A DNA stretch of 64,000 nucleotides from the NCBI RefSeq assembly GCF_019278565.1, contig NZ_CP058988.1, positions 2,976,001 to 3,040,000 of the forward strand. The letters run 5' to 3'. Below are positions 1-64,000 of this stretch, piece by piece. Every line of letters begins with the position of its first letter. Within the stretch, counting starts at the first letter, position 1. The notes under the pieces were generated by a model. That model saw only the letters and a program-made list of their open reading frames with translations. It was not told where the DNA came from and did not search any database. Both the position numbers and the translations under genes were made by a program. This stretch comes from Cellulophaga sp. HaHa_2_95. Its GTDB lineage: Bacteria; Bacteroidota; Bacteroidia; Flavobacteriales; Flavobacteriaceae.

Positions 1-537
1 GTCTCCTTTCCATTCATCTCCAGGATAAAATCCGTTATTCAAAGCTTTTGCAGTACCTTCAGAATCAATATATGGACGGTTGCTTCTTGTAGAATTGAAC
101 TGTACATCTGTAGCACGTAAATGATGTGCATCAGACCCGGGTCCCGTTGTTCCTAGATTAGGATTTCCTAATGATTTTGGATAGGTATGCTCTCTATTCC
201 ATTGTCCAGACCCACCACCGTTATTATCCTTAGAACGTGTTCTGTCATTAGTTACATCTGCATCGCTATCATTATAGCCGTACAGTAAGAAAACGTTGTT
301 AGGGTTGGCGGGGTCCAGATCTGTTTGCTTTAAAGCTTCCCATACTCCTGGAGTATAACTTAATACCGTATGTTGCGTATTGGTTACAAGTGTTCCCAAA
401 TTGTTTTTTAAACTCTCGCCTGTAGCACTAATATTCGTTCCTGAGTAGTAGGACGGAATTTGTGCCGTGACAAAGTTTACCATTAAAAATGCCAGAATCC
501 ATAGCAGTGGACTCTTTCTCAAGTAATTTTGTTTCAT
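1..537 (-). CDS. Secreted endonuclease I family nuclease (5' part only)
   Basis: The window holds the first 179 codons; the gene runs off the left edge. Residues 1-25 form a signal peptide (charged start, hydrophobic core, FVTA-Q cleavage region), so the enzyme should be exported. Around residues 113-122 is WNREHTYPKS and around 134-153 is the GSDAHHLRATDVQ stretch with NSTRSN. These match the histidine/asparagine active site of the endonuclease I (EndA/NucM, PF04231) family, which cuts DNA and RNA non-specifically outside the cytoplasm. A likely role is nutrient or phosphate scavenging from extracellular nucleic acid. A C-terminal sorting domain, common in flavobacterial secreted enzymes, cannot be judged because that end is missing. 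Confidence 0.9.
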   Translation of the reverse strand, partial: MKQNYLRKSPLLWILAFLMVNFVTAQIPSYYSGTNISATGESLKNNLGTLVTNTQHTVLSYTPGVWEALKQTDLDPANPNNVFLLYGYNDSDADVTNDRTRSKDNNGGGSGQWNREHTYPKSLGNPNLGTTGPGSDAHHLRATDVQFNSTRSNRPYIDSEGTAKALNNGFYPGDEWKGD

Positions 538-562
538 AGTGGTCTAATTATTTTAGTACCAC

Positions 563-570
563 CAAACTTA
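563..570 (-). promoter_or_regulatory. Candidate Bacteroidota -7 box for the nuclease gene
   Basis: TAAGTTTG on the minus strand fits the TAnnTTTG -7 consensus and lies about 25 nt upstream of the nuclease ATG. No clear -33 element is seen. The 157-bp gap 538-694 otherwise shows nothing recognisable. Confidence 0.35.
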
Positions 571-694
571 AGAAATTCTAATGCGTAAGAAGTTATTCTT
601 TATTAACAGAACGTTAAGAAATAAACTCCTCTCTACCGTAAAACCATAGTTTATCGGTACTATTCATCGTTGAAAAGTAAATGCTCATAAAAAA

Positions 695-1420
695 TTACAA
701 GCCTAAAACAGAGAAAAATTCTGCTTTATAGCTTTCACCAATAGGAATTCTAGTGTCGTTGATAACAATTCTATTCCGTTGTACCGTCTTAATAAAGTTT
801 ACATTGACCACAAACGATTTGTGTACACGTAGAAACTGATTGGAAGGAAGTTTATCCAATATCTCTTTAAAATTCATAAGGGTCAATACTGTCTTATTGG
901 TATTGGTGATATGAATTTTCAAATAGTCTTTCAAACCTTGAACATATTCAATCTCATCTAAATTTATCTTGATACTTTCATATTCTGCTTTTACGAATAT
1001 AAACTTCTTTGATTCGTTGGTTTCTCCATGAGATGAAAACACATTACCTTCCATAGGTTTTTCTTTTTTTGATAATAGTTCTTTAGCTCTTGAAATGGCT
1101 TTTATAAAACGATGATAAGGAATTGGTTTTACTAAGTAGTCTACAGCATTAAGCTCAAAGCCTTCTACAGCATATTGAGAATAGGCCGTAGTGAAAATAA
1201 ATAAGGGCTTATTATCTAAGGACGCTATAAAATCTATTCCACTAATTTGGGGCATTTGTATGTCACAAAAAAGCAGGTCTACATTTTTCTCTTTGATGAT
1301 AGTTATAGCATCTAGCGGATTGGTAAAGGTGCCTACGACCTCTATAAAATCTAGCTTACTGCAATAATCCGTTATGATATCTATTGCTAATGGCTCATCG
1401 TCTATAATAATACATTTCAT
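695..1420 (-). CDS. LytTR-family response regulator
   Basis: A 241-aa two-component regulator. The receiver domain (about residues 1-115) starts MKCIIIDDEP with the acidic pocket, has the phospho-acceptor Asp in CDIQMP and the conserved Lys in YLVKPI. The C-terminal LytTR DNA-binding domain (about 140-240) includes FIFVKAEYESIKI and FLRVHKSFVVN. The start at 1420 is chosen because the receiver domain begins there; an ATG 30 bases further out would overlap the kinase gene. It sits 2 bases after the sensor kinase stop, in the kelch/DUF4907/kinase operon. It should bind promoter DNA when phosphorylated by that kinase; the targets are unknown. Confidence 0.93.
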   Translation of the reverse strand: MKCIIIDDEPLAIDIITDYCSKLDFIEVVGTFTNPLDAITIIKEKNVDLLFCDIQMPQISGIDFIASLDNKPLFIFTTAYSQYAVEGFELNAVDYLVKPIPYHRFIKAISRAKELLSKKEKPMEGNVFSSHGETNESKKFIFVKAEYESIKINLDEIEYVQGLKDYLKIHITNTNKTVLTLMNFKEILDKLPSNQFLRVHKSFVVNVNFIKTVQRNRIVINDTRIPIGESYKAEFFSVLGL

Positions 1421-1422
1421 AG

Positions 1423-2463
1423 TTATAATTTTAAGGTAAGCCTTACACAATAGTTTAGACCGTCATTCTCCACAAACAACTCATGAGAGTCTGGATATAA
1501 TAAGTTAAGTCTATTTTTAATATTCGTTAGTCCAACACCAGAATTTTTAGCTTCTTTTCTATAAGCGCCTATTTTATTGATCACGCTAAAATGAATAGCA
1601 TCATCAAAAATAGAGAGGCTTATTTTAACATTGGTTTTCCCTTTAAAATCTGTACCATATTTAAAGGCATTTTCTATAAATGATATGAATAATAAAGGAG
1701 CAATAGATTTCTGTTTGTCTTCTCCTGATATTTTTAAAAGTACATTCTCCGTGTCTGACAATCGTAAGCGTTGTAACTGAACGTAGTTTTTGATATACTC
1801 GATCTCTTTGGATAAAGGGGCCAAATCTTTATCGGCTTCATACAACATATAACGCATGAGTTCTGATAAATTTATAATTGCTTCTGAAGTTTTTTCCGAT
1901 TTCTTTACAGATAAGGAGTAAATAGCATTCAATGAATTGAATAAAAAATGCGGATTCAATTGTGTTTTTAAAAATTGAAGCTCAGAATTCACCTTTTCAT
2001 TCTCTGTAATTTTGCGTAAATCTTCATTGCGGTTCCACTCAATATAAATACGAAGCAATGAACTCACCACATAAGGAATACCAAAAGTAATTATGGACAT
2101 GAAGAAAGAACGAAATTCAGGATTTTCTGAACGTAAATGTTTTTTTTGTAAGCCGCTAAGCTCTGTAGGAATAGTTTTTATAAAAGCCAAATTTCCAAAA
2201 ATATTAACGATGAGTCCAAATATGATTATCAAGACAATAGAGATTACAATATAATTGGCAACGTTTTTCTTTAATAAAAGCTTAGGAATTAGGGTATAGT
2301 AATTAATATAAAATAATAGAAATGAAAAAATAAACCGAATATGAAGATCTGGCGGAAATGGTCTTTCTTGAGAAATGAATGGATATAATAAAAGGCCATA
2401 AAAAAATAGCCATAATATTACATGAATAAGAATTTGCCAAAAGTACCTTTTTTTTAGAACCAT
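1423..2463 (-). CDS. LytS/YehU-type sensor histidine kinase
   Basis: 346 aa. The N-terminal half has about four hydrophobic segments (roughly residues 10-30, 42-62, 70-92, 120-140). They are followed by a short linker and the His_kinase (PF06580) box with the phospho-acceptor His in LNPHFLFNSLNA near residue 172. A C-terminal HATPase region has FIENAFKYG and GVGLTNIKNRL. It has no separate sensing domain, so the membrane segments may sense the signal or a partner. It is co-transcribed with the LytTR regulator just downstream and a small DUF4907-like protein 4 bases upstream, which is a candidate accessory sensor. Confidence 0.93.
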   Translation of the reverse strand: MVLKKRYFWQILIHVILWLFFYGLLLYPFISQERPFPPDLHIRFIFSFLLFYINYYTLIPKLLLKKNVANYIVISIVLIIIFGLIVNIFGNLAFIKTIPTELSGLQKKHLRSENPEFRSFFMSIITFGIPYVVSSLLRIYIEWNRNEDLRKITENEKVNSELQFLKTQLNPHFLFNSLNAIYSLSVKKSEKTSEAIINLSELMRYMLYEADKDLAPLSKEIEYIKNYVQLQRLRLSDTENVLLKISGEDKQKSIAPLLFISFIENAFKYGTDFKGKTNVKISLSIFDDAIHFSVINKIGAYRKEAKNSGVGLTNIKNRLNLLYPDSHELFVENDGLNYCVRLTLKL

Positions 2464-2467
2464 AAAT

Positions 2468-2812
2468 TTACTGCCTATTCAACACTTCAATATTTAAATT
2501 TTCTAAATCGTTTAAGGTAATGACAGGACTCTCATTATGTAATAGCTTATTGATCACTAAACTTGAAACCAATTGGGCATCTTTTTCAGAAGTAAAAGGA
2601 ACTGCACCTTGTACTGCTGGAATATACTCTTGTTTTATTAAAATTCTATCTTTTGCTTGTATTTGATATCCAAACCCTCCTTGAACTGTAAAAACTTCTG
2701 AATCTAAAACAGGAGTGGTATTTAAATAATTCATAATTACCATACTAATTGCTATCAAGGATACTGTGAATGCTGCTAAAGTTATGGTTTTATCTAGATT
2801 GCTCTTTTTCAT
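2468..2812 (-). CDS. DUF4907-like small membrane-anchored protein
   Basis: 114 aa with one N-terminal membrane segment (about residues 10-29) and a probably periplasmic remainder. The GGFGYQI, LIKQEYIPAVQG and PFTSEKDAQLV pattern resembles the flavobacterial DUF4907 family; this family call is from memory and its function is not known. It sits between the kelch lipoprotein and the sensor kinase, 4 bases from the latter. Together with the export signals of both upstream genes, this suggests an envelope-located sensing partner for the kinase. No catalytic residues are recognisable. Confidence 0.6.
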   Translation of the reverse strand: MKKSNLDKTITLAAFTVSLIAISMVIMNYLNTTPVLDSEVFTVQGGFGYQIQAKDRILIKQEYIPAVQGAVPFTSEKDAQLVSSLVINKLLHNESPVITLNDLENLNIEVLNRQ

Positions 2813-2828
2813 TTATCAAAATTTTAAG

Positions 2829-2866
2829 AATAATAGGGCTGATTTTATACAAAGCAACCCTATTCA
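2829..2866 (-). terminator. Weak hairpin between kelch gene and DUF4907-like gene
   Basis: AATAGGG and CCCTATT arms flank a loop of about 24 nt just after the kelch stop. There is no good U-tract, so it may be an attenuator or mRNA-stabilising hairpin rather than a full stop. Confidence 0.25.
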
Positions 2867-2886
2867 TTGTAAATAACTAAATCAAA

Positions 2887-3885
2887 TTAATCTTCATCGT
2901 CATATTCTGCAAAAGGGAAGAATTCCTGTAAATCATCTAAATATAAAGTTCCTGATCTTCCTAAACCAACAAAGGCTCTTGAAGAATTTGAGAAAGCTAC
3001 AGGATCTTGTCTGGTAACCCCTTCATAGCTTGTTTTTACTTCCCAAGTATCTGTAGCAGGATCATATTCCCAAACAGAAGTACTAGCACCACTACGATCT
3101 CCACAAGCGATATAGCCATAGCCATTAAGCGTAAAACCAACGGCGTTACTGCGGGTAATAGCATAATCATCTTCTTCATCTAATTCTAACTTCTCTGTCC
3201 AAACTTCTGTAGCAGGATCAAAAACCCAGAAATCCGTAAGGTAAACCCCATTAGAAACTCCAGTTGCTAAATAGGCCTTTTCGTCTATAATAAATGTAGT
3301 AGCAGCACGTCTCTTATCTCCGCCAAAACCTACTAGCTCCGACCATGTATCTGTAGTTGGGTTGTATTTCCAAAAATCTTTACGATCATTATCACCATCA
3401 AATCCAGTACCGAAATACCCAGTACCATTTAAGCCAAATCCAATAGCGCTTCTTCTAGGCGTAGACGGGAAATCGGCAATCTGTGTCCACGCATTAGTTC
3501 CTGGGTCATACGAATAGAAATCTGCTAATTCATCCAAACCATCATACCCAGAACCAATATACCCCTTGTCATTAACAGTAAATCCTGCTGCTGCATTTCG
3601 TTCAGAACCTGTAAAATCTGCTTTTTGCGACCAGTAATTACCTTCTATATCATAAGCCCAGAAAGAGTTTAAATAGTCATCGCCATCATAACCAACACCC
3701 ATGTAACCTATATTACCAATAGTAAAGCTAGTTGCTCCACTTCTAGGGCTTCCATCAAAAACAGACTTTTCTACCCAGTTTCCTGTATCATCATCATCGT
3801 CATCACTGGAGCAGCTAGTTGCTACTAATAATAAGCTAATACCAAATAAGTAGGCTATCTTATATTTTAATGTCATTTCTTTCAT
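2887..3885 (-). CDS. Kelch-repeat lipoprotein
   Basis: 332 aa. A lipoprotein signal peptide ends in LLVATSCSS (Cys near residue 25), followed by an acidic DDDDD linker. The rest is about six kelch-type blades of near 48 residues, each with a GYxGxGxDG-like turn and a later W-x(5-6)-D/Y-F-W/Y strand (for example GNIGYMGVGYDG, NDKGYIGSGYDG, NGTGYFGTGFDG). A six-bladed beta propeller on the envelope is predicted, probably for ligand or protein binding. It is the first gene of the operon running into the two-component system and may serve as its extracytoplasmic sensor or target. The poly-Asp stretch after the lipid-modified Cys resembles surface-export signals of flavobacterial lipoproteins. Confidence 0.85.
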   Translation of the reverse strand: MKEMTLKYKIAYLFGISLLLVATSCSSDDDDDDTGNWVEKSVFDGSPRSGATSFTIGNIGYMGVGYDGDDYLNSFWAYDIEGNYWSQKADFTGSERNAAAGFTVNDKGYIGSGYDGLDELADFYSYDPGTNAWTQIADFPSTPRRSAIGFGLNGTGYFGTGFDGDNDRKDFWKYNPTTDTWSELVGFGGDKRRAATTFIIDEKAYLATGVSNGVYLTDFWVFDPATEVWTEKLELDEEDDYAITRSNAVGFTLNGYGYIACGDRSGASTSVWEYDPATDTWEVKTSYEGVTRQDPVAFSNSSRAFVGLGRSGTLYLDDLQEFFPFAEYDDED

Positions 3886-4129
3886 AAACTAATTTTTTAA
3901 AATATGTTGATTTTTTAATTCGATTTCAAATCTATACTGCTTATGAAGTCAAATAAAACAGAATAGATAAAGTAGGAGTTTTAACATATGAAACCCTATT
4001 ATTAATCTACGAACAGAACATCTTGCTTTATCGTAATATATCCCGAGTTGGTCTTAAAAATAACCGCATTTATCTATTCTACTCTAGTGCTAATTATGTG
4101 TCCTATACATTTATCAAAAAAAATAAATT

Positions 4130-5461
4130 ATGATAAACAAATTGTGGCTTTTTAGCACAATAGTACTACTAGGTTTACTAGGTAGTTGTAGTGATGACCT
4201 TAATGATTCTGATTTTTTAGCGGGAGATTTGTTTACAGATAGTAATATTAGAGTAGTTCTTATTGACACCTTAACCGTCAATGCCGCTACCGTAAAGTTT
4301 GATAGCATCATTACCTCGACATCCAGCCGTGCTTTAATTGGCCAGTATACCGATCCTGTTTTTGGAACAGTTCGCAGCGGTACCTATGTAGGTCTCTTAC
4401 CTAATTCTTATACCATTGATACAGAAGCAGAGTTTGATAGCATTGTCCTATTTTTAAAATATGACAGCTACTATTATAGTGATACCACAAATACGAATAC
4501 CATTCACATAAAGCGTCTTACAGAAAACTTTGACCCAGATGAGAATAATGCATTCTACAATACCAGCTCCGTTGCTTATGATGATTTAGATTTGGGAACT
4601 TTGAGTTATACACCAAGGCCACAATCATCAGATTCCTTAGAAATAAAATTATCAGATGACTTGGGTCTAGAATTTTTTGAGAACCTACAAGGTAAAATCA
4701 TTACAAATACAGCAGAGTTTACCAATGAATTTAAAGGTATTGCTTTACTTCCCGGTACTGATGATAATGGTTCTGTCATAGGTTTTTCAAAAGCAACTAC
4801 CGATTTTTATATGCGACTTTATTACTCTACATCAGGAGAAACAGATAGAGATCAAAGCTACACTGATATAATACTTAACACTTCCGATACTCCTAACCCA
4901 TTTTTTAATGCTATTTCGGCCACAGATCCTTTAGATTATTTACAAACACTTACGAATGGTGAGCTTAGCTTATCTAGTGATGCTAGTGATAACAAAACAT
5001 TTATTCAATCTGGAACAGGTATAGCCACTAAAATAGAGCTACCATATCTTAAAACGGTAAATAATGTAGGCGGACAAGGTACTTTATTAAAAGCAGTTTT
5101 AAAAATTACGCCTGTGATTGGTTCGTATACTGATTTTCTTTCTTTAGAAGATTACATGTCTGTGTATCTGATAGATAAAAATAATGATATCACGAGCCAG
5201 TTATACAATACCGATGCTTCTACCGTAACTGCTATCTTAAATACAGAAAACCAAGAGTACAATGACATTTATTACGAAATAGATTTGACCACTTATATAG
5301 AAAGTATACTGACTACCGATCTAAATTCTGATCAATCACTACTCTTAATTCCTGAAGATTTTTCCAATACTGTAGACCGGTTTATATTAAATGGTACGCT
5401 AAACTCCAGTACAAAAACAAAACTAGAACTTACATATGCAGTTTACGATGAAGAAAATTAA
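4130..5461 (+). CDS. DUF4270 family lipoprotein
   Basis: 443 aa. The signal peptide has a lipobox ending GLLGSCSDD (Cys about residue 20). The body carries the DUF4270 hallmarks: early ALIGQYTDPVFGTVRSG and EFDSIVLFLKY, a central segment GIALLP, and ITPVIGS later. DUF4270 proteins are flavobacterial/cytophagal envelope proteins of unknown function. The downstream outer-membrane protein gene overlaps its 3' end by 14 bases, so the two are translationally coupled and probably act together at the outer membrane. Confidence 0.85.
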   Translation: MINKLWLFSTIVLLGLLGSCSDDLNDSDFLAGDLFTDSNIRVVLIDTLTVNAATVKFDSIITSTSSRALIGQYTDPVFGTVRSGTYVGLLPNSYTIDTEAEFDSIVLFLKYDSYYYSDTTNTNTIHIKRLTENFDPDENNAFYNTSSVAYDDLDLGTLSYTPRPQSSDSLEIKLSDDLGLEFFENLQGKIITNTAEFTNEFKGIALLPGTDDNGSVIGFSKATTDFYMRLYYSTSGETDRDQSYTDIILNTSDTPNPFFNAISATDPLDYLQTLTNGELSLSSDASDNKTFIQSGTGIATKIELPYLKTVNNVGGQGTLLKAVLKITPVIGSYTDFLSLEDYMSVYLIDKNNDITSQLYNTDASTVTAILNTENQEYNDIYYEIDLTTYIESILTTDLNSDQSLLLIPEDFSNTVDRFILNGTLNSSTKTKLELTYAVYDEEN

Positions 5462-6707
5462 ATTATCCTATTTAACGAGTATAGTAACCCTTATTATTTC
5501 AATTCATTCAGGATATTCACAATCAGAAGCTTTAACTAGTTCTCCCTATTCCTTATATGGTTTAGGAGTAATTAACCAAACAAGTATTGGAAAGTCCAAT
5601 GCCTTAGGATATACGGGAATTGGTTTAAAGACAGATTCTGAAATTAACAACTTAAACCCTGCTAACTATGCTTTAATTCCACAAAACTCCTTTTTCTATG
5701 ATATTGGAGTTACTGGAGAATTAAATAACTATAGTAACAGAAGTTATAGCGAAAATAAGAAAAATGTAAATTTCTCTAACATTGCTTTTGCCTTTAGAAT
5801 TACAGAAGGTCTTGGCGCCGGTATTACCATGGTTCCTTATAGTGATGTTGGCTATTCTTTAGTAGGCATTCAATCTAATATTGAAGGGAGCACGGAAACT
5901 TTTGAAAGTTCAGTAACTGGTTTAGGTGCTTTGAGTGATTTAAAGCTGAATTTAGGATATTCACTTTTAGATAACCTACGATTTGGGATGAGTGCATCAT
6001 TCTTATTTGGAAATATAGAAGAAACAGAATCTTTTGCCATAAGCAACAGTGCTTTTAATTTAACCGAGACAACCAATTATAGTGGTGCTCGTCTTGGATT
6101 TGGAATGCAGTTTGATCTCAGTGATAAGTTTACCTTAGGAAGTACCATGCAATTTCCTACTAGCTTAAAAGGAAGCCTTGATCGTTCGGTAAGCAAAGTA
6201 ATAGAAGGATCTACAAGTGTAACCATTGAGACTGATGAACCTGATAATGCAGATAATTTTGACCTGCCCTTAGAAGTTGGGATCGGTTTTAGCGCAAAAC
6301 TTTATAAGTCTTTTATGCTTAGCGCAGATTACAAAAAGAATTATTGGGATGCTACCAATCAAACAGATCTTTCCGGAAGTTATGTAGATCAAGATATTCT
6401 AGGAGTAGGTTTAGAATATATCAAGAATAAGAGTAGCTTTAAATACAGTGATCGTATTAATTATAGACTTGGTTATAATTATGATACGGGATATTTAGAA
6501 GTTAATAACAAAAAAATAAATGGCTTTAATATTACTACAGGGATAGGATTACCTGTAAGTAAAAATTCTAACTCTATGATAAATTTATCATATAGTTATG
6601 GTTCAAAAGGGGTAATTGAAAATGTCCTAATTAAAGAAAACTATCACCTATTCACCTTAAACATGAGCTTAGAAGATTTATGGTTTAGACAACGTAAAAT
6701 AAACTAA
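5448..6707 (+). CDS. Outer-membrane beta-barrel protein
   Basis: 419 aa from the ATG at 5448, where a proper signal peptide begins (MKKIKLSYLT, cleavage near SGYSQ). An ATG 12 bases earlier is also possible. Alternating hydrophobic strands with frequent Gly/Tyr/Asn turns and a terminal aromatic strand (LFTLNMSLEDLWF) suggest a beta barrel of the FadL/OmpP1-like class; PYSLYGLG near the N-terminus is typical of flavobacterial members. Overlap with the DUF4270 gene suggests a two-gene unit. Substrate is unknown. Confidence 0.7.
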   Translation: MKKIKLSYLTSIVTLIISIHSGYSQSEALTSSPYSLYGLGVINQTSIGKSNALGYTGIGLKTDSEINNLNPANYALIPQNSFFYDIGVTGELNNYSNRSYSENKKNVNFSNIAFAFRITEGLGAGITMVPYSDVGYSLVGIQSNIEGSTETFESSVTGLGALSDLKLNLGYSLLDNLRFGMSASFLFGNIEETESFAISNSAFNLTETTNYSGARLGFGMQFDLSDKFTLGSTMQFPTSLKGSLDRSVSKVIEGSTSVTIETDEPDNADNFDLPLEVGIGFSAKLYKSFMLSADYKKNYWDATNQTDLSGSYVDQDILGVGLEYIKNKSSFKYSDRINYRLGYNYDTGYLEVNNKKINGFNITTGIGLPVSKNSNSMINLSYSYGSKGVIENVLIKENYHLFTLNMSLEDLWFRQRKIN

Positions 6708-7546
6708 GAGCTTCTAGATTTATACAGCGCATTAAGTATTAATCCGCCGATAATCATCACGATGCCTAATATGCTCCACAAGGTATAAATTTCATTAAAC
6801 CAAAGTAATCCTACGGTTACCGTAAAAAGCACCTCTATATATTTTAGGGGTGCTACTTGGGTGGTAGTACCAGATTGAAATGCTTTGGTCATATACAATT
6901 GACCAAAATAACCAAATATCCCTAGACCTAATAAAAGAAGCCATTCTATTCCTTTAGGAGTTACCCAATTAAAAATAGAAAGTATCCCTCCTGTTATTGT
7001 AGCAATCATCATAAAATAGTTGACAACAACTACCGGATGATCTTGCTTGCCTATTTTGCTAATCGTCACATATACTAATCCGCTAAAAAAAGCAGCTGCT
7101 ATAATCAAGACCAACCCAAATGGGTCTAGCGTGCCATCAAAACCTTTTAATATCATTACCCCTCCAAAAGCAATTCCGAAGAATATCCATTGTAGAAACT
7201 TCACTTTTTCCTTTAATAGGAAAATGGCAAAAAATGCTGCGAATATTGGTGCTATATAGCGTAAAGAAACTGCCGTTCCCATCGTTAAATACTTTAAAGA
7301 CATAAAGTATAAGGTCATAGAGGTGACCCCTGCCAAACCTCTATATATTAGTAATTTTCTTTTATTTCCTAAAATTGGAATCTTGTGATATGTTAAAAAA
7401 GAAAGCGTTAGGACTAACGTTCCTAAGGATCTAAAGAATACTAATTCATAGGCGGGTAAATGAGCCAGATATTTTACGGTGGCATTCATAAAAGTGAAAG
7501 ACAAAGTACTAATAACCATATACCCTAAGGCTTGTTTAAAATTCAT
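6704..7546 (-). CDS. DMT superfamily (EamA) transporter
   Basis: 280 aa, about ten membrane segments in two EamA repeats. Features include the early FMNATVKYL segment, a VFFRSLGTLVL segment and GTAVSLRYIAPIFAAFFAIFLLKEK, the family's characteristic end-of-repeat motif. This inner-membrane family exports small metabolites or amino acids; the substrate here cannot be told. Its 3' end overlaps the convergent outer-membrane protein gene by 4 bases. It lies 24 bases downstream of the radical SAM gene on the same strand, so it may export that pathway's product, but this is inference only. Confidence 0.85.
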   Translation of the reverse strand: MNFKQALGYMVISTLSFTFMNATVKYLAHLPAYELVFFRSLGTLVLTLSFLTYHKIPILGNKRKLLIYRGLAGVTSMTLYFMSLKYLTMGTAVSLRYIAPIFAAFFAIFLLKEKVKFLQWIFFGIAFGGVMILKGFDGTLDPFGLVLIIAAAFFSGLVYVTISKIGKQDHPVVVVNYFMMIATITGGILSIFNWVTPKGIEWLLLLGLGIFGYFGQLYMTKAFQSGTTTQVAPLKYIEVLFTVTVGLLWFNEIYTLWSILGIVMIIGGLILNALYKSRSS

Positions 7547-7570
7547 GTATGACGCTATTTACTACTTTAT

Positions 7571-9763
7571 TTAAAGCGTTAATAATCCTGTTTCTTTTAA
7601 GGTCTGCAGGGGTTTTGAAAACCAAAACAACTCGAAATTTTCAAATTCTGTTTCAAAATCTGCTTTTAGGGCTCCAAATGAGATCAATGACCCTTCTTGT
7701 ACTTGTAATTTTTCTAACTGTTGATACAACCACTCCCCTGTCTCTTTTTCTAGAGTAATAGTGATAGCTTTTTTTCGATCATGAAACATCATTTTTAATT
7801 GCTCCCAAGACTGTCCACGCTTTGTTTTGGTGCTAATTTCTAATTGCGGCATACCGCCTAACCAAATAATTTTAGCCGTGGGCTTCGTACTTAGTGCCAT
7901 GGTTGTTTCTAAACAATTCTCAATAAAGTTTTTTGCAATTTGTGATTTCGGAATTTTAAAATCAAACCATTGTTGTAATGGAGTTTCAAAACCAATACCA
8001 TGCATGTAATTAAAAAGTGACTTTTTTAAACCGAAACTAAATTGCTCATGATTTATACCCGTGGTATCCTTAAAGTCAATATCGTTATTGGCAAAGGTGA
8101 TTTCCTTAATATCTGGGACAATACCATATTCTGATGGATTAATCCCAACGGGACTATGTGCTGTTAGTGCAAATTGATGCCAAAAACCTGATTGTAACAC
8201 CCCTACTTCAAAAAGTTGACGTACCATTTCAAGGCTATCTACGGTTTCTTGAACGGTTTGCGTTGGGTAGCCGTACATTAAATAGGAATGCACCATAATG
8301 TTCGCCTCCGTAAAATTACGTGTCACCTGTGCCACCTGAGCAACCGTCACCCCTTTATCAATCAATTTTAGTAACCGGTCAGACGCCACTTCTAAGCCCC
8401 CTGAAACTGCTATACAGCCAGAAGCCTTTAATAACTTACACAAATCAGAGGTGAAGTTCTTTTCAAACCGTATGTTGGTCCACCAAGTAACTATTAAATT
8501 TCGTTTTAAAATTTCAATCGCTAAGGCCTTCATTAAAGAAGGCGGAGCTGCTTCATCTACAAAATGGAAACCATTTTCACCTGTTTGCTCTATAAGGGTC
8601 TCCATCCTATCTACTAGAAGCTTAGCAGCAACGGGTTCGTATACTTTTATATAATCTAATGAAATATCGCAAAAGGTACATTTTCCCCAATAGCAACCAT
8701 GTGCCATGGTCAATTTATTCCATCGGCCATCACTCCACAAGCTATGCATAGGATTTGCTATCTCAATCACAGAAATATAATGGTCTAGAAGTAAATCGGT
8801 ATAATCAGGAGTTCCTACCTCACTTTGCTTATAATCTGCTCTTTTCGAAGTATTTATATAGCTTACCTTTTCGTTCTGCATTAAAAAGGTTCTTTTAAAC
8901 TCCCCTAGCGTATCTGGATTATTGGTAACCGCGTTTACTAATAATTCCACAGGTAATTCACCATCATCTAGCGTGATGTAATCAAAAAATTCAAAAACAC
9001 GTGTATCGGTCACAGATCGTAATTCTGTGTTTGCAAAACCGCCACCCATTCCAATTTTAATGGTGGGAAAATGTTTTTTTATATATTGTGCACTTCTAAA
9101 TCCGCTATACAAATTACCTGGAAAAGGAATTGAAAAACACACCAATTTAGGTTGTATGGTTCTTAAATGATGATCTAGAATAGCTAAAGTTAATTCATCT
9201 ATGTAAGTTAGCTCTTCTTGTAGTTTACCGTATAATTCATCAAAAGAATTTGCACTACGTCCTAAACGCTCCGCATACCTGCTAAATCCAAAATTAGCAT
9301 CAATACATTCTACGATGAAATCTGATAAGTCTTCTAGATATAAAGTCGCTAAATGCTTTGCTTTATCTTGCAATCCCATTTCACCAAAAGCCCAATCTAA
9401 ATCGTCTAGCTGCTGAAAACGTGAGGCTTCCGGTAAGAAACCATCTGTACAAATTTGTCGCGCAAATGTTGGGTTCTTATCTTGTAAAAATGCGATAACA
9501 GGATTTATCGTTTGCAAATAAACATCTTTTAAAGCATAAATCCGATGGCAATTTTCTGAAACAATCGTGGCATGCTCATTGGCATGATCAAATATTCTTT
9601 TAAACTGATCTTTTGAAAATAATTCTAGAATTACCTCAATACCTAAATCGATCTGAAAAGAAGAAATATTTTTTGTATTCAAAAACCCTTTTAAATAAGC
9701 CGTTGCGGGATAAGGCGTGTTTAATTGCGTAAACGGAGGTGTTATAAGTAGAATATCTTTCAA
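7571..9763 (-). CDS. B12-binding-type radical SAM protein
   Basis: 730 aa. The N-terminal 270 residues resemble a cobalamin-binding fold (LLITPPFTQLNTPYPATAYL start and a central IGMGGGFANTE loop), without an obvious DxHxxG cobalamin His motif. A radical SAM core follows, with the cluster motif GCYWGKCTFCD near residues 355-365, then GFHFVDEAAPP and SGGLEVASDRLL. The Cys spacing is C-x4-C-x2-C rather than the usual C-x3-C-x2-C. The last 150 residues have no recognised domain. Related proteins do methyl transfers, ring rearrangements or lipid modifications; no substrate can be assigned. It lies 42 bases after the dus gene and 24 bases before the DMT exporter, all on the same strand. Confidence 0.82.
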   Translation of the reverse strand: MKDILLITPPFTQLNTPYPATAYLKGFLNTKNISSFQIDLGIEVILELFSKDQFKRIFDHANEHATIVSENCHRIYALKDVYLQTINPVIAFLQDKNPTFARQICTDGFLPEASRFQQLDDLDWAFGEMGLQDKAKHLATLYLEDLSDFIVECIDANFGFSRYAERLGRSANSFDELYGKLQEELTYIDELTLAILDHHLRTIQPKLVCFSIPFPGNLYSGFRSAQYIKKHFPTIKIGMGGGFANTELRSVTDTRVFEFFDYITLDDGELPVELLVNAVTNNPDTLGEFKRTFLMQNEKVSYINTSKRADYKQSEVGTPDYTDLLLDHYISVIEIANPMHSLWSDGRWNKLTMAHGCYWGKCTFCDISLDYIKVYEPVAAKLLVDRMETLIEQTGENGFHFVDEAAPPSLMKALAIEILKRNLIVTWWTNIRFEKNFTSDLCKLLKASGCIAVSGGLEVASDRLLKLIDKGVTVAQVAQVTRNFTEANIMVHSYLMYGYPTQTVQETVDSLEMVRQLFEVGVLQSGFWHQFALTAHSPVGINPSEYGIVPDIKEITFANNDIDFKDTTGINHEQFSFGLKKSLFNYMHGIGFETPLQQWFDFKIPKSQIAKNFIENCLETTMALSTKPTAKIIWLGGMPQLEISTKTKRGQSWEQLKMMFHDRKKAITITLEKETGEWLYQQLEKLQVQEGSLISFGALKADFETEFENFELFWFSKPLQTLKETGLLTL

Positions 9764-9805
9764 AATGGACTAAAAAATAAGCTGCAAAGGTAAGGCTATA
9801 GTTTC

Positions 9806-10759
9806 CTACAAGCTCATTTCTTTCTTTAAAATTTCAGCTACAGCACTTTGGTAAGCCCTTGGGTTATTTGCTTTTTTTATCGCTTTAAAGGTTTTCTGTG
9901 GATTTGAGAAAGATTGTGAGAAAAACTCCCAAAACCCCTGCATTTTCATCTTTATTGGAGTGGGTCCAGATAAAAATGCATCATAATCTTTATATATAGT
10001 CTCATGAAATTCACTAAAGATGGCCCATCTATCTTCAGGATATTCGAACCTATTTGCTTTAATCATACTCGGTAAAAAAGGATCTGCAATCAAACCACGG
10101 CCAATCATCCAATGGTCAATACTTGGAAAACGTTCCTGCATATTCTTAAAGGTTTGTACGGAAGTAATATCACCATTGTAATATAATTTATGACGTGTAC
10201 TATCCACACAACGTTGAAAAGCATCTAGGTCTACCCCTCCTTTATAAAGCTGCTTACCTATACGTGCATGTATTGCGATATTTTTGATAGGGTATTTATC
10301 TAAAATTGGAAACGTATCTAATATCTCACTACTATCTTCATAACCCATGCGCATTTTCATAGAAACGGTAACATTGGTTTCTGCGTGTACGCGGTCCAGA
10401 ATATGATCAATCTTATCTGCTTCTTTTACTAACCCAGAGCCCATGCCACGTTTAGTCACCATAGGGTATGGACAACCTAAATTCCAATTTAACTCCGTAT
10501 AGCCTAAATCTTGAATGTACTTTACGACAAATAAGAATTCATCTGCATCATTAGTCATTACTTGAGGGATAAGACTTAAGTCGGTATTATTTTCAAGCTG
10601 TAAATCGCGTTGATACGACGACTTGATGACCAATTTACCATCTAAACGAATGTAAGGCGCATAAAAAGTATCTATTCCACCAAAAAAATGATGGAATGCA
10701 TTTCTAAAACGAAAATCAGTAAAGCCCTGTAATGGAGAAGATAGTAAGGTAAAACTCAT
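9806..10759 (-). CDS. tRNA-dihydrouridine synthase
   Basis: 317 aa, the usual length for the Dus family. The FMN-binding TIM barrel shows LLSSPLQGFTDFRFR at the N-terminus, LNWNLGCPYPMVTKRGMGSG with the catalytic Cys, VSMKMRMGYED, and IAIHAR then YYNGDI and MIGRGLIADPFL for the phosphate site. It reduces specific uridines in the tRNA D-loop using NADPH and FMN. The CPYP sequence and the overall layout resemble DusC-type enzymes more than DusB, but the subtype is not certain. Confidence 0.92.
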   Translation of the reverse strand: MSFTLLSSPLQGFTDFRFRNAFHHFFGGIDTFYAPYIRLDGKLVIKSSYQRDLQLENNTDLSLIPQVMTNDADEFLFVVKYIQDLGYTELNWNLGCPYPMVTKRGMGSGLVKEADKIDHILDRVHAETNVTVSMKMRMGYEDSSEILDTFPILDKYPIKNIAIHARIGKQLYKGGVDLDAFQRCVDSTRHKLYYNGDITSVQTFKNMQERFPSIDHWMIGRGLIADPFLPSMIKANRFEYPEDRWAIFSEFHETIYKDYDAFLSGPTPIKMKMQGFWEFFSQSFSNPQKTFKAIKKANNPRAYQSAVAEILKKEMSL

Positions 10760-10828
10760 TAAAAATAGATTGGCGGCAAAGATACATCCTTGTCAAATAC
10801 TTTTATCTATCTAGCCTACTTTATTAAA

Positions 10829-10864
10829 CAAAAAAACCTCAGGAAATTTCCCGAGGATTTTTTT
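10829..10864 (-). terminator. Intrinsic terminator after the 99-aa membrane protein gene
   Basis: A CCTC/GAGG stem encloses the self-complementary GGAAATTTCC and is flanked by A and T runs. It reads well on the minus strand, where the T run follows the stem, and abuts the stop codon of the gene at 10863. Confidence 0.75.
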
Positions 10865-11162
10865 ATGCTTCTATAATCACTTCTTCTTTTTTCTTTTTGA
10901 ATACATAGGTATAAAACCACATGATGGTAAAGGTTGGGATAAAATCTGACCCAGGAATTAACTCCTCTACAAAAGTCACCATTCCGGCAGCCTGCCCTAT
11001 TTTACCTTTGTAAAGCCTAGTCATTAACCAAGCAGAAATTGGTGCCCAGATAATATCTGAAAACTCTCCTATTCCGGGTATTACAAACGATACGAGTCCC
11101 AAAGCATCAAAAAGAAGGCTTAAAAACAGGTTGCGTACTTTATTATCTTTTAATTCTGACAT
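10863..11162 (-). CDS. Small conserved membrane protein
   Basis: 99 aa with two or three hydrophobic stretches (about residues 10-35, 35-50 and 72-88) and a charged KKKKEE tail. The FVIPGIGEFSDIIWAPISAW stretch is recognisable from flavobacterial hypothetical proteins, but I know of no function. It stands alone between dus and folE with its own terminator. Confidence 0.75.
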   Translation of the reverse strand: MSELKDNKVRNLFLSLLFDALGLVSFVIPGIGEFSDIIWAPISAWLMTRLYKGKIGQAAGMVTFVEELIPGSDFIPTFTIMWFYTYVFKKKKEEVIIEA

Positions 11163-11225
11163 ATTTAAATTTACTATTTTAATTAATTATAATCAAAATA
11201 GATGCCAAAAAATATGCGACTATGA

Positions 11226-11855
11226 TTACGAAAGTTTAGAACTAATCAATTTTAAAAACTCATTTCTTGTTTCTTGCTTCTCAAACTGCCCTCTGAACCC
11301 AGAAGTAGTGGTCACAGAATTTTGCTTTTGTACACCACGCATCATCATACACATGTGTGAAGCCTCAATAACTACCGCTACACCTTTAGGCTTCAAAGTA
11401 TCATTTAAACATTCTAATATGTCATGAGTTAAACGCTCTTGAACTTGCAAACGTCTTGCAAAAACATCTACAACACGCGGTATTTTACTTAAGCCTACAA
11501 TATGACCATTAGGGATATAAGCAATATGAGCTTTTCCAAAAAATGGTAGCATATGGTGCTCACAAAGAGAATATAATTCAATGTCTTTAATGATCACCAT
11601 ATCATCATAGGATTCTTTGAACATTGCTCCTTTTAAAATCTCAACAGGATCTTGTTGATATCCTTGTGTTAAGTATAACATAGCTTTAGCAGCACGTTCT
11701 GGCGTTTTTACTAAACCTTCTCTTGTAACGTCTTCCCCTACGCCTTCAATAATTGTCTTATAGTTACTACGTACATCATCCGTAATTTCTATATCATACT
11801 CTTCAAACTTTTTATATGGATCCATCAAATTTCTTTTTCTTAACTTTTTGTTCAT
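11226..11855 (-). CDS. folE: GTP cyclohydrolase I
   Basis: 209 aa. Converts GTP to 7,8-dihydroneopterin triphosphate, the first step of folate (and queuosine-type) pathways, in the cytoplasm. Zinc ligands and active-site residues are seen in [19 protein letters not shown] and [22 protein letters not shown] lies close to the C-terminus as usual. The ATG at 11855 is preferred because a TAAATTTG promoter box lies 21 nt upstream; an internal Met 10 codons later ([10 protein letters not shown]) also would work. Confidence 0.95.
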
Positions 11856-11876
11856 GTTTTAAATAAAACACTTAAA

Positions 11877-11884
11877 CAAATTTA
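11877..11884 (-). promoter_or_regulatory. Candidate -7 box for folE
   Basis: TAAATTTG on the minus strand, 21 nt upstream of the folE ATG, matches TAnnTTTG. The rest of the 11856-12084 gap holds the lolD-side promoter region, including a weak sigma-54-like site at 12026-12041. Confidence 0.4.
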
Positions 11885-12084
11885 GTCATTAAATTCATTG
11901 CATAAATGAAAATAGGTGAATTATTTAAGTCACAAATATACTATACTATCTGTTACTCCTTAATTCTATTTCCTTATAGTGGCATAGACAAACAAGGTTT
12001 CCTTCTTAAAATACACTCAATCTATAGGCACGAGTTTTGTCATGTCTAGGCTAATGCTTACTTTCATGCCATAATTTTATAAGA

Positions 12085-12753
12085 ATGATAAAGGCAGAAA
12101 ATATCCAGAAATATTATGGAGATCTTCAGGTTTTAAAAGGAGTAGATTTACACATTTCAAAAGGAGAGATTGTTTCTATTGTAGGCCCTTCTGGAGCTGG
12201 TAAAACTACCTTACTACAAATTCTAGGCACACTAGATATTCAAACAAATAAACAAGGAAGTCAGCTTCTAATAAAGGAAAGAGATATTACTGCTTTATCA
12301 GAAAAGGAGTTGGCTAAATTTAGAAATGAAAATATTGGATTTATATTTCAGTTTCACCAGTTACTTCCTGAGTTTACTGCATTAGAAAATGTATGTATTC
12401 CTGCATTTATTAAAAATACCGCAAAGAATGATGCTGAAAAAAGAGCCAAAGAATTGCTAGACTTTTTAGGCCTATCGCATCGGTATCATCACAAACCAAA
12501 TGAATTATCTGGTGGAGAGCAACAACGCGTAGCTGTAGCCCGTGCTTTAGTTAATAGCCCTAGTGTTATTTTTGCGGATGAACCTAGCGGAAATTTAGAT
12601 ACGGAAAGCGCCGATAATCTTCACAAATTATTTTTTAAACTAAGAGATGAATTTGGTCAAACCTTTGTTATTGTAACCCACAATGAAGAGTTGGCTGAAA
12701 TGGCAGATAGAAAATTAACCATGGTTGATGGTAAAATGCTAACGGCAGAATGA
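12085..12753 (+). CDS. LolD/MacB-type ABC transporter ATP-binding protein
   Basis: 222 aa, the common size of LolD/FtsE/MacB ATPases. Walker [10 protein letters not shown] lies near residues 33-41, Q-loop [17 protein letters not shown] near 90, signature LSGGEQQR near 140, Walker [13 protein letters not shown] near 160 and switch VTHNEEL near 192. The [11 protein letters not shown] block is characteristic of the LolD-like group, which powers lipoprotein release or other envelope transport from the cytoplasmic face. No permease gene is adjacent; the next gene overlaps by 4 bases (ATGA) and is a membrane protease. Confidence 0.85.
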
Positions 12754-13292
12754 TTTCTGAAGTTTGGGAGTATTTTAAAGACCCAAAAAATGAACCTTAC
12801 AAAATCCATGATTCTGAAAAATGGAGTATTCTCAAAAAACTACTGGTTCTAAATATTGCTGCTAGTTTTGGTTTAGGAGTTTTAATGGGAGTTATCACTA
12901 CTGCCGTGGGTGCCGATTTAGGCGATCATGGTGTTGCAGAAATGTTTAAAAAATATCCTATTTATGTCATTTTTTTTCTAGCGGTAATTTTGGCTCCTGT
13001 ATTAGAAGAGCTAATATTTAGAGGAACCTTAACTTTTTTTAAAAATCCCAAATTTTTTACATATGCTTATTATGGTTCCGTTTTTCTTTTTGGAGCCGTA
13101 CATTTAAGTAATTTTGAAGCATACGCAGACCACCTTTGGTTGGCTCCTATATTGGTATTACCACAAACAGCTGCAGGAATTTTTCTTGGATTTACTCGAG
13201 TAAAACTAGGATTAGTATGGTCTATGTTATTACACGCGTTACATAATGGAATTCTACTTGCTCCGATGTTATTCCTTAAATTTGCAGGATAA
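12750..13292 (+). CDS. CPBP family intramembrane metalloprotease
   Basis: 180 aa with four or more membrane segments. The Abi/CPBP motifs are clear: motif 1 EELIFRG (about residues 86-92), motif 2 with the His in [10 protein letters not shown] (about 115-122), motif 3 LLHALHNGI (about 160-168). Family members are Rce1-like membrane proteases or protease-like immunity/processing proteins. It overlaps lolD by 4 bases, so both are made from the same mRNA. Confidence 0.88.
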
Positions 13293-13303
13293 ACTATTCC
13301 TTG

Positions 13304-14068
13304 ATGAAGAAAGCTGAACTTAAACTATTTCTTGACGAAAAAGTTATTCAATACAACCATCCCACTTTTTTAGAGACCGATCCTATCCAAATTCCACATA
13401 CATTTACCCGTAAAGAAGATGTGGAAATCAGTGCTTTTTTAACCGCCACTATTGCATGGGGAAATAGAAAAAGTATTATTACCAATGCAAAAAAAATGAT
13501 GACCTTATTGGATAATTCTCCTTATGATTTCATTTTAAATCACCAAGAAGAAGATCTCGCTAGGTTTGATACTTTTGTGCACCGCACCTTTAATGGAGAA
13601 GATCTGAAATTTTTTATTAAAAGTCTCCAAAATATTTATATACATCATGGCGGATTAGAAGCCGTATTTAAAGCCAATATTGCTGATAGATCACTACAAC
13701 CTGCCATAGCCGGATTTAAAAAAGTATTTTTTGAAATCCCACATCCAAATAGAACTACGAAACATGTTTCAGATCCCATGAAAGGTTCTGCCGCTAAACG
13801 TATAAATATGTTTTTACGTTGGATGGTGCGAGATGCTACAACGGGGGTCGATTTTGGTATCTGGAATACCATTCCAACTGCTTATTTATCGTGCCCTTTG
13901 GATGTTCACTCTGGAAACGTAGCGCGCAAGTTAAAACTCCTTAAACGAAAACAAAACGATGCTAAGGCCTTGGCAGAATTGGATGCTAATCTTCGCAAGA
14001 TGGATGCAAATGATCCCTCGAAATATGATTTTGCCTTATTTGGTTTAGGTGTATTTGAGAAGTTTTAA
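13304..14068 (+). CDS. TIGR02757 (DUF2400) family protein
   Basis: 254 aa, full length for the family. Diagnostic blocks are EISAFLTATIAWGNRKSI, FLRWMVRDATTGVDFGIW and LDVHSGNVARKL. The family is common in Bacteroidota and other phyla and has helix-hairpin-helix glycosylase-like character, but no proven function that I know of. The ATG at 13304 is taken in place of the TTG just before it. It follows the CPBP gene by 11 bases and closes a three-gene unit. Confidence 0.88.
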   Translation: MKKAELKLFLDEKVIQYNHPTFLETDPIQIPHTFTRKEDVEISAFLTATIAWGNRKSIITNAKKMMTLLDNSPYDFILNHQEEDLARFDTFVHRTFNGEDLKFFIKSLQNIYIHHGGLEAVFKANIADRSLQPAIAGFKKVFFEIPHPNRTTKHVSDPMKGSAAKRINMFLRWMVRDATTGVDFGIWNTIPTAYLSCPLDVHSGNVARKLKLLKRKQNDAKALAELDANLRKMDANDPSKYDFALFGLGVFEKF

Positions 14069-14096
14069 TCCCCTCAAAAGTTGAGAGGATTAAACT
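14068..14096 (+). terminator. Hairpin at the convergent gene ends
   Basis: The arms ATCCCCTCAA and TTGAGAGGAT pair with one C-A mismatch around a 3-nt loop just after the TIGR02757 stop. No long T run follows; it may serve both converging genes. Confidence 0.4.
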
Positions 14097-14099
14097 ATC

Positions 14100-15908
14100 T
14101 TATTCTGAATCGGTTAAGGTTTTCATAAATGCAACTAATTCAGCCTGCTCCTTTTTAGTCAATTGCAAATTATCAAAAGGAAGCGTTTGATAAGCTTCCT
14201 CAATTCCTATTCCTTGCCCTCCGCCTCTATTGTAAAAATCAACCACTTGCTCTAGTGTTGTATACACTCCATTATGCATATAAGGTGCTGTTTTTTCAAC
14301 ATTTCTTACCGTCGGTGTCTTAAAAAAATGTTTCCGCTCTTCTGTTTCATACATATTATATCTACCTAAATCACCACTTATCAAAGCGTTAATAGTATCA
14401 TTCTGTTCAGGCACACCTATCAATTCCATTTCGGTATCTTTATAATCAGGAGGTACGGTCCCATTAAACAATGGTGCAAAGTGACAAGTGGCACAAACAG
14501 CCTTTCCCATGAACAGATTAAATCCCGAAATTTCTTCTTCCGTCAATGTATCTTCAAGTCCATTTATATTTTTATCAAACTTAGAGTCGAAACTATTTAA
14601 AGTTCTGATATAAGAAGCTATGGCATGCCGAACATTATATTCCATTCTTTTGCCTTGATATAGCGTGTCAAATTGATTTTTATAATGCTGTTCATTACGT
14701 ACCCGATTTACAATAGAATCCATTGGCAAATTAAACTCGTCGTGATTATCGGCAACTCCAACTATTTGGCCTTCTAAACTACCGGAACGCCCATCCATAA
14801 AAAATGTTTGTTGATATGCCGCATAGCGTAAGGTTGGTGTATTTCTTATTTGATTTTTATCGAATGTTTTTTTTCCATCTGTAAAAGCTTTATCCTTTAT
14901 ATGACATGTAGCGCAAGCCATTTCATAATTTTTAGATAACATTTTATCATTGAATAGCTGCTTACCTAAAAGCTGCTTTTCTTTCAATCTTAACGTATCA
15001 CTTTTGTAATCTGAAAAATAAAATACATTCAGTGTATTGGAATCAAAAAGAGAAGTTGCATCATTGGAAATAGCCATTTCAAACGGAAACTGAACCTTCC
15101 AATCTTTTTGAACTTTTACCAATAATTCTAATTGCTTGTCCGTATTATTTTTAATAAAACCATAGCGATCAAAGCTGTCAAAATCATGATTTAGCACTGA
15201 AATTGAATTCTTGAATGAATCTATTAGCGCTACATATAAGGTATTGGAATTAAATTTTGCTTTTAGAATCTCTGTTAAATCAATTAAGGTTTGGTAGGTT
15301 GTTTGGCACTCTAACAAAGATTGCCCCAATATAGGAGAATCAAAACCAGTAATACCTGTTGTGGCTGTACGTACAATTTGGTTTCTGAAAAGCCATATTA
15401 AATGATGATCTTTAAGATTTATTTGCGTATTTTTTTCAATCAGTTTGAGTCGGTTTTTTGTTAGATTTACGGTATTATAGAGCGCTAAACTGTCTGCCTC
15501 AGGATCAAAAAGTAATTCTTCTATCACCTGAAACCCAAAAGGGTTTCTGATCTTAATATCCGTAAGATCTTCTTCTTGCACTTGCAAAATGTTCGGAGCA
15601 TTGAGTGACTTGTAATTATTCTTATCAATGGCGGACAAGATGGGTTCAATAGCTTTAAACTTAAATCGCGCTTTTTTATATAAATCAACATTAATTTTTG
15701 TCTCATTCGTACCCGCTATAGCATCTAGGTACTGAATACAATCATTTAATTCAGACTTATAAAATTTTGTTATTTCATCGTCTGTAGTTACTAAGGCAAT
15801 TGGTTTTTTATCGTTTTTACAAGCCGTTGTTAGTAAAAGCAAAAGACATATACCAAAAGTATATGTCTTCGCTTTCATAAATAGTATTTTATTCATGATG
15901 TTCTTCAA
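14100..15908 (-). CDS. Imelysin-like / di-heme cytochrome c peroxidase fusion lipoprotein
   Basis: 602 aa. The signal peptide ends in LLLTTACKN (lipid-modified Cys about residue 30); Met11 is an equally good start. Residues about 40-270 look like a helical imelysin-type domain, with NPFGFQVIEELLF in the place of the imelysin GxHxxE signature but Gln for His. Residues about 310-600 are a MauG/CcpA-type di-heme peroxidase with heme motifs CATCHIKDKAFTDG and CATCHFAPLFNG and the end block YMHNGVYTTLEQVVDFYNRGG. Expected in the periplasm, anchored by lipid, reducing peroxide or oxidising a partner. It starts 2 bases after the collagen-repeat lipoprotein gene, so the two are probably partners. Confidence 0.85.
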   Translation of the reverse strand: MKNIMNKILFMKAKTYTFGICLLLLLTTACKNDKKPIALVTTDDEITKFYKSELNDCIQYLDAIAGTNETKINVDLYKKARFKFKAIEPILSAIDKNNYKSLNAPNILQVQEEDLTDIKIRNPFGFQVIEELLFDPEADSLALYNTVNLTKNRLKLIEKNTQINLKDHHLIWLFRNQIVRTATTGITGFDSPILGQSLLECQTTYQTLIDLTEILKAKFNSNTLYVALIDSFKNSISVLNHDFDSFDRYGFIKNNTDKQLELLVKVQKDWKVQFPFEMAISNDATSLFDSNTLNVFYFSDYKSDTLRLKEKQLLGKQLFNDKMLSKNYEMACATCHIKDKAFTDGKKTFDKNQIRNTPTLRYAAYQQTFFMDGRSGSLEGQIVGVADNHDEFNLPMDSIVNRVRNEQHYKNQFDTLYQGKRMEYNVRHAIASYIRTLNSFDSKFDKNINGLEDTLTEEEISGFNLFMGKAVCATCHFAPLFNGTVPPDYKDTEMELIGVPEQNDTINALISGDLGRYNMYETEERKHFFKTPTVRNVEKTAPYMHNGVYTTLEQVVDFYNRGGGQGIGIEEAYQTLPFDNLQLTKKEQAELVAFMKTLTDSE

Positions 15909-15910
15909 TA

Positions 15911-17443
15911 TTATCTTTCTAAACCTTTAATCATGTACATCATTGAACCTTCTTTAGTTGCCGATGATATATCTGAAATAGCTTTAGGATCTGTAAAAGA
16001 TGTACCGTCTGCTGGCTCCCAACCGTGGTTTTGAGTCATTACTAAAAAAGTGTTTTCACCGTTATTCACAACATCAGTTACATCAATCATACCTGTAATT
16101 TCCCAGGTACTTGAAACGGTACCATACCCCAAGCTTTCAGCTCTATTTTGATCACATTCTAAAACTGTTTTAATTTCTCCTGTAGCAAGATTGTATTGGT
16201 ATAATTTTGCATAACCGTTTACTGCTGTATCTAAATATCCATTAGGATCTTCTTGAATGTAAGCGTAATTTTCAGTAACTAAAATGTTATCTGGAGAATG
16301 AAAACCTTCTGCTTTACCTCCAACAATATCACCATCTAGAACACAAGTAATTTTTGCGGCTCCAGTCGGGTCATTTTCATTTAATACTACTTTATAGACA
16401 CGACCTAAAATAGATCCTTTTCCAACTAAATCAGCACTGTAACGACCTGTAACACAAAAATAAATTTCTCTTTGGTTGGCAGCGGAACCTCTTCTCCAAT
16501 CAATATCTTCCAATCTAGAAAAGCCCATGACACCTTTTGCTTTTGCTTCCGCATCCAATGCATCAATTTCTTTCTCTTCAAGTTCTACAAATTCAACATC
16601 ATACTCGGTACCTTCTTCCATATCCATTTCAAAATCAACACCAGAAGTGGTAACTTTTAAACCGTATAATTTTCCGCCACTTAAATCACCTCTATCACCA
16701 ACATACATTCCTAATTGACCAGAAGGAACACTATTATCTGCGTGATCATCACCAATAAATACTACTGTTTTATCTGCATACGCATCTTTACCAATTGGCA
16801 CTGCGTTTTCGGTAGACCATTGCCCTAAAGCAGGCAACATTTCTCCTGTACTAGCCGCATCCGCACTTTTTGCAGGATCTACAACAAATACGCCTTTAGA
16901 AGCACCACCCCATTCGCCACCTGATAAATATAAAGGTCCAAATCCGTGTTCTCCATTGGTGATTAAAGTACCTGAACACATAGCTGTTGATGCAGTAGCT
17001 TCAGCATTTAAAATATATTCCCCATAAAAAGGTCTTAAATTTTTATTCAACATAATACGCGCGATAGAATAATCACCTTCTATATTATTGATTAAAGTAA
17101 AAGTATCATCCCCGTTATCTAATAATCCAGCACCATCTGCTAGGGAACCATACACGAAAGTGGGTGAATTAGGAATAATATCTTCTGATGTTAATAATAA
17201 AGACATTTTTAAGTTCACAAAATCACTGGTTACTTTAAATAAATTTGGTGATTTTGAACTTGCCAAATACACTGAAGCATCCATTCCGTCTACACCATCT
17301 ATGCCGTCTGCACCGTCAGCACCATCAACACCGGCTACACCATCTATACCGTCTACACCATCTTCTGGGTTACAGCTGTTAAAATTTAATGCCAATGCAG
17401 AGAGCAATAAGGCACTTAAAAAAGTTGATTTAAAGGTTTTCAT
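15911..17443 (-). CDS. Collagen-like repeat lipoprotein with DUF839/PhoX-like body
   Basis: 510 aa. A lipoprotein signal ends at Cys24 (LNFNSC). Residues 29-55 are nine uninterrupted Gly-x-y triplets, mostly GxD (GVDGIDGVAGVDG and on), a short collagen-like spacer. The remainder resembles beta-propeller proteins of the DUF839/PhoX type: SPDNILVTENYAYIQED near residue 400 is similar to the PDN-x-ED pattern, and MCSGTLIT and DWRRGSAANQREIYF are other conserved-looking blocks. PhoX enzymes are Ca/Fe phosphatases, but I cannot confirm the metal ligands. It is the first gene of a two-gene unit with the peroxidase fusion. Confidence 0.7.
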   Translation of the reverse strand: MKTFKSTFLSALLLSALALNFNSCNPEDGVDGIDGVAGVDGADGADGIDGVDGMDASVYLASSKSPNLFKVTSDFVNLKMSLLLTSEDIIPNSPTFVYGSLADGAGLLDNGDDTFTLINNIEGDYSIARIMLNKNLRPFYGEYILNAEATASTAMCSGTLITNGEHGFGPLYLSGGEWGGASKGVFVVDPAKSADAASTGEMLPALGQWSTENAVPIGKDAYADKTVVFIGDDHADNSVPSGQLGMYVGDRGDLSGGKLYGLKVTTSGVDFEMDMEEGTEYDVEFVELEEKEIDALDAEAKAKGVMGFSRLEDIDWRRGSAANQREIYFCVTGRYSADLVGKGSILGRVYKVVLNENDPTGAAKITCVLDGDIVGGKAEGFHSPDNILVTENYAYIQEDPNGYLDTAVNGYAKLYQYNLATGEIKTVLECDQNRAESLGYGTVSSTWEITGMIDVTDVVNNGENTFLVMTQNHGWEPADGTSFTDPKAISDISSATKEGSMMYMIKGLER

Positions 17444-17782
17444 AAAATTTTTAGTTTATAGTTATTTATTCTCGTTGCCAAAATTATTTATAAACCTTAA
17501 GAGCTATGTTAATTCAGTATTTTGCTTTTATTACCTCATTCTTATAAAAAAGTTAAGAGGTTATTTAAAGGTTAGAAGAACATATGGTAAACTTTGCTGC
17601 AATGTAAATTTTAAAACCAAACACTTAGCAATCAAACATTTACATGTAAACCCTTTTTAATCTTACAATTGTCTTCTTACAATAAAAGATCATCTCGCCT
17701 CCTAAATTGCTACTATTTCAATCCAATACTGTAACATTTTTTCTATTTATCATACCTATAAGTAGTTGTAAATAAACTTATT
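17444..17782. other. 339-bp intergenic region with a candidate promoter
   Basis: AT-rich DNA between divergent genes. On the minus strand TAATTTTG (17479-17486) is a candidate -7 box 36 nt upstream of the collagen-repeat gene. No RNA gene, repeat or further ORF is recognised; an open frame of 190 codons entering from 17088 on the plus strand is antisense to the collagen-like gene and is not believed. Confidence 0.5.
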
Positions 17783-18055
17783 ATGAGTGGAGCCGGAAAT
17801 ATGTTGCATGCCATTAAATCTTTAAATGCAAACAGAAAACTTTTAAAAAAACGTACTGTACGAAGTACTAACGATTATAAACGGGTTATTGATAATGCTG
17901 AAAAACCCGAATTTAAAAAAGCTACTCCTGAATTAATGAGGAACATAAAAATTAAAATTAAAAGGTATAAAGCTTTGGATAGACGGATTAACTTCTCTGC
18001 GGCATTAGCAACCTTTCTTGTGCTATTTTTAGCTTATTGGTTCCTTAGAAACTAA
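17783..18055 (+). CDS. Small basic membrane protein, unknown function
   Basis: 90 aa. A Lys/Arg-rich cytoplasmic part (RKLLKKRTVRSTNDYKR) is followed by one C-terminal membrane segment (about residues 70-88). SGAGNMLHAIKSLNANR at the start is familiar from flavobacterial hypothetical proteins. No function is known to me. The next gene begins 39 bases downstream on the same strand. Confidence 0.7.
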   Translation: MSGAGNMLHAIKSLNANRKLLKKRTVRSTNDYKRVIDNAEKPEFKKATPELMRNIKIKIKRYKALDRRINFSAALATFLVLFLAYWFLRN

Positions 18056-18094
18056 AAATATAGTAAATTGGTAGTCTTAACAACCTCTCAAAAT

Positions 18095-18535
18095 ATGGCT
18101 ATCAAAACATTAAAAATTATTCACGCTTTTCTAATACTTAGCCTCGCAGCCTTTGCTGCTTTTACTTTTTTCGGTGGCCCTGGTTTTGTTAATGAATTTT
18201 CTATGGAAAATGATATTTTTATTTACGTTGTGCCCATTGTAGCTATGGTAGGTTATTTTGCTAGTAAATATATGTATTCAAGGGAACTTGCTGCCATAAA
18301 TACTTCTGAAGACTTAAAAACGAAACTAGCGCTCTATCAAAAAGCAAATATTTTAAAATTTGCGCTATTAGAAGGTCCTGCTTTTTTAGCCTTTTTACAA
18401 TTCATGTCTAACGGTTACACTTTATATTTTACTATTGGCACTACCCTACTACTCTATCTAGCCATGCAAAGTCCCAGCAAAACCAAAACTATTGAAGAAC
18501 TTTCTTTAAACACTATAGAAAGAGAAAGTTTATAA
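18095..18535 (+). CDS. Membrane protein, unknown function
   Basis: 146 aa from the ATG at 18095 (an in-frame TTG 27 bases earlier is less likely). Four hydrophobic segments are visible at about residues 8-26, 38-55, 84-102 and 104-122, with a charged C-terminal tail. It looks like a flavobacterial four-helix inner-membrane protein. It probably shares a transcript with the 90-aa protein upstream. Confidence 0.7.
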   Translation: MAIKTLKIIHAFLILSLAAFAAFTFFGGPGFVNEFSMENDIFIYVVPIVAMVGYFASKYMYSRELAAINTSEDLKTKLALYQKANILKFALLEGPAFLAFLQFMSNGYTLYFTIGTTLLLYLAMQSPSKTKTIEELSLNTIERESL

Positions 18536-18551
18536 ATGACCACTAATTTTT

Positions 18552-19244
18552 ATGAAAAAACTTTGGATTAAGATTTCAAGTTTACTATTATTTATGACTG
18601 CTACAGCACAAAGTCAAGACTGGCCCGATTTAGAACGATTCAAAGCAAAAAACGATAGTTTAGGTTTACCTGACGAACATGAACAACGCGTGGTTTTTAT
18701 GGGGAATTCTATTACACAAGGCTGGATAGACTATGGAAACCCGAATTTATTTAAGGAAAACACTTTCATTAACAGGGGTATCAGCGGACAAACAACGCCG
18801 CAGATGTTGCTGCGTTTTAGACAAGATGTCATCAATTTAAAACCCAAAGCTGTTGTAATTTTGGGAGGCATTAATGACATTGCTGGTAATACAGGACCTT
18901 CTACATTAAAAATGATTCAAAACAATTTTGTGTCTATGGTAGAGCTAGCCCACGCCAATCAAATCAAAGTTATAATCTCTTCCGTTCTTCCTGCAAATAA
19001 GTTTGCATGGAAACCAGGCAACAATCCTGCAGACAGTGTTATTGAAATGAATACCTTTCTTAAAGCTTATGCTACAGCAAACGATTGTTACTACTTAGAT
19101 TATTATGCTGCATTAGTGGATGATGAAAAAGGAATGAAAGACATCTATTCAGAAGATGGAGTGCACCCTACTGTTATAGGGTATGATATTATGACCCCAT
19201 TGGTTCTAGAAGCTATAAATATCGTTTTGGAAGAATCTAATTAA
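18552..19244 (+). CDS. Exported SGNH/GDSL hydrolase
   Basis: 230 aa. A signal peptide (to about residue 22, TATAQS) directs export. Catalytic blocks: block I VVFMGNSITQGW with the nucleophile Ser, block II NRGISGQTT with Gly, block III VILGGINDIAGN with Asn, and block V DGVHPTVIGYDIM with the Asp and His. The layout is that of platelet-activating-factor acetylhydrolase-like GDSL esterases, which remove acetyl or acyl groups from glycans or lipids in the periplasm. It is followed after 9 bases by a glycosyltransferase. Confidence 0.9.
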   Translation: MKKLWIKISSLLLFMTATAQSQDWPDLERFKAKNDSLGLPDEHEQRVVFMGNSITQGWIDYGNPNLFKENTFINRGISGQTTPQMLLRFRQDVINLKPKAVVILGGINDIAGNTGPSTLKMIQNNFVSMVELAHANQIKVIISSVLPANKFAWKPGNNPADSVIEMNTFLKAYATANDCYYLDYYAALVDDEKGMKDIYSEDGVHPTVIGYDIMTPLVLEAINIVLEESN

Positions 19245-19253
19245 AACCTCTTA

Positions 19254-20261
19254 ATGCAAAAGCCATTAGTAAGTATTGTTATCCCTTTTAAAAATACAGA
19301 AGACTTTTTTTCAGTGTGTCTAGCTTCTATTCATGAGCAAACTTATTCAAATTTCGAAGTCATTGCTGTAGATGATAGCTCTACTGATCTTAGTAAAGCA
19401 ATTGGCATGAATATGGCAAAAAAGGATCCGCGTTTTACTATTCTTACTAATGATGGTACTGGAATTATTTCAGCATTACAATTGGCATACAGCAAAGCAA
19501 CAGGAACATTCATCACACGAATGGATGCTGATGATATTATGACACCTAACAGGTTAGAGGTCATGGTACAATCACTTCTAGCCCATGGTACCAATCACAT
19601 CGCCGTTGGAAAAGTTTCCTATTTTTCTGAAACAGGTGTGAATGATGGTTATGCCACCTATGAGAAATGGCTGAATGGGTTGACCTCTAGAGGTACAAAT
19701 TTCAGTGAAATTTACAAGGAATGTGTCATCCCCTCCCCTTGTTGGATGGTATATACCTCTGATTTTGATGCTTGTGGTGGTTTTAATACGAATACGTACC
19801 CTGAAGATTATGATTTAGCTTTTCGTTTTTACAAACATAAACTCATCTGTATTCCTTGTAAAGACGTGTTGCATTTATGGCGCGATTATTCTACCAGAAC
19901 ATCTAGAACCAGCGATCATTATGCAGAGAATACTTTTTTAGACCTAAAATTTGATTACTTTCAAGCAATTGAATTAGATCCTCAAAAAAATATTGTATTG
20001 TGGGGCGCTGGAAAAAAAGGAAAAACCATTGCCAAAAAGCTACTAGCCAGTAATATAGATTTTAAATGGATTTGTAATAATGAAAAGAAGATAGGGAAAC
20101 ATATTTATGATATAGAAATGCTGGAATCTAGTGTTTTAGCGCAACAAGAAAACCCTCAAGTAATTATTACCGTTGCCAATCATGAGGACCAAAAATATAT
20201 TAAAAATCAATTAGAACATCTTAATCTAAGCACTTATAAAGATTATTATTTCTTCTGCTAA
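19254..20261 (+). CDS. GT2 glycosyltransferase with C-terminal Rossmann-like domain
   Basis: 335 aa. Residues 1-230 are a GT-A family 2 domain: VSIVIPFKNTEDFFSVCL, VIAVDDSSTD, and the metal-binding FITRMDADDIMTPNR. Then comes PSPCWMV and a YPEDYDLAFRFY acceptor block. Residues about 245-335 contain IVLWGAGKKGKTIAKKLL, a GxGxxG-like Rossmann turn such as found in sugar-modifying or nucleotide-binding domains. The fusion suggests synthesis of a modified surface sugar. It lies 9 bases after the SGNH hydrolase. Confidence 0.87.
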   Translation: MQKPLVSIVIPFKNTEDFFSVCLASIHEQTYSNFEVIAVDDSSTDLSKAIGMNMAKKDPRFTILTNDGTGIISALQLAYSKATGTFITRMDADDIMTPNRLEVMVQSLLAHGTNHIAVGKVSYFSETGVNDGYATYEKWLNGLTSRGTNFSEIYKECVIPSPCWMVYTSDFDACGGFNTNTYPEDYDLAFRFYKHKLICIPCKDVLHLWRDYSTRTSRTSDHYAENTFLDLKFDYFQAIELDPQKNIVLWGAGKKGKTIAKKLLASNIDFKWICNNEKKIGKHIYDIEMLESSVLAQQENPQVIITVANHEDQKYIKNQLEHLNLSTYKDYYFFC

Positions 20262-20277
20262 ATACATCTAAAGCACT

Positions 20278-20628
20278 ATGGCCAAAACCGAATATAGAAT
20301 CTACGTCATCGAACTGCAAAAAAAGGTCTTTACCGAAAATTGGAGGTTTAGAGCTGCTAATCCACAATTTAACGGAGTGCTAGAATGCGTATACGTAGGC
20401 ATGACGAGTAAGACCCCTAAAGAGCGTTTGGAACAACATAAAACAGGGTATAGAAACAAAAAAGGTCATAAATTATCTTCCGCAATTGTGCAAAAATATG
20501 GTAGCTATTTGCGTCCTAGCTTATACAATCATGTTCCCGTATTAAAGACAAAGCAAGAAGGCCTAAAAATGGAAGAATTGGTAGCTTTAGAATTGCGAAG
20601 AAAAGGCTACGCCGTTTGGTTTAATTAA
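20278..20628 (+). CDS. GIY-YIG-like nuclease domain protein
   Basis: 116 aa. YRIYVIEL then CVYVGMTSKTPKERLEQHKTG shows the two beta strands and the downstream Arg/His of the GIY-YIG fold, with YVI and YVG in place of the canonical GIY and YIG. KMEELVALELRRKGYAVW carries the expected acidic residue (Glu) in helix 3. A small single-domain nuclease, perhaps in DNA repair or of unknown use. It is 16 bases after the glycosyltransferase. Confidence 0.7.
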   Translation: MAKTEYRIYVIELQKKVFTENWRFRAANPQFNGVLECVYVGMTSKTPKERLEQHKTGYRNKKGHKLSSAIVQKYGSYLRPSLYNHVPVLKTKQEGLKMEELVALELRRKGYAVWFN

Positions 20629-20663
20629 TGACCGTTTTACAAACAATCCAATAATTATTTAAT

Positions 20664-20671
20664 TATATTTG
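20664..20671 (+). promoter_or_regulatory. Candidate -7 box for the BatA-like gene
   Basis: TATATTTG matches TAnnTTTG and ends 17 nt before the ATG at 20689, implying a very short leader. Confidence 0.4.
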
Positions 20672-20688
20672 TCAAACAATTACTAGGA

Positions 20689-22605
20689 ATGCATTTTAAA
20701 TATCCAGAAATACTTTGGGGCTTATTTTTACTACTGATTCCTATATTAATCCACCTTTTACAACTACGTCGGTTTAAAAAAACAGCATTTACGAATGTAA
20801 AGATGCTGCAGCAAGTAGTTGCCGAGTCTCAGAAAAGTAGATCTCTTAAAAAATGGTTGCTTTTATTCACAAGGATGCTGCTCTTTACAGCATTGATTAT
20901 TGCATTTGCGCAACCCTTTTTCGCAAAGAATACCGTTTTTAAAAATAAAGAAACCATTATATATTTAGACAATTCCTTTAGCATGCAAGCCAAAAAAGGA
21001 AATTCCTCTTTATTAGAAGTTGCAGTTCAAGAGATTGTAAAAAAAGCACCGAAAAACACGCCACTTACTCTTTTTACAAATGACCACACCTTTTCAAATA
21101 CTACTATTGCAGCGATACAAAATGATTTGCTCTCGCTAAATTTTTCACAAAATCAATTACCTTCTGAGGCTATTACGTTAAAAGCTACCTCTCTTTTTAG
21201 TACTGCTACAAATAGCATAAAAAACCTAATTGTAATCAGTGATTTTCAAAAAAATAAGGAAGCGTCTTTAAAACCATCCAAAGAATTAAATAATTACTAC
21301 ATACAATTAGCCTCCTATAAGATTGAAAACATTGCTATTGATAGTATTTTTTATAGTCCCAAATCTAACGAGACCACAACGATAAAAATAAAATTATCAG
21401 CCTCTCAGGATTTAGAAAATCAGCCTATTTCTGTATACAATGGAGATCAATTAATTGCAAAAACAGCTGCAGAATTTAACCATACAAAAAGTGCAAGCGT
21501 CACTATTTCTCTGCCTGAGAATGACCTTATCCTTGGAAAAATCCAATTAGAAGATACGGGACTAAATTATGACAACCAGTTTTATTTTAGTAGAAATAAA
21601 AAGGAGAAAGTAAGAATTTTAGAAATCTATGGAGTTGAAACAGGCTACTTAGAAAGAATTTATACTGCAGAAGAATTTGAGTACCAGAAAAATAGCATTG
21701 CTCAATTAAATTATAGTCTCATTGAAAATCAGCATACCATCATATTAAATGAATTAGAAGCGCTACCAGAAGCATTGGTGCAGGCACTGCATTTATTCAC
21801 GCAACAAGGAGGAACCTTAATAATGATTCCAAATGACGATATTACCATTACAAATTATAATACGCTTCTAAATAATTTTGGCGTAAAATTGAATCAAAAA
21901 ATAGCTACTTCTCAAGAGATTGCGCATATTAATTTTGATCATCCAATCTATAGCAATGTGTTTGATCAAAAAGTTAACAATTTTCAATATCCAGAGGTAA
22001 AAACCTATTACTCTTTAGATGCTAAACAAAGTCCATTACTCTCTTATGCTAGTAATGAACCTTTCTTACTTGGCAAAAGAGGATTTTATTTTTTCACATC
22101 TCCTTTATCATCAGAATTATCAAACTTTAAAAATTCGCCTTTGATTGTTCCTACGTTATACAATATGGGCGTAGAAAGTTTAAAGCAACAAGAGCTATAC
22201 TATACCCTAGGAGAAAATAATTCTGTGACCATAGCCGTGGAGGGTATTACAGATGATGTTTTGAAGATTTCAAATGCAACGAATGAATACATCCCGCAGC
22301 AACAATCTCTAAACAACAAAATAGTTCTAAACTTTAATGAGGTACCTTCTGAAGATGGACTATTTACAGTAAAAAATAAAGAAACAAATTTTAAACACCT
22401 TGGTTTTAATTATCAAAGAACAGAAAGTAGTTTAACTTATTGGGATCTAGAAAACGTTAAAGACATTTATACACCAACATCAATATCAGATTTGTTTGAC
22501 ACTTTAGAAAAAGATGATAGTAAAAACGAGCTTTGGAAATGGTTTGTTATTTTAGCATTACTATTTGGTTTGATTGAAATTGGTATTCAAAAATATTTAA
22601 AATGA
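20689..22605 (+). CDS. BatA-domain membrane protein
   Basis: 638 aa. The N-terminus (LWGLFLLLIPILIHLLQLRRF and then FTNVKMLQQV) is the aerotolerance-regulator BatA domain (PF07584) with two membrane segments up to about residue 75. A von Willebrand A-like region follows with IIYLDNSFSMQAKKG (a DxSxS-like metal site) and NLIVISDFQ. The rest is a long periplasmic part ending in a C-terminal membrane helix (about 613-632). Such proteins accompany flavobacterial pyrC-like genes; the role is unknown but probably in envelope complexes. It overlaps the next gene by 4 bases. Confidence 0.85.
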   Translation: MHFKYPEILWGLFLLLIPILIHLLQLRRFKKTAFTNVKMLQQVVAESQKSRSLKKWLLLFTRMLLFTALIIAFAQPFFAKNTVFKNKETIIYLDNSFSMQAKKGNSSLLEVAVQEIVKKAPKNTPLTLFTNDHTFSNTTIAAIQNDLLSLNFSQNQLPSEAITLKATSLFSTATNSIKNLIVISDFQKNKEASLKPSKELNNYYIQLASYKIENIAIDSIFYSPKSNETTTIKIKLSASQDLENQPISVYNGDQLIAKTAAEFNHTKSASVTISLPENDLILGKIQLEDTGLNYDNQFYFSRNKKEKVRILEIYGVETGYLERIYTAEEFEYQKNSIAQLNYSLIENQHTIILNELEALPEALVQALHLFTQQGGTLIMIPNDDITITNYNTLLNNFGVKLNQKIATSQEIAHINFDHPIYSNVFDQKVNNFQYPEVKTYYSLDAKQSPLLSYASNEPFLLGKRGFYFFTSPLSSELSNFKNSPLIVPTLYNMGVESLKQQELYYTLGENNSVTIAVEGITDDVLKISNATNEYIPQQQSLNNKIVLNFNEVPSEDGLFTVKNKETNFKHLGFNYQRTESSLTYWDLENVKDIYTPTSISDLFDTLEKDDSKNELWKWFVILALLFGLIEIGIQKYLK

Positions 22606-23855
22606 ACGTACTTTTAAAAGCTGCAAAAATTGTAGATGCCACAAATAAAGAACATCATCTTAAGAAAAGAGATATTCTAATTAAAAATGGTATCATTTCT
22701 AAAATTGCTCCTAAAATTGAGGCCGAAAAGCAAACAAAAATTATTGCGCTAGAAAACCTACATGTCTCTATTGGTTGGTTTGATAGCAGCGTATCTTTTG
22801 GAGAGCCTGGTCATGAAGAACGCGAAACCATTGAGAATGGTTTGTTTACCGCTGCAAAAAGTGGCTTTACCGATGTGATTCTAAATCCGACTACGAACCC
22901 ACTACCCGATTCTAGTTCGGACATCGTATTTTTAAGAAATAAAGCCAACAATAAACCTACTAAATTACATCCACTAGGAACCTTAACGGTGAAATCTGAG
23001 GGTGAGGTTTTAGCAGAATTGTTTGATATGCAAAATGCTGGCGCCGTTGCTTTTTCTGATTATAAAAATCCCACTAAAAACTCTAACCTTCTTAAAATAG
23101 CTTTGCAATATGCGCAAGGTTTTGATGCCTTAGTGTACTCTTTTCCATTAGATGTTCAGATCGCCGGAAAGGGAGTAGTTAATGAAGAAGTAGTCGCAAC
23201 TCGTTTAGGACTCAAAGGAATTCCTTCTTTAGCGGAAGAATTGCAAATTTCTAGAGATTTATTTATTTTAGAATATACAGGAGGCAAATTACATATCCCT
23301 ACGATATCTACGGCAAATGCCGTAAAGTTAATTGCTACAGCAAAAAAGAAAGGCCTAGATGTTACCTGTAGTGTAGCTATTCACAACCTTGTACTCACAG
23401 ACGAAGAATTAGAAGGCTTTGATACTAATTTTAAAGTGATGCCCCCGCTTCGCACTAAAAAAGACGCTAGAATGCTTATAAAGGGCGTTCTTGATGGCGT
23501 TATTGATTTTGTAACTTCAGACCACACTCCGTTAGATGTGGAAGAGAAAATTATAGAATTTGACAATGCTGCCTATGGCACTATAGGCTTGGAATCTGCA
23601 TTTGGTGCGCTAAACAAAATTTTTGAAGTAGCTACCGCTATACACTTACTAACAAAAGGAAGAGAACGCTATAATATTGCTACTCCAAAACTTTCGGAAG
23701 GGGAAAAAGCAACCCTTACGCTATTTAATCCAGACGCTGAAAAAGAATTCTCAAAAGATGACATTTACGCTTCATGTAAGAATAGTGCCTTTATAGGCCA
23801 GCCGATTCTAGGGCATGTCTATGGAATAATTTCGGAAGAAAATATACTAATCTAA
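22602..23855 (+). CDS. Dihydroorotase-like protein lacking metal ligands (probable pseudo-enzyme)
   Basis: 417 aa, colinear with class I dihydroorotases: the N-terminal beta sandwich, GEPGHEERETIENG near residue 67, TNPLPDS near 98, KGIPSLAEELQISRDL and SDHTPLDVEEK near 308. However the metal-binding HxH is replaced (GWFDSSVSFGEPG where DxHVHLREPG is expected), and the His expected before VST is absent (LHIPTIST). The second His of a PHH-type block is also changed (CSVAIHNLVL). It is probably non-catalytic, comparable in principle with the inactive dihydroorotase homologues that support aspartate transcarbamoylase in some bacteria. It overlaps the BatA-like gene by 4 bases. Confidence 0.8.
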   Translation: MNVLLKAAKIVDATNKEHHLKKRDILIKNGIISKIAPKIEAEKQTKIIALENLHVSIGWFDSSVSFGEPGHEERETIENGLFTAAKSGFTDVILNPTTNPLPDSSSDIVFLRNKANNKPTKLHPLGTLTVKSEGEVLAELFDMQNAGAVAFSDYKNPTKNSNLLKIALQYAQGFDALVYSFPLDVQIAGKGVVNEEVVATRLGLKGIPSLAEELQISRDLFILEYTGGKLHIPTISTANAVKLIATAKKKGLDVTCSVAIHNLVLTDEELEGFDTNFKVMPPLRTKKDARMLIKGVLDGVIDFVTSDHTPLDVEEKIIEFDNAAYGTIGLESAFGALNKIFEVATAIHLLTKGRERYNIATPKLSEGEKATLTLFNPDAEKEFSKDDIYASCKNSAFIGQPILGHVYGIISEENILI

Positions 23856-23905
23856 ATACTTTAGAGTTAGTAATACAAACAAACAATAAATACCAACAAA
23901 AAATT

Positions 23906-24226
23906 ATGGATCAAACCACGAAAGAAGCAGGAAAAACAATGGCTATCATAAGCTATGTAACCTTAATCGGAACAATAATTGCTTATTTTTCAAACCAAGG
24001 AGATAAAAAGAATGAATTTGTAAGTTTTCATATCGGTCAAGCTGTACGCATATGGATATTATTATTCGTACTAACCATTGTTGTGAATATCTTAGTATTT
24101 GTTACTAGTATTGGAGCGCTGGGATATTTAAGTTATATACCTTTCGTATTAGCTGTTCTAGGAGCTATGAATGCAAATAGCCTGAAGGCAGAACCAGTTC
24201 CTGTGATTGGAACAATTGGAGGGTAA
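23906..24226 (+). CDS. DUF4870-like small membrane protein
   Basis: 106 aa with three hydrophobic segments (about residues 14-30, 45-70, 72-90). GKTMAIISYVTLIGTIIAYF followed by the FVSFHIGQAVRIW block is the DUF4870/Tic20-like pattern. A paralogue follows at 24316. Function unknown; members are generic inner-membrane proteins. Confidence 0.75.
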   Translation: MDQTTKEAGKTMAIISYVTLIGTIIAYFSNQGDKKNEFVSFHIGQAVRIWILLFVLTIVVNILVFVTSIGALGYLSYIPFVLAVLGAMNANSLKAEPVPVIGTIGG

Positions 24227-24248
24227 TTCTTTTCAAAAAATATATTTA

Positions 24249-24283
24249 AAAATAGGCTTCCTTTTGGAGCCTATTTTTTTTTG
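24249..24283 (+). terminator. Intrinsic terminator between the DUF4870-like paralogues
   Basis: ATAGGCTTCC and GGAGCCTAT arms (one bulged T) with a TTTT loop, followed by a run of nine T. Clear end for the upstream operon. Confidence 0.8.
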
Positions 24284-24315
24284 CCCATTACTTTTACTAG
24301 CTGTAAATTTGAAGC

Positions 24316-24636
24316 ATGAAAGAAATACCAGGAAAAACCATCGCTATTGTATCTTACTTTACTATTGTAGGTGCTATTATAGCTGCTAGCATGAACAATG
24401 AACCACAGCATGATTTTGCTAGATACCAAACTAGACAAGCCTTTGGTTTACACCTCACCTTTATAGCCTTTGCTATTTTAATTAATTTATGGGGCGGTGC
24501 TTATGCTTTTTATGGCTTGTATATATTCTACGTGGTTTTATGGGGCTATGGCTTTACAGGAGCACTGACTGGTAAGAAACAAGAAATGCCAATTGTTGGT
24601 CCGCTTTACCAAAAATGGTTCACATTCATTAAATAA
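24316..24636 (+). CDS. DUF4870-like small membrane protein (paralogue)
   Basis: 106 aa. GKTIAIVSYFTIVGAIIAASM and RYQTRQAFGLHLTF match the 23906 protein position by position, so the two are diverged tandem paralogues of the DUF4870-like type. Three membrane segments. PIVGPLYQKW near the end corresponds to PVIGTIGG in the first copy. It precedes the esterase gene by 22 bases. Confidence 0.75.
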   Translation: MKEIPGKTIAIVSYFTIVGAIIAASMNNEPQHDFARYQTRQAFGLHLTFIAFAILINLWGGAYAFYGLYIFYVVLWGYGFTGALTGKKQEMPIVGPLYQKWFTFIK

Positions 24637-24658
24637 TTATAAGATATACAGCACCTCT

Positions 24659-25312
24659 ATGCAAACAAAATCCTTATCACTAGAACATATAATTCGCCCG
24701 TCTTCACTAGAAAAGAATGCTCCCGTTCTTTTTATGCTTCATGGTTATGGAAGTAACGAAGAAGACTTATTTTCTTTTGCTGCAGAATTACCAGAAGAAT
24801 ATTTTGTAATCTCTGTACGCGCCCCTTATACATTAGAACCTTATGGGAATGCTTGGTATGCCATCAATTTTGATGCAGAAAAAGGCAAATGGAGTGATGA
24901 TGTACAAGCTATTGAATCTAGAGATAAAATTGCAAACTTTATTACAGAAGCTTGTGCCGCTTATTCCGTAGATCAAAATAATGTAACCCTTTTAGGCTTT
25001 AGCCAAGGTACTATATTAAGTTATGCTGTAGCCTTATCATATCCTGAAAAAGTAACCCGTGTAATTGCGTTAAGCGGTTATATCAATGAAAATATACTAG
25101 AGAAAGACTATACAAACAATGATTTTTCTGCCTTGAAGATTTACGCTTCTCATGGCTCTGTAGATCAAGTTATTCCTGTAGACTGGGCTGCTAAAGCTCC
25201 TAAATTCTTAGATCATTTAGGTATTTTAAATACCTACGAAGAATTTCCCGTAGGCCATGGAGTGGCACCTCAAAATTTCTATTCTTTCAAAAAATGGTTG
25301 TCAGAAAATTAA
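24659..25312 (+). CDS. Carboxylesterase/phospholipase-type alpha/beta hydrolase
   Basis: 217 aa from the ATG at 24659, where the family homology begins; a longer TTG frame would overlap the gene upstream. The hydrolase shows LFMLHGYGSNEEDLF (oxyanion region), the nucleophile elbow LLGFSQGTI, SVDQVIPVDW (Asp) and PVGHGVAP (His). This is the YpfH/PF02230 type of cytoplasmic serine esterase acting on short acyl esters or lysophospholipids. Confidence 0.9.
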   Translation: MQTKSLSLEHIIRPSSLEKNAPVLFMLHGYGSNEEDLFSFAAELPEEYFVISVRAPYTLEPYGNAWYAINFDAEKGKWSDDVQAIESRDKIANFITEACAAYSVDQNNVTLLGFSQGTILSYAVALSYPEKVTRVIALSGYINENILEKDYTNNDFSALKIYASHGSVDQVIPVDWAAKAPKFLDHLGILNTYEEFPVGHGVAPQNFYSFKKWLSEN

Positions 25313-25314
25313 AT

Positions 25315-25349
25315 AAAAAAAGCTTCTATATCCTATAGAAGCTTTTTTA
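25315..25349. terminator. Bidirectional intrinsic terminator
   Basis: AAAAAAGCTTCTATA and TATAGAAGCTTTTTTA pair perfectly around a TCC loop. It serves the esterase (plus) and the 165-aa gene (minus). Confidence 0.9.
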
Positions 25350-25352
25350 TAT

Positions 25353-25850
25353 CTATTCGTTACTCCTAGCATAGAGCAGATGATCTAGCAGCGAAAAATC
25401 TACGCCCAAATCATCTTTCAATTCATATTTAATAATAAGATCTCCCCAGTAATGACCATCAGAAAAATCTGCTACAATCCATTTATGGTTTAATACTTTA
25501 ATTTTATTGATTTTAAAATTACCCTCCATACCTTCATAAGGTACTAATGGATTATCACCTTTACTTTCGTTAGTTTCTAATAGCTTATCCGTAATGTACC
25601 CGGTAGGATTTTTTAAATTCAAATGCTGGTAGTATGCAAAAGCATCATCATTATTATCCAAAGAAAAATACTCCATTTCTAGAAATTTTAAATGTAAATC
25701 TCGAATAGAATCATTTAATTTTTCGGTTTGTGCACTTAGGCTTTCTATCCTAGCATCTTTATTCTTACTCATAGTACCACTGCTTACAAAAAGGTAAAGA
25801 GCTATTAATGATGCAAAAAGAAATAGGTATAGAAAAATTCTACTTTTCAT
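25353..25850 (-). CDS. Membrane-anchored protein of unknown function
   Basis: 165 aa. One N-terminal membrane segment (about residues 5-23), then a coiled-coil-like stretch (KNKDARIESLSAQTEKLNDS) and a globular C-terminal part with NKIKVLNHKWIVADFSDGHYWG and YELKDDLGVDF. It looks flavobacterial and orphan. It follows the MBL-fold gene by 18 bases and is probably co-transcribed with it. Confidence 0.7.
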   Translation of the reverse strand: MKSRIFLYLFLFASLIALYLFVSSGTMSKNKDARIESLSAQTEKLNDSIRDLHLKFLEMEYFSLDNNDDAFAYYQHLNLKNPTGYITDKLLETNESKGDNPLVPYEGMEGNFKINKIKVLNHKWIVADFSDGHYWGDLIIKYELKDDLGVDFSLLDHLLYARSNE

Positions 25851-25868
25851 TTGGTTGGTTTTATAAGA

Positions 25869-26654
25869 TTATATGGTAATTTTTAAATTATCGTAAGCCA
25901 AATATACATTTTTGGGCAATGATTCTTGCACTTCATCATGAAAACCTAGAAGATGACTTATATGAGTCAAGTATGCTTTTTCTGGTTTCACTTTAGAAAT
26001 AAATTCCAAAGCTTCTTCTAAATTAAAATGAGAATGATGAGATTCTATACGCAATGCACTTACGACTAAAACTTTGAGTCCGTTTAACTTTTTAACCTCC
26101 AGCTCCTCTATCGTTTTTATATCCGTTAAATAAGCAAAGTCTCGTAATCGGTAACCAAAAACCTGTAATCTATTATGTTTAAGATTTATTGGAATAGCAT
26201 TTAAATTCCCAATTTTAAAAGTACTTCCATTTTTCACCTCTTTAATTTCTACGGCTGGAGCTCCTGGATATCTATTTTCATTGGCAAAAATATAATCAAA
26301 TCTTATTTTTAGTGATTTGATAACCCGTTCATGTGCATAAATAGGTATATCACCTTGTCTAAAAAAGAAAGGTCTGATATCATCTATTCCTGCCGTATGG
26401 TCTGAGTGTTCATGGGTAAATAGAATGCCATCTAATTGCGAAATAGGGTTTTTAAGCATCTGTTGCCTAAAATCTGGACCACAATCAAACACATAATTAA
26501 AATTATCCCAAGAGACTAGAACAGAAACTCGTAGTCTTTTATCCTTTTGGTTTTCACTCATACAAACCGGATGTGTGCTCCCAATTACAGGGATTCCTTG
26601 TGAAGTTCCAGTTCCTAAAAATGTAATTGTCACCTGATTGTCTATTTTATCCAA
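25869..26654 (-). CDS. PhnP-like MBL-fold metallohydrolase
   Basis: 261 aa. TITFLGTGTSQGIPVIG at the N-terminus and the metal motif FTHEHSDHTAGIDDIR (HxHxDH), further His in INLKHNRLQVFGYR and a terminal YLTHISHLLGFHD block fit the PhnP/RNase Z-like group. Homologues act as phosphodiesterases on small cyclic or nucleotide substrates in the cytoplasm. Gene order gives no substrate clue. Confidence 0.88.
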   Translation of the reverse strand: MDKIDNQVTITFLGTGTSQGIPVIGSTHPVCMSENQKDKRLRVSVLVSWDNFNYVFDCGPDFRQQMLKNPISQLDGILFTHEHSDHTAGIDDIRPFFFRQGDIPIYAHERVIKSLKIRFDYIFANENRYPGAPAVEIKEVKNGSTFKIGNLNAIPINLKHNRLQVFGYRLRDFAYLTDIKTIEELEVKKLNGLKVLVVSALRIESHHSHFNLEEALEFISKVKPEKAYLTHISHLLGFHDEVQESLPKNVYLAYDNLKITI

Positions 26655-26693
26655 ATTTATAACTTATTTATTTATTAGATTGCCCAATCTTGT

Positions 26694-26701
26694 TAACTTT
26701 G
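26694..26701 (+). promoter_or_regulatory. Candidate -7 box for the 488-aa protein gene
   Basis: TAACTTTG fits TAnnTTTG and ends 19 nt before the ATG at 26721. Confidence 0.4.
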
Positions 26702-26720
26702 TTGCAAACAAATAAATTAC

Positions 26721-28187
26721 ATGACTTCTGTTTTAAGAAAGGATACTGGATTTGAAAATATCCCCTCGATAAAATCTAAAACGCTTCGTATAAATCTGAA
26801 TCCAGATATTTACGGAACATTTTCAGAAATTGGTGCTGGCCAAGAAACCTCCGGGCATTTTTTTAGATCTGGTGGTGCCTCTGGTACTATTGCAAAAGCA
26901 ATGAGTGCTTATGACAAAGATTTTAGTGATGCTATTTATGGCATAGAAGAAGACGGCCGATACGTTACGCAATCGCGATTGAAAAAAATGTTGACTCACG
27001 AGATGATGAACATGGAAGATCGTATTAGTAGAAAAAAACACCCCGAGCGTTTATTTTTCTCTTATGCAAATACCGTAGCAACGATAGACTTCTCTAAAAG
27101 ATATAAAGGTCATGGGTGGCTAGGGATTAGGTACCAATTAGACCCAACTCAAAAAGAATATGATGAAATCATCATACATGTACGATTTAAGCAAAATGAA
27201 GCTCGTTTACAGCAAGAAACCTTAGGTATTTTAGGTGTAAACCTTATTTATGGTGCCTTTTACAAGCATGACCAGCCGCGTAAAATTCTTAAATACTTAT
27301 ACGACCATTTAGATAAGGATACCTTAGAAGTTGATATGATTAACTTTTCTGGACCTAACTATAAAAATGTAGATAACCGTTTGATGAGCTTGCAGCTTAT
27401 TAAAAATAACATGACCGATGCTGTTATGTTCGGTCCTGACGGCAATAACTTATTGCCAGCTGCAGTTTTATATAAAAAGAATATTCTTGCATTACGTGGT
27501 AGCTTTAGACCTGTAACAAAGGTTAATATGGATATGCTAGAAAAATCTCATGATATCTTTATCAGAGAGACTAGCGTAGAAGAAGAGAATACTATTGTAA
27601 TTTTTGAAATTACCTTATCTAACTTAAAAGCATCTGGAGAAATTGATGAACAGGATTTTATGGACCGCGCTGAACTCTTATGTTCATTAGGCCATACCGT
27701 AATGATCTCTAAATTTCAAGAGTACTTTAAGTTAGTAGAATACTTTAATAATTATACGAAGTCAAAAATTGGATTAACTATGGGGGTAAATAACCTAGTT
27801 GATATTTTTGATGAAAAATATTACCGTCATTTAAGTGGTGGTATTTTAGAAGCCTTTGGTAAGTTATTCTTTAAAGATTTGAAGGTGTATTTATACCCTA
27901 TGAAGAATGAAGAAACTGGGCAAATAATGACCAGTAATAATGTCAAAGTACACCCACGCATGAAAGAATTGTATAAATTCTTTAAATACAATGGTAAAGT
28001 GATGGATATTATTGATTATGATCCTGATGTATTACATATATTTTCCAGAGATGTCTTAAAGAAAATTATTAATAACGACGAAGGATGGGAAGATGTTTTA
28101 CCAGAAGGCATCTCCGAAATCATAAAAAATAGAAGTCTGTTTAAGCGAAAGCAAATTGACGCTGGTAGCACGGATGAAACAAAATAA
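26721..28187 (+). CDS. Conserved protein of unknown function (often labelled nicotinate-nucleotide adenylyltransferase)
   Basis: 488 aa, cytoplasmic. Long near-invariant stretches typical of this family include INLNPDIYGTFSEIGAGQET, IAKAMSAYDKDFSDAIYG and DEKYYRHLSGGILEAFGKLF. From memory, flavobacterial and cyanobacterial genomes carry it under inconsistent labels, including nicotinate-nucleotide adenylyltransferase. I see no HxGH or other nucleotidyltransferase motif, so that label is not supported by the sequence. No membrane segment. It stands alone with its own promoter box and terminator. Confidence 0.8.
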   Translation: MTSVLRKDTGFENIPSIKSKTLRINLNPDIYGTFSEIGAGQETSGHFFRSGGASGTIAKAMSAYDKDFSDAIYGIEEDGRYVTQSRLKKMLTHEMMNMEDRISRKKHPERLFFSYANTVATIDFSKRYKGHGWLGIRYQLDPTQKEYDEIIIHVRFKQNEARLQQETLGILGVNLIYGAFYKHDQPRKILKYLYDHLDKDTLEVDMINFSGPNYKNVDNRLMSLQLIKNNMTDAVMFGPDGNNLLPAAVLYKKNILALRGSFRPVTKVNMDMLEKSHDIFIRETSVEEENTIVIFEITLSNLKASGEIDEQDFMDRAELLCSLGHTVMISKFQEYFKLVEYFNNYTKSKIGLTMGVNNLVDIFDEKYYRHLSGGILEAFGKLFFKDLKVYLYPMKNEETGQIMTSNNVKVHPRMKELYKFFKYNGKVMDIIDYDPDVLHIFSRDVLKKIINNDEGWEDVLPEGISEIIKNRSLFKRKQIDAGSTDETK

Positions 28188-28188
28188 T

Positions 28189-28225
28189 AAAAAAGCCCTA
28201 AATCAAATGATTTAGGGCTTTTTTT
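28189..28225. terminator. Bidirectional intrinsic terminator
   Basis: AAAAAAGCCCTAAATCA and TGATTTAGGGCTTTTTTT pair almost perfectly with a very short loop, between two convergent genes. Confidence 0.9.
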
Positions 28226-28226
28226 A

Positions 28227-28679
28227 TTAAGCTAATAGCTGCGCTGCATGATCTTTAGTTTTAACTTTTTCAATCACATTAGACACCACTCCTTTTTCAT
28301 CAACAACGAATGTCATTCTATGAATGCCGTCATAGGTTTTGCCCATAAACTTTTTTGGCCCCCAAACACCAAAAGCATTAATAACCGTATGGTCTTCGTC
28401 TGCCAATAATGGAAAAGGGAACTCATATTTATTTTTAAAATTAGCTTGTCTTTTTTCTGAGTCTGCACTTACCCCTAATAATTCATATCCTTGTGATTGT
28501 AATGCTGCGTAATTATCGCGTAAATTACAAGCTTCAGCGGTACATCCAGGAGTACTAGCCTTAGGATAAAAAAATACAATTAATTTTTTTCCTAAGTAAT
28601 CCGATAAATTAATAGTGTTCCCATCTTGATCATTCACAGAAAATGAAGGAACCTTATCTCCTATTTTTAAAGTTTGCAT
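28227..28679 (-). CDS. bcp: Bcp-type thioredoxin-dependent peroxiredoxin
   Basis: 150 aa, usual length. The peroxidatic Cys is in KASTPGCTAEACNLRDNY, and the second Cys five residues on fits Bcp proteins that form an intramolecular disulfide. The RMTFVVDEKGVV block and the PSFSVNDQDGNTINLSDY start are typical. It reduces H2O2 and organic hydroperoxides in the cytoplasm using thioredoxin. Confidence 0.95.
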   Translation of the reverse strand: MQTLKIGDKVPSFSVNDQDGNTINLSDYLGKKLIVFFYPKASTPGCTAEACNLRDNYAALQSQGYELLGVSADSEKRQANFKNKYEFPFPLLADEDHTVINAFGVWGPKKFMGKTYDGIHRMTFVVDEKGVVSNVIEKVKTKDHAAQLLA

Positions 28680-28783
28680 AGCTTTTTTTTAATTAAATTC
28701 GTTCTTTGTAAAAATACAAATTACAATTTTTTAGCACCACTTATTAGCGATTCCTTTTATATATTGATTTATAAAATTTTTTA

Positions 28784-29446
28784 ATGACAAAAGCAGAAAA
28801 AATAGCGTTCACTATTCAAAAACTAAAAGAATTATACCCTACAATTCCTGTCCCATTAGATCATAAAGATCCGTACACCTTATTAATCGCCGTATTGATG
28901 TCAGCACAGAGTACCGATGTTAGAGTCAACCAGATTACACCACTACTTTTTGCTAAAGCAGATAATCCTTACGATATGATTAAGCTAAACGTTGAAGAGA
29001 TTCGTGCTATTATTCGTCCTGTGGGTTTATCTCCTATGAAAGCAAAAGGCATTCACGGATTATCGCAAATGCTGGTAGATAAATATGATGGTATTGTTCC
29101 GCAAGAATTAGAATTATTAGAAGAGTTCCCTGCCGTGGGTCATAAAACGGCTAGTGTTGTAGTATCACAAGCTTTTGGCATTCCTGCGTTCCCTGTAGAT
29201 ACGCATATTCACAGGTTAATGTATCGATGGGGTTTTACGAATGGGAAAAACGTGGTACAAACAGAAAAAGACGCCAAGAGATTATTTCCAAAAGAGATTT
29301 GGAACGATTTACATTTACAAATTATCTGGTATGGCCGCGAATATTCACCTGCGAGAGGGTGGGATTTAGAAAAAGATATTATAACAAAAACTATTGGCAG
29401 AAAAACAGTTTTAGAGGCCTATTATAAAACTAAAAAGAGCCGCTAA
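28784..29446 (+). CDS. nth: Endonuclease III-type DNA glycosylase without the Fe-S cluster
   Basis: 220 aa, normal length. The helix-hairpin-helix and catalytic parts are intact: LEEFPAVGHKTASVVVSQ contains the catalytic Lys and FPVDTHIHRLMYR the catalytic Asp. The C-terminal loop that holds four Cys for the [4Fe-4S] cluster is replaced (YGREYSPARGWDLEKD), and the whole protein contains no Cys. It should still remove oxidised pyrimidines and cleave abasic sites. The stop codon lies in the loop of the following terminator hairpin. Confidence 0.92.
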   Translation: MTKAEKIAFTIQKLKELYPTIPVPLDHKDPYTLLIAVLMSAQSTDVRVNQITPLLFAKADNPYDMIKLNVEEIRAIIRPVGLSPMKAKGIHGLSQMLVDKYDGIVPQELELLEEFPAVGHKTASVVVSQAFGIPAFPVDTHIHRLMYRWGFTNGKNVVQTEKDAKRLFPKEIWNDLHLQIIWYGREYSPARGWDLEKDIITKTIGRKTVLEAYYKTKKSR

Positions 29447-29461
29447 TTGCGGCTCTTTTAA
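29432..29461. terminator. Terminator shared by nth and the first 47-aa ORF
   Basis: AAAAAGAGCCGC and GCGGCTCTTTT arms surround the loop TAATT, which contains the nth TAA. Convergent ends use it in both directions. A copy sits at 30808-30840. Confidence 0.9.
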
Positions 29462-29464
29462 ATT

Positions 29465-29608
29465 TTAGTTTAAGTTATTCTCGAACTTAATATTATCATA
29501 TGTAATAATATCCAAAGACTTGGAATAACTCATCAGAAACTGAATAGTTTCTGGACAAGCTTTTGCAAGCTTGCACGTATTTTGATTCTCAGAGTAGATT
29601 TTTTCCAT
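29465..29608 (-). CDS. 47-aa protein, copy A (downstream of sigma factor A)
   Basis: ATG at 29608, stop at 29465. It starts MEKIYSENQNTCK and ends SLDIITYDNIKFENNLN, with a central CPETIQFLMSYSKS. A homologue with the same length and position lies at 30841-30984 (36 of 47 residues identical). Conservation of frame, length and C-terminus after duplication argues it is translated. It lies 70 bases after the sigma factor stop on the same strand, so it is probably part of that transcript. Candidates are an anti-sigma peptide or a regulator; nothing is known to me. Confidence 0.65.
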   Translation of the reverse strand: MEKIYSENQNTCKLAKACPETIQFLMSYSKSLDIITYDNIKFENNLN

Positions 29609-29678
29609 ATTTTCAGTATTGTTATGTTAAGATAACGCTACCAAAAAGGAAATATTGTTTGTTTCGCCATAAGGCGTA

Positions 29679-30260
29679 TTAATTCGTTAAAACGATATTG
29701 TTTTGATCAATTACCTTTCTAAGGTTAATTAATGCATAACGCATTCTTCCTAAAGCGGTATTAATGCTTACTCCTGTATTCTCTGAAATTTCTTTGAAAC
29801 TCATATCCTTATAAATACGCATCATTAAAACTTCTTTTTGATCTTCTGGCAATTCCTCAATCAAAATATTTAAGTCATTATCTATTTGATCTTTAATCAA
29901 TTGTTTTTCAATATTTAATTGATCGTCACCAATAACAGAAAAGATATTAAAATCATCACTGCCTTCAAACATTGGCATTCTTTTGTTTTTTCTAAAATGA
30001 TCTATAACTAAGTTATGTGCAATTCGCATTACCCAAGGTAAAAACTTACCTTCTTCACTATACGATCCCTTTCTAAGAGTTTTTATTACTTTAATAAAAG
30101 TATCTTGAAATATATCTTCTGTAACATCTCTATTCAATACTTTGGAATAAATGAAGCTAGAAATTCTTTGGTTGTGGCGATTAATTAAAATCTCTAAAGC
30201 TTTCTCTTCTCCGTTGATGTAATTTTTTACTAATACTGAGTCATCAATCTGTAGTTCCAT
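29679..30260 (-). CDS. ECF-type RNA polymerase sigma factor, copy A
   Basis: 193 aa. Region 2 includes ISSFIYSKVLNRDVTEDIFQDTFIKVI and the -10 recognition GKFLPWVMRIAHNLVIDHFRK; region 4 includes LPEDQKEVLMMRIYKDMSFKEI and the DNA-binding helix GVSINTALGRMRYAL. It is an ECF (RpoE-like) sigma factor that directs RNA polymerase to a subset of promoters. It is 96% identical (8 differences in 193) to the copy at 31055. No transmembrane anti-sigma gene is adjacent; only the 47-aa ORF follows. Confidence 0.93.
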   Translation of the reverse strand: MELQIDDSVLVKNYINGEEKALEILINRHNQRISSFIYSKVLNRDVTEDIFQDTFIKVIKTLRKGSYSEEGKFLPWVMRIAHNLVIDHFRKNKRMPMFEGSDDFNIFSVIGDDQLNIEKQLIKDQIDNDLNILIEELPEDQKEVLMMRIYKDMSFKEISENTGVSINTALGRMRYALINLRKVIDQNNIVLTN

Positions 30261-30389
30261 ACAAATTACTTTTTTATTGGTTAAAATTAGGGACCCACCT
30301 CCTTTTCAAGAAGTGAACTTTCGTTTTGTGTGCTAAAATGTTTAAAAAAGTAATTTTGCTTTATAGGCTGTTGATTTTTAATAACATAT
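30261..30389 (-). other. Roughly 120-nt leader of sigma factor A
   Basis: Between the -7 box at 30390 and the ATG at 30260 is a long untranslated leader that aligns with the one in copy B. No riboswitch fold is recognised. Confidence 0.4.
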
Positions 30390-30397
30390 CAAATATA
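30390..30397 (-). promoter_or_regulatory. Candidate -7 box, sigma factor copy A
   Basis: TATATTTG on the minus strand, aligned with TACATTTG in copy B; both match TAnnTTTG. Confidence 0.5.
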
Positions 30398-30409
30398 GAG
30401 ATAAAGGTA

Positions 30410-30465
30410 ACTTTTAAAAAAAGTTTGTTGTGATATGCAATATTTTCGATGTTAAAACGTGTATT
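30410..30465. repeat. 56-bp conserved intergenic block, copy A
   Basis: Identical over 56 bases to 31781-31836, from ACTTTTAAAAAAAG to AAAACGTGTATT. It is more conserved than the adjoining coding sequence and sits just upstream of the sigma promoter, which suggests a binding site. Confidence 0.85.
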
Positions 30466-30560
30466 GTGCATATTGAACTGCTCATAGTATCTATTTCTGC
30501 CCTATAAGTACGAGCATACTAGGTGTTTTAGATGTATTTCTTAAAATAAATATAAAATTC
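30466..30560 (+). pseudogene. Decayed copy of the uvrA promoter and first codons
   Basis: At a constant offset of 1371 bases this aligns with 31837-31931. TGCTCA, TATCTaTTT (uvrA TATCTTTG box), CTATAAgTAC, then TTTTAGATGTA followed by a TCnTAAA match correspond to the uvrA promoter and codons for SILDVNPK. The ATG is lost (the matching position reads GAGCATAC), and similarity fades after about 30560. It is a dead remnant left by the tandem duplication. Confidence 0.7.
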
Positions 30561-30807
30561 AAGACAATTAACCTACTCAAATCTTCCGTAAACAAACATT
30601 TTAAACTAGGTAGTTCATCAACAACTTACTTATATACAAACGAATATATAAAAATAAATGAGACCGGAAGAAAAAATTAGGTCTAATTAAAGTAGATGCA
30701 AAATATTTCAAACTAGAAGAAGAACTATCAGAGATCACAAATGCCAGACAGTTACCAAAAAAGAAGTGAGGTGAAAATGAACAAAAAGCAAAAGCAGAAA
30801 AATGCTG
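30561..30807. other. Non-coding or decayed spacer between duplicated units
   Basis: No intact gene. A frame on the plus strand, about 30684-30770 (GLIKVDAKYFKLEEELSEI and on), reads like degraded protein coding but lacks a start and is broken upstream. A reverse frame across 30601-30810 is Ser/Phe-rich and not believed. Only the last dozen bases before 30822 match the nth 3' end. Confidence 0.5.
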
Positions 30808-30840
30808 CAAATTAAAAAGAGCCGCTAATTGCGGCTCATT
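30808..30840. terminator. Copy of the nth/ORF terminator
   Basis: AAAAAGAGCCGC-TAATT-GCGGCTC hairpin followed by ATTTTA, aligned at offset 1376 with the terminator at 29432. It ends the copy B sigma/ORF transcript. Confidence 0.8.
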
Positions 30841-30984
30841 TTAATTTAGATTATTTTCAAATTGAATATTATTGTAGGTAATGATATCTAATGATTTTGA
30901 ATAATTAATCAGGAACTGTACAGTTGCTGGACAAGCCTTTCTAGGCTTACTAACATTTTGATTTTCAGAATATATTTTTCCCAT
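30841..30984 (-). CDS. 47-aa protein, copy B
   Basis: ATG at 30984, stop at 30841, same length as copy A. It starts MGKIYSENQNVSK and ends SLDIITYNNIQFENNLN, with KACPATVQFLINYSKS in the centre. Eleven substitutions relative to copy A, no frameshift or stop. The more conserved C-terminal half suggests that is the functional part. Confidence 0.65.
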   Translation of the reverse strand: MGKIYSENQNVSKPRKACPATVQFLINYSKSLDIITYNNIQFENNLN

Positions 30985-31054
30985 TTTCACAGTATTATTA
31001 TGATAAGATAACGCTACTTAAATGGAATTATTGTTTAATTATACTGAAGAGTAA

Positions 31055-31636
31055 TTAATTGGTTAAGACAATATTATTCTTGTCTATTACTTTTCTAAGG
31101 TTAATTAATGCATAACGCATTCTCCCTAATGCGGTATTAATGCTAACTCCAGTGTTTTCTGAAATTTCTTTGAAGCTCATATCCTTATAGATACGCATCA
31201 TTAAAACTTCTTTTTGATCATCTGGTAATTCCTCAATCAGAATATTTAAATCACTGTCTATCTGATCTTTGATTAATTGCTTTTCCGCATTTAATTGATC
31301 GTCACCGATAACAGAAAAGATATTGAAATCATCGCTACCTTCAAACTTAGGCATTCTTTTGTTCTTTCTAAAATGATCTATAACCAGGTTATGTGCAATA
31401 CGCATTACCCATGGTAAAAATTTACCTTCTTCACTATACGATCCTTTTCTAAGTGTTTTGATTACTTTAATAAAAGTATCTTGAAAGATATCTTCCGTAA
31501 TATCTCTATCTAATACTTTAGAATAAATAAAGCTAGAAATTCTTTGGTTGTGGCGGTTGATTAAAATCTCTAGAGCTTTTTCTTCTCCGTTGATATAATT
31601 TTTTACTAATACTGAATCTTCAATCTGTAGTTCCAT
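31055..31636 (-). CDS. ECF-type RNA polymerase sigma factor, copy B
   Basis: 193 aa with the same regions 2 and 4 as copy A; differences are conservative (D/E, N/D, V/I, M/K, I/A, N/S, E/D, Q/K), mostly outside DNA-binding helices. Both copies look active. It is divergent from uvrA, with the 56-bp block between the two promoters. The 47-aa ORF B follows 70 bases downstream. This nearer copy to uvrA probably keeps the ancestral location. Confidence 0.93.
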   Translation of the reverse strand: MELQIEDSVLVKNYINGEEKALEILINRHNQRISSFIYSKVLDRDITEDIFQDTFIKVIKTLRKGSYSEEGKFLPWVMRIAHNLVIDHFRKNKRMPKFEGSDDFNIFSVIGDDQLNAEKQLIKDQIDSDLNILIEELPDDQKEVLMMRIYKDMSFKEISENTGVSINTALGRMRYALINLRKVIDKNNIVLTN

Positions 31637-31760
31637 ACAAATTTATGTTTTATTGGTTAATATTTGAGTTCTTCTCTTATTAAGGATCTGAACTTTTTTA
31701 TGTGCAAAAATGTGTGTAAATTAATTTAGCGTTCTAGGCTATTGACTTTTAATTACATTT

Positions 31761-31768
31761 CAAATGTA
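31761..31768 (-). promoter_or_regulatory. Candidate -7 box, sigma factor copy B
   Basis: TACATTTG on the minus strand, 125 nt upstream of the ATG, at the position equivalent to 30390 in copy A. Confidence 0.5.
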
Positions 31769-31780
31769 GAGACAATGGGT

Positions 31781-31836
31781 ACTTTTAAAAAAAGTTTGTT
31801 GTGATATGCAATATTTTCGATGTTAAAACGTGTATT
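31781..31836. repeat. 56-bp conserved intergenic block, copy B
   Basis: Identical to 30410-30465. It occupies the space between the sigma factor promoter (31761-31768) and the uvrA promoter (31861-31868), as expected of a shared control site. Confidence 0.85.
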
Positions 31837-31860
31837 CTCGGTATTAAAGTGCTCAAATTG

Positions 31861-31868
31861 TATCTTTG
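31861..31868 (+). promoter_or_regulatory. Candidate -7 box for uvrA
   Basis: TATCTTTG ends 18 nt before the uvrA ATG at 31887. This also rules out the longer TTG frame beginning at 31866, which would start inside the promoter. Confidence 0.5.
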
Positions 31869-31886
31869 TGCTTTATAAATACCTAT

Positions 31887-34664
31887 ATGAAGAGCATTTT
31901 AGATGTAAATCCTAAAGAGAATATTATTATTAAAGGTGCCAAGTTGCACAATCTTAAGAATATAGATGTAGTTATCCCTAGAAACAAGCTTGTTGTTATA
32001 ACTGGTTTGTCTGGTTCTGGTAAATCTAGTCTAGCTTTTGATACCTTATATGCAGAGGGACAACGTAGGTATGTAGAAAGTCTTTCTTCGTATGCCCGAC
32101 AGTTTTTAGGAAAATTAGATAAACCTAAGGTTGATTATATAAAAGGTATAGCTCCCGCAATTGCCATTGAACAAAAAGTAAACTCTACGAACCCACGTTC
32201 TACAGTGGGTACTACTACAGAAATTTATGACTATCTAAAGTTAGTCTATGCAAGAATAGGGAAAACCATCTCCCCTATTTCTGGTCTAGAAGTAAAGAAG
32301 CATACCGTGACCGATGTAGTTAATTTTGTAAAAACATTTCCAGAAGGAACTAAATTACTTTTATTAGCTCCCATAAAAATACGCGAGGATAGAGATGCGC
32401 TGAAATCTCTACAGATTTTTTCACAACAAGGATATGCGCGTATTAAATACAAAGGAGAAGTAATCCGCATTGATGATACGATTACAGCAATTGACAAAGA
32501 ATTTAGTTTAGTGGTAGATCGTATCATCACTAAAGACGATGAAGATTTCTTAAATAGATTGGCAAATGCTGTTGATACAGCCTTTTTTGAAGGCAAAGGA
32601 GAATGTATTATAGAAAGTTTAGCTACAGGTGAAGAAACGCCTTTTAGTAATAAATTTGAATTGGATGGCATGAAGTTCTTAGAACCAAACGTACACCTAT
32701 TCAGTTTTAATAATCCGTATGGGGCATGTCCTACTTGTGAAGGCTATGGCGATGTTATTGGTATTGATGAAGATCTGGTAGTTCCGAATACCGCGCTATC
32801 GGTTTTTGAAAATGCCGTATTTCCTTGGAGAGGTGATAGTATGGGTTGGTACCGTGATCAATTAGTAAATAGCGCTTACAAGTTTGATTTTCCGATACAC
32901 AAGCCATGGTTTCAACTTACCGATGAGCAAAAACAATTGGTTTGGGACGGAAATAAACATTTTACAGGCATTAGTGATTTCTTTTTATCATTAGAAGAAA
33001 AGAGTTATAAAATTCAGAACCGCGTGATGTTATCGCGGTACCGAGGTAAAACAAGATGTACTACCTGCAAAGGCAAACGATTACGTAAAGAAACAGATTA
33101 TGTTAAGGTAGATGGTAAATCTATCTCAGATTTAGTAGAACAACCTATTGAAGATCTAATTACATTTTTTGATGCAATAACATTGAATGAGACTGATAAG
33201 AAAATTGCATCGCGTTTGTTAATTGAAATTAAAAGTAGATTAGGCTTCTTATATAAGGTAGGACTTACCTATTTAACCCTTAATAGAAAATCTAATACCT
33301 TATCTGGAGGAGAAAGTCAACGAATAAATTTAGCAACCTCTTTGGGGAGTAGTTTAGTGGGCTCTATGTACATCTTAGATGAACCTAGTATTGGATTACA
33401 TCCTAAGGATACAGAAAATTTAATTGATGTACTAAAATCACTTCGAGATTTAGGCAATACTGTCATCGTAGTAGAACATGATGAAGATATTATGAATGCT
33501 GCCGATGAAATTATTGATATTGGTCCTGAAGCAGGAACTCAAGGTGGCCATGTTGTTGCACATGGCACTATGAAAGATATTTTAAACTCTTCTTCGCTTA
33601 CTGCAGGTTACCTAAATGGTACCTTAGAAATAAAAGTTCCTGAAAAAAGAAGAACCTCAAAAAACTATATTGAGATTATTGGTGCCCGAGAAAACAACCT
33701 TAAAAATATAGATGTCACTTTTCCTTTAAACATGCTGACCGTAATTACCGGAGTCTCTGGAAGTGGAAAAAGCACCTTGATTAAAAAAATATTGTATCCT
33801 ATTATATTAAAGGAGATAGGTGGCTATGGTGAAAAAGCCGGACAGTTTACCGCTGTAAAAGGGAAATATAACGAAATAAAGCATGTAGAGTTTGTTGATC
33901 AAAACCCTATTGGTAGGTCTTCACGCTCTAACCCCGTTACCTATATAAAAGCTTATGATGATATCCGTGCATTATATGCAGCACAAAAACTGAGTAAACT
34001 TAGAAATTATCAAACAAAACATTTTTCATTCAATGTAGATGGTGGCCGCTGTGAGAAATGTAAAGGTGAGGGGGAAATTACGGTAGAGATGCAATTTATG
34101 GCGGATGTTCATTTAGAATGCGACACCTGTAAAGGAAAACGTTTTAAGAAAGAAGTACTTGAAGTAAAATTTGAAGATGCCAATATTGATGATGTCCTAA
34201 ACATGACTATAGACGATGCTTTAGCCTTCTTTGAAAAACATCAACAAACAAAAATATACAGAAAACTAAAACCTTTGCAAGATGTTGGTTTAGGGTATGT
34301 AACCTTAGGGCAATCTTCTTCTACCTTATCTGGAGGAGAAGCACAACGAATTAAACTAGCCTCTTTCTTAGTAAAAGGTACTACCAAAGAAAAAGCACTC
34401 TTTATTTTTGATGAACCTACCACAGGGCTCCATTTTCATGATATCAAGAAATTATTAAAATCGTTTAATGCATTAATTGATAAAGGACATTCTATTGTGG
34501 TTATTGAGCATAATATTGATTTAATCAAGTGTGCCGACTATATAATAGACCTAGGAATGGAAGGTGGTAGTAAAGGAGGAGCACTAATTGCTGCCGGAAC
34601 CCCTGAAGAAATTGCAAAGAATAAAATCTCTTATACAGCAAAGTATCTTAAAGAGAAACTATAA
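31887..34664 (+). CDS. uvrA: Excinuclease ABC subunit A
   Basis: 925 aa, standard length. Two ABC ATPase units: Walker [10 protein letters not shown] near residue 32 and GVSGSGKST near 628, signatures LSGGESQR and LSGGEAQR, Walker [13 protein letters not shown] and [12 protein letters not shown]. Zinc-finger Cys pairs are present at [24 protein letters not shown] and CDTCKGKR. It recognises DNA lesions with UvrB in nucleotide excision repair. The start at 31887 is set by the promoter box. It is divergent from the sigma factor, with a shared control region. Confidence 0.97.
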
Positions 34665-34683
34665 ATGGTTTCTTTTAATTTTT

Positions 34684-34725
34684 AAAGAAGCGATGTTATC
34701 AATTTAGCATCGCTTCTTTCATTTT
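34684..34725 (+). terminator. uvrA terminator
   Basis: AAAGAAGCGATG and CATCGCTTCTTT pair perfectly around a 12-nt loop, followed by CATTTTAC. Between it and 34786 nothing else is recognised. Confidence 0.75.
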
Positions 34726-34786
34726 ACTTCCTATTGGTGAATCCCAAATTCACATAAACATCTGATAATCAGTTATATTTTATTTT

Positions 34787-34802
34787 TGGCACGCTGTTTG
34801 TA
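34787..34802 (+). promoter_or_regulatory. Sigma-54-like -24/-12 promoter
   Basis: TGGCAC, five bases, TTGTA: the -24 element is perfect and the -12 element has GT in place of GC, with exact 10-nt spacing. It lies 55 nt upstream of the Arg/Ser-rich protein gene. RpoN-dependent transcription would need an enhancer-binding activator, which is not in this window. Confidence 0.55.
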
Positions 34803-34856
34803 ATGTATTAACCGAACGCAAATAGTTGCTTTCATGAATTATTAAAACCTTATATC

Positions 34857-36074
34857 ATGAGAAATTTAATACTCCTTTTATCAGCTTTAGTTTTAAGCAC
34901 CTCAAGTGCCCTAGCTGTTAACACAGAAGATAAGGTTGCACCTCGCAATGCTTATACAAATACTAACTCTTTCATATTTGTTGAAAATGGCATTACGTTT
35001 TCAGTTTATCCTGATGGTGAGTTCGATTTTTATATCGATGAAAGAGCTGGTGTAAATGCTAATGTAAATATTGGTCGTACCAACATCACTTTTAATTCTG
35101 GTTATGACTACAATCCATATGTACAATACGATGATTACGGAGCTATTATTCAAGTAGAAAATGTTCCTGTGTATTATGATTATTACGGACGTGTAACTGA
35201 AATTGGCGAAGTAGCAATCAATTATAACAACAACAGAGTTGCTCGTGTAGGCGGAATGTATGTCTTTTATGACAATAGAGGATACTATAGTCACAATAGA
35301 GGATTTATCAATGTATACAACAGATCATATGTTTACCGTCCTTTTCACAGTTATTTTGCAAGACCTGCTATCGGATTCTGTTTAGTAAATACAAACCCTT
35401 ACAGAAGATATTATAGCCCAGTAAGATATACATATTACAATCCTTACCGTTACAACACTCGTAGAACTTACGCAGTAGTAGGTAGAGAGCATAGATATAA
35501 TAAAGTTCGTAACGAAAGAGCTAGAGTCTACAAAAATGACAGAAGAGTAGCGCAAAGAACTACAAATTCTAGAAGTTATAATTCTCCAAGATCGTCTAAA
35601 GGAACCGTGCGATCTAATTACAGAACTCCTTCGACAAGAAGCAATACACGAGGAGTAACAAATAGAACTAGTACAGTAAATAGAAAAGCAAATACAAGAG
35701 CTGATTATAGAACTCCTGCTAGAAGTAATAGTAAGAATGTAGCGACTAGATCTAATACAAGCTCTAGAAATGCTACTAATGTTAAAAGAGAAGTTAGTGT
35801 AACAAAAAATCCACGTTCTACCACGGTTACAAGAAGTACTACTTATAGAAGTCCTTCTAATAACAAAAGTAGTACACAAAGAACAACTACTTCTACTAGA
35901 AATAGCGGAGTGTCTTCAAGAAGTTCATCTTCTTCAAGAGCAACAAAAAGTACTCCTACAAGACAGAAAAGTGCAAGTACAAAAAGTACTTCAACTAGAA
36001 AATCTAGTAGTACTCCATCTAGAAGTACAAGATCAACAAGTACTTCTACAAGAAGCAGTAGATCAAGAAGTTAA
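34857..36074 (+). CDS. Secreted protein with a Tyr/Asn-rich body and long Arg/Ser/Thr-rich tail
   Basis: 405 aa. A signal peptide (to about residue 20, SSALA-V) is followed by a folded-looking region to about 210, rich in Tyr, Asn and Asp (PDGEFDFYIDERAGVNANV, VPVYYDYYGRVTEI). From about 215 to the end it is almost only R, S, T, K, N with many basic residues (for example TRSTSTSTRSSRSRS at the end). The tail is intrinsically disordered and strongly basic. It could bind DNA, polyanionic polysaccharide or cell-surface components. Related flavobacterial proteins are sometimes mislabelled as sperm basic proteins. It stands alone behind a sigma-54-like promoter. Confidence 0.75.
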   Translation: MRNLILLLSALVLSTSSALAVNTEDKVAPRNAYTNTNSFIFVENGITFSVYPDGEFDFYIDERAGVNANVNIGRTNITFNSGYDYNPYVQYDDYGAIIQVENVPVYYDYYGRVTEIGEVAINYNNNRVARVGGMYVFYDNRGYYSHNRGFINVYNRSYVYRPFHSYFARPAIGFCLVNTNPYRRYYSPVRYTYYNPYRYNTRRTYAVVGREHRYNKVRNERARVYKNDRRVAQRTTNSRSYNSPRSSKGTVRSNYRTPSTRSNTRGVTNRTSTVNRKANTRADYRTPARSNSKNVATRSNTSSRNATNVKREVSVTKNPRSTTVTRSTTYRSPSNNKSSTQRTTTSTRNSGVSSRSSSSSRATKSTPTRQKSASTKSTSTRKSSSTPSRSTRSTSTSTRSSRSRS

Positions 36075-36101
36075 AAATAGTTTTTTAGGTTGGTTAGTTG
36101 T

Positions 36102-36140
36102 TAACCCCGTAGTGAATACGTTCACTGCGGGGTTTATTTA
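36102..36140. terminator. Bidirectional terminator
   Basis: AACCCCGTAGTGAA and TTCACTGCGGGGTT pair with one G-T wobble around TACG. It overlaps the flippase stop on the minus strand. Confidence 0.75.
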
Positions 36141-37591
36141 TTTTTTAAATATGTGTCAAGTATTCCCGATACATCTTCTGATAGTTTAAAACGATATAAC
36201 ATCCAGATATAAATAATTACAATCGCTACACTTTTTATAAGAATACTAAGCATGGGATGAAAAGGAATGCTTATAGCGTAAAAGACACCTCCTAAGAGAC
36301 CTAATACTAGAAAAACTTTAAACATTGCTGCAGAAAAAGGAAGAATCCCAAATCGGATTTTTACGAATACAAGTTTTAGCGTATTGTAGATAAAAATTGC
36401 AGAAAATGATGCGATAGCCGCTCCTATTAACTCATATTCAGGGATCAGCCACATATTAAACAAGATCGTAATAATCGCTAAAAAAACACCTAAGATCAAA
36501 AGCATCTTATAGTAGTCTGAGTTGTATAAAATTGCATTATTATTACCTAGAACGGCATCATATACCTTTGCTAATCCTATCAAAAAAACCACAAGATATC
36601 CTTTACTATAATCATCAGATAAAAGCGTATATAAATCTGCAAGGTTTAAAATGATTAACAAATAAATTAATCCTGAAACAATAAACAAGGTCAAGGCACT
36701 TCTATGGTATAAATCTTTTAAAGCGCTATCATCTTTTTTGGTAAGGATTTCTGCCGTAAGTGGATAGACAATTTGATGCATAGCCCTCGATGGCACTGAA
36801 ATTACTGTAGCTATAAAAATTGCCACGCTGTAATAAGCTACATTTTCAATTTTAATAAATTGATTAATCATTACTTTATCTACTTCCAATAAAACTACAG
36901 CTGCAGAGCCCCCTAAAATAATTAAAGCACTATATTGAATAATTGTTTTGGTATTGGTTGGAAACTTAAAACTCAAAACTGGCATTCTTAGCTTGTAGGC
37001 ATAAATTTTCATGAGCAACATTCTCAAGAAGTAAAGACCTACTAAACATAACAGAAAAACATCCACAGAAATCCAATCAAAATATACCATGACCAGTAAC
37101 ACAGTTACTCCCAGACGCGTAAACACTTCCTTCAAAAAATTTCCAAAAATAGATTTCATTTGCACTTTTGCCCAAGCGTAAAAGATCTCAAAATATGCCA
37201 TAGACATTCCTATGATAAAAATATACCAGACATACCCTTTCACAATAGGGTTTTCGTCCGACAAAAAATTACCAATCGCATCATAAGCAAAATAAGATAC
37301 TAGTGCTAGCGGAAGCATCAAGAATAAAGGTAGGATAAGCATTAAAGTTAAAAACCCATTTTTATAGGTACTGTCTTTAAAGCCACTATAATATTTCACT
37401 AAAGTATTAGGAATACCAAAAGCCAACAACGGCATCAACACTGCCGATGCTGATAAAATAACACCCACTAATCCGTAATATTCATCGGTTAGAAAACGAG
37501 TATATAAAAATAGCGTATTTATAGCACCAATAGCAAAACCGATGTAAGTTATGATGGTATTATTAAGAGATTGCTTTAGTACGATTCCCAT
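36134..37591 (-). CDS. Wzx-like polysaccharide flippase
   Basis: 485 aa with about fourteen membrane segments and the polysaccharide-biosynthesis (MOP superfamily) layout: LNNTIITYIGFAIGAINTLF at the start, a GIPNTLVKYYSG block, and a central LEVDKVMINQF motif. It is predicted to flip lipid-linked glycan units across the inner membrane. Last gene of the YfhO/GT4/flippase operon; its start overlaps the GT4 stop by one base (TAATG). Confidence 0.85.
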   Translation of the reverse strand: MGIVLKQSLNNTIITYIGFAIGAINTLFLYTRFLTDEYYGLVGVILSASAVLMPLLAFGIPNTLVKYYSGFKDSTYKNGFLTLMLILPLFLMLPLALVSYFAYDAIGNFLSDENPIVKGYVWYIFIIGMSMAYFEIFYAWAKVQMKSIFGNFLKEVFTRLGVTVLLVMVYFDWISVDVFLLCLVGLYFLRMLLMKIYAYKLRMPVLSFKFPTNTKTIIQYSALIILGGSAAVVLLEVDKVMINQFIKIENVAYYSVAIFIATVISVPSRAMHQIVYPLTAEILTKKDDSALKDLYHRSALTLFIVSGLIYLLIILNLADLYTLLSDDYSKGYLVVFLIGLAKVYDAVLGNNNAILYNSDYYKMLLILGVFLAIITILFNMWLIPEYELIGAAIASFSAIFIYNTLKLVFVKIRFGILPFSAAMFKVFLVLGLLGGVFYAISIPFHPMLSILIKSVAIVIIYIWMLYRFKLSEDVSGILDTYLKNK

Positions 37592-38862
37592 TAAATAATT
37601 GCTGCTAATTTTCGAGTAAGTTCCCTCCTACTATATTTCTCAATATTAATGGAGTCTATTTCTAATCCTGAATGCTGATAGCGGTTAAACCATTTTAAAA
37701 GTAATTCTTTTAAACGTAAATCATCAATATACTCAAATGTTTGGCCTGCATTGGTGTCTTCTAAAATCGCAGAGACATCCCAATCTTTTGGGCCAATTGC
37801 CAATATAGGTCTCTTTGCGGCCAGATATTCAAAAAGTTTACCCGGAATAATACCCTGTGTTTCTTTAGCATTAATTTCTGTTAGCAACAAGACCTGAGAC
37901 TGTTTCTGCAATTGTAGTGCTGCATCATGAGAAACATACCCTACTAAATCTACAAAAGGTCTCAACTTATAAGCGTATATCGTTTCTAAGACATCTTTGC
38001 TCACAACGCCGACTAACTTAAGTTTAAAAATCTTTTTAAACACTATGTTTTCTGATATAATTTCAGAAAGGACGCGCCATAAATTTTCAGGATTTCTACC
38101 GGTTAATAAAGAGCCTATATGCACCATAGTAAACTCTTTATCCAAGGGTTGTTCCGCAGTATGATAATCATCAAAACCGTTGGTAATTACTGAAATTGGT
38201 TGCTGAGTAAGTGCCTGAAATTCGCTTTTAGTACTTGGACTAGTTACAATTACATGATCCGCAACATTCAAAACCCTCTTCTCTAAAAATTTATGTTTCC
38301 TTTTAGCCCCTTCAGTTAACCTAAGTTTTTTATGATATCCTATCGTGGTCCATGGATCTCTAAAATCTGCAAGCCAAGTAACCCCTGTTTTTTCTTTCAA
38401 CCTTAAACCAATAAGGTGCACACTGTGCGGTGGACCTGTAGTAATAACGGTATCAATGGCTTCTTGTTGTAGTATATTCGCAATAGCCTTTACAGAAGGT
38501 TTTATCCAATATTTTCGAGCATCCGGAATAAATAAATTTCCTCGAATCCACAGTAAAATTTTTTCTAAAGTAGATTGATTTTTCGTTTGGATAATTCCTG
38601 AACTGATTCTTTTTGTTTTCTTACTAGACAGAAAGCTGGCCAGTTGGTATGGCTCAAAAATAGTTTGGTGTATAATTTTTATTCCTTCTGGCACTTCTTT
38701 TAAGAAAGCGGCATCCGTAATCGGGTAATTAGGATTTTCTGGAATATAAACTACTGGCTCAATATTAAAATCTCTCAAATATTTCACAAATTTTAACCAT
38801 CGCTGTACCCCAGGACCGCCCGCTGGTGGCCAGTAGTACGTGACAATTAAAACCTTCTTCAT
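37591..38862 (-). CDS. GT4 family glycosyltransferase
   Basis: 423 aa, GT-B fold. VTYYWPPAGGPGVQRWLKF near the N-terminus is the GT4 glycine-rich entry loop; FTMVHIGSLLTGRNPENL and LVGYVSHDAALQLQ followed by GIIPGKLFEYLAAKRPILA (with the sugar-nucleotide-binding Glu) form the C-terminal domain. It transfers a sugar to an envelope glycan on the cytoplasmic side. One-base overlaps with the genes on both sides imply tight co-expression. Confidence 0.9.
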   Translation of the reverse strand: MKKVLIVTYYWPPAGGPGVQRWLKFVKYLRDFNIEPVVYIPENPNYPITDAAFLKEVPEGIKIIHQTIFEPYQLASFLSSKKTKRISSGIIQTKNQSTLEKILLWIRGNLFIPDARKYWIKPSVKAIANILQQEAIDTVITTGPPHSVHLIGLRLKEKTGVTWLADFRDPWTTIGYHKKLRLTEGAKRKHKFLEKRVLNVADHVIVTSPSTKSEFQALTQQPISVITNGFDDYHTAEQPLDKEFTMVHIGSLLTGRNPENLWRVLSEIISENIVFKKIFKLKLVGVVSKDVLETIYAYKLRPFVDLVGYVSHDAALQLQKQSQVLLLTEINAKETQGIIPGKLFEYLAAKRPILAIGPKDWDVSAILEDTNAGQTFEYIDDLRLKELLLKWFNRYQHSGLEIDSINIEKYSRRELTRKLAAII

Positions 38863-41294
38863 TAGGCTTCTTCTTTTTTACGATTCTTTGCTATAGTAAA
38901 CCCAATCGCTGCCAAAATTAATAAAGCTAAAATTCCCGAGCTAATAGCAACAATAGTAGATCCTTTTTTAATCACTTCTGGCTCAAATTTAAATACAATC
39001 TCATGCTTTCCTGCAGGAACCACTAATCCTCTTAGAGCATAATCAACACACATATGCGGAGTTAAGGTGCCATCTATGTAAGCATTCCAACCTTTTTCAT
39101 AATACATTTCAGAAAAAACAGCAAAACCTTTGTTCGCATTATCAGAAGTATACGTTAGCTTATTAGGTAAATAACTGTTTAACTTTATAGTCGCAAGGGA
39201 ATCTTTCTTAAACTGAAATTCTGTTAAGCTAGGAAATTTGTTGTTATTGATAACTGCCTTATTTTTTGTATCCAGATCTTTAAGGGCTAAAATTTCCTCC
39301 GAACTTGAATCCACCTTCTCTAAAGTAGAAATAAACCAAGCATTGCCATTTGCATCCGGATTCAATGCAGGAAAACTTCCCTTTTCATCTTGCTGAATAA
39401 TATACTTAACATTAAGCATATTAAACACGTTTAAATTACCTGCATAGATATGAAAATCAAATAAATCTTGAATTTTTGCAGGTTTAGCGGCGTGATAGCC
39501 TCCTATAGATTGGTGATAATACGAAGTACTAGCTCCATTTAAACCTTCTGCCGGATTGTAAACTCTAAAAATTCCTTCGTCTTGATTAATTTGCTTGTCT
39601 ATGTCCGTTTCTGGAAACGGAGCAATCATAGCACGTTGACGTACAAAATCATCATCATTAACATACCGTTTTGCTACACCCACCAAATCAAAAAGAATTA
39701 AAAGTCCTATTAACACTACAAAGGCATTCTTGTTTAATCTTTCTTTTATAAAAAACCATAGCACTGTTGCAGCAAGAAATACAAACAATAAGGAACGTAA
39801 GGTGTCATTGGTATAGACTGCTTCTCTATCCAAACGAATCATAGTCATTAATTCATTCCCATAATTTTTCTCTAAATACGGATCACTAGCTCCCTCAAAG
39901 TAAAACAAATTTTTGCTCAATAGCAGTATTATTCCTAAACCAATACTGATAATAAAGCTAATTTTAAGTGCCGTGATTTTCCTCACTTTATCTACCCTAC
40001 TATCTAAAAGTGCGTTTAACGCTAAAATGGATAAAATAGGAACACATAATTCTAAAATTACTTGAATGGAAGAAACAGCTCTAAACTTATCATATAATGG
40101 AAAGTAATCAATCATTAAATCCGTCAAGAAACTAAAATTCTTACCCCATGAAAGCAGGAGTGACATGATAACGCCACCAAGCAACCACCATTTTATATTG
40201 GATTTTACTAAAAATAACCCTAGAAAAAATAAAAAGAAGAGTACCGCTCCTATATAAGCTGGAGCAGAGGTACCAGGTTGATCTCCCCAATATAATGGCA
40301 TTCCTTTACTAAATTCTAAAGCTTGTGAAGGCGATATGTTACGTTCTACTAGAAAATCATACGTGTTAGAACTATCTCCTAAATCTTCTGAATTAGAACC
40401 TCCAAAAAGTCTCGGTACAAAAAGATTTAAAGATTCTGTAATACCATAACTATATTGAGTAATATATTCTTTACTTAAACCACCTGTACTTTCTTTTGGA
40501 GTGCCATCAGGGTTTATGGTTAAACTGCTTTTACCACGGGTACTCCAATCGGCATATTCTTTCGTGGCCATCAAACTAGTAGCATTGGTTGCTATCCCTA
40601 AAACAACGGCTATTAGCAGAATACCAACTGCCGTAAAAAAGTGTTTTAATTCTTTCTTTCGGATGGCATCTATTAAATAAACAACCCCTAGGATTAACAC
40701 CAAGAGCATAAAATAATACGTCATCTGGTAATGGTTGGCATTTATTTCTAATGCCATTGCTATAGCAGCTAAAATAAAGCCCCCAACATATTTTTTCTGA
40801 AACACTAAGACAATACCTCCTAAAAGCATTGGTAAATAAGCAATAGCATGTGCTTTTGCATTATGACCTACTCCTAAAATTATAATTAAGTAGGTGGAAA
40901 AACCAAAAGCAAGAGCGCCCAAAACAGCGAGTCTATAATCTACTTTTAGACAACTTAATAATATGTAAAAACCCAAAAGATAGAGAAATAAATAATCTGC
41001 AGGTCTAGGCAAAAAGCGTAAAGCTAAATCTACTTGCTTCACAAAATTATGAGGATAATGAGCTCCTAATTGATACGTAGGCATCCCTCCAAAGGCACTA
41101 TTAGTCCAATAAGGCTCTTCTCCTGTTTTTTGTTTAAAATCTGTTTGCTCTTTTGCCATACCCGTATACTGGGCAATATCTGACTGAAAAATGACCTTAC
41201 CCTGTAAAACTGGTGTAAAGTAAGCAATAGCAGCAAAAACAAAAATGGCAATGGCAAAAAAATGAATTAAAAAAGCTCTAAGATTACTTTTCAT
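38862..41294 (-). CDS. YfhO family membrane protein
   Basis: 810 aa. About fourteen hydrophobic segments occupy residues 10-540 and a final one lies near 780-800. The YfhO pattern is seen in YTGMAKEQTDFKQKTGEEPYW, AFGGMPTYQLG and a late periplasmic part with FAVFSEMYYEKGWNAYIDG. YfhO proteins have been linked to glycosylation of envelope polymers in Firmicutes; in flavobacteria the target is unknown. It is the first gene of the operon with a GT4 transferase and flippase, supporting an envelope glycan role. Confidence 0.88.
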   Translation of the reverse strand: MKSNLRAFLIHFFAIAIFVFAAIAYFTPVLQGKVIFQSDIAQYTGMAKEQTDFKQKTGEEPYWTNSAFGGMPTYQLGAHYPHNFVKQVDLALRFLPRPADYLFLYLLGFYILLSCLKVDYRLAVLGALAFGFSTYLIIILGVGHNAKAHAIAYLPMLLGGIVLVFQKKYVGGFILAAIAMALEINANHYQMTYYFMLLVLILGVVYLIDAIRKKELKHFFTAVGILLIAVVLGIATNATSLMATKEYADWSTRGKSSLTINPDGTPKESTGGLSKEYITQYSYGITESLNLFVPRLFGGSNSEDLGDSSNTYDFLVERNISPSQALEFSKGMPLYWGDQPGTSAPAYIGAVLFFLFFLGLFLVKSNIKWWLLGGVIMSLLLSWGKNFSFLTDLMIDYFPLYDKFRAVSSIQVILELCVPILSILALNALLDSRVDKVRKITALKISFIISIGLGIILLLSKNLFYFEGASDPYLEKNYGNELMTMIRLDREAVYTNDTLRSLLFVFLAATVLWFFIKERLNKNAFVVLIGLLILFDLVGVAKRYVNDDDFVRQRAMIAPFPETDIDKQINQDEGIFRVYNPAEGLNGASTSYYHQSIGGYHAAKPAKIQDLFDFHIYAGNLNVFNMLNVKYIIQQDEKGSFPALNPDANGNAWFISTLEKVDSSSEEILALKDLDTKNKAVINNNKFPSLTEFQFKKDSLATIKLNSYLPNKLTYTSDNANKGFAVFSEMYYEKGWNAYIDGTLTPHMCVDYALRGLVVPAGKHEIVFKFEPEVIKKGSTIVAISSGILALLILAAIGFTIAKNRKKEEA

Positions 41295-41393
41295 TTATAA
41301 GACTGTTTTCAAGGAAATATAGGGCCAAATTAAAGAATTAAAAATCTTTAGATGCACTACGGTATCTTGGTTGGTTGTTTAAAAAGAGGGAAA

Positions 41394-41660
41394 TTAATCA
41401 ATTTCTTCAAAATCTATGTATTCTCCAACTTTTTTTGAAGAATTAGATTTTCTTGTAGTAGTATTTTCTATAATCACATCACCTTCTTCCGTGCTATTTT
41501 GAGATGGTTGTTGCGTATTAAAACCCTGAAATTTTTCTCTAAAATGTTGTTCTGCTTTTTTGCCCGCATAATTCAATATTTTAGGCGCAAATAATTTTAT
41601 TAATATTTTAAATAAATAATATACTAATAGTATGATTAATATCGTTTTTAAGAAAGCCAT
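41394..41660 (-). CDS. DUF4834-like small membrane protein
   Basis: 88 aa from the ATG at 41660 (AFLKTILIILLVYYLFKILIK start, one membrane helix); a longer frame adds 15 residues without hydrophobic or homologous features. The remainder is a short, polar cytoplasmic tail ending VGEYIDFEEID, resembling flavobacterial DUF4834 proteins. Function unknown. It lies 99 bases upstream of the YfhO gene on the same strand. Confidence 0.7.
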   Translation of the reverse strand: MAFLKTILIILLVYYLFKILIKLFAPKILNYAGKKAEQHFREKFQGFNTQQPSQNSTEEGDVIIENTTTRKSNSSKKVGEYIDFEEID

Positions 41661-41772
41661 ATTGTTCAAATAATTAATATCAAAAATACAATTATCAATC
41701 CGCATTATGGCGATGAAAATCTTAAAATATTAATAAAACCGTTGCATACCGTACGTCACAGAACTTTATATC

Positions 41773-42834
41773 ATGAAAAAAATTCTTGCAGTTACTGTTT
41801 TTCTTTACACCCTAATAGCATCATCACAGTATACAGATGTGATAAATTCTAACCGTCCAGGACAATCTGTTAGTGCTTATGCTGTTGGTAAAAATGTAAT
41901 TCAAGCAGAATTTGGTGTAGGATATGAGCAACAAGATCATTTTCTTTTAAATTCTGATTCTAGTATATGGAGTGCAGAATTAGCATTGCGTTATGGTCTT
42001 TTATTTGAAAAGTTAGAATTAATTTACGAGGGCACATATCAAAAAGAAGACATTACTTATACAAACTCTTTCCCCGATCAGTCTATAACCGATTTTTCAC
42101 GAAATAGAGTTGGCTTGAAATATTTAATTTATGATCCTTTTAAAAATCCAGAACGCAATAAGCCTAATTTACTAAGTTGGAGAGCCAACCACAAATTTAG
42201 ATGGCGTAATTTACTTCCTGCCGTATCATTATACGCAGGAGCTACATTTAATTTAGGAGAAAACCCTTATTATATTGGTGATGGCACTGTTACGCCCCGC
42301 GTAATGCTGGCTACTCAAAGTAAAATTTCACCAAGAGTTGTATTTATATCTAACATTGCTTATGATAGAATCGGCTCTGAATTTCCAGAATGGAGTTACA
42401 TCGTATCGCTTACGCACGCGTTTAGAAACCCAAAGTGGAGTATCTTTTTAGAACAACAAGGTATCAAGAGTGATCGCTATGCCGATGCATTATACCGCAC
42501 AGGTATTGCCCATTTATTTAGTAAGAACATGCAAGCAGATATCACTTTTGGAGGAAGCTTTAAAGATACACCAACTCGTATGTTTGGTACCCTTGGTCTT
42601 TCTTATCGTATTGACAAACATCAAGATAAGATTATACCGATAGACGAGCAGAAAGGTGGTGAAAACGGTCAAATTGGTAAAAAAGACATGAAAAAGAAAG
42701 CCAAAAAATCTAAGAAAGATAATGGCTCAGGTGCAGAAGATGTAGATTTAGGTCCGACAAAAAAACAATTGAAGAAGCTAAAAAAAGCTGAAAAGAAAAA
42801 GAAAAAAGGAGATAACGGGGCTATTGACTTTTAA
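41773..42834 (+). CDS. Outer-membrane protein of the phenol MetA-type family with Lys-rich tail
   Basis: 353 aa. The signal peptide is followed by SNRPGQSVSAYAVGKNVIQ, typical of PF13557-like outer-membrane channels, then about ten amphipathic strands (for example FGVGYEQQ, LALRYGLLF, GLSYRI). Residues about 290-353 are a highly charged extension with repeated Lys/Asp/Gly (KKAKKSKKDNGSG and KKAEKKKKKGDNG). A basic C-terminal tail after a barrel is unusual and would lie in the periplasm or outside depending on topology. Confidence 0.75.
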   Translation: MKKILAVTVFLYTLIASSQYTDVINSNRPGQSVSAYAVGKNVIQAEFGVGYEQQDHFLLNSDSSIWSAELALRYGLLFEKLELIYEGTYQKEDITYTNSFPDQSITDFSRNRVGLKYLIYDPFKNPERNKPNLLSWRANHKFRWRNLLPAVSLYAGATFNLGENPYYIGDGTVTPRVMLATQSKISPRVVFISNIAYDRIGSEFPEWSYIVSLTHAFRNPKWSIFLEQQGIKSDRYADALYRTGIAHLFSKNMQADITFGGSFKDTPTRMFGTLGLSYRIDKHQDKIIPIDEQKGGENGQIGKKDMKKKAKKSKKDNGSGAEDVDLGPTKKQLKKLKKAEKKKKKGDNGAIDF

Positions 42835-42934
42835 CACCTTAGTTTTTAAAAATAATTTTAGTTGACATTAACTTTACAACGCGCTTTAAGATGTTGATTA
42901 ATATTGCTAATATTGATACTTCAAAAGAGCGCAT

Positions 42935-44053
42935 ATGATTACAGTATCAGAAGTTAAGACAACCGCAGATGTCAAAAAATTTGTAAAATTTCCTTTTACC
43001 CTATATAAAGATTCTAAATATTGGGTTCCACCCATCATTGCTGATGAAATAGAAACCTTTAACAAAGACAAAAACCCTGCATTTAAAGATGCAGAAGCTA
43101 CATTATTCCTAGCCTATAAGAATGATGAAATTGTTGGACGCGTAGTAGCTATTGTCAATTGGATTGAGATTAAACAACAAAAGGTCCCTAAAATGAGATT
43201 TGGTTGGTTTGATTTTATTGATGATTTGGAAGTTTCTAAAGCATTGATTACTAAAGTTCAGGAAATAGGAAGTAAAAATAATCTGGAGTATATGGAAGGC
43301 CCTGTTGGGTTTTCTAACTTAGACAAAGTAGGAGTTCTTACAGAAGGCTTTGAAGAGATTGGCACCATGATTACCTGGTATAACCATCCTTATTACGTGA
43401 ACCATTATGAAAATTTAGGATTTAGCAAAGAGAAGGAATACATGGAAAACAGGTTTCCTTTTGCTAATGCCGACCCTAAGTTCTACGCTAAAGCGAACGA
43501 ACTTATAAAAAAACGATACAATTTACGCCCTATAAATTTCACCAAGACTAAAGATGTGATGCCGATGGCAGATAAAATGTTTGATTTATTTAATGAATCT
43601 TACGCCTCTTTATCTTCCTTTGTACCGATTACTGAAATACAAAAAGCATATTTTAAGAAAAAATACATCAGCTTCATTAATCCTGAATATATAAAATTTG
43701 TAGTAGATAAAGATGATAAACTAGTTGCCTTTGGTATTGTAATGCCTTCTTTTTCTCATGCATTACAAAAAGCTAAAGGAAAACTTTTTCCAACAGGAAT
43801 TTTTCATTTATTAAAGTCTAAGAAGCACAGTAAGGAAGTTATCTTTTATTTGATAGGGGTGCATCCAGATTATCAAAATAAAGGCGTTACAGCAATTATA
43901 TTTAACGAATACTACAAGACCTTCACAGAAAGAGGAATTCAAACCTGTGTAAGGACTCCTGAGTTAGAAGAAAATATTGCGATAAAACAACTGTGGAAAA
44001 ATTTTGATCCCCAAATTTATAAACGCAGAAGAACGTATCGTAAAAATCTATAA
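42935..44053 (+). CDS. GNAT-like acyltransferase domain protein
   Basis: 372 aa. A late stretch LIGVHPDYQNKGVTAIIF is a GNAT motif A (acetyl-CoA-binding) sequence, and FLAYKNDEIVGRVVAIVN in the first half looks like a second GNAT core strand pair, so the protein may contain two GNAT lobes. In flavobacterial genomes I recall it being labelled GTP cyclohydrolase, which nothing in this sequence supports. It is cytoplasmic with no signal. The acceptor is unknown. Confidence 0.75.
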   Translation: MITVSEVKTTADVKKFVKFPFTLYKDSKYWVPPIIADEIETFNKDKNPAFKDAEATLFLAYKNDEIVGRVVAIVNWIEIKQQKVPKMRFGWFDFIDDLEVSKALITKVQEIGSKNNLEYMEGPVGFSNLDKVGVLTEGFEEIGTMITWYNHPYYVNHYENLGFSKEKEYMENRFPFANADPKFYAKANELIKKRYNLRPINFTKTKDVMPMADKMFDLFNESYASLSSFVPITEIQKAYFKKKYISFINPEYIKFVVDKDDKLVAFGIVMPSFSHALQKAKGKLFPTGIFHLLKSKKHSKEVIFYLIGVHPDYQNKGVTAIIFNEYYKTFTERGIQTCVRTPELEENIAIKQLWKNFDPQIYKRRRTYRKNL

Positions 44054-44073
44054 AATACAATACTACTTAAAAT

Positions 44074-44118
44074 AAAAAAGTCCCAAATGTAATTTAATTA
44101 CACTTGGGACTTTTTTTT
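44074..44118. terminator. Bidirectional terminator
   Basis: AAAAAAGTCCCAAATGTAATT and AATTACACTTGGGACTTTTTTTT form a long stem with one mismatch between convergent genes. Confidence 0.9.
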
Positions 44119-44138
44119 ATACTACACCATAAAACTTC

Positions 44139-45398
44139 TTACTCACCCATAGCAGCAGCTACAGCAGCAGAAAGTCTTTTGTAAGTTCCATTCTCTAAGC
44201 GCTCTCTGATAGCAGAGAAAGCTTCTAAAGTAACAGCAACATCCTCTAGGGTATGCGTCGCTGTAGGAATCATACGAAGTAAAATTAATCCTTTTGGAAT
44301 TACTGGATAAACAACGATAGAACAGAAGATACCGTGGTTCTCACGTAAATCTTTAACTAAAGCCATTGCCTCAGGAATGCTCCCGTTTAAATATACAGGA
44401 GTTACACAACTAGTTGTTGTTCCAATATCAAATCCACGTTCTTTAAGTCCGTTTTGCAATGCATTTACGTTTTCCCATAACTTATTTTTAAGTTGTGGCA
44501 TGGAACGCAACATATCTAAACGCTTTAAAGCTCCTTTTACATAAACCATTGGTAATGATTTAGCAAACATTTGAGAACGTAAGTTATATTTTAAATAATC
44601 TATAATGCCTTTATCCGCAGCTAAAAAAGCACCGATACCTGCCATAGATTTGGCAAAAGTCGCAAAATAAACATCAATACCATCTTGAACGCCTTGCTCC
44701 TCACCTGCTCCTGCTCCAGTCTTACCTAAAGTACCAAAACCATGTGCATCATCTACAAGAAGTCTAAAATTGTATTTCTCTTTTAACGCTACGATTTCTT
44801 TTAATCTACCTTGCTCTCCACGCATACCAAAAACTCCCTCAGAAATTACTAGTATACCACCACCTGTCTGCTCTGCCATTTTCGTAGCACGATCAAGGTT
44901 TTTCTCAAGGCTCTCTATATCATTATGCTTAAAGGTAAAACGTTTCCCCATATGCAAACGAACTCCATCTATAATACATGCATGAGAATCTACATCATAA
45001 ACAATAATATCATCTTTACCTACCAATGCGTCTATTGCAGACATGATACCTTGGTATCCGAAGTTTAGAAGATAAGCAGATTCCTTACTTACGAAAGTAG
45101 CTAGTTCTTGTTCTAATTGTTCATGAAAATCGGTATGACCACTCATCATACGCGCCCCCATAGGGTATGCAGCTCCGTATTCAGCTGCTGCTTCTCCGTC
45201 AACTTTTTTAATTTCCGGTAAATTAGCAAGACCTAAATAATCATTAATACTCCACGTTAGAACTTCCTTACCTTGGAACTTCATACGATTAGAAATAGGT
45301 CCTTCAAGTTTTGGGAATACAAAATAACCTTCAGCTTGTGATGCCCATTTCCCTAATGGTCCTTTATTCTCGATTATTCTTTCAAATAAATCTCTCAT
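44139..45398 (-). CDS. Alpha-oxoamine synthase family enzyme, candidate cysteate acyltransferase
   Basis: 419 aa, PLP fold type I. LTWSINDYLGLANLPEI, MGARMMSGHTDFHEQLE, LLVDDAHGFGTLGKTGAG and FATFAKSMAGIGAFLA (PLP Lys) place it with AONS, KBL and serine palmitoyltransferases. These condense an amino acid with an acyl thioester and release CO2. The gene upstream on the same strand is a cysteine-synthase-like enzyme. In Flavobacterium johnsoniae, as I recall, a related enzyme makes 3-keto-capnine from cysteate and acyl thioester, the entry to sulfonolipids. That makes cysteate the likely amino-acid substrate here; serine or glycine cannot be excluded. Confidence 0.7.
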   Translation of the reverse strand: MRDLFERIIENKGPLGKWASQAEGYFVFPKLEGPISNRMKFQGKEVLTWSINDYLGLANLPEIKKVDGEAAAEYGAAYPMGARMMSGHTDFHEQLEQELATFVSKESAYLLNFGYQGIMSAIDALVGKDDIIVYDVDSHACIIDGVRLHMGKRFTFKHNDIESLEKNLDRATKMAEQTGGGILVISEGVFGMRGEQGRLKEIVALKEKYNFRLLVDDAHGFGTLGKTGAGAGEEQGVQDGIDVYFATFAKSMAGIGAFLAADKGIIDYLKYNLRSQMFAKSLPMVYVKGALKRLDMLRSMPQLKNKLWENVNALQNGLKERGFDIGTTTSCVTPVYLNGSIPEAMALVKDLRENHGIFCSIVVYPVIPKGLILLRMIPTATHTLEDVAVTLEAFSAIRERLENGTYKRLSAAVAAAMGE

Positions 45399-45421
45399 TC
45401 TAAATTAAATTGAATTTACCG

Positions 45422-45429
45422 CAAAAGTA
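45422..45429 (-). promoter_or_regulatory. Candidate -7 box for the oxoamine synthase gene
   Basis: TACTTTTG on the minus strand, 24 nt upstream of the ATG at 45398. Confidence 0.4.
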
Positions 45430-45463
45430 AAGATTTTTAGGATGTTTTCATAAAATATACATA

Positions 45464-45500
45464 CAAAAAAAAGCAATGATTCAAATGAACCATTGCTTTA
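45464..45500 (-). terminator. Terminator of the cysteine-synthase-like gene
   Basis: On the minus strand AAAGCAATGGTTC and GAATCATTGCTTT pair around ATTT and are followed by a T run. It separates the two candidate sulfonolipid genes into two transcripts. Confidence 0.8.
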
Positions 45501-45521
45501 AATAAATATTATTATAATGTG

Positions 45522-46562
45522 CTATTTAATATACTGCACTTCTTGTACTTCTTCTGTAGATTTCGCATCAAAAAAACCTTGATCCGACATCCATTTATCA
45601 CTATATACTTTGCTCATATAACGAGACCCGTGATCAGGAAAAATAACGACTACATTACTGTTTTCATCAAATTCACCTTCTGCATCTAGTTGTCTAATAG
45701 CTTGTAAAGCTGCACCACTAGTATACCCAACGAACATACCTTCTTTTCTAGATATTTCTCTAGCGGAGTGTGCACTTTCTTCATCCGTGACTTTTACAAA
45801 AGTATCAATCACATCAAAATTAATAGAATCTGGAATCAAATTTTTTCCTAAACCTTCAATGCGGTACGGATAAATTTCTTTACTATCAAACTCTCTAGTC
45901 TCGTGATATTTTTTTAAAACAGAACCATAAGCATCCACTCCAATAATTTTAATATTTGGATTTTGTTCTTTTAAGTAGGCTGCTGTTCCAGAAATTGTTC
46001 CTCCTGTTCCACTACAGGCTACTAAATGCGTAATGTGTCCGTTGGTTTGTTTCCAAATTTCTGGACCGGTAGATCTATAATGTGCCTCTGTATTTAATTT
46101 ATTAAAATACTGGTTGATATAGATGCTATCTTTAGTTTCTTCATGAAGACGCTTTGCCACCTGATAATAGGATCTAGGATCTTCTGGAGCTACATGTGCA
46201 GGACACACATAGACCTCAGCACCCATAGAGCGTAACATATCTATTTTATCTAGTGAAGATTTTGAACTAACCGCTAAAATACACTTGTACCCTTTAATAA
46301 TACTAACCATGGCGATACTAAAACCCGTATTACCCGATGTTGTTTCTATAATTGTACTACCTGGCTTAAGTATACCTTTTCGTTCTGCTTCTTCAATAAT
46401 GAAGTTAGCTATTCTATCTTTTGAAGAGTGTCCTGGATTAAAAGCTTCTACTTTAGCGTAAAAATTACCAGTGAATGATTCTGCTACTCTATTTAATTTA
46501 ACTAATGGCGTATTTCCTATTAGTTCTAAAACGTTATTATGAGCGTTTATCTTATTTTCCAT
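45522..46562 (-). CDS. Cysteine-synthase family PLP enzyme, candidate cysteate synthase
   Basis: 346 aa, fold type [25 protein letters not shown] (PLP Lys), the substrate loop [11 protein letters not shown] and [14 protein letters not shown] phosphate loop are intact. Compared with CysK the PGxSxKDR loop reads PGHSSKDR, and there is a longer C-terminal part. Usual enzymes make cysteine from O-acetylserine. The neighbouring oxoamine synthase suggests instead sulfite addition to make cysteate for sulfonolipids, as inferred for a similar pair in F. johnsoniae. Substrate cannot be proved from sequence alone. Confidence 0.7.
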
Positions 46563-46648
46563 TTGTTGGATCTAAGTTATACAAATACTGCTACGTTGTT
46601 TTTAATATTAACACAACAATAAGATGCAAATTTATTGAATTTTTTCCA

Positions 46649-48787
46649 TTAATCGATTTTCTTTTCCAAATCAATTAAAAAAGCGTATTCTTTTGCCACT
46701 TCTTTTAAAGACTCAAAACGCCCAGATGCACCACCATGACCTGCATCCATATTAATATCAAACAATAATAAATTTGAATCTTTTTTCAAATCTCTTAATT
46801 TAGCTACCCATTTTGCAGGCTCCCAATATTGCACTTGAGAATCATGTAACCCCGTTGTTATAAGCATGTTTGGATATGCTATAGATGCCACGTTATCATA
46901 TGGGGAGTACGCTTTCATATATTCATAATACTCCTTATCATTAGGGTTTCCCCATTCATCATATTCTCCTGTCGTTAACGGAATGGTATCATCTAACATT
47001 GTGGTCACCACATCTACAAAAGGTACAGCTGCGATAACACCATGATATAAACTAGGCTCCATATTTACCACGGCCCCCATTAACAAGCCCCCTGCAGACC
47101 CACCTTCTGCATATAAATGGGCTGGACTAGTATACTTATGTGCTATTAAGTATTTTGAGCAATCTATAAAATCTGTGAATGAATTTTGTTTCTTTAAAAG
47201 TTTTCCTTCCTCATACCATTCTCTTCCTAAATACTCACTTCCACGTACATGAGCTATCACATAAATAAACCCACGATCTAGTAAACTTAAACGTACGGTA
47301 GAAAAATTTGGATCAAGGGTATAGCCATAAGACCCATATCCGTATTGTAAAAGCGGACTTGAACCGTCTAACTTCGTATCTTTATGATAAACGACGGACA
47401 TAGGAATTTTCACGCCGTCTCTCGCCGTTGCCCAAATACGCTCTGAGGTATAATTTTCTTTATAAAATTTACCCCCTAAAACCTCTTGTTCTTTTTTAAT
47501 ATCTTTTTCTTGAGTACGCATATTAAAATCGATAACAGAACTTGGCGTAGTAAGCGAGTTATAGCCATAACGCATTATTTCTGTATCAAAATCTGGATTG
47601 GTACCCACATAGGCCGTATAGGTTTCGTCTGCAAACGGTAAAAAATAACTTTCTTCAGTATCCCAACGAACAATTTTAATTTTAGCTAATCCGTTTTCTC
47701 TCTCAGAAATGACATAGAAATCCTTGAATATTTCAATGTCCTCCAAAAGAACGTCTTTCCTGTGCGGAATGAAATCTTCCCAAGATGCTGAGCTAGTGTT
47801 AGCTTCAGACGTTTTCATTAATTTAAAATTAGTGGCATCGTCCTTATTGGTAAGAATGTAAAAATCATCTTTATAATGTGCTATAGAATATTCTATCCCG
47901 CGAGCTCTTTCTGCAAAAACCACAAAGTCACCATTAGGATTATCAGAATTTACAATTCTATATTCTGAGGTTAGTGTGCTAGAAGAACCTATTACAATGT
48001 ACTTTTTAGATTTTGTCTTATACACAAAGCAATCAAAAGTTTCATCTTCTTCATGAAAGACCATCATATCTTCGGCAGTAGAGGTACCTAATACATGCTT
48101 ATAAATTTTATCTGATCGTAAGGTTACAGGATCTTTTTTAGAATAGAAAAATGTCTTATTATCATTAGCCCAAACTGCACCTCCTGTAGTTTTCTCTATC
48201 GTATCCTCATAGATTTCTCCTGTACTTAAATTTTTAATTTTTAAGGTGTATTCTCTTCTTGAAACATCATCTACTCCAAAAACTGCTAATTCATTATTAG
48301 GACTAACCGCAATACCGCCCAATTTAAAATAATCTAAACCTTGTGCCATAACATTGCAATCAAACAATTCTATTGCTTCGGCCTTGTCTGTATCTGCCTT
48401 TCTAGAATAAATAGGATATTCTTTTCCCAGCTCATAACGCGTAGCGTACCAGTATCCATTTTGTTTGTAGGGCACTGAAGAATCATCTTCTTTTATTCTA
48501 GATTTCATCTCCTCGAATAACGAATTCTGAAATGAAAGCGTATGCTCCATCATTTTTTCATAGTAGTCTTTTTCCTCATTTAAGTAATCAATGACCTCCT
48601 TATCTTCTCTATCATTTAACCAGTAATAATTATCAATTCGCGTATCTCCGTGAATCGATAATGACTTCGGCATCTTTTTTGCAACAGGTATAGTATTTTG
48701 AGACATATTTTTTTTATCACTTTTACAAGAAGCAGCAAAACTAATACTTAAAAGAAAAATAAACGCTTTTTTTGGGATACATCTCAT
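46649..48787 (-). CDS. S9 family prolyl oligopeptidase-type peptidase (lipoprotein)
   Basis: 712 aa. The signal peptide ends at a lipobox ISFAASCKS (Cys 21). The N-terminal beta-propeller includes DTRIDNYYWLNDREDKEVIDYL, as in protease II. The catalytic domain has YAEGGSAGGLLMGAVVN (Ser), TGLHDSQVQYWEPAKW (Asp) and DAGHGGASGRFE (His). It is an oligopeptidase B-like enzyme cutting short peptides after basic or proline residues, located in the periplasm or outer membrane via its lipid anchor. Confidence 0.93.
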   Translation of the reverse strand: MRCIPKKAFIFLLSISFAASCKSDKKNMSQNTIPVAKKMPKSLSIHGDTRIDNYYWLNDREDKEVIDYLNEEKDYYEKMMEHTLSFQNSLFEEMKSRIKEDDSSVPYKQNGYWYATRYELGKEYPIYSRKADTDKAEAIELFDCNVMAQGLDYFKLGGIAVSPNNELAVFGVDDVSRREYTLKIKNLSTGEIYEDTIEKTTGGAVWANDNKTFFYSKKDPVTLRSDKIYKHVLGTSTAEDMMVFHEEDETFDCFVYKTKSKKYIVIGSSSTLTSEYRIVNSDNPNGDFVVFAERARGIEYSIAHYKDDFYILTNKDDATNFKLMKTSEANTSSASWEDFIPHRKDVLLEDIEIFKDFYVISERENGLAKIKIVRWDTEESYFLPFADETYTAYVGTNPDFDTEIMRYGYNSLTTPSSVIDFNMRTQEKDIKKEQEVLGGKFYKENYTSERIWATARDGVKIPMSVVYHKDTKLDGSSPLLQYGYGSYGYTLDPNFSTVRLSLLDRGFIYVIAHVRGSEYLGREWYEEGKLLKKQNSFTDFIDCSKYLIAHKYTSPAHLYAEGGSAGGLLMGAVVNMEPSLYHGVIAAVPFVDVVTTMLDDTIPLTTGEYDEWGNPNDKEYYEYMKAYSPYDNVASIAYPNMLITTGLHDSQVQYWEPAKWVAKLRDLKKDSNLLLFDINMDAGHGGASGRFESLKEVAKEYAFLIDLEKKID

Positions 48788-48818
48788 CGTATGGAAAAAT
48801 TTAACAACACAATTTATT

Positions 48819-48826
48819 ACTTTTGA
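48819..48826 (+). promoter_or_regulatory. Candidate -7 box for the YbaB gene
   Basis: TACTTTTG ends 24 nt before the ATG at 48851. Confidence 0.4.
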
Positions 48827-48850
48827 AGATTAAATACTAATACAACAACT

Positions 48851-49177
48851 ATGTTTGGAGATATGATGGGCATGATGGGTAAGCTAAAAGAAACCCAAGA
48901 AAAAATTAAAGTTGCCAAAGAAAGAATGCATACGATACTAGTAGATGAAAAATCTTCTGATGGAAAACTTAAGGTTACTCTAAATGCGAATAGGGTTATT
49001 AAAGAAATATCTATTGATGACGAATTATTAGCCGATAAGGAACAATTAGAAGATTACCTCATACTAGTATTAAATAAAGCTATAGAAAAAGCTACCAATG
49101 TAAATGAAGCAGAACTTTCTGCCGTTGCGAAGGATGGTATGCCCAATATTCCTGGAATGGATTCGTTATTCAAATAA
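48851..49177 (+). CDS. YbaB/EbfC family nucleoid-associated protein
   Basis: 108 aa, typical length. The Met/Gly-rich start ([19 protein letters not shown]) and [20 protein letters not shown] belong to the YbaB/EbfC family of small DNA-binding dimers. The C-terminal end [13 protein letters not shown] is also usual. The next gene follows after 14 bases. Confidence 0.93.
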
Positions 49178-49191
49178 TTAAATACAAACCA

Positions 49192-49644
49192 ATGAAAAAA
49201 TTATTAATTGCGCTCTTGTTTCCTGTGCTACTTTGTGCGCAAGGAGACCTAATCGTAAAAAAATCGGATTGGACTACAGACTATAAAACCGCAGTAAAAA
49301 AAGCAGAAAAAGAAGATAAAAATATTCTTGTTTTTTTTACGGGTAGTGATTGGTGTCCCCCTTGTATTGCTTTAAAGAAAGATTTTTTTGAAACCGCTAG
49401 TTTTGATACCTATGCTAAAGAGTATGTATTACTCTATATTGATATTCCTAGAAATAGAGACTTACTAAGTGCTGATCAATTAGCACATAATAAAGAATTG
49501 GCTTCTAAATATAATAAACGAGGTAGTGTTCCTATGCTAAAAATCTTAAATGATAATGGCAAAGAACTAGGCGCTTTATCCGGTTATAGTATGAATGGAG
49601 AAATACGATATCACACCAAGTTTTTAGATAAATATTACAAATAA
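49192..49644 (+). CDS. Periplasmic thioredoxin-like protein
   Basis: 150 aa. A signal peptide to about residue 17 (LLCAQG) precedes a thioredoxin fold of the thioredoxin_7 type: ILVFFTGSDWCPPCIALKKD holds the redox WCPPC. The cis-Pro lies in RGSVPMLKIL. Likely a disulfide reductase or thiol-repair protein in the periplasm. It follows ybaB by 14 bases. Confidence 0.88.
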   Translation: MKKLLIALLFPVLLCAQGDLIVKKSDWTTDYKTAVKKAEKEDKNILVFFTGSDWCPPCIALKKDFFETASFDTYAKEYVLLYIDIPRNRDLLSADQLAHNKELASKYNKRGSVPMLKILNDNGKELGALSGYSMNGEIRYHTKFLDKYYK

Positions 49645-49677
49645 AAGAGTTACATCTTAAAAGATCAAACTCCATAA

Positions 49678-49719
49678 AAAAAGCCACATTTTAGAATTCT
49701 AAAATGTGGATTTTTTAGT
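49678..49719. terminator. Bidirectional intrinsic terminator
   Basis: AAAAAAGCCACATTTTAG and CTAAAATGTGGATTTTTTAG around an AATT loop, nearly perfect. Ends the thioredoxin transcript and could end a transcript from the right. Confidence 0.85.
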
Positions 49720-49983
49720 TTACCATAGACCAAGGATACACCTTAAGCAAGCTACATGCTTTATCTCATGGTAAGTAAACCTCTCTGTAAGAGCTTGACA
49801 GAAGTAAATTAAACTCCGTGAATTGGCCAACTGAAGTTATAATTCTGAGCTTACTGTTATTGGCAGATGCTCTGGTAGCTATATAATGCATTAAGTGCCC
49901 CTAGCAACCATGAACACTTGTTATTCACTATGCAGATAGAACTTGATAAAAATACCCACCGAAACGTTAAATCTTGGGTACTA
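49720..49983. ncRNA. Candidate structured RNA in the thioredoxin-ompA gap
   Basis: Not coding. It holds a series of local inverted repeats. TTACCAT (49720-49726) pairs with ATGGTAA (49768-49774) and encloses two small hairpins, AAGG/CCTT and AAGCA/TGCTT. Then come TCTGT/ACAGA, GAATT/AATTC, GAGC-CTG/CAG-GCTC (49847-49872), GGTAGCTA/TAGCAACC (49874-49909, one mismatch) and TACCC/GGGTA (49953-49980). Base composition is visibly less AT-rich than other gaps. Intrinsic terminators bound both ends, so the strand is uncertain. No match to tRNA, tmRNA, RNase P or SRP RNA was recognised. Confidence 0.45.
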
Positions 49984-50013
49984 AAAAAGCCTTCTGAAAA
50001 CAGAAGGCTTTTA
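49984..50013. terminator. Intrinsic terminator near the ompA-like gene end
   Basis: GCCTTCTG and CAGAAGGC pair perfectly around AAAA with an A run before and TTTTAT after. On the minus strand it is 25 bases after the OmpA-family stop. Confidence 0.85.
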
Positions 50014-50037
50014 TGACTAACTTACTACACTATGAAT

Positions 50038-51138
50038 TTAGTTATTAATCAACCTAAACTCAGTTCTTCTATTTACTGCGTGCTCTCTCTCAGTACAAGT
50101 AACACCTTCTTTACATCTGTTTTTTATCTTAGTTTCACCGTAACCGTTTGCCACTAGTAAACTAGAGTTAACTCCTTTAGACATTAAGTAATCTGCAACC
50201 GCTTTAGCTCTTCTTTCAGATAAATCTTGATTAGATCCAGCATTACCTCTTACATCTGTATGAGAAGCTAATTCTACTTTAACGCCAGGATTCTGAGCTA
50301 ATACAGGCATTAATCTGTTATCAATAATGCTTTTAGCTTCTGTAGTTAAAGTTGCACTACCTAAGTTCCAGTTAATTGGTAACGCTTGGTATTCAACTAA
50401 AGAACATTCAACTTCTTTCCAGCTTGTTAAACCACCTTTTTCTTTTAAAACTTCTTTAGAAACAGTTTTTGTAACTGCAGGGATTGTTTCGTCTACTGTG
50501 TAAGCATCCTTGTCTAATACTGTTTTAGTAATGTTCTTATATTCCGCAGGAATAATTTCTTCAATTACTTTAGCTGGCTCTAATAAAATTCTTCTTGTAT
50601 ATGAAGCATCTTTAGATCCTATTGGTGTTTTGCTAATACTAGCAGGAGAAGACAATAGTGTTGTAGAAACAGTAGTGAATTCTGCAGGGTATCCTTTGTA
50701 ACACCAGTATCTACAATCATCTGGATTACCAGAAGAACAATCAGGAGCCGCTGCACCAAGTTCCCACTGTGCGTATGCTGGCTTAATTTCAATTGTTTCA
50801 GATCCTGTTGTAAAAGATGCAGGAGAAATACTTAACGTATTACCACCTTGCTTAGAGGTATAACTAATTGTTTCTGTACCCCATTTTTCAGGAACAACCG
50901 TTAATTTTTTTCCAGCTGCTTTAATCTCTACACTTTCAGTAACTGTTTTGAAAGTTGCAGGAACAGTTTTTAAAACTGAATAAGCCGGCTTTATGGTAAT
51001 CGTTACTGTTTCATTTACGTACACATCTGGTGTTGTACAACGTACGTAACATTTACCTGGTTCAGGATTTGATGGCAAATCTTGTGCCATCGAAATAGAT
51101 GCAGAAAAAACTGACAATAAAAATAAAATTTTTCTCAT
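50038..51138 (-). CDS. OmpA family outer-membrane protein
   Basis: 366 aa. The signal peptide (to about residue 18, SISMAQ) is followed by a long repetitive region in which the phrase V-x-P-A-x-Y/F recurs (TVPATFKTVTESVEI, IIPAEYKNITKTVL, TIPAVTKTVSKEVL), about 25-40 residues per unit. The C-terminal OmpA domain has VELASHTDVRGNAGSN, LSERRAKAVADYLMSKGV and RRTEFRLI, the peptidoglycan-binding signature. It links the outer membrane to peptidoglycan. The repeat region is unlike the E. coli barrel. Confidence 0.9.
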   Translation of the reverse strand: MRKILFLLSVFSASISMAQDLPSNPEPGKCYVRCTTPDVYVNETVTITIKPAYSVLKTVPATFKTVTESVEIKAAGKKLTVVPEKWGTETISYTSKQGGNTLSISPASFTTGSETIEIKPAYAQWELGAAAPDCSSGNPDDCRYWCYKGYPAEFTTVSTTLLSSPASISKTPIGSKDASYTRRILLEPAKVIEEIIPAEYKNITKTVLDKDAYTVDETIPAVTKTVSKEVLKEKGGLTSWKEVECSLVEYQALPINWNLGSATLTTEAKSIIDNRLMPVLAQNPGVKVELASHTDVRGNAGSNQDLSERRAKAVADYLMSKGVNSSLLVANGYGETKIKNRCKEGVTCTEREHAVNRRTEFRLINN

Positions 51139-51175
51139 TTTAAAATGTGTTTTGTTATGTTAATATTTAGTATTG

Positions 51176-51183
51176 CAAATATA
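51176..51183 (-). promoter_or_regulatory. Candidate -7 box for the OmpA-family gene
   Basis: TATATTTG on the minus strand, 38 nt upstream of the ATG at 51138. Confidence 0.4.
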
Positions 51184-51355
51184 TTGGCTTTTGAAGTGAA
51201 ACCTATATGTTAAAGAAACCTAAGAGGAATTTATCGCCAAAACGCATAATTTATCGATAAAATACACTCCTAAACATATTATACTGTATTTTCCTACAAA
51301 ATAAAGCTTAGTATTTTACTGTTTTTTTCGTATTTTGATCAAAAAAGTAGAGGCC

Positions 51356-51676
51356 ATGATTAAATATTTTACGGATAAATCTGGAAATCACACGTTTAAA
51401 CTGGAAAGTACTAATGGGAATACGCTACTAGAAAGTACATCCTATGATAATAAGACTGATTTAGAGCAGGTTGCAGCAAACCTAACAATATTAGTTACTA
51501 AACCTTTACTCTTTGAACGAAAGACGAACTACAAAGGCGAGTTTTTATTTATGCTAAAGGATGACCAAGGGAACGTTGTAGGAAATTCTAAGCTATATAC
51601 CTCAGAGGCCGGAATGGAAAATGGTATTAAGAACCTTAGAAACATTGTAGGCCCTGATACCACTTTAAAACCGTAA
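51356..51676 (+). CDS. DUF1508 (YegP-like) domain protein
   Basis: 106 aa from the ATG at 51356. Two repeats of the YegP/DUF1508 fold: KSGNHTFKLESTNGNTLLES with a SYDNKTDLEQ turn, and YKGEFLFMLKDDQGNVVGNS with SEAGMENGIKNLR. Proteins with this fold are small and of unproven function. It is alone and convergent with the threonine aldolase gene, whose 3' end lies 2 bases downstream. Confidence 0.82.
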   Translation: MIKYFTDKSGNHTFKLESTNGNTLLESTSYDNKTDLEQVAANLTILVTKPLLFERKTNYKGEFLFMLKDDQGNVVGNSKLYTSEAGMENGIKNLRNIVGPDTTLKP

Positions 51677-51677
51677 G

Positions 51678-52700
51678 CTATATTTTATTTAAGATGGATA
51701 GAAATGCTTCATGCATTTCTTTTGTATAATCTAAATGGGTTACGATACGCAATTTACCTTGCCCCATTCCTATGATATGAACATTATTTGCCTTTAGTTT
51801 TTCTAAGAAACGTTCTGCACTTAATAAGGATTCATTTATTTCAAAGATGATAATATTTGTTTCTATAGGTTCTACTTTTTGAATAAAAGCCAATCGCATT
51901 AAGAGCTCCCCTATTTCTTTAGCCCTCCTATGATCTTCCGCTAATCTATCTACATGGTGGTCCAAAGCATAGGTAGCAGCTGCTGCTAAATACCCTGCCT
52001 GACGCATTCCGCCGCCTAATAGTTTACGGATTCTGATTGCCTTTTGCATTATATCTTTATTCCCAACCAAAACAGATCCAACAGGACATCCTAAGCCTTT
52101 ACTAAAACATACACTTATGGTATCAAAGAGCTCACCATATTGTTGTGGTGTTTCATTTTTTGCCACCATTGCGTTCCATAAACGCGCGCCATCTAAATGG
52201 TAACCTAAATGATGTGCTTTGCAAACTGCTTGTATTTTTTTTAGCTCTTCAAAATCCCAACAAGCACCTCCACCTTTATTTGTAGTATTCTCTATACTTA
52301 CCAATGTGGTAAGTGGACTATGATAAAAGTCGGGCGGATTTACAGCCTCTGCTACCTGTAGTGCAGTCATCATACCTCTATTACCATCTACTAATTTACA
52401 AGAGACCCCGCTATTAAAACTAATCCCTCCTCCTTCATAATTATAGACATGAGCATATTTATCACAAATTAGTTGGTCTGCAGGTTGCGTATGTAATTTT
52501 ATAGCTGCCTGATTGGCCATAGTGCCACTAGGAAAAAACAAAGCAACCTCTTTATGAAACATCTTAGCCACTTTCTCTTCTAAAGCATTTACAGAAGGGT
52601 CCTCTTTAAAAACATCATCTCCTACTTCTGCCGAAAACATAGCCTCCAACATTCCTGGAGTTGGTTTTGTAACCGTATCACTAATTAAATTTATTTTCAT
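51678..52700 (-). CDS. Low-specificity L-threonine aldolase
   Basis: 340 aa from the ATG at 52700 (MKINLISDTVTKPTPGML); a GTG nine bases earlier is possible but less likely. The PLP enzyme shows AEVGDDVFKEDPSVNALEEK, FFPSGTMANQAAIK, HLDGARLWNA and VCFSKGLGCPVGSVLVG with the PLP Lys. It cleaves L-threonine/allo-threonine to glycine and acetaldehyde. Confidence 0.93.
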   Translation of the reverse strand: MKINLISDTVTKPTPGMLEAMFSAEVGDDVFKEDPSVNALEEKVAKMFHKEVALFFPSGTMANQAAIKLHTQPADQLICDKYAHVYNYEGGGISFNSGVSCKLVDGNRGMMTALQVAEAVNPPDFYHSPLTTLVSIENTTNKGGGACWDFEELKKIQAVCKAHHLGYHLDGARLWNAMVAKNETPQQYGELFDTISVCFSKGLGCPVGSVLVGNKDIMQKAIRIRKLLGGGMRQAGYLAAAATYALDHHVDRLAEDHRRAKEIGELLMRLAFIQKVEPIETNIIIFEINESLLSAERFLEKLKANNVHIIGMGQGKLRIVTHLDYTKEMHEAFLSILNKI

Positions 52701-52785
52701 GGATAGCACGTATTGTTATTTAAAGCAATAAACCTATTGCATATAAATTAATTAATCAAATATAGAAGGGTGTTTTTAACCTCAT

Positions 52786-55182
52786 TTAATAACAATCCAT
52801 ACCAATAGGAGACCCATCAGGGATTTTTTCAGCAGGGAGTAACTTAAACTGTTCTGGATGTTCTTGAAACTGTTTAATCTTATGAACCAATTCAAAAGAA
52901 AAAGCATCATTCTTCTGCTGGTATGTATGCTTCAAATTATTTAGGTTTAACCGTGCTATAGCATTTACTTGACCATGTACGTTTTCTGAATGTGCTAAAT
53001 TCATCAAATAATACAACACCCTATAATTAATTGCTTTCTGTACCTCAGACAAGTAAGCGTCCTTACTAATATTTTCAAAGGTCGCCGCGATTACTTGATC
53101 TAACACCTGCTCCAAACCTAAGTTTTTACTATCTATGCTTTTTTGCGCCACTAGTATTGACGCTCTTTCAGGATGCAATAAAAAGCCTAAGGTAACGTCT
53201 GCTGCTGTTTCTGCCGCCGAAATAGGATCAAAGGCAATTCCCGTTTTACTTTCAAAAGACTCTCTAGATCTAGAATTACCAAACGCCCTAGGTGGGAATA
53301 AGGCTAACTTTTCTTGAGGAATAGCAATTACCGCAGCATCTAGTGTTTTAAGAACACTCTTCAAGGCTTCTCTCTGCAATTTAGCATCTAGCGTTCTTAC
53401 TACCATTTGCCCATCACCCTTAATCGCATAATTAAAATCTATTCCTCCAATTACTTTAGAAGCTGCTTCTACCTGGTACCTATGAAAAAAGTATAAAGGC
53501 ACAAAAACATCTTCTAAAGTAGAGTAGGTTTCTCCCGTCTTTATATTATCCACCGAAAAATTGTCAATACCTAAGGCTCTAACTTTTAAAACATGATCTA
53601 ACTCTTCTGAAGGACTACTCCCATTGTCCCACAAATGACTCAATGCATTGGTAACCCCTTTAGGTCTGGCATCTTGATCTGTACTATACCTCAATCCTTT
53701 ATTTTGTGCCGCTTCTAGAATGGCATTTAATTCTTGTGATTCATTTTCTCCTTCGGTAAAATCTGAATAAGAATACGCTACGCTTACTTTATCCCAAGCT
53801 CCAATTCCGCTTACATATGCTTCTGAAAAATCTATCTTACCTTTCTTAATGCTAAACTTAGGATGTGGATAATCCATCACTGAAGCATTCATATTGGTAC
53901 TTGCTGCAAAATTATGTGCAAATCCTAGGGTGTGCCCAATTTCATGTGCTGATAGTTGGCGTATTCTAGCCAGGGCTAGTGCTAACATTGGTTGATAGTT
54001 ATCATCTCGCGTTTCGAAAGGTTTATCCATCAATGCTTGCGCGATCAAAAAATCTTGACGGATACGTAAGCTACCCAAGCTTACATGTCCTTTTATAATC
54101 TCTCCCGTCCTGGGATCCGTAATACTACTCCCATAACTCCACCCTCTTGTAGAACGGTGCACCCATTGTATCACATTATATCTGGCATCTAAAGGATCTG
54201 CATCTGCTGGTAACATTTTTAATTGAAATGCATCTTTATATCCAATAGCTTCAAATGCTTGATTCCACCATTTTCCTCCTTCTAATAAAGCACTTCTTAC
54301 GGGCTCAGGGGTTCCATTATCTAAATAATAGACAATAGGTGCAACCGCCTCACTAATTTCTGCCTGAGGATTTTTCTTTTCCAAACGATGTCTTCTAATA
54401 AATTGTTTTAAAATGGACTCCTGAACCGGAGTAGCGTAATCATAATAAGAAAAAGGGTAAGAACCACTTCTAGGATCATAAACTCTCTTTTTAAAATTAT
54501 CATCCGGCAATGCTATAAAAGAATGGTGCTGCGCTACAGTAACTAAATCTGCATTAGGAACCACGCTTCTTAATTCTGACCCTTTAGCATCACCTTTGAA
54601 AGTTAATATCACGTCTAACTCCACATTATTAGGAAATGCTTTTGTACGTTCTAAATTAAATGCACTCTTACTTTTATCCAGGCTATATGATCCTTGTTGT
54701 GCCCTCTTTAATCTACTAGACACTCCATGAGTATCTTGCATTAGAAAATCCGTAATATCAATCACATAAACACCATTTTTCTCTTCTTCAATTTTAAAAC
54801 CAAATAAGACAGAAGTGGCAAAAGCCTGCGTTACCGATTTTTTCTCCAAAACATTATCCGTTAAAGCTCTATATTTTAAGTTAGGCTGAATTAATAACAA
54901 TTTGTTTCCTGCTTTTTTAAAATAAACCACTTGCTCATTTCCCAACTGTCCACGGTCTAAACCAATATCATTACTTCCTATTCCATTACTTAAGGCATAA
55001 ACATATAAAAATTCTTTATTCAGTTCGTTTACCTCTAAGTACACTTTATCATTTTGACTATCATAAGAGAAATTAAACAGCCCTCTAAATTTCTGAAAAC
55101 TCTTTTGTTTCTCTGCGAGCTGTGCTGTAATAGATAGTGTAGTTAATAATAAAATTAGGAGGGGTAATTTCTTCGATATCAT
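52786..55182 (-). CDS. Secreted zinc-dependent metalloprotease (DUF5117-type)
   Basis: 798 aa. The signal peptide to about residue 20 (SITAQ) is followed by a DUF5118/5117-like N-terminal region (FNFSYDSQNDKVYLEV, FLYVYALSNGIGSND). The catalytic zinc site is RQLSAHEIGHTLGFAHNFAAS (HExxHxxGxxH) followed by SVMDYPHPK with the Met-turn. No C-terminal sorting domain is seen. Exported peptidase of the metzincin type, probably for protein degradation outside the inner membrane. Confidence 0.88.
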   Translation of the reverse strand: MISKKLPLLILLLTTLSITAQLAEKQKSFQKFRGLFNFSYDSQNDKVYLEVNELNKEFLYVYALSNGIGSNDIGLDRGQLGNEQVVYFKKAGNKLLLIQPNLKYRALTDNVLEKKSVTQAFATSVLFGFKIEEEKNGVYVIDITDFLMQDTHGVSSRLKRAQQGSYSLDKSKSAFNLERTKAFPNNVELDVILTFKGDAKGSELRSVVPNADLVTVAQHHSFIALPDDNFKKRVYDPRSGSYPFSYYDYATPVQESILKQFIRRHRLEKKNPQAEISEAVAPIVYYLDNGTPEPVRSALLEGGKWWNQAFEAIGYKDAFQLKMLPADADPLDARYNVIQWVHRSTRGWSYGSSITDPRTGEIIKGHVSLGSLRIRQDFLIAQALMDKPFETRDDNYQPMLALALARIRQLSAHEIGHTLGFAHNFAASTNMNASVMDYPHPKFSIKKGKIDFSEAYVSGIGAWDKVSVAYSYSDFTEGENESQELNAILEAAQNKGLRYSTDQDARPKGVTNALSHLWDNGSSPSEELDHVLKVRALGIDNFSVDNIKTGETYSTLEDVFVPLYFFHRYQVEAASKVIGGIDFNYAIKGDGQMVVRTLDAKLQREALKSVLKTLDAAVIAIPQEKLALFPPRAFGNSRSRESFESKTGIAFDPISAAETAADVTLGFLLHPERASILVAQKSIDSKNLGLEQVLDQVIAATFENISKDAYLSEVQKAINYRVLYYLMNLAHSENVHGQVNAIARLNLNNLKHTYQQKNDAFSFELVHKIKQFQEHPEQFKLLPAEKIPDGSPIGMDCY

Positions 55183-55378
55183 TTCAGATGGTTTTAGCTT
55201 TTAAAGCTATAAAAAAACAATGGAATGGGTAACCAAATAGCCCTAAAATAGGAAATTAAGCAATTTGTTAATTTTTAGTATTTATTTTTATTTGAATAGT
55301 AAAATACAGCGTGTTTATTATCAATTTACCACTCCTGAATTTAATGAAAACCAGTACCTTAACTAAAACTCTAACCCT

Positions 55379-56845
55379 ATGACAAATATTGAAAATAAAA
55401 TATTTTCTTCGTACCAACGAGATAGTCAATTGTATGATGAAATTTTTGACGAAGGAGGAGCTATTAAGCAAGTATATCAAAAATTATTTAATCTGTATGG
55501 AGAACATTCTATTGAAGATTATGTCAAGCTAAATTCAAAAGCAAAATCTTCTTTTTTCAATCAAGGTATAACTTTTCAAGTATATGGAGATAAAGAAACT
55601 AAAGAGAAAATTTTTCCTTTTGATCTTTTCCCAAGAATTATTGACCCTGAAGAATGGGAAATAATAGAAAAAGGATCCATACAACGCAGTAAAGCCTTAA
55701 ATCTGTTTTTATGGGATATTTACCACGACAAAAACATCATCCGAGATGGTATTGTTCCCATGGATTTGATTAGCTCCTCTGCTAACTATTTAGATCAAAT
55801 GAATGGTGTAGATCCTCCTGGTGGTATCTACAACCATATTTCTGGTATAGACGTGATTAAACATAACGACGGGAAATACTATGTTTTAGAAGATAATATC
55901 CGTTGTCCATCGGGTGTTAGTTATGTTATTTGTAATAGAACAGCTTTAAAACGTGCTCTTTTTGGGGTTTTCAACCATTATCAAACCTATTCTGTAACCA
56001 ATTACGCCGAAAATTTATTAGATCTCCTCGAAAGTGTAAAACCGCAAGGAGTGGATATCCCAAACTGTGTAGTAATTACTCCAGGAATGTATAACTCTGC
56101 CTTTTATGAGCATTCTTATTTAGCAAAAACAATGGGGGTTGAACTAGTAGAAGGACGGGATTTGTTTGTAGAGAATGATTTTGTCTATATGAAAACTATT
56201 AAGGGTCCTGTTAAAGTAGATATAATCTACAGGAGAATTGATGATCAATTCTTAGACCCATTAGAATTTAGGTCAGATTCTGCCATTGGCGTTCCTGGCT
56301 TATTTGCTGCTTATAAAAAGGGGAATGTAACTTTGGCGAATGCACCAGGAACAGGAGTTGCCGATGACAAAGCCGTTTATACCTATATGCCTCAAATTAT
56401 AAAATACTATTTAGACGAAGAACCAATTTTAAATAATGTACATACCTATCATTGTTCGAGACCAGAAGAACTAAAATATGTCCTAGAACATATACATGAA
56501 CTAGTCATTAAACCTGTCGATGAAGCTGGGGGATACGGAATATCTATTGGTAATCGCTTATCTACATCAGAAATTAAACTAGTCAAAGAGCAAATAATGG
56601 AGAGCCCTAGGAAATATGTAGCACAACCTATCATGTCGCTTTCTGTTCACCCCACATATATTGATGAAACGGAAGAATTTGAACAACGGCATGTTGATTT
56701 AAGAACATTTACAGTGCTAGGCAAAGACAAAGAATTTGTACTCAAAGGCGGTCTAACGAGAGTTGCTCTTCAAAAAGGAAATCTAATTGTAAACTCATCC
56801 CAAGGGGGTGGATCCAAGGACACTTGGGTTCTAAAAAACATATAA
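55379..56845 (+). CDS. Circularly permuted ATP-grasp protein (COG2308)
   Basis: 488 aa. Hallmarks: FFNQGITFQVYGD, FDLFPRIIDPEEWEIIEKGS, LDQMNGVDPPGGIYNHISG, VLEDNIRCPSGVSYVI, VKVDIIYRRIDDQF, NAPGTGVADDKAVYTYMP and VIKPVDEAGGYGI, all found in the type 2 permuted ATP-grasp family (PF04174/PF14403). ATP-grasp enzymes form amide or peptide bonds from a carboxyl and an amine using ATP. No product is known. It precedes the alpha-E protein by 3 bases and the transglutaminase gene beyond that, a conserved cluster. Confidence 0.93.
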   Translation: MTNIENKIFSSYQRDSQLYDEIFDEGGAIKQVYQKLFNLYGEHSIEDYVKLNSKAKSSFFNQGITFQVYGDKETKEKIFPFDLFPRIIDPEEWEIIEKGSIQRSKALNLFLWDIYHDKNIIRDGIVPMDLISSSANYLDQMNGVDPPGGIYNHISGIDVIKHNDGKYYVLEDNIRCPSGVSYVICNRTALKRALFGVFNHYQTYSVTNYAENLLDLLESVKPQGVDIPNCVVITPGMYNSAFYEHSYLAKTMGVELVEGRDLFVENDFVYMKTIKGPVKVDIIYRRIDDQFLDPLEFRSDSAIGVPGLFAAYKKGNVTLANAPGTGVADDKAVYTYMPQIIKYYLDEEPILNNVHTYHCSRPEELKYVLEHIHELVIKPVDEAGGYGISIGNRLSTSEIKLVKEQIMESPRKYVAQPIMSLSVHPTYIDETEEFEQRHVDLRTFTVLGKDKEFVLKGGLTRVALQKGNLIVNSSQGGGSKDTWVLKNI

Positions 56846-56848
56846 CAT

Positions 56849-57796
56849 ATGCTTGCAAGAGTCGCTAACAACCTATTCTGGATGGGTCGATATATAGAAC
56901 GTTCAGAACATATTGCCCGCTACCTTAATGTAAATTATTTTTCTTCCCTTGATGCGCCAAACCAACTTTCGCAATCAAGACAATTTGTTTTGAGATCCAT
57001 GTTATTTATGGCAGGAGATCCTGAAGTAGATGACGGCAAACAGCTTTCAGAAGAAAATGTATTATATAAAATTGGAGTTGATCCTAACACCCCCTATTCC
57101 ATTATTAATAATGTAAAATTAGCACGTGAAAATGCCAATAGCGCTAGAGACCTAATATCTACAGAATTGTATGAGGCTATAAATAAGTTTTACCATTTTA
57201 TTCTAAATTATGACGCCGCGATATTCGTAAAAAATGGCTTACATGACTTTACATTGCATATCACTGAGATGACCGATATTTTAAGAGGTAAAATACGAGG
57301 TACTTTATTACATGACCCAGTATATGCAATTATTATGTTAGGAATAAATATGGAGCGGGCTACCCAAGTAATCCGAATAATAAATGCAAAATACAATGAC
57401 GCTCTAAACTCTCAAGGCGGCTACGGAGACAATTTTAGTAAAAGTTTTGAGTGGACCACCCTGTTGAAATGTGCGGAATCTTACGATATGATGAGAAGGC
57501 ATTACAAAAAAACCCCTACGAGTGTTTCAACCTTAGAGTTTCTAATTCTAAATCCAAACTGCCCCCGTTCTATAATGAATAGTTTAAATCAGGTTTATAG
57601 GCATATTAAAGTTTTAGATACCTCTACGAACTATAATAAAAACGCTACCGCTTTCTTAATCGGCAAGGTACGTTCAGAGATTCAATATAAACACATCGAA
57701 GAAATTGAGTGTAATATTCAAGCATTTATTGAAAATATTTTAAATAATTTATCTGAAATAAGTTTAAAAATGGAAAAAGAATTTTTTAATTATTAA
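56849..57796 (+). CDS. Alpha-E domain protein (COG2307)
   Basis: 315 aa, all helical. LARVANNLFWMGRYIERSEH is the alpha-E family N-terminus. NANSARDLISTELYEAINKF and a late ASN-rich block also match. No catalytic site is recognised. These proteins always travel with COG2308 ATP-grasp and often transglutaminase genes, so a shared peptide-tag or polymer pathway is suspected. It follows the ATP-grasp stop by 3 bases. Confidence 0.92.
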   Translation: MLARVANNLFWMGRYIERSEHIARYLNVNYFSSLDAPNQLSQSRQFVLRSMLFMAGDPEVDDGKQLSEENVLYKIGVDPNTPYSIINNVKLARENANSARDLISTELYEAINKFYHFILNYDAAIFVKNGLHDFTLHITEMTDILRGKIRGTLLHDPVYAIIMLGINMERATQVIRIINAKYNDALNSQGGYGDNFSKSFEWTTLLKCAESYDMMRRHYKKTPTSVSTLEFLILNPNCPRSIMNSLNQVYRHIKVLDTSTNYNKNATAFLIGKVRSEIQYKHIEEIECNIQAFIENILNNLSEISLKMEKEFFNY

Positions 57797-57838
57797 ACTT
57801 AGTATACGGCTTTAACTTAGGCTAAATTTCTTAAAATT

Positions 57839-58693
57839 ATGCCACTAGAATACATCATTAGGTACAATACTACCAATACTTATGAAAATAAAGTACACAG
57901 TGCTCATTGGCAATTTTTAATTATCCCAGAGACTAACGAATCTCAAGATTTTATCACTACAGACTTCAACAATTCTTTGGCAGCAATCAATGAGTTTTCA
58001 GTGAATGGTTATGGTTTTAATACGATAAGAGTAAACCCTAGAAAAAAATTCAACCAAATTACTTTTAACGCTGAGTTCAAAGTTTTAAAAAAAGGTGCCA
58101 ACCCCTTTGAATTTAATCCTTCACAAAATATAAAAGAGGATTATCTGAAGCTAAATTCATTAAATTTTAAAGTAGATTTTGATCAATTTTTAAAAAACAC
58201 CCCTTTTACAACTTTACCCGATAGCAGTGTAGGGTTATATCAATTGGATGATACGCTATCAATATTTGATAATTTACAAGCTTTAAATACTTGGACGTAT
58301 CAATCTATTTATTTTAAAGTTGATGTTACCGATGTGAATACCACACTTGACAAGGTCATCACCAAAAGACACGGTGTTTGCCAAGATTTTACGCATTTAT
58401 TTTGCGCCATTGCGCGTGATTATAAGATACCTACAAGGTATGTATCGGGTTACTTGCACCAAGGAAATGGATATTTTGGCGATTCTCAAATGCATGCTTG
58501 GGCTGAAGCCTATATTCCTAATATAGGCTGGGTAGGTTTTGATCCCACCAATAATTTGCTCGTAGCATCTAATCACATTAAAGTTTGTCATGGAAAAGAC
58601 TACCAAGATTGCGCCCCTTTAAAAGGAATTGTATATAGCCAAGGGCAAAATGAAACCCAATATTCCGTTCAAGTAATTAGTCAACAACAGTAA
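57839..58693 (+). CDS. Transglutaminase-like protein (COG1305)
   Basis: 284 aa. The N-terminal beta-strand region (LEYIIRYNTTNTYENKVH) is as in bacterial transglutaminase-like N domain proteins. The catalytic triad is intact: Cys in RHGVCQDFTHLF (about residue 180), His in QMHAWAEAYIP and Asp in GFDPTNN. No signal peptide, so it is probably cytoplasmic. Such folds act as proteases or cross-linkers. It is 42 bases after the alpha-E gene. Confidence 0.92.
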   Translation: MPLEYIIRYNTTNTYENKVHSAHWQFLIIPETNESQDFITTDFNNSLAAINEFSVNGYGFNTIRVNPRKKFNQITFNAEFKVLKKGANPFEFNPSQNIKEDYLKLNSLNFKVDFDQFLKNTPFTTLPDSSVGLYQLDDTLSIFDNLQALNTWTYQSIYFKVDVTDVNTTLDKVITKRHGVCQDFTHLFCAIARDYKIPTRYVSGYLHQGNGYFGDSQMHAWAEAYIPNIGWVGFDPTNNLLVASNHIKVCHGKDYQDCAPLKGIVYSQGQNETQYSVQVISQQQ

Positions 58694-58764
58694 GACATCT
58701 TTTTTATCTTTAGTAGAGAATAGCTATAAAAAGAAGCTTATTTTTGTTTTAAATAAAATAGATA

Positions 58765-59866
58765 ATGATAATTACTACAGACCAATACAAAGGTCTTTTA
58801 GATCGCCTTGGTGCGTTAAGGAGGTATCTTTGACGTTGATACCAAACTAATAGAGATAGAGAATGAACAAGAAAAAACATTAGCACCGGACTTTTGGGAT
58901 AATCCTCAAAAAGCTCAGGAGCATATGAAGTTTATACAATCTAAGAAAAAATGGGTTGATGATTACAACACCGCAGAAGCTTTAGTGACCGATCTTGAAG
59001 TGCTAATAGAATTTCAAAAAGAAGGTGCTATTACAGAAGAAGAGGTAGAAAAACATTATACAAAGACCTTAGATACGCTAGAGAGTTTAGAGTTTAAGAA
59101 CATGCTTTCTGAGGAAGGTGATGAGCTTCCAGCTATTCTACAAATTACAGCCGGTGCGGGAGGTACCGAAAGTTGTGATTGGGCCGCTATGTTAATGCGA
59201 ATGTATATGATGTGGAGTGAAAAAAACGGCTTCAAAATAAAAGAACTTAATTACCAAGAAGGAGATGTCGCTGGTATTAAAACAGTAACTCTAGAAATTG
59301 ATGGGGAATTTGCTTTTGGTTGGTTAAAAGGTGAAAATGGCGTGCATAGATTGGTACGGATCTCTCCTTTTGATAGTAATGCGAAACGCCATACTTCTTT
59401 CGCCTCTGTCTATGTGTATCCTTTAGTAGATGATAGTATAGAGATAGATATTAATCCTGCTGATATTGAAATTACAACAGCAAGATCTTCTGGTGCTGGA
59501 GGGCAAAACGTTAACAAGGTAGAGACAAAAGTTCAATTGACGCATAAACCAAGTGGAATTCAAATTTCGTGTTCAGACTCTCGTTCGCAACATGATAATA
59601 GAGCTACAGCATTAAAAATGCTTAAGTCACAGCTTTATGAAATAGAATTACGTAAAAAGATGGAAGCGCGCCAAGAAATTGAATCTACTAAAATGAAGAT
59701 TGAATGGGGTTCCCAAATTAGAAACTATGTCATGCATCCTTATAAATTGGTCAAAGATGTGCGCACAGGTGCCGAAACAGGAAACGTTGATGCTGTGATG
59801 GATGGTAACATTGATACGTTTTTAAAAGCTTTTCTAATGATGATGGGCCAGAAAGACGAAGAATAA
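58765..59866 (+). CDS. prfB: Peptide chain release factor 2 with programmed +1 frameshift
   Basis: 366 aa after frameshift. The first 22 codons from ATG 58765 end in CTT followed by an in-frame TGA at 58831-58833, preceded by an internal Shine-Dalgarno-like AGGAGG. Skipping one T (join 58765-58830 and 58832-59866) continues the protein as [28 protein letters not shown] contains the SPF tripeptide for stop-codon recognition and [16 protein letters not shown] the GGQ hydrolysis motif. RF2 recognises UGA and UAA; low RF2 favours the frameshift, giving autoregulation. Confidence 0.96.
58818..58834 (+). promoter_or_regulatory. prfB programmed frameshift site
   Basis: AGGAGG (58819-58824), TAT and slippery CTT TGA C at 58828-58834: the classical RF2 +1 shift signal with the internal Shine-Dalgarno a few bases before the slip codon. 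Confidence 0.93.
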
Positions 59867-59885
59867 CCTTTTAATTGAAAAAATA

Positions 59886-60227
59886 ATGATTAAAATATAT
59901 CATAATCCCCGATGTTCAAAATCTAGAGAGGGTTTAGCTGTTCTAGAGAACTCTAACAGAGATTTTGAAATAGTGAAGTATCTAGAAAAACCAATGACAG
60001 AAAAAGAGCTTACAGAAATTGTAAAGCTTCTAGGTATTCCTGCTATTGATTTAGTTCGGAAAAATGAGAAAATTTGGAAAGAAGAATTTAAAGGAAAAGT
60101 AATATCCGAAGAAGCAGTGATAAAAGCTATGGTTGCAAACCCAAAGCTCATAGAACGACCAATTATTGTAAATGGTAGTAAAGCCGTAATTGGACGCCCT
60201 TCTTCCAATATTCAATCTATTATATAA
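59886..60227 (+). CDS. ArsC/YfgD family arsenate-reductase-like protein
   Basis: 113 aa. IKIYHNPRCSKSREGL carries the conserved Cys of the CxxS-type ArsC fold (Cys in NPRCSKS). IIVNGSKAVIGRPSSNI near the C-terminus has the anion-binding Arg. The family covers glutaredoxin-linked arsenate reductases and Spx/YfgD-like proteins; without an ars operon nearby the role is uncertain. It starts 19 bases after prfB. Confidence 0.88.
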   Translation: MIKIYHNPRCSKSREGLAVLENSNRDFEIVKYLEKPMTEKELTEIVKLLGIPAIDLVRKNEKIWKEEFKGKVISEEAVIKAMVANPKLIERPIIVNGSKAVIGRPSSNIQSII

Positions 60228-60247
60228 TTTGCTATTCTTTGGCATAA

Positions 60248-60286
60248 AACTTGGTTAAATCATTTTAACAAACTTTTAACCAAGTT
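60248..60286. repeat. Perfect 12-bp inverted repeat
   Basis: AACTTGGTTAAA (60248-60259) and TTTAACCAAGTT (60275-60286) with a 15-nt spacer. Without a T run it may be a terminator-like stem for arsC or a regulator site for the 60333 gene. Confidence 0.55.
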
Positions 60287-60332
60287 CATTTAAACCTTAT
60301 TTTAGTTTTATAATCTTATAATATTATTAACC

Positions 60333-60806
60333 ATGAAAATATTTTTAAACTCTTTTATTGCAATTTTAGCACTAGTTGTATCATCTGTAGAGGTGAATGC
60401 TCAGTACGGTAATGGTTATGGAAACGGTAGCGGAAACGGTTATGGTAGACAACGAAACTCTATACCGCAAGCGCAAACGCCACAAGAAGAGCCAAAAGCT
60501 TTGACTGCAGAAGAGATTGTTGATAATGAAATGCCTAACATCACGGAATCTGTAGGACTAAATCCTTTTGAAGAAGCTATTGTTAGAAGTATTTTAACCA
60601 AAAGTGTGCAGAAACGTATTGAATTACAAATTTTAAAATTGGCTCCTGAAAAAACAAGAGAGGCCATGGAAAAAATTGTAAAAGAGCAAGAAGAAGAATT
60701 AAGAGCAGGCTTGCCGGAAGATAAATATGAAGCTTTCGAAAAATTACAAAAAGACAGATTCAAGACAAAAAAGAAAAAAAAGAAAAAAAAGAAGAACAAA
60801 GATTAA
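60333..60806 (+). CDS. Exported Gly-rich/Lys-rich protein of unknown function
   Basis: 157 aa. The signal peptide ends near VNAQ (about residue 24), followed by a GNGYGNGSGNGYGRQ segment, a helical domain (EIVDNEMPNITESVGLNPFEEA) and a C-terminal run of Lys (KTKKKKKKKKKNKD). It is probably periplasmic. It precedes the TonB-receptor-like barrel gene by 12 bases and is likely its partner. Confidence 0.7.
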   Translation: MKIFLNSFIAILALVVSSVEVNAQYGNGYGNGSGNGYGRQRNSIPQAQTPQEEPKALTAEEIVDNEMPNITESVGLNPFEEAIVRSILTKSVQKRIELQILKLAPEKTREAMEKIVKEQEEELRAGLPEDKYEAFEKLQKDRFKTKKKKKKKKKNKD

Positions 60807-60818
60807 CTAAAAAAAAGC

Positions 60819-63293
60819 ATGAAACTACTACTACCAATTACCCTACTACTATCATTATTTAGCTTAACCGCTCAGCGACCGCAAGAGCAAAACCCCATAA
60901 AAATATCAGGAACTGTAGTAGAACAAGATACAGGACAACCTTTAGAATACGCTACACTTGTACTACAGAGCGTAGAAGATCCTAGCAAAATTTCTGGTGG
61001 TATTACTAATGAATCTGGAAAATACGAGGTAGAAGCACTACCTGGAAAATACAATGTAAGTATTGAATATATAGGATACAAGACCTATAGACTCCCCAAT
61101 CAAACGCTTTCAAAGTCTATAAATTTAGGAACTATTAAACTAAATCCTGATGTTTCTCAATTAGAAGGTGTTGAAGTGGTTGCTGAAAAAACTACTGTTG
61201 AGGTTCGTTTGGACAAAAAAGTATATAACATAGGTAAAGATCTTACCACAAGCGGCGCTAATGTTAGTGATGCGCTTAATAACGTACCCTCAGTGACTGT
61301 AGATGTAGATGGAGCTATTAGCTTAAGAGGTAATGAAAATGTTAGAATCTTAATCAATGGAAAACCTTCTGCCATGGCTGGTTTTGGTTCTACAGATGCC
61401 TTACGTCAACTTCCTGCGGACGCTATTGAAAAAGTAGAAGTAATTACGAGCCCATCTGCTAGATATGATGCTGAAGGTACCGCAGGTATTTTAAACATCA
61501 TTTTACGAAAAGAAAAAACTTTAGGATTTAACGGCTCTATAAACACGACTATAGGCCACCCTACTTCTAGTCAAATTAGTAGTAATTTAAACTTACGTAC
61601 GGACAAGTTCAATATTTTTAATACTTTAGGATATTCGTACCGTACTTCTCCGGGTAACGCCTATTTTGATAACACCTACACGACGGGCGATTATGATCGC
61701 ATTTTTGAAGATAGAGATATCACTAGAAAAGATAAATCTTTCAATGCCAACATAGGACTTGAATATTTCTTGACCGAAAAATCATCTATAACGGCTAGCG
61801 TTTTTGGGCGTTTTTCTGATGAATCTGATATTACAGAAAACGAAAGTCAGCGTTATGAAGGCACTACAGTGACAAATGAAACTTTCCGTACGGAAGATGA
61901 AGGCCAAGATGATAAAAGTTATCAAGTGTCCTTAAACTATACTAATAACTTTAATGACAAAGGGCATAAGTTAACTTCAGATTTTCAATATTCTTATGAT
62001 GTTGAGGATATCTTGACCACCATAGTAGAAAACAATACTATCCCTGATACAGCGCTCTTAGCTAGAGAAAATATTTACGAAGATGAAACTCAGAATGAAT
62101 ACTTATTTCAGGTAGATTATGTACTTCCAATGGGCGATGCTCAATTTGAAGCTGGTTATCGTGGAAATTTTGAACAAAGCATTACAGATTATCAATTAGA
62201 CACGTTAAACCAAGGGACCAATCAATTTGCTACCAATTTAGATTTGACAAATAAGTTTACTTATGACGAAAATATAAATGCCTTTTACTCTCAATATGGT
62301 AATAAATATGGCCAGTTCTCTTTCCTTTTAGGTTTACGATTAGAAAACACACAATTAAAGGGTAAGGTAGATTCTGAATACGATGAAGAAGCGTTACAAG
62401 AAGTTCTAGGATCTGAGATAGATTTAAATTTTGACAAAAACTACTTAGGCCTCTTCCCTACTGTAAACTTAATCTTTGAATTAAGTGATATGGAAAGCAT
62501 CTCTTTAGGGTACAATAGAAGAATTAACAGACCAAGAGGCCGTTATATCAACCCTTTCCCATCAAGATCTAGTAGAACAAATGTATTTCAAGGAAATCCA
62601 GATTTAGATCCAGCTTATGCGAATGCATTTGATTTAGGATACCTAAAGCGATGGAAAAAATTAACCTTAACTTCTTCTATTTATTATCAAAAAGAAACCA
62701 ATTCATTTGAAAGAATCCAAGAGGAGACCGGTGAGCTTACTTCTGATGGTATTAGCATCATAAGATCATTACCTATTAATTTATCTTCTAACCAGCGTAT
62801 TGGTGCTGAATTAGGAATCTTGTATAATCCTGCAAAATGGTTGCGTCTAAACGGAAGCTTCAATTTCTTTCAATTTGAAACAGAAGGAATTTTTAATGAG
62901 GTAGATTATGGTGCTAAAAATACAAGTTGGTTTTCTAGATTCAGTTCTAAAGTATCATTACCGGCTAGTATTGATTGGCAAACCAATGTGTTTTACAGAG
63001 GCCCATCAGAGAATTCTCAAACAGAAAGCAAAAGCATGACTTTTGTAAGTCTGGCCTTTAGTAAAGATGTATTTGGAGATAATGGAACACTATCCCTTAA
63101 CGTAAGTGACTTATTCAATTCTGCTAAAAGAAGATCTTTCACAGAAACAGAATTTTTCACTTCAGAGAGTGAGTTTCAATGGAGAAGAAGACAAATTACA
63201 CTTGGTTTGGTGTATAGATTCAATCAACCAAAAGGAAAAACGAAACAAAGAGGACAACAAAGAAATGATGATGATGGTGGGGATGAATTTTAA
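60819..63293 (+). CDS. TonB-dependent-receptor-like outer-membrane barrel
   Basis: 824 aa. Signal peptide to about residue 19. Residues about 27-115 are a carboxypeptidase-regulatory-like domain (ISGTVVEQDTGQPLEYATLV). Then a plug-like region (LNNVPSVTVDVDGAISLRG, NVRILINGKPSAM, IEKVEVITSPSARYDAEGTA) and an OMP_b-brl_3-type barrel to the end (terminal strand QITLGLVYRFN). Import of peptides, vitamins or metal chelates across the outer membrane is typical of relatives; no TonB box is seen and substrate is unknown. Confidence 0.9.
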   Translation: MKLLLPITLLLSLFSLTAQRPQEQNPIKISGTVVEQDTGQPLEYATLVLQSVEDPSKISGGITNESGKYEVEALPGKYNVSIEYIGYKTYRLPNQTLSKSINLGTIKLNPDVSQLEGVEVVAEKTTVEVRLDKKVYNIGKDLTTSGANVSDALNNVPSVTVDVDGAISLRGNENVRILINGKPSAMAGFGSTDALRQLPADAIEKVEVITSPSARYDAEGTAGILNIILRKEKTLGFNGSINTTIGHPTSSQISSNLNLRTDKFNIFNTLGYSYRTSPGNAYFDNTYTTGDYDRIFEDRDITRKDKSFNANIGLEYFLTEKSSITASVFGRFSDESDITENESQRYEGTTVTNETFRTEDEGQDDKSYQVSLNYTNNFNDKGHKLTSDFQYSYDVEDILTTIVENNTIPDTALLARENIYEDETQNEYLFQVDYVLPMGDAQFEAGYRGNFEQSITDYQLDTLNQGTNQFATNLDLTNKFTYDENINAFYSQYGNKYGQFSFLLGLRLENTQLKGKVDSEYDEEALQEVLGSEIDLNFDKNYLGLFPTVNLIFELSDMESISLGYNRRINRPRGRYINPFPSRSSRTNVFQGNPDLDPAYANAFDLGYLKRWKKLTLTSSIYYQKETNSFERIQEETGELTSDGISIIRSLPINLSSNQRIGAELGILYNPAKWLRLNGSFNFFQFETEGIFNEVDYGAKNTSWFSRFSSKVSLPASIDWQTNVFYRGPSENSQTESKSMTFVSLAFSKDVFGDNGTLSLNVSDLFNSAKRRSFTETEFFTSESEFQWRRRQITLGLVYRFNQPKGKTKQRGQQRNDDDGGDEF

Positions 63294-63312
63294 AAATCAA
63301 CGCACCAATAGA

Positions 63313-63350
63313 AACAAAAAAAGAAGCCAAATGGCTTCTTTTTTTTATAG
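63313..63350. terminator. Intrinsic terminator after the barrel gene
   Basis: AAAAAAGAAGCCA and TGGCTTCTTTTTTTT pair around AA. Serves the barrel gene and possibly the 59-aa minus-strand gene. Confidence 0.85.
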
Positions 63351-63385
63351 TATAAACTAAGAATGTAGAAACGAATTAAAGTCTC

Positions 63386-63565
63386 TTATTCCTCGTTGTT
63401 TAATTTCGCTTTTCTAGCATCACGCTTTTCTTTGAAAAATTCTATAAGATTTCCTCCTAACCAGTAAGGTATTACAAAAGTTAATAAGAAAATCATTAGC
63501 CAAAAACCGATTGTTAAAATGGTTAAAAACGCTAAAAAACCTAAATATTGGTCAAATTCAAACAT
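63386..63565 (-). CDS. 59-aa membrane protein
   Basis: ATG at 63565, stop at 63386. MFEFDQYLGFLAFLTILTIG, then a long hydrophobic segment to about residue 36 (FWLMIFLLTFVIPYWLGG), and a charged tail EFFKEKRDARKAKLNNEE. One or two membrane helices. The length and amino-acid use look real; function unknown. Confidence 0.6.
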   Translation of the reverse strand: MFEFDQYLGFLAFLTILTIGFWLMIFLLTFVIPYWLGGNLIEFFKEKRDARKAKLNNEE

Positions 63566-63678
63566 GCTATTAATTTTTATTATTACAAAGATACTTTGAA
63601 AATGATGAATAGTACAAATGAATTTAAAAAAAATCTATAAAAAATTTCTAGAGACTCCAAAAAAAAATCACAATACAA

Positions 63679-63686
63679 TATCTTTG
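63679..63686 (+). promoter_or_regulatory. Candidate -7 box for fumC
   Basis: TATCTTTG, matching the uvrA box exactly, ends 23 nt before the fumC ATG. Confidence 0.45.
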
Positions 63687-63709
63687 TACTATACTTTAAT
63701 AAATTTCTT

Positions 63710-64000
63710 ATGAGTTATAGAATAGAAAAAGATACGATGGGTAATGTAGAAGTCCCTTCTGACAAATACTGGGGCGCGCAAACACAACGCTCAAGAAACA
63801 ACTTTAAGATAGGTCCTGTAGGCTCTATGCCATTAGATATTGTCTATGGTTTTGCTTATTTAAAAAAAGCTGCTGCCTACGCCAATCATAAATTAGGTGT
63901 TCTTTCGGAAGAAAAAAGAGATTTAATCGCAAAAGTGTGTGATGAAATTCTATCTAAGAAACATGACGATCAATTTCCTTTAGTTATTTGGCAAACAGGT
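63710..64000 (+). CDS. fumC: Fumarate hydratase class II (5' part only)
   Basis: The first 97 codons; the gene runs off the right edge. [20 protein letters not shown] and [13 protein letters not shown] are the invariant N-terminal blocks of class II fumarases (and the close aspartase branch). FPLVIWQTG begins the substrate-binding region, where QTGSGT would follow. Reversible hydration of fumarate to malate in the TCA cycle. Fumarase rather than aspartase is favoured by the [12 protein letters not shown] block. Confidence 0.9.

What the first reader, a model, noticed from the sequence alone, without database searches (positions are those of the whole stretch)
29432..31931. Tandem duplication of an ECF sigma factor unit between nth and uvrA
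Sequence: terminator, 47-aa ORF and sigma gene repeat at a constant offset of 1376 bases (29432/30808, 29465/30841, 29679/31055); upstream parts repeat at offset 1371. Sigma proteins differ at 8 of 193 residues. Both copies keep promoter, leader, ORF and terminator, so a whole transcription unit was duplicated and both copies are open. Inference: two near-identical sigma factors with the same promoter may raise dosage or have started to specialise.
Basis: seen in the sequence. Interest (0 to 1): 0.75.

Follow-up and report, generated by a model that had tools for sequence, protein, structure and literature searches.

The report
Doubled sigma gene, one copy unlocked
A marine bacterium carries two back-to-back copies of a gene-control protein (a sigma factor); one copy keeps a folded RNA lid predicted to cover its start signal, the other has largely lost it, and many related bacteria show a similar split after a probably separate doubling, which suggests that the pair divides the work of control rather than simply doubling the dose.

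Summary
The repeat is real: two [sigma + 47-aa ORF] units in tandem between nth and uvrA, offsets 1376/1371, 59 of 582 nt and 8 of 193 aa different. The copied DNA reaches the first uvrA codons. The genome is a Cellulophaga (inferred); 4 of 18 genus genomes have the pair, so it is neither artefact nor brand-new, and coding DNA is converted between copies. The main finding is upstream: the sigma leader carries a conserved helix predicted to bury the start codon (89% of cells paired, covariation score above 500 of 500 shuffles; no Rfam match). In 52 relatives with an older pair, a leader model fits all 52 uvrA-side copies (its training rows) but 2 of 52 nth-side copies, while a promoter-side motif is in 52 of 52 nth-side and 4 of 52 uvrA-side copies. 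In 18 further named pairs the model fits 18 and 0. In Cellulophaga the loss is on the other side, and incomplete in two of four genomes. Best reading: two duplications, each leaving one locked and one unlocked copy. What opens the lock is unknown; nothing was measured.

The parts
28784..29446 (+). nth (endonuclease III), left neighbour, convergent with the sigma units
   Evidence: Pfam HhH-GPD; NCBIfam nth 196 bits, just under its cut-off 211.7
29433..29459 (.). terminator between nth and sigma unit 1, terminator-like on both strands
29465..29608 (-). 47-aa ORF of unit 1
   Evidence: homologue after sigma in 154 of 154 copies, 46-50 aa
29679..30260 (-). sigma gene copy 1 (nth side), 193 aa, ECF type
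   Evidence: Pfam Sigma70_r2 and r4_2; TIGR02937 89 bits over cut-off 42.9
30255..30376 (-). leader 1 with the start-codon-covering helix (arms 30343-30356 and 30263-30276)
   Evidence: 14 of 14 complementary; R1 87.2 bits, training member; duplex z -3.1
30390..30397 (-). -7 box of unit 1, TATATTTG
   Evidence: read from sequence; consensus TAnnTTTG from PMC6847099 (passages)
30426..30454 (-). bipartite upstream element TAACATC-N15-CACAACA type, unit 1
30410..30465 (.). 56-nt block identical to 31781-31836
30526..30553 (+). relic of the first uvrA codons, marks the end of the duplicated DNA
   Evidence: 79% to 31897-31924; seen in all four two-copy Cellulophaga
30819..30837 (.). second copy of the terminator
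30841..30984 (-). 47-aa ORF of unit 2
31055..31636 (-). sigma gene copy 2 (uvrA side), 193 aa, 8 differences from copy 1
31631..31747 (-). leader 2, helix lost
   Evidence: R1 24.6 bits, E 0.85; duplex z 0.2
31761..31768 (-). -7 box of unit 2, TACATTTG
31797..31825 (-). upstream element, unit 2
31861..31868 (+). TATCTTTG, likely uvrA -7 box; its place in the relic reads TCTATTTC (30490-30497)
   Evidence: read from sequence
31887..34664 (+). uvrA, right neighbour, divergent
   Evidence: NCBIfam uvrA 1163 bits over cut-off 1147

Best explanation
A core flavobacterial ECF-type sigma gene with its 47-aa partner was duplicated in tandem in an ancestor of four Cellulophaga genomes, by copying the DNA from the terminator to the first uvrA codons. 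The gene carried two control modules: a bipartite element upstream of the promoter, and a 5' leader whose first part pairs with the bases just before and at the start codon and should keep translation closed. After duplication the nth-side copy kept both modules; the uvrA-side copy kept the upstream element and lost or weakened the helix, so it should be translated more freely once transcribed. An older, probably separate duplication in related genera split the same modules: nth-side copies kept the element, uvrA-side copies the helix. Shown: repeat, copy counts, end point, conserved covarying helix, distribution of the modules. Inferred: translational closure, freer output of the unlocked copy, division of labour. 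Unknown: what opens the helix, what binds the element, the sigma's targets.
For: Helix: 89.1% of cells paired (47-53% when slid), covariation score above all 500 shuffles; cognate arms pair better than permuted ones, 0 of 20000. It covers the start region: predicted openness at 20 C 0.02 for Cellulophaga nth-side against 0.42 for uvrA-side copies, 0.13 for old uvrA-side against 0.55 for old nth-side copies. Distribution: R1 fits 2 of 52 old nth-side copies, 0 of 27 named nth-side and 27 of 27 named uvrA-side copies, 50 of 53 named singles. Element: 52 of 52 old nth-side, 4 of 52 old uvrA-side, 22 of 22 Cellulophaga, 13 of 13 inner singles, 0 of 12 outer singles. 46 of 52 old pairs are exactly complementary. 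uvrA relic in all four Cellulophaga pairs. Leaders group by position although coding DNA is converted.
Against: No expression data. The whole-leader fold of copy 1 is not unusual (z -1.2; copy 2 z -0.7). RNAalifold found no consensus structure on the gapped alignment; the structure was named by me from duplexes and the rows were picked for the 5' arm. 8 of 500 shuffles reach the number of pairs with double changes. Two of four Cellulophaga uvrA-side leaders still match the model (G009 45.3 bits, G001 38.5 bits). By duplex alone 5 of 27 named nth-side copies have z < -2 and only 30 of 53 named singles do. Wobble pairs do not favour this strand (42 GU, 35 AC). Closure hardly changes from 4 to 42 C, so no trigger is in sight. 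Two separate duplications rest on trees with weak support.
Confidence: 0.6

Rival explanations
1. Drift in a redundant copy: the helix is a constant brake or a stability element, and one copy lost it only because the other suffices; the pair mainly gives dosage.
For: Loss is graded in Cellulophaga; proteins are nearly alike; closure does not respond to temperature in silico.
Against: The same two-module split is kept in 46 of 52 old pairs of many genera, and conversion of coding DNA has not wiped out the leader difference.
Confidence: 0.22
2. The Cellulophaga pair is the old pair homogenised by gene conversion, not a second duplication.
For: The nth+uvrA tree puts Cellulophaga among two-copy genera; conversion does occur in this pair.
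Against: 14 of 18 genus genomes have one copy; all eight copies of the pair lie with Cellulophaga singles on the sigma tree (weak support); the four pairs share a uvrA relic, whereas 2 of 52 old-pair loci beat all 30 shuffles for such a relic; the helix loss is on the opposite side; old pairs as one clade without Cellulophaga are not rejected (p-AU 0.41).
Confidence: 0.15
3. The arms are DNA sites (an inverted repeat bound by a protein), not an RNA helix.
For: Arm sequences are very conserved; GU and AC cells are about equal; the model gives weaker hits on the other strand too.
Against: One arm ends at the start codon and its pairs include the AUG; column 15 is T in 96 of 96 rows opposite the G of ATG, a wobble in RNA but a mismatch in a DNA repeat.
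Confidence: 0.1
4. The leader is an RNA thermometer.
For: AU-rich stem over the start region.
Against: Predicted openness stays 0.02-0.06 in Cellulophaga nth-side copies and 0.12-0.16 in old uvrA-side copies from 4 to 42 C.
Confidence: 0.08

Closest known systems
ECF-type sigma factors (TIGR02937; Pfam Sigma70_r2 + r4_2)
   Same: Regions 2 and 4 only, 193 aa; PDB relatives are ECF sigma factors, best 57 bits.
   Different: Passes no named equivalog shown: best PRK12513 151 bits against cut-off 206. The partner is a 47-aa ORF without Pfam or NCBIfam match, not a recognisable anti-sigma.
Cis-regulatory leaders that hide the translation start (e.g. rpoH-type, recalled)
   Same: Helix over the start codon of a sigma mRNA.
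   Different: No Rfam match; long-range, about 70-nt loop; not melting in silico; host does not use Shine-Dalgarno pairing (PMC9976891, passages).
Duplication-degeneration-complementation (subfunctionalisation, recalled)
   Same: Single-copy relatives carry both modules; 46 of 52 old pairs hold them complementarily.
   Different: The Cellulophaga pair shares one module and splits only the other.
Structured 5' regions of F. psychrophilum (PMC9723704, passages)
   Same: The paper reports 64 structured 5' regions, some conserved in other genera.
   Different: The passages I saw name pheA, hisG, ftsY, acsA, alaS and rimP, not this sigma; Table S7 could not be read and may hold it.

Membership tests
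ECF sigma factor | Sigma regions 2 and 4 | tested here: met
   Pfam and TIGR02937 above cut-off for both copies
ECF sigma factor | Adjacent anti-sigma gene (common, not universal) | tested here: inconclusive
   Only a 47-aa ORF without a known domain
Known Rfam family | Score at or above the gathering score | tested here: not met
   window 28500-32500: best hits all below gathering; 7 relative loci: 0; L139 leader: none
RNA thermometer | Opening within the physiological temperature range | tested here: not met
   In silico only
RNA thermometer or riboswitch | Expression responds to the signal | not testable with these tools
   No expression data at hand
Subfunctionalised duplicate pair | Unduplicated relatives carry both modules; each duplicate keeps a complementary one | tested here: met
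   Old pairs: 46 of 52. Not met in full for Cellulophaga, where only the helix is split
Subfunctionalised duplicate pair | Both copies needed for the ancestral function | not testable with these tools
   Needs deletions

The most novel reading that the evidence does not exclude
The leader is an undescribed conditional RNA switch that controls translation of a core sigma factor across Flavobacteriaceae, and lineages have at least twice made a second, switch-free copy by tandem duplication, so that one genome holds a locked and an unlocked version of the same sigma factor.
Probability: 0.4. Interest if true: 0.8.

Novelty: new variant of a known kind. Interest (0 to 1): 0.6.

Why it matters
It is a natural experiment in bacterial regulatory evolution: near-identical sigma proteins side by side, with and without a start-codon lock, probably twice independently. 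It offers a candidate RNA family in a group that starts translation without Shine-Dalgarno pairing, and it points to a widespread sigma factor (370 of 397 family genomes) with a 47-aa partner for which my paper searches (open-licence papers only) listed no study that I recognised.

Tried and rejected
RNAalifold on the leader alignment found no structure, probably because the loop is full of gaps; I then counted pairs for a structure taken from duplex predictions. The thermometer idea was tested in silico and set low. Diagnostic residues did not settle whether singles descend from the nth-side type: at residues 13 and 139 most singles differ from it, at others they agree with it. Wobble asymmetry was uninformative. 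A uvrA relic was sought in 52 old-pair loci and beat all 30 shuffles in 2 (L076, L111); by the same ungapped test the window (2 of 30 shuffles as good) and G002 (1 of 30) are weak, G001 and G009 clear. My first extraction of the 47-aa ORF missed 117 of 154 and was replaced (154 of 154). L080 (distant uvrA match) and L144 were dropped from the second tree; with L086, L127, L143 and L147, which lacked nth or uvrA, 92 of 98 rows remained. One two-match genome (G294) was not fetched. Riemerella RA0C_1534 (PMC6557517, passages) is an iron- and H2O2-responsive sigma gene; its orthology was not tested.
Full report
OBSERVATION. The repeat is in the sequence as described. Direct repeats lie in register at offset 1376 (terminator, ORF, sigma) and 1371 (upstream parts). 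The sigma genes differ at 59 of 582 nt (7, 3 and 49 at codon positions 1, 2, 3) and 8 of 193 residues; NG86 gives dN 0.020 and dS 0.71, other methods dS 0.29-0.88. The copied stretch continues through the uvrA promoter into the first uvrA codons: 30526-30553 matches 31897-31924, and the same relic stands in the inter-copy DNA of the other three two-copy Cellulophaga. An ungapped search for the relic beats all 30 shuffles in G001 and G009, but not in the window (2 as good) or G002 (1 as good). The likely uvrA -7 box TATCTTTG at 31861-31868 reads TCTATTTC in the relic.

ORGANISM AND SPREAD. The window lies on a one-contig genome of 4,538,800 bases. It is a Cellulophaga by inference: the contig of genus-mate G017 has the length, 587,822, of Cellulophaga tyrosinoxydans NZ_FWXO01000002.1, and the nearest relative of the 47-aa protein is from Cellulophaga sp. 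L1A9 on a contig as long as that of G009. All 18 genus genomes have the sigma gene; 4 have two copies, 14 one. In the family 370 of 397 genomes have it at E<=1e-60, 56 of the non-Cellulophaga ones with two matches (counted by hand). I fetched 55 of these 56: 52 have a tandem pair here, one has its copies on two contigs (G123), two have one copy here (G111, G313). With 25 one-copy genomes and the genus this makes 98 loci. The order nth - [47-aa ORF - sigma] x 1 or 2 - uvrA holds wherever both neighbours were found (94 of 98; in L080 the uvrA match is distant).

TWO DUPLICATIONS. In the 52 pairs the nth-side copy is closer to the query than the uvrA-side copy in all but three (L084, L104, L111); on the protein tree the sides mostly form separate groups, with weak support. 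All eight copies of the Cellulophaga pairs lie in one group with six of the 14 Cellulophaga singles (SH-aLRT 88); the other eight singles lie elsewhere. On an nth+uvrA tree the four two-copy Cellulophaga form a clade (99), and the genus lies near two-copy genera, but old pairs as one clade without Cellulophaga are not rejected (p-AU 0.41; 51 of 92 rows). Two separate duplications are the simplest reading, not a proof.

GENE CONVERSION. In the window the copies differ more (dS 0.71) than orthologues between G000 and G009 (0.51 nth side, 0.58 uvrA side), so the pair is older than that split; against G001 the uvrA-side orthologues differ as much (0.71). In G009 the copies differ by only 25 nt (dS 0.21). 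Coding DNA is thus converted between copies, while the leaders group by position: in the alignment all four uvrA-side leaders lack the C that is invariant in 96 helix leaders. Conversion may also explain the 56-nt identical block in G000, which differs between copies in G001 and G009.

THE LEADER HELIX. Downstream of the -7 box the sigma mRNA should begin with a stretch complementary to the bases before and at the start codon. In copy 1 the arms 30343-30356 and 30263-30276 are 14 of 14 complementary. The whole leader of copy 1 folds no better than many shuffles (z -1.2; copy 2 z -0.7), so the case rests on comparison. Arm duplexes against 60 shuffles gave z < -2 in 21 of 28 family singles (three of these are split-contig copies), 11 of 14 Cellulophaga singles, 45 of 52 old uvrA-side and 4 of 4 Cellulophaga nth-side copies, but in 1 of 52 old nth-side and 0 of 4 Cellulophaga uvrA-side copies. 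I aligned 96 of 154 leaders, leaving out the 52 old nth-side, the 4 Cellulophaga uvrA-side and two split-contig copies, and anchoring on the 5' arm. RNAalifold predicted nothing. For the 19-pair helix named from the duplexes, 89.1% of cells pair (47-53% when slid); 91 cells change on both sides (shuffles 40.9 +- 4.4), 9 pairs do (8 of 500 shuffles as many), and 0 of 500 shuffles reach the covariation score. Cognate arms pair better than permuted ones (-14.35 vs -11.88 +- 0.19 kcal/mol, 0 of 20000; the own partner is in the best tenth for 36 of 96). In 26 order-level loci outside the alignment, z < -2 in 6; some changed arms stay complementary (CTAC/GTAG in L253, L260, L261), and several more distant loci show no helix.

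MODEL SEARCHES. A covariance model R1 finds in the own genome copy 1 (87.2 bits, E 1.3e-14; a training member) and nothing else below E 0.1; copy 2 has 24.6 bits, E 0.85. Among 80 named loci E<0.01 is met by 50 of 53 single copies, 27 of 27 uvrA-side and 0 of 27 nth-side copies; by duplex z < -2 the figures are 30 of 53, 24 of 27 and 5 of 27. 15 of the 80 share a leader with the training set; without them it is 44 of 47, 18 of 18 and 0 of 18. In the fetched genomes all 52 old uvrA-side copies (training rows) pass, 2 of 52 nth-side copies do (G137 60 bits, G043 33.5 bits), and so do two of four Cellulophaga uvrA-side leaders (G009 45.3, G001 38.5 bits; G002 25.4, E 0.09). The loss is thus graded, and relics show that the helix is ancestral. 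In 199 family genomes, one per genus, 149 have a match; I compared 46 of them with sigma positions: 45 hits end at the listed sigma start, the 46th (G208) is the leader of its unlisted uvrA-side copy. In 148 order genomes 16 have a match, 15 of them in the family; the other, G433, is on another contig than its sigma gene, while 117 of 148 have the sigma at E<=1e-40.

THE UPSTREAM ELEMENT. A motif TnACATC-N15-nACAACA lies about 28 nt (median) upstream of the -7 box. One mismatch per half and spacers of 12-17 allowed, it is in 22 of 22 Cellulophaga copies, 13 of 13 inner singles and 52 of 52 old nth-side copies, all with the same spacing, in 4 of 52 old uvrA-side copies and 0 of 12 outer singles; shuffled upstream regions give 89 of 1540, so the 4 are at background. 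In old pairs it lies with the nth-side sigma, away from uvrA, so it most likely serves sigma. In 46 of 52 old pairs the nth-side copy has element without helix and the uvrA-side copy helix without element (helix by R1).

MECHANISM. In Flavobacterium johnsoniae low structure around the start and A at -3, -6, -12 and -13 favour initiation (PMC6847099 and PMC9976891, passages). Here the A-rich stretch and the AUG lie in the helix. Predicted openness of -15..+4 at 20 C is 0.02 for Cellulophaga nth-side against 0.42 for uvrA-side copies, and 0.13 for old uvrA-side against 0.55 for old nth-side copies. Helix copies barely change from 4 to 42 C, so a simple thermometer is unlikely; an opener (protein, RNA, ligand) or a constant brake fits better. 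These are predictions.

SMALL ORF. A 46-50 aa ORF follows sigma in 154 of 154 copies, with third-position bias (406/211/854 differences over 58 Cellulophaga pairs). No Pfam or NCBIfam match; of 24 database relatives the eight with names are 'hypothetical protein'. A small regulator of sigma is a guess.

VERDICT. A real, fairly old tandem duplication under gene conversion, with regulatory divergence in the leader. New, as far as my searches show, are the start-covering leader and its repeated loss in one of two tandem copies. Table S7 of PMC9723704 (64 structured 5' regions of F. psychrophilum) could not be read and may hold the orthologous leader.

Noticed in passing
29465-29608 (-), 30841-30984 (-): A 47-aa ORF follows the sigma gene in 154 of 154 copies examined (46-50 aa, consensus MEKIYs..ETi.FLL.YSKSL..FE.nLN) and has no Pfam or NCBIfam match.
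   Followed up: partly
30410-30465 / 31781-31836: A 56-nt block upstream of both sigma genes is identical between copies in the window but not in G001 and G009, as if converted.
   Followed up: partly
26721-28187 (+): A 488-aa ORF near nth has no Pfam match at E<=0.1.
   Followed up: no
G000 genome: The genome holds 23 places similar to this sigma at E<=0.001, the two copies included, so it is rich in ECF-like sigma factors.
   Followed up: no
L088 (G137) nth-side copy: The one old nth-side copy that still carries a clear leader relic (60 bits), a useful intermediate.
   Followed up: no
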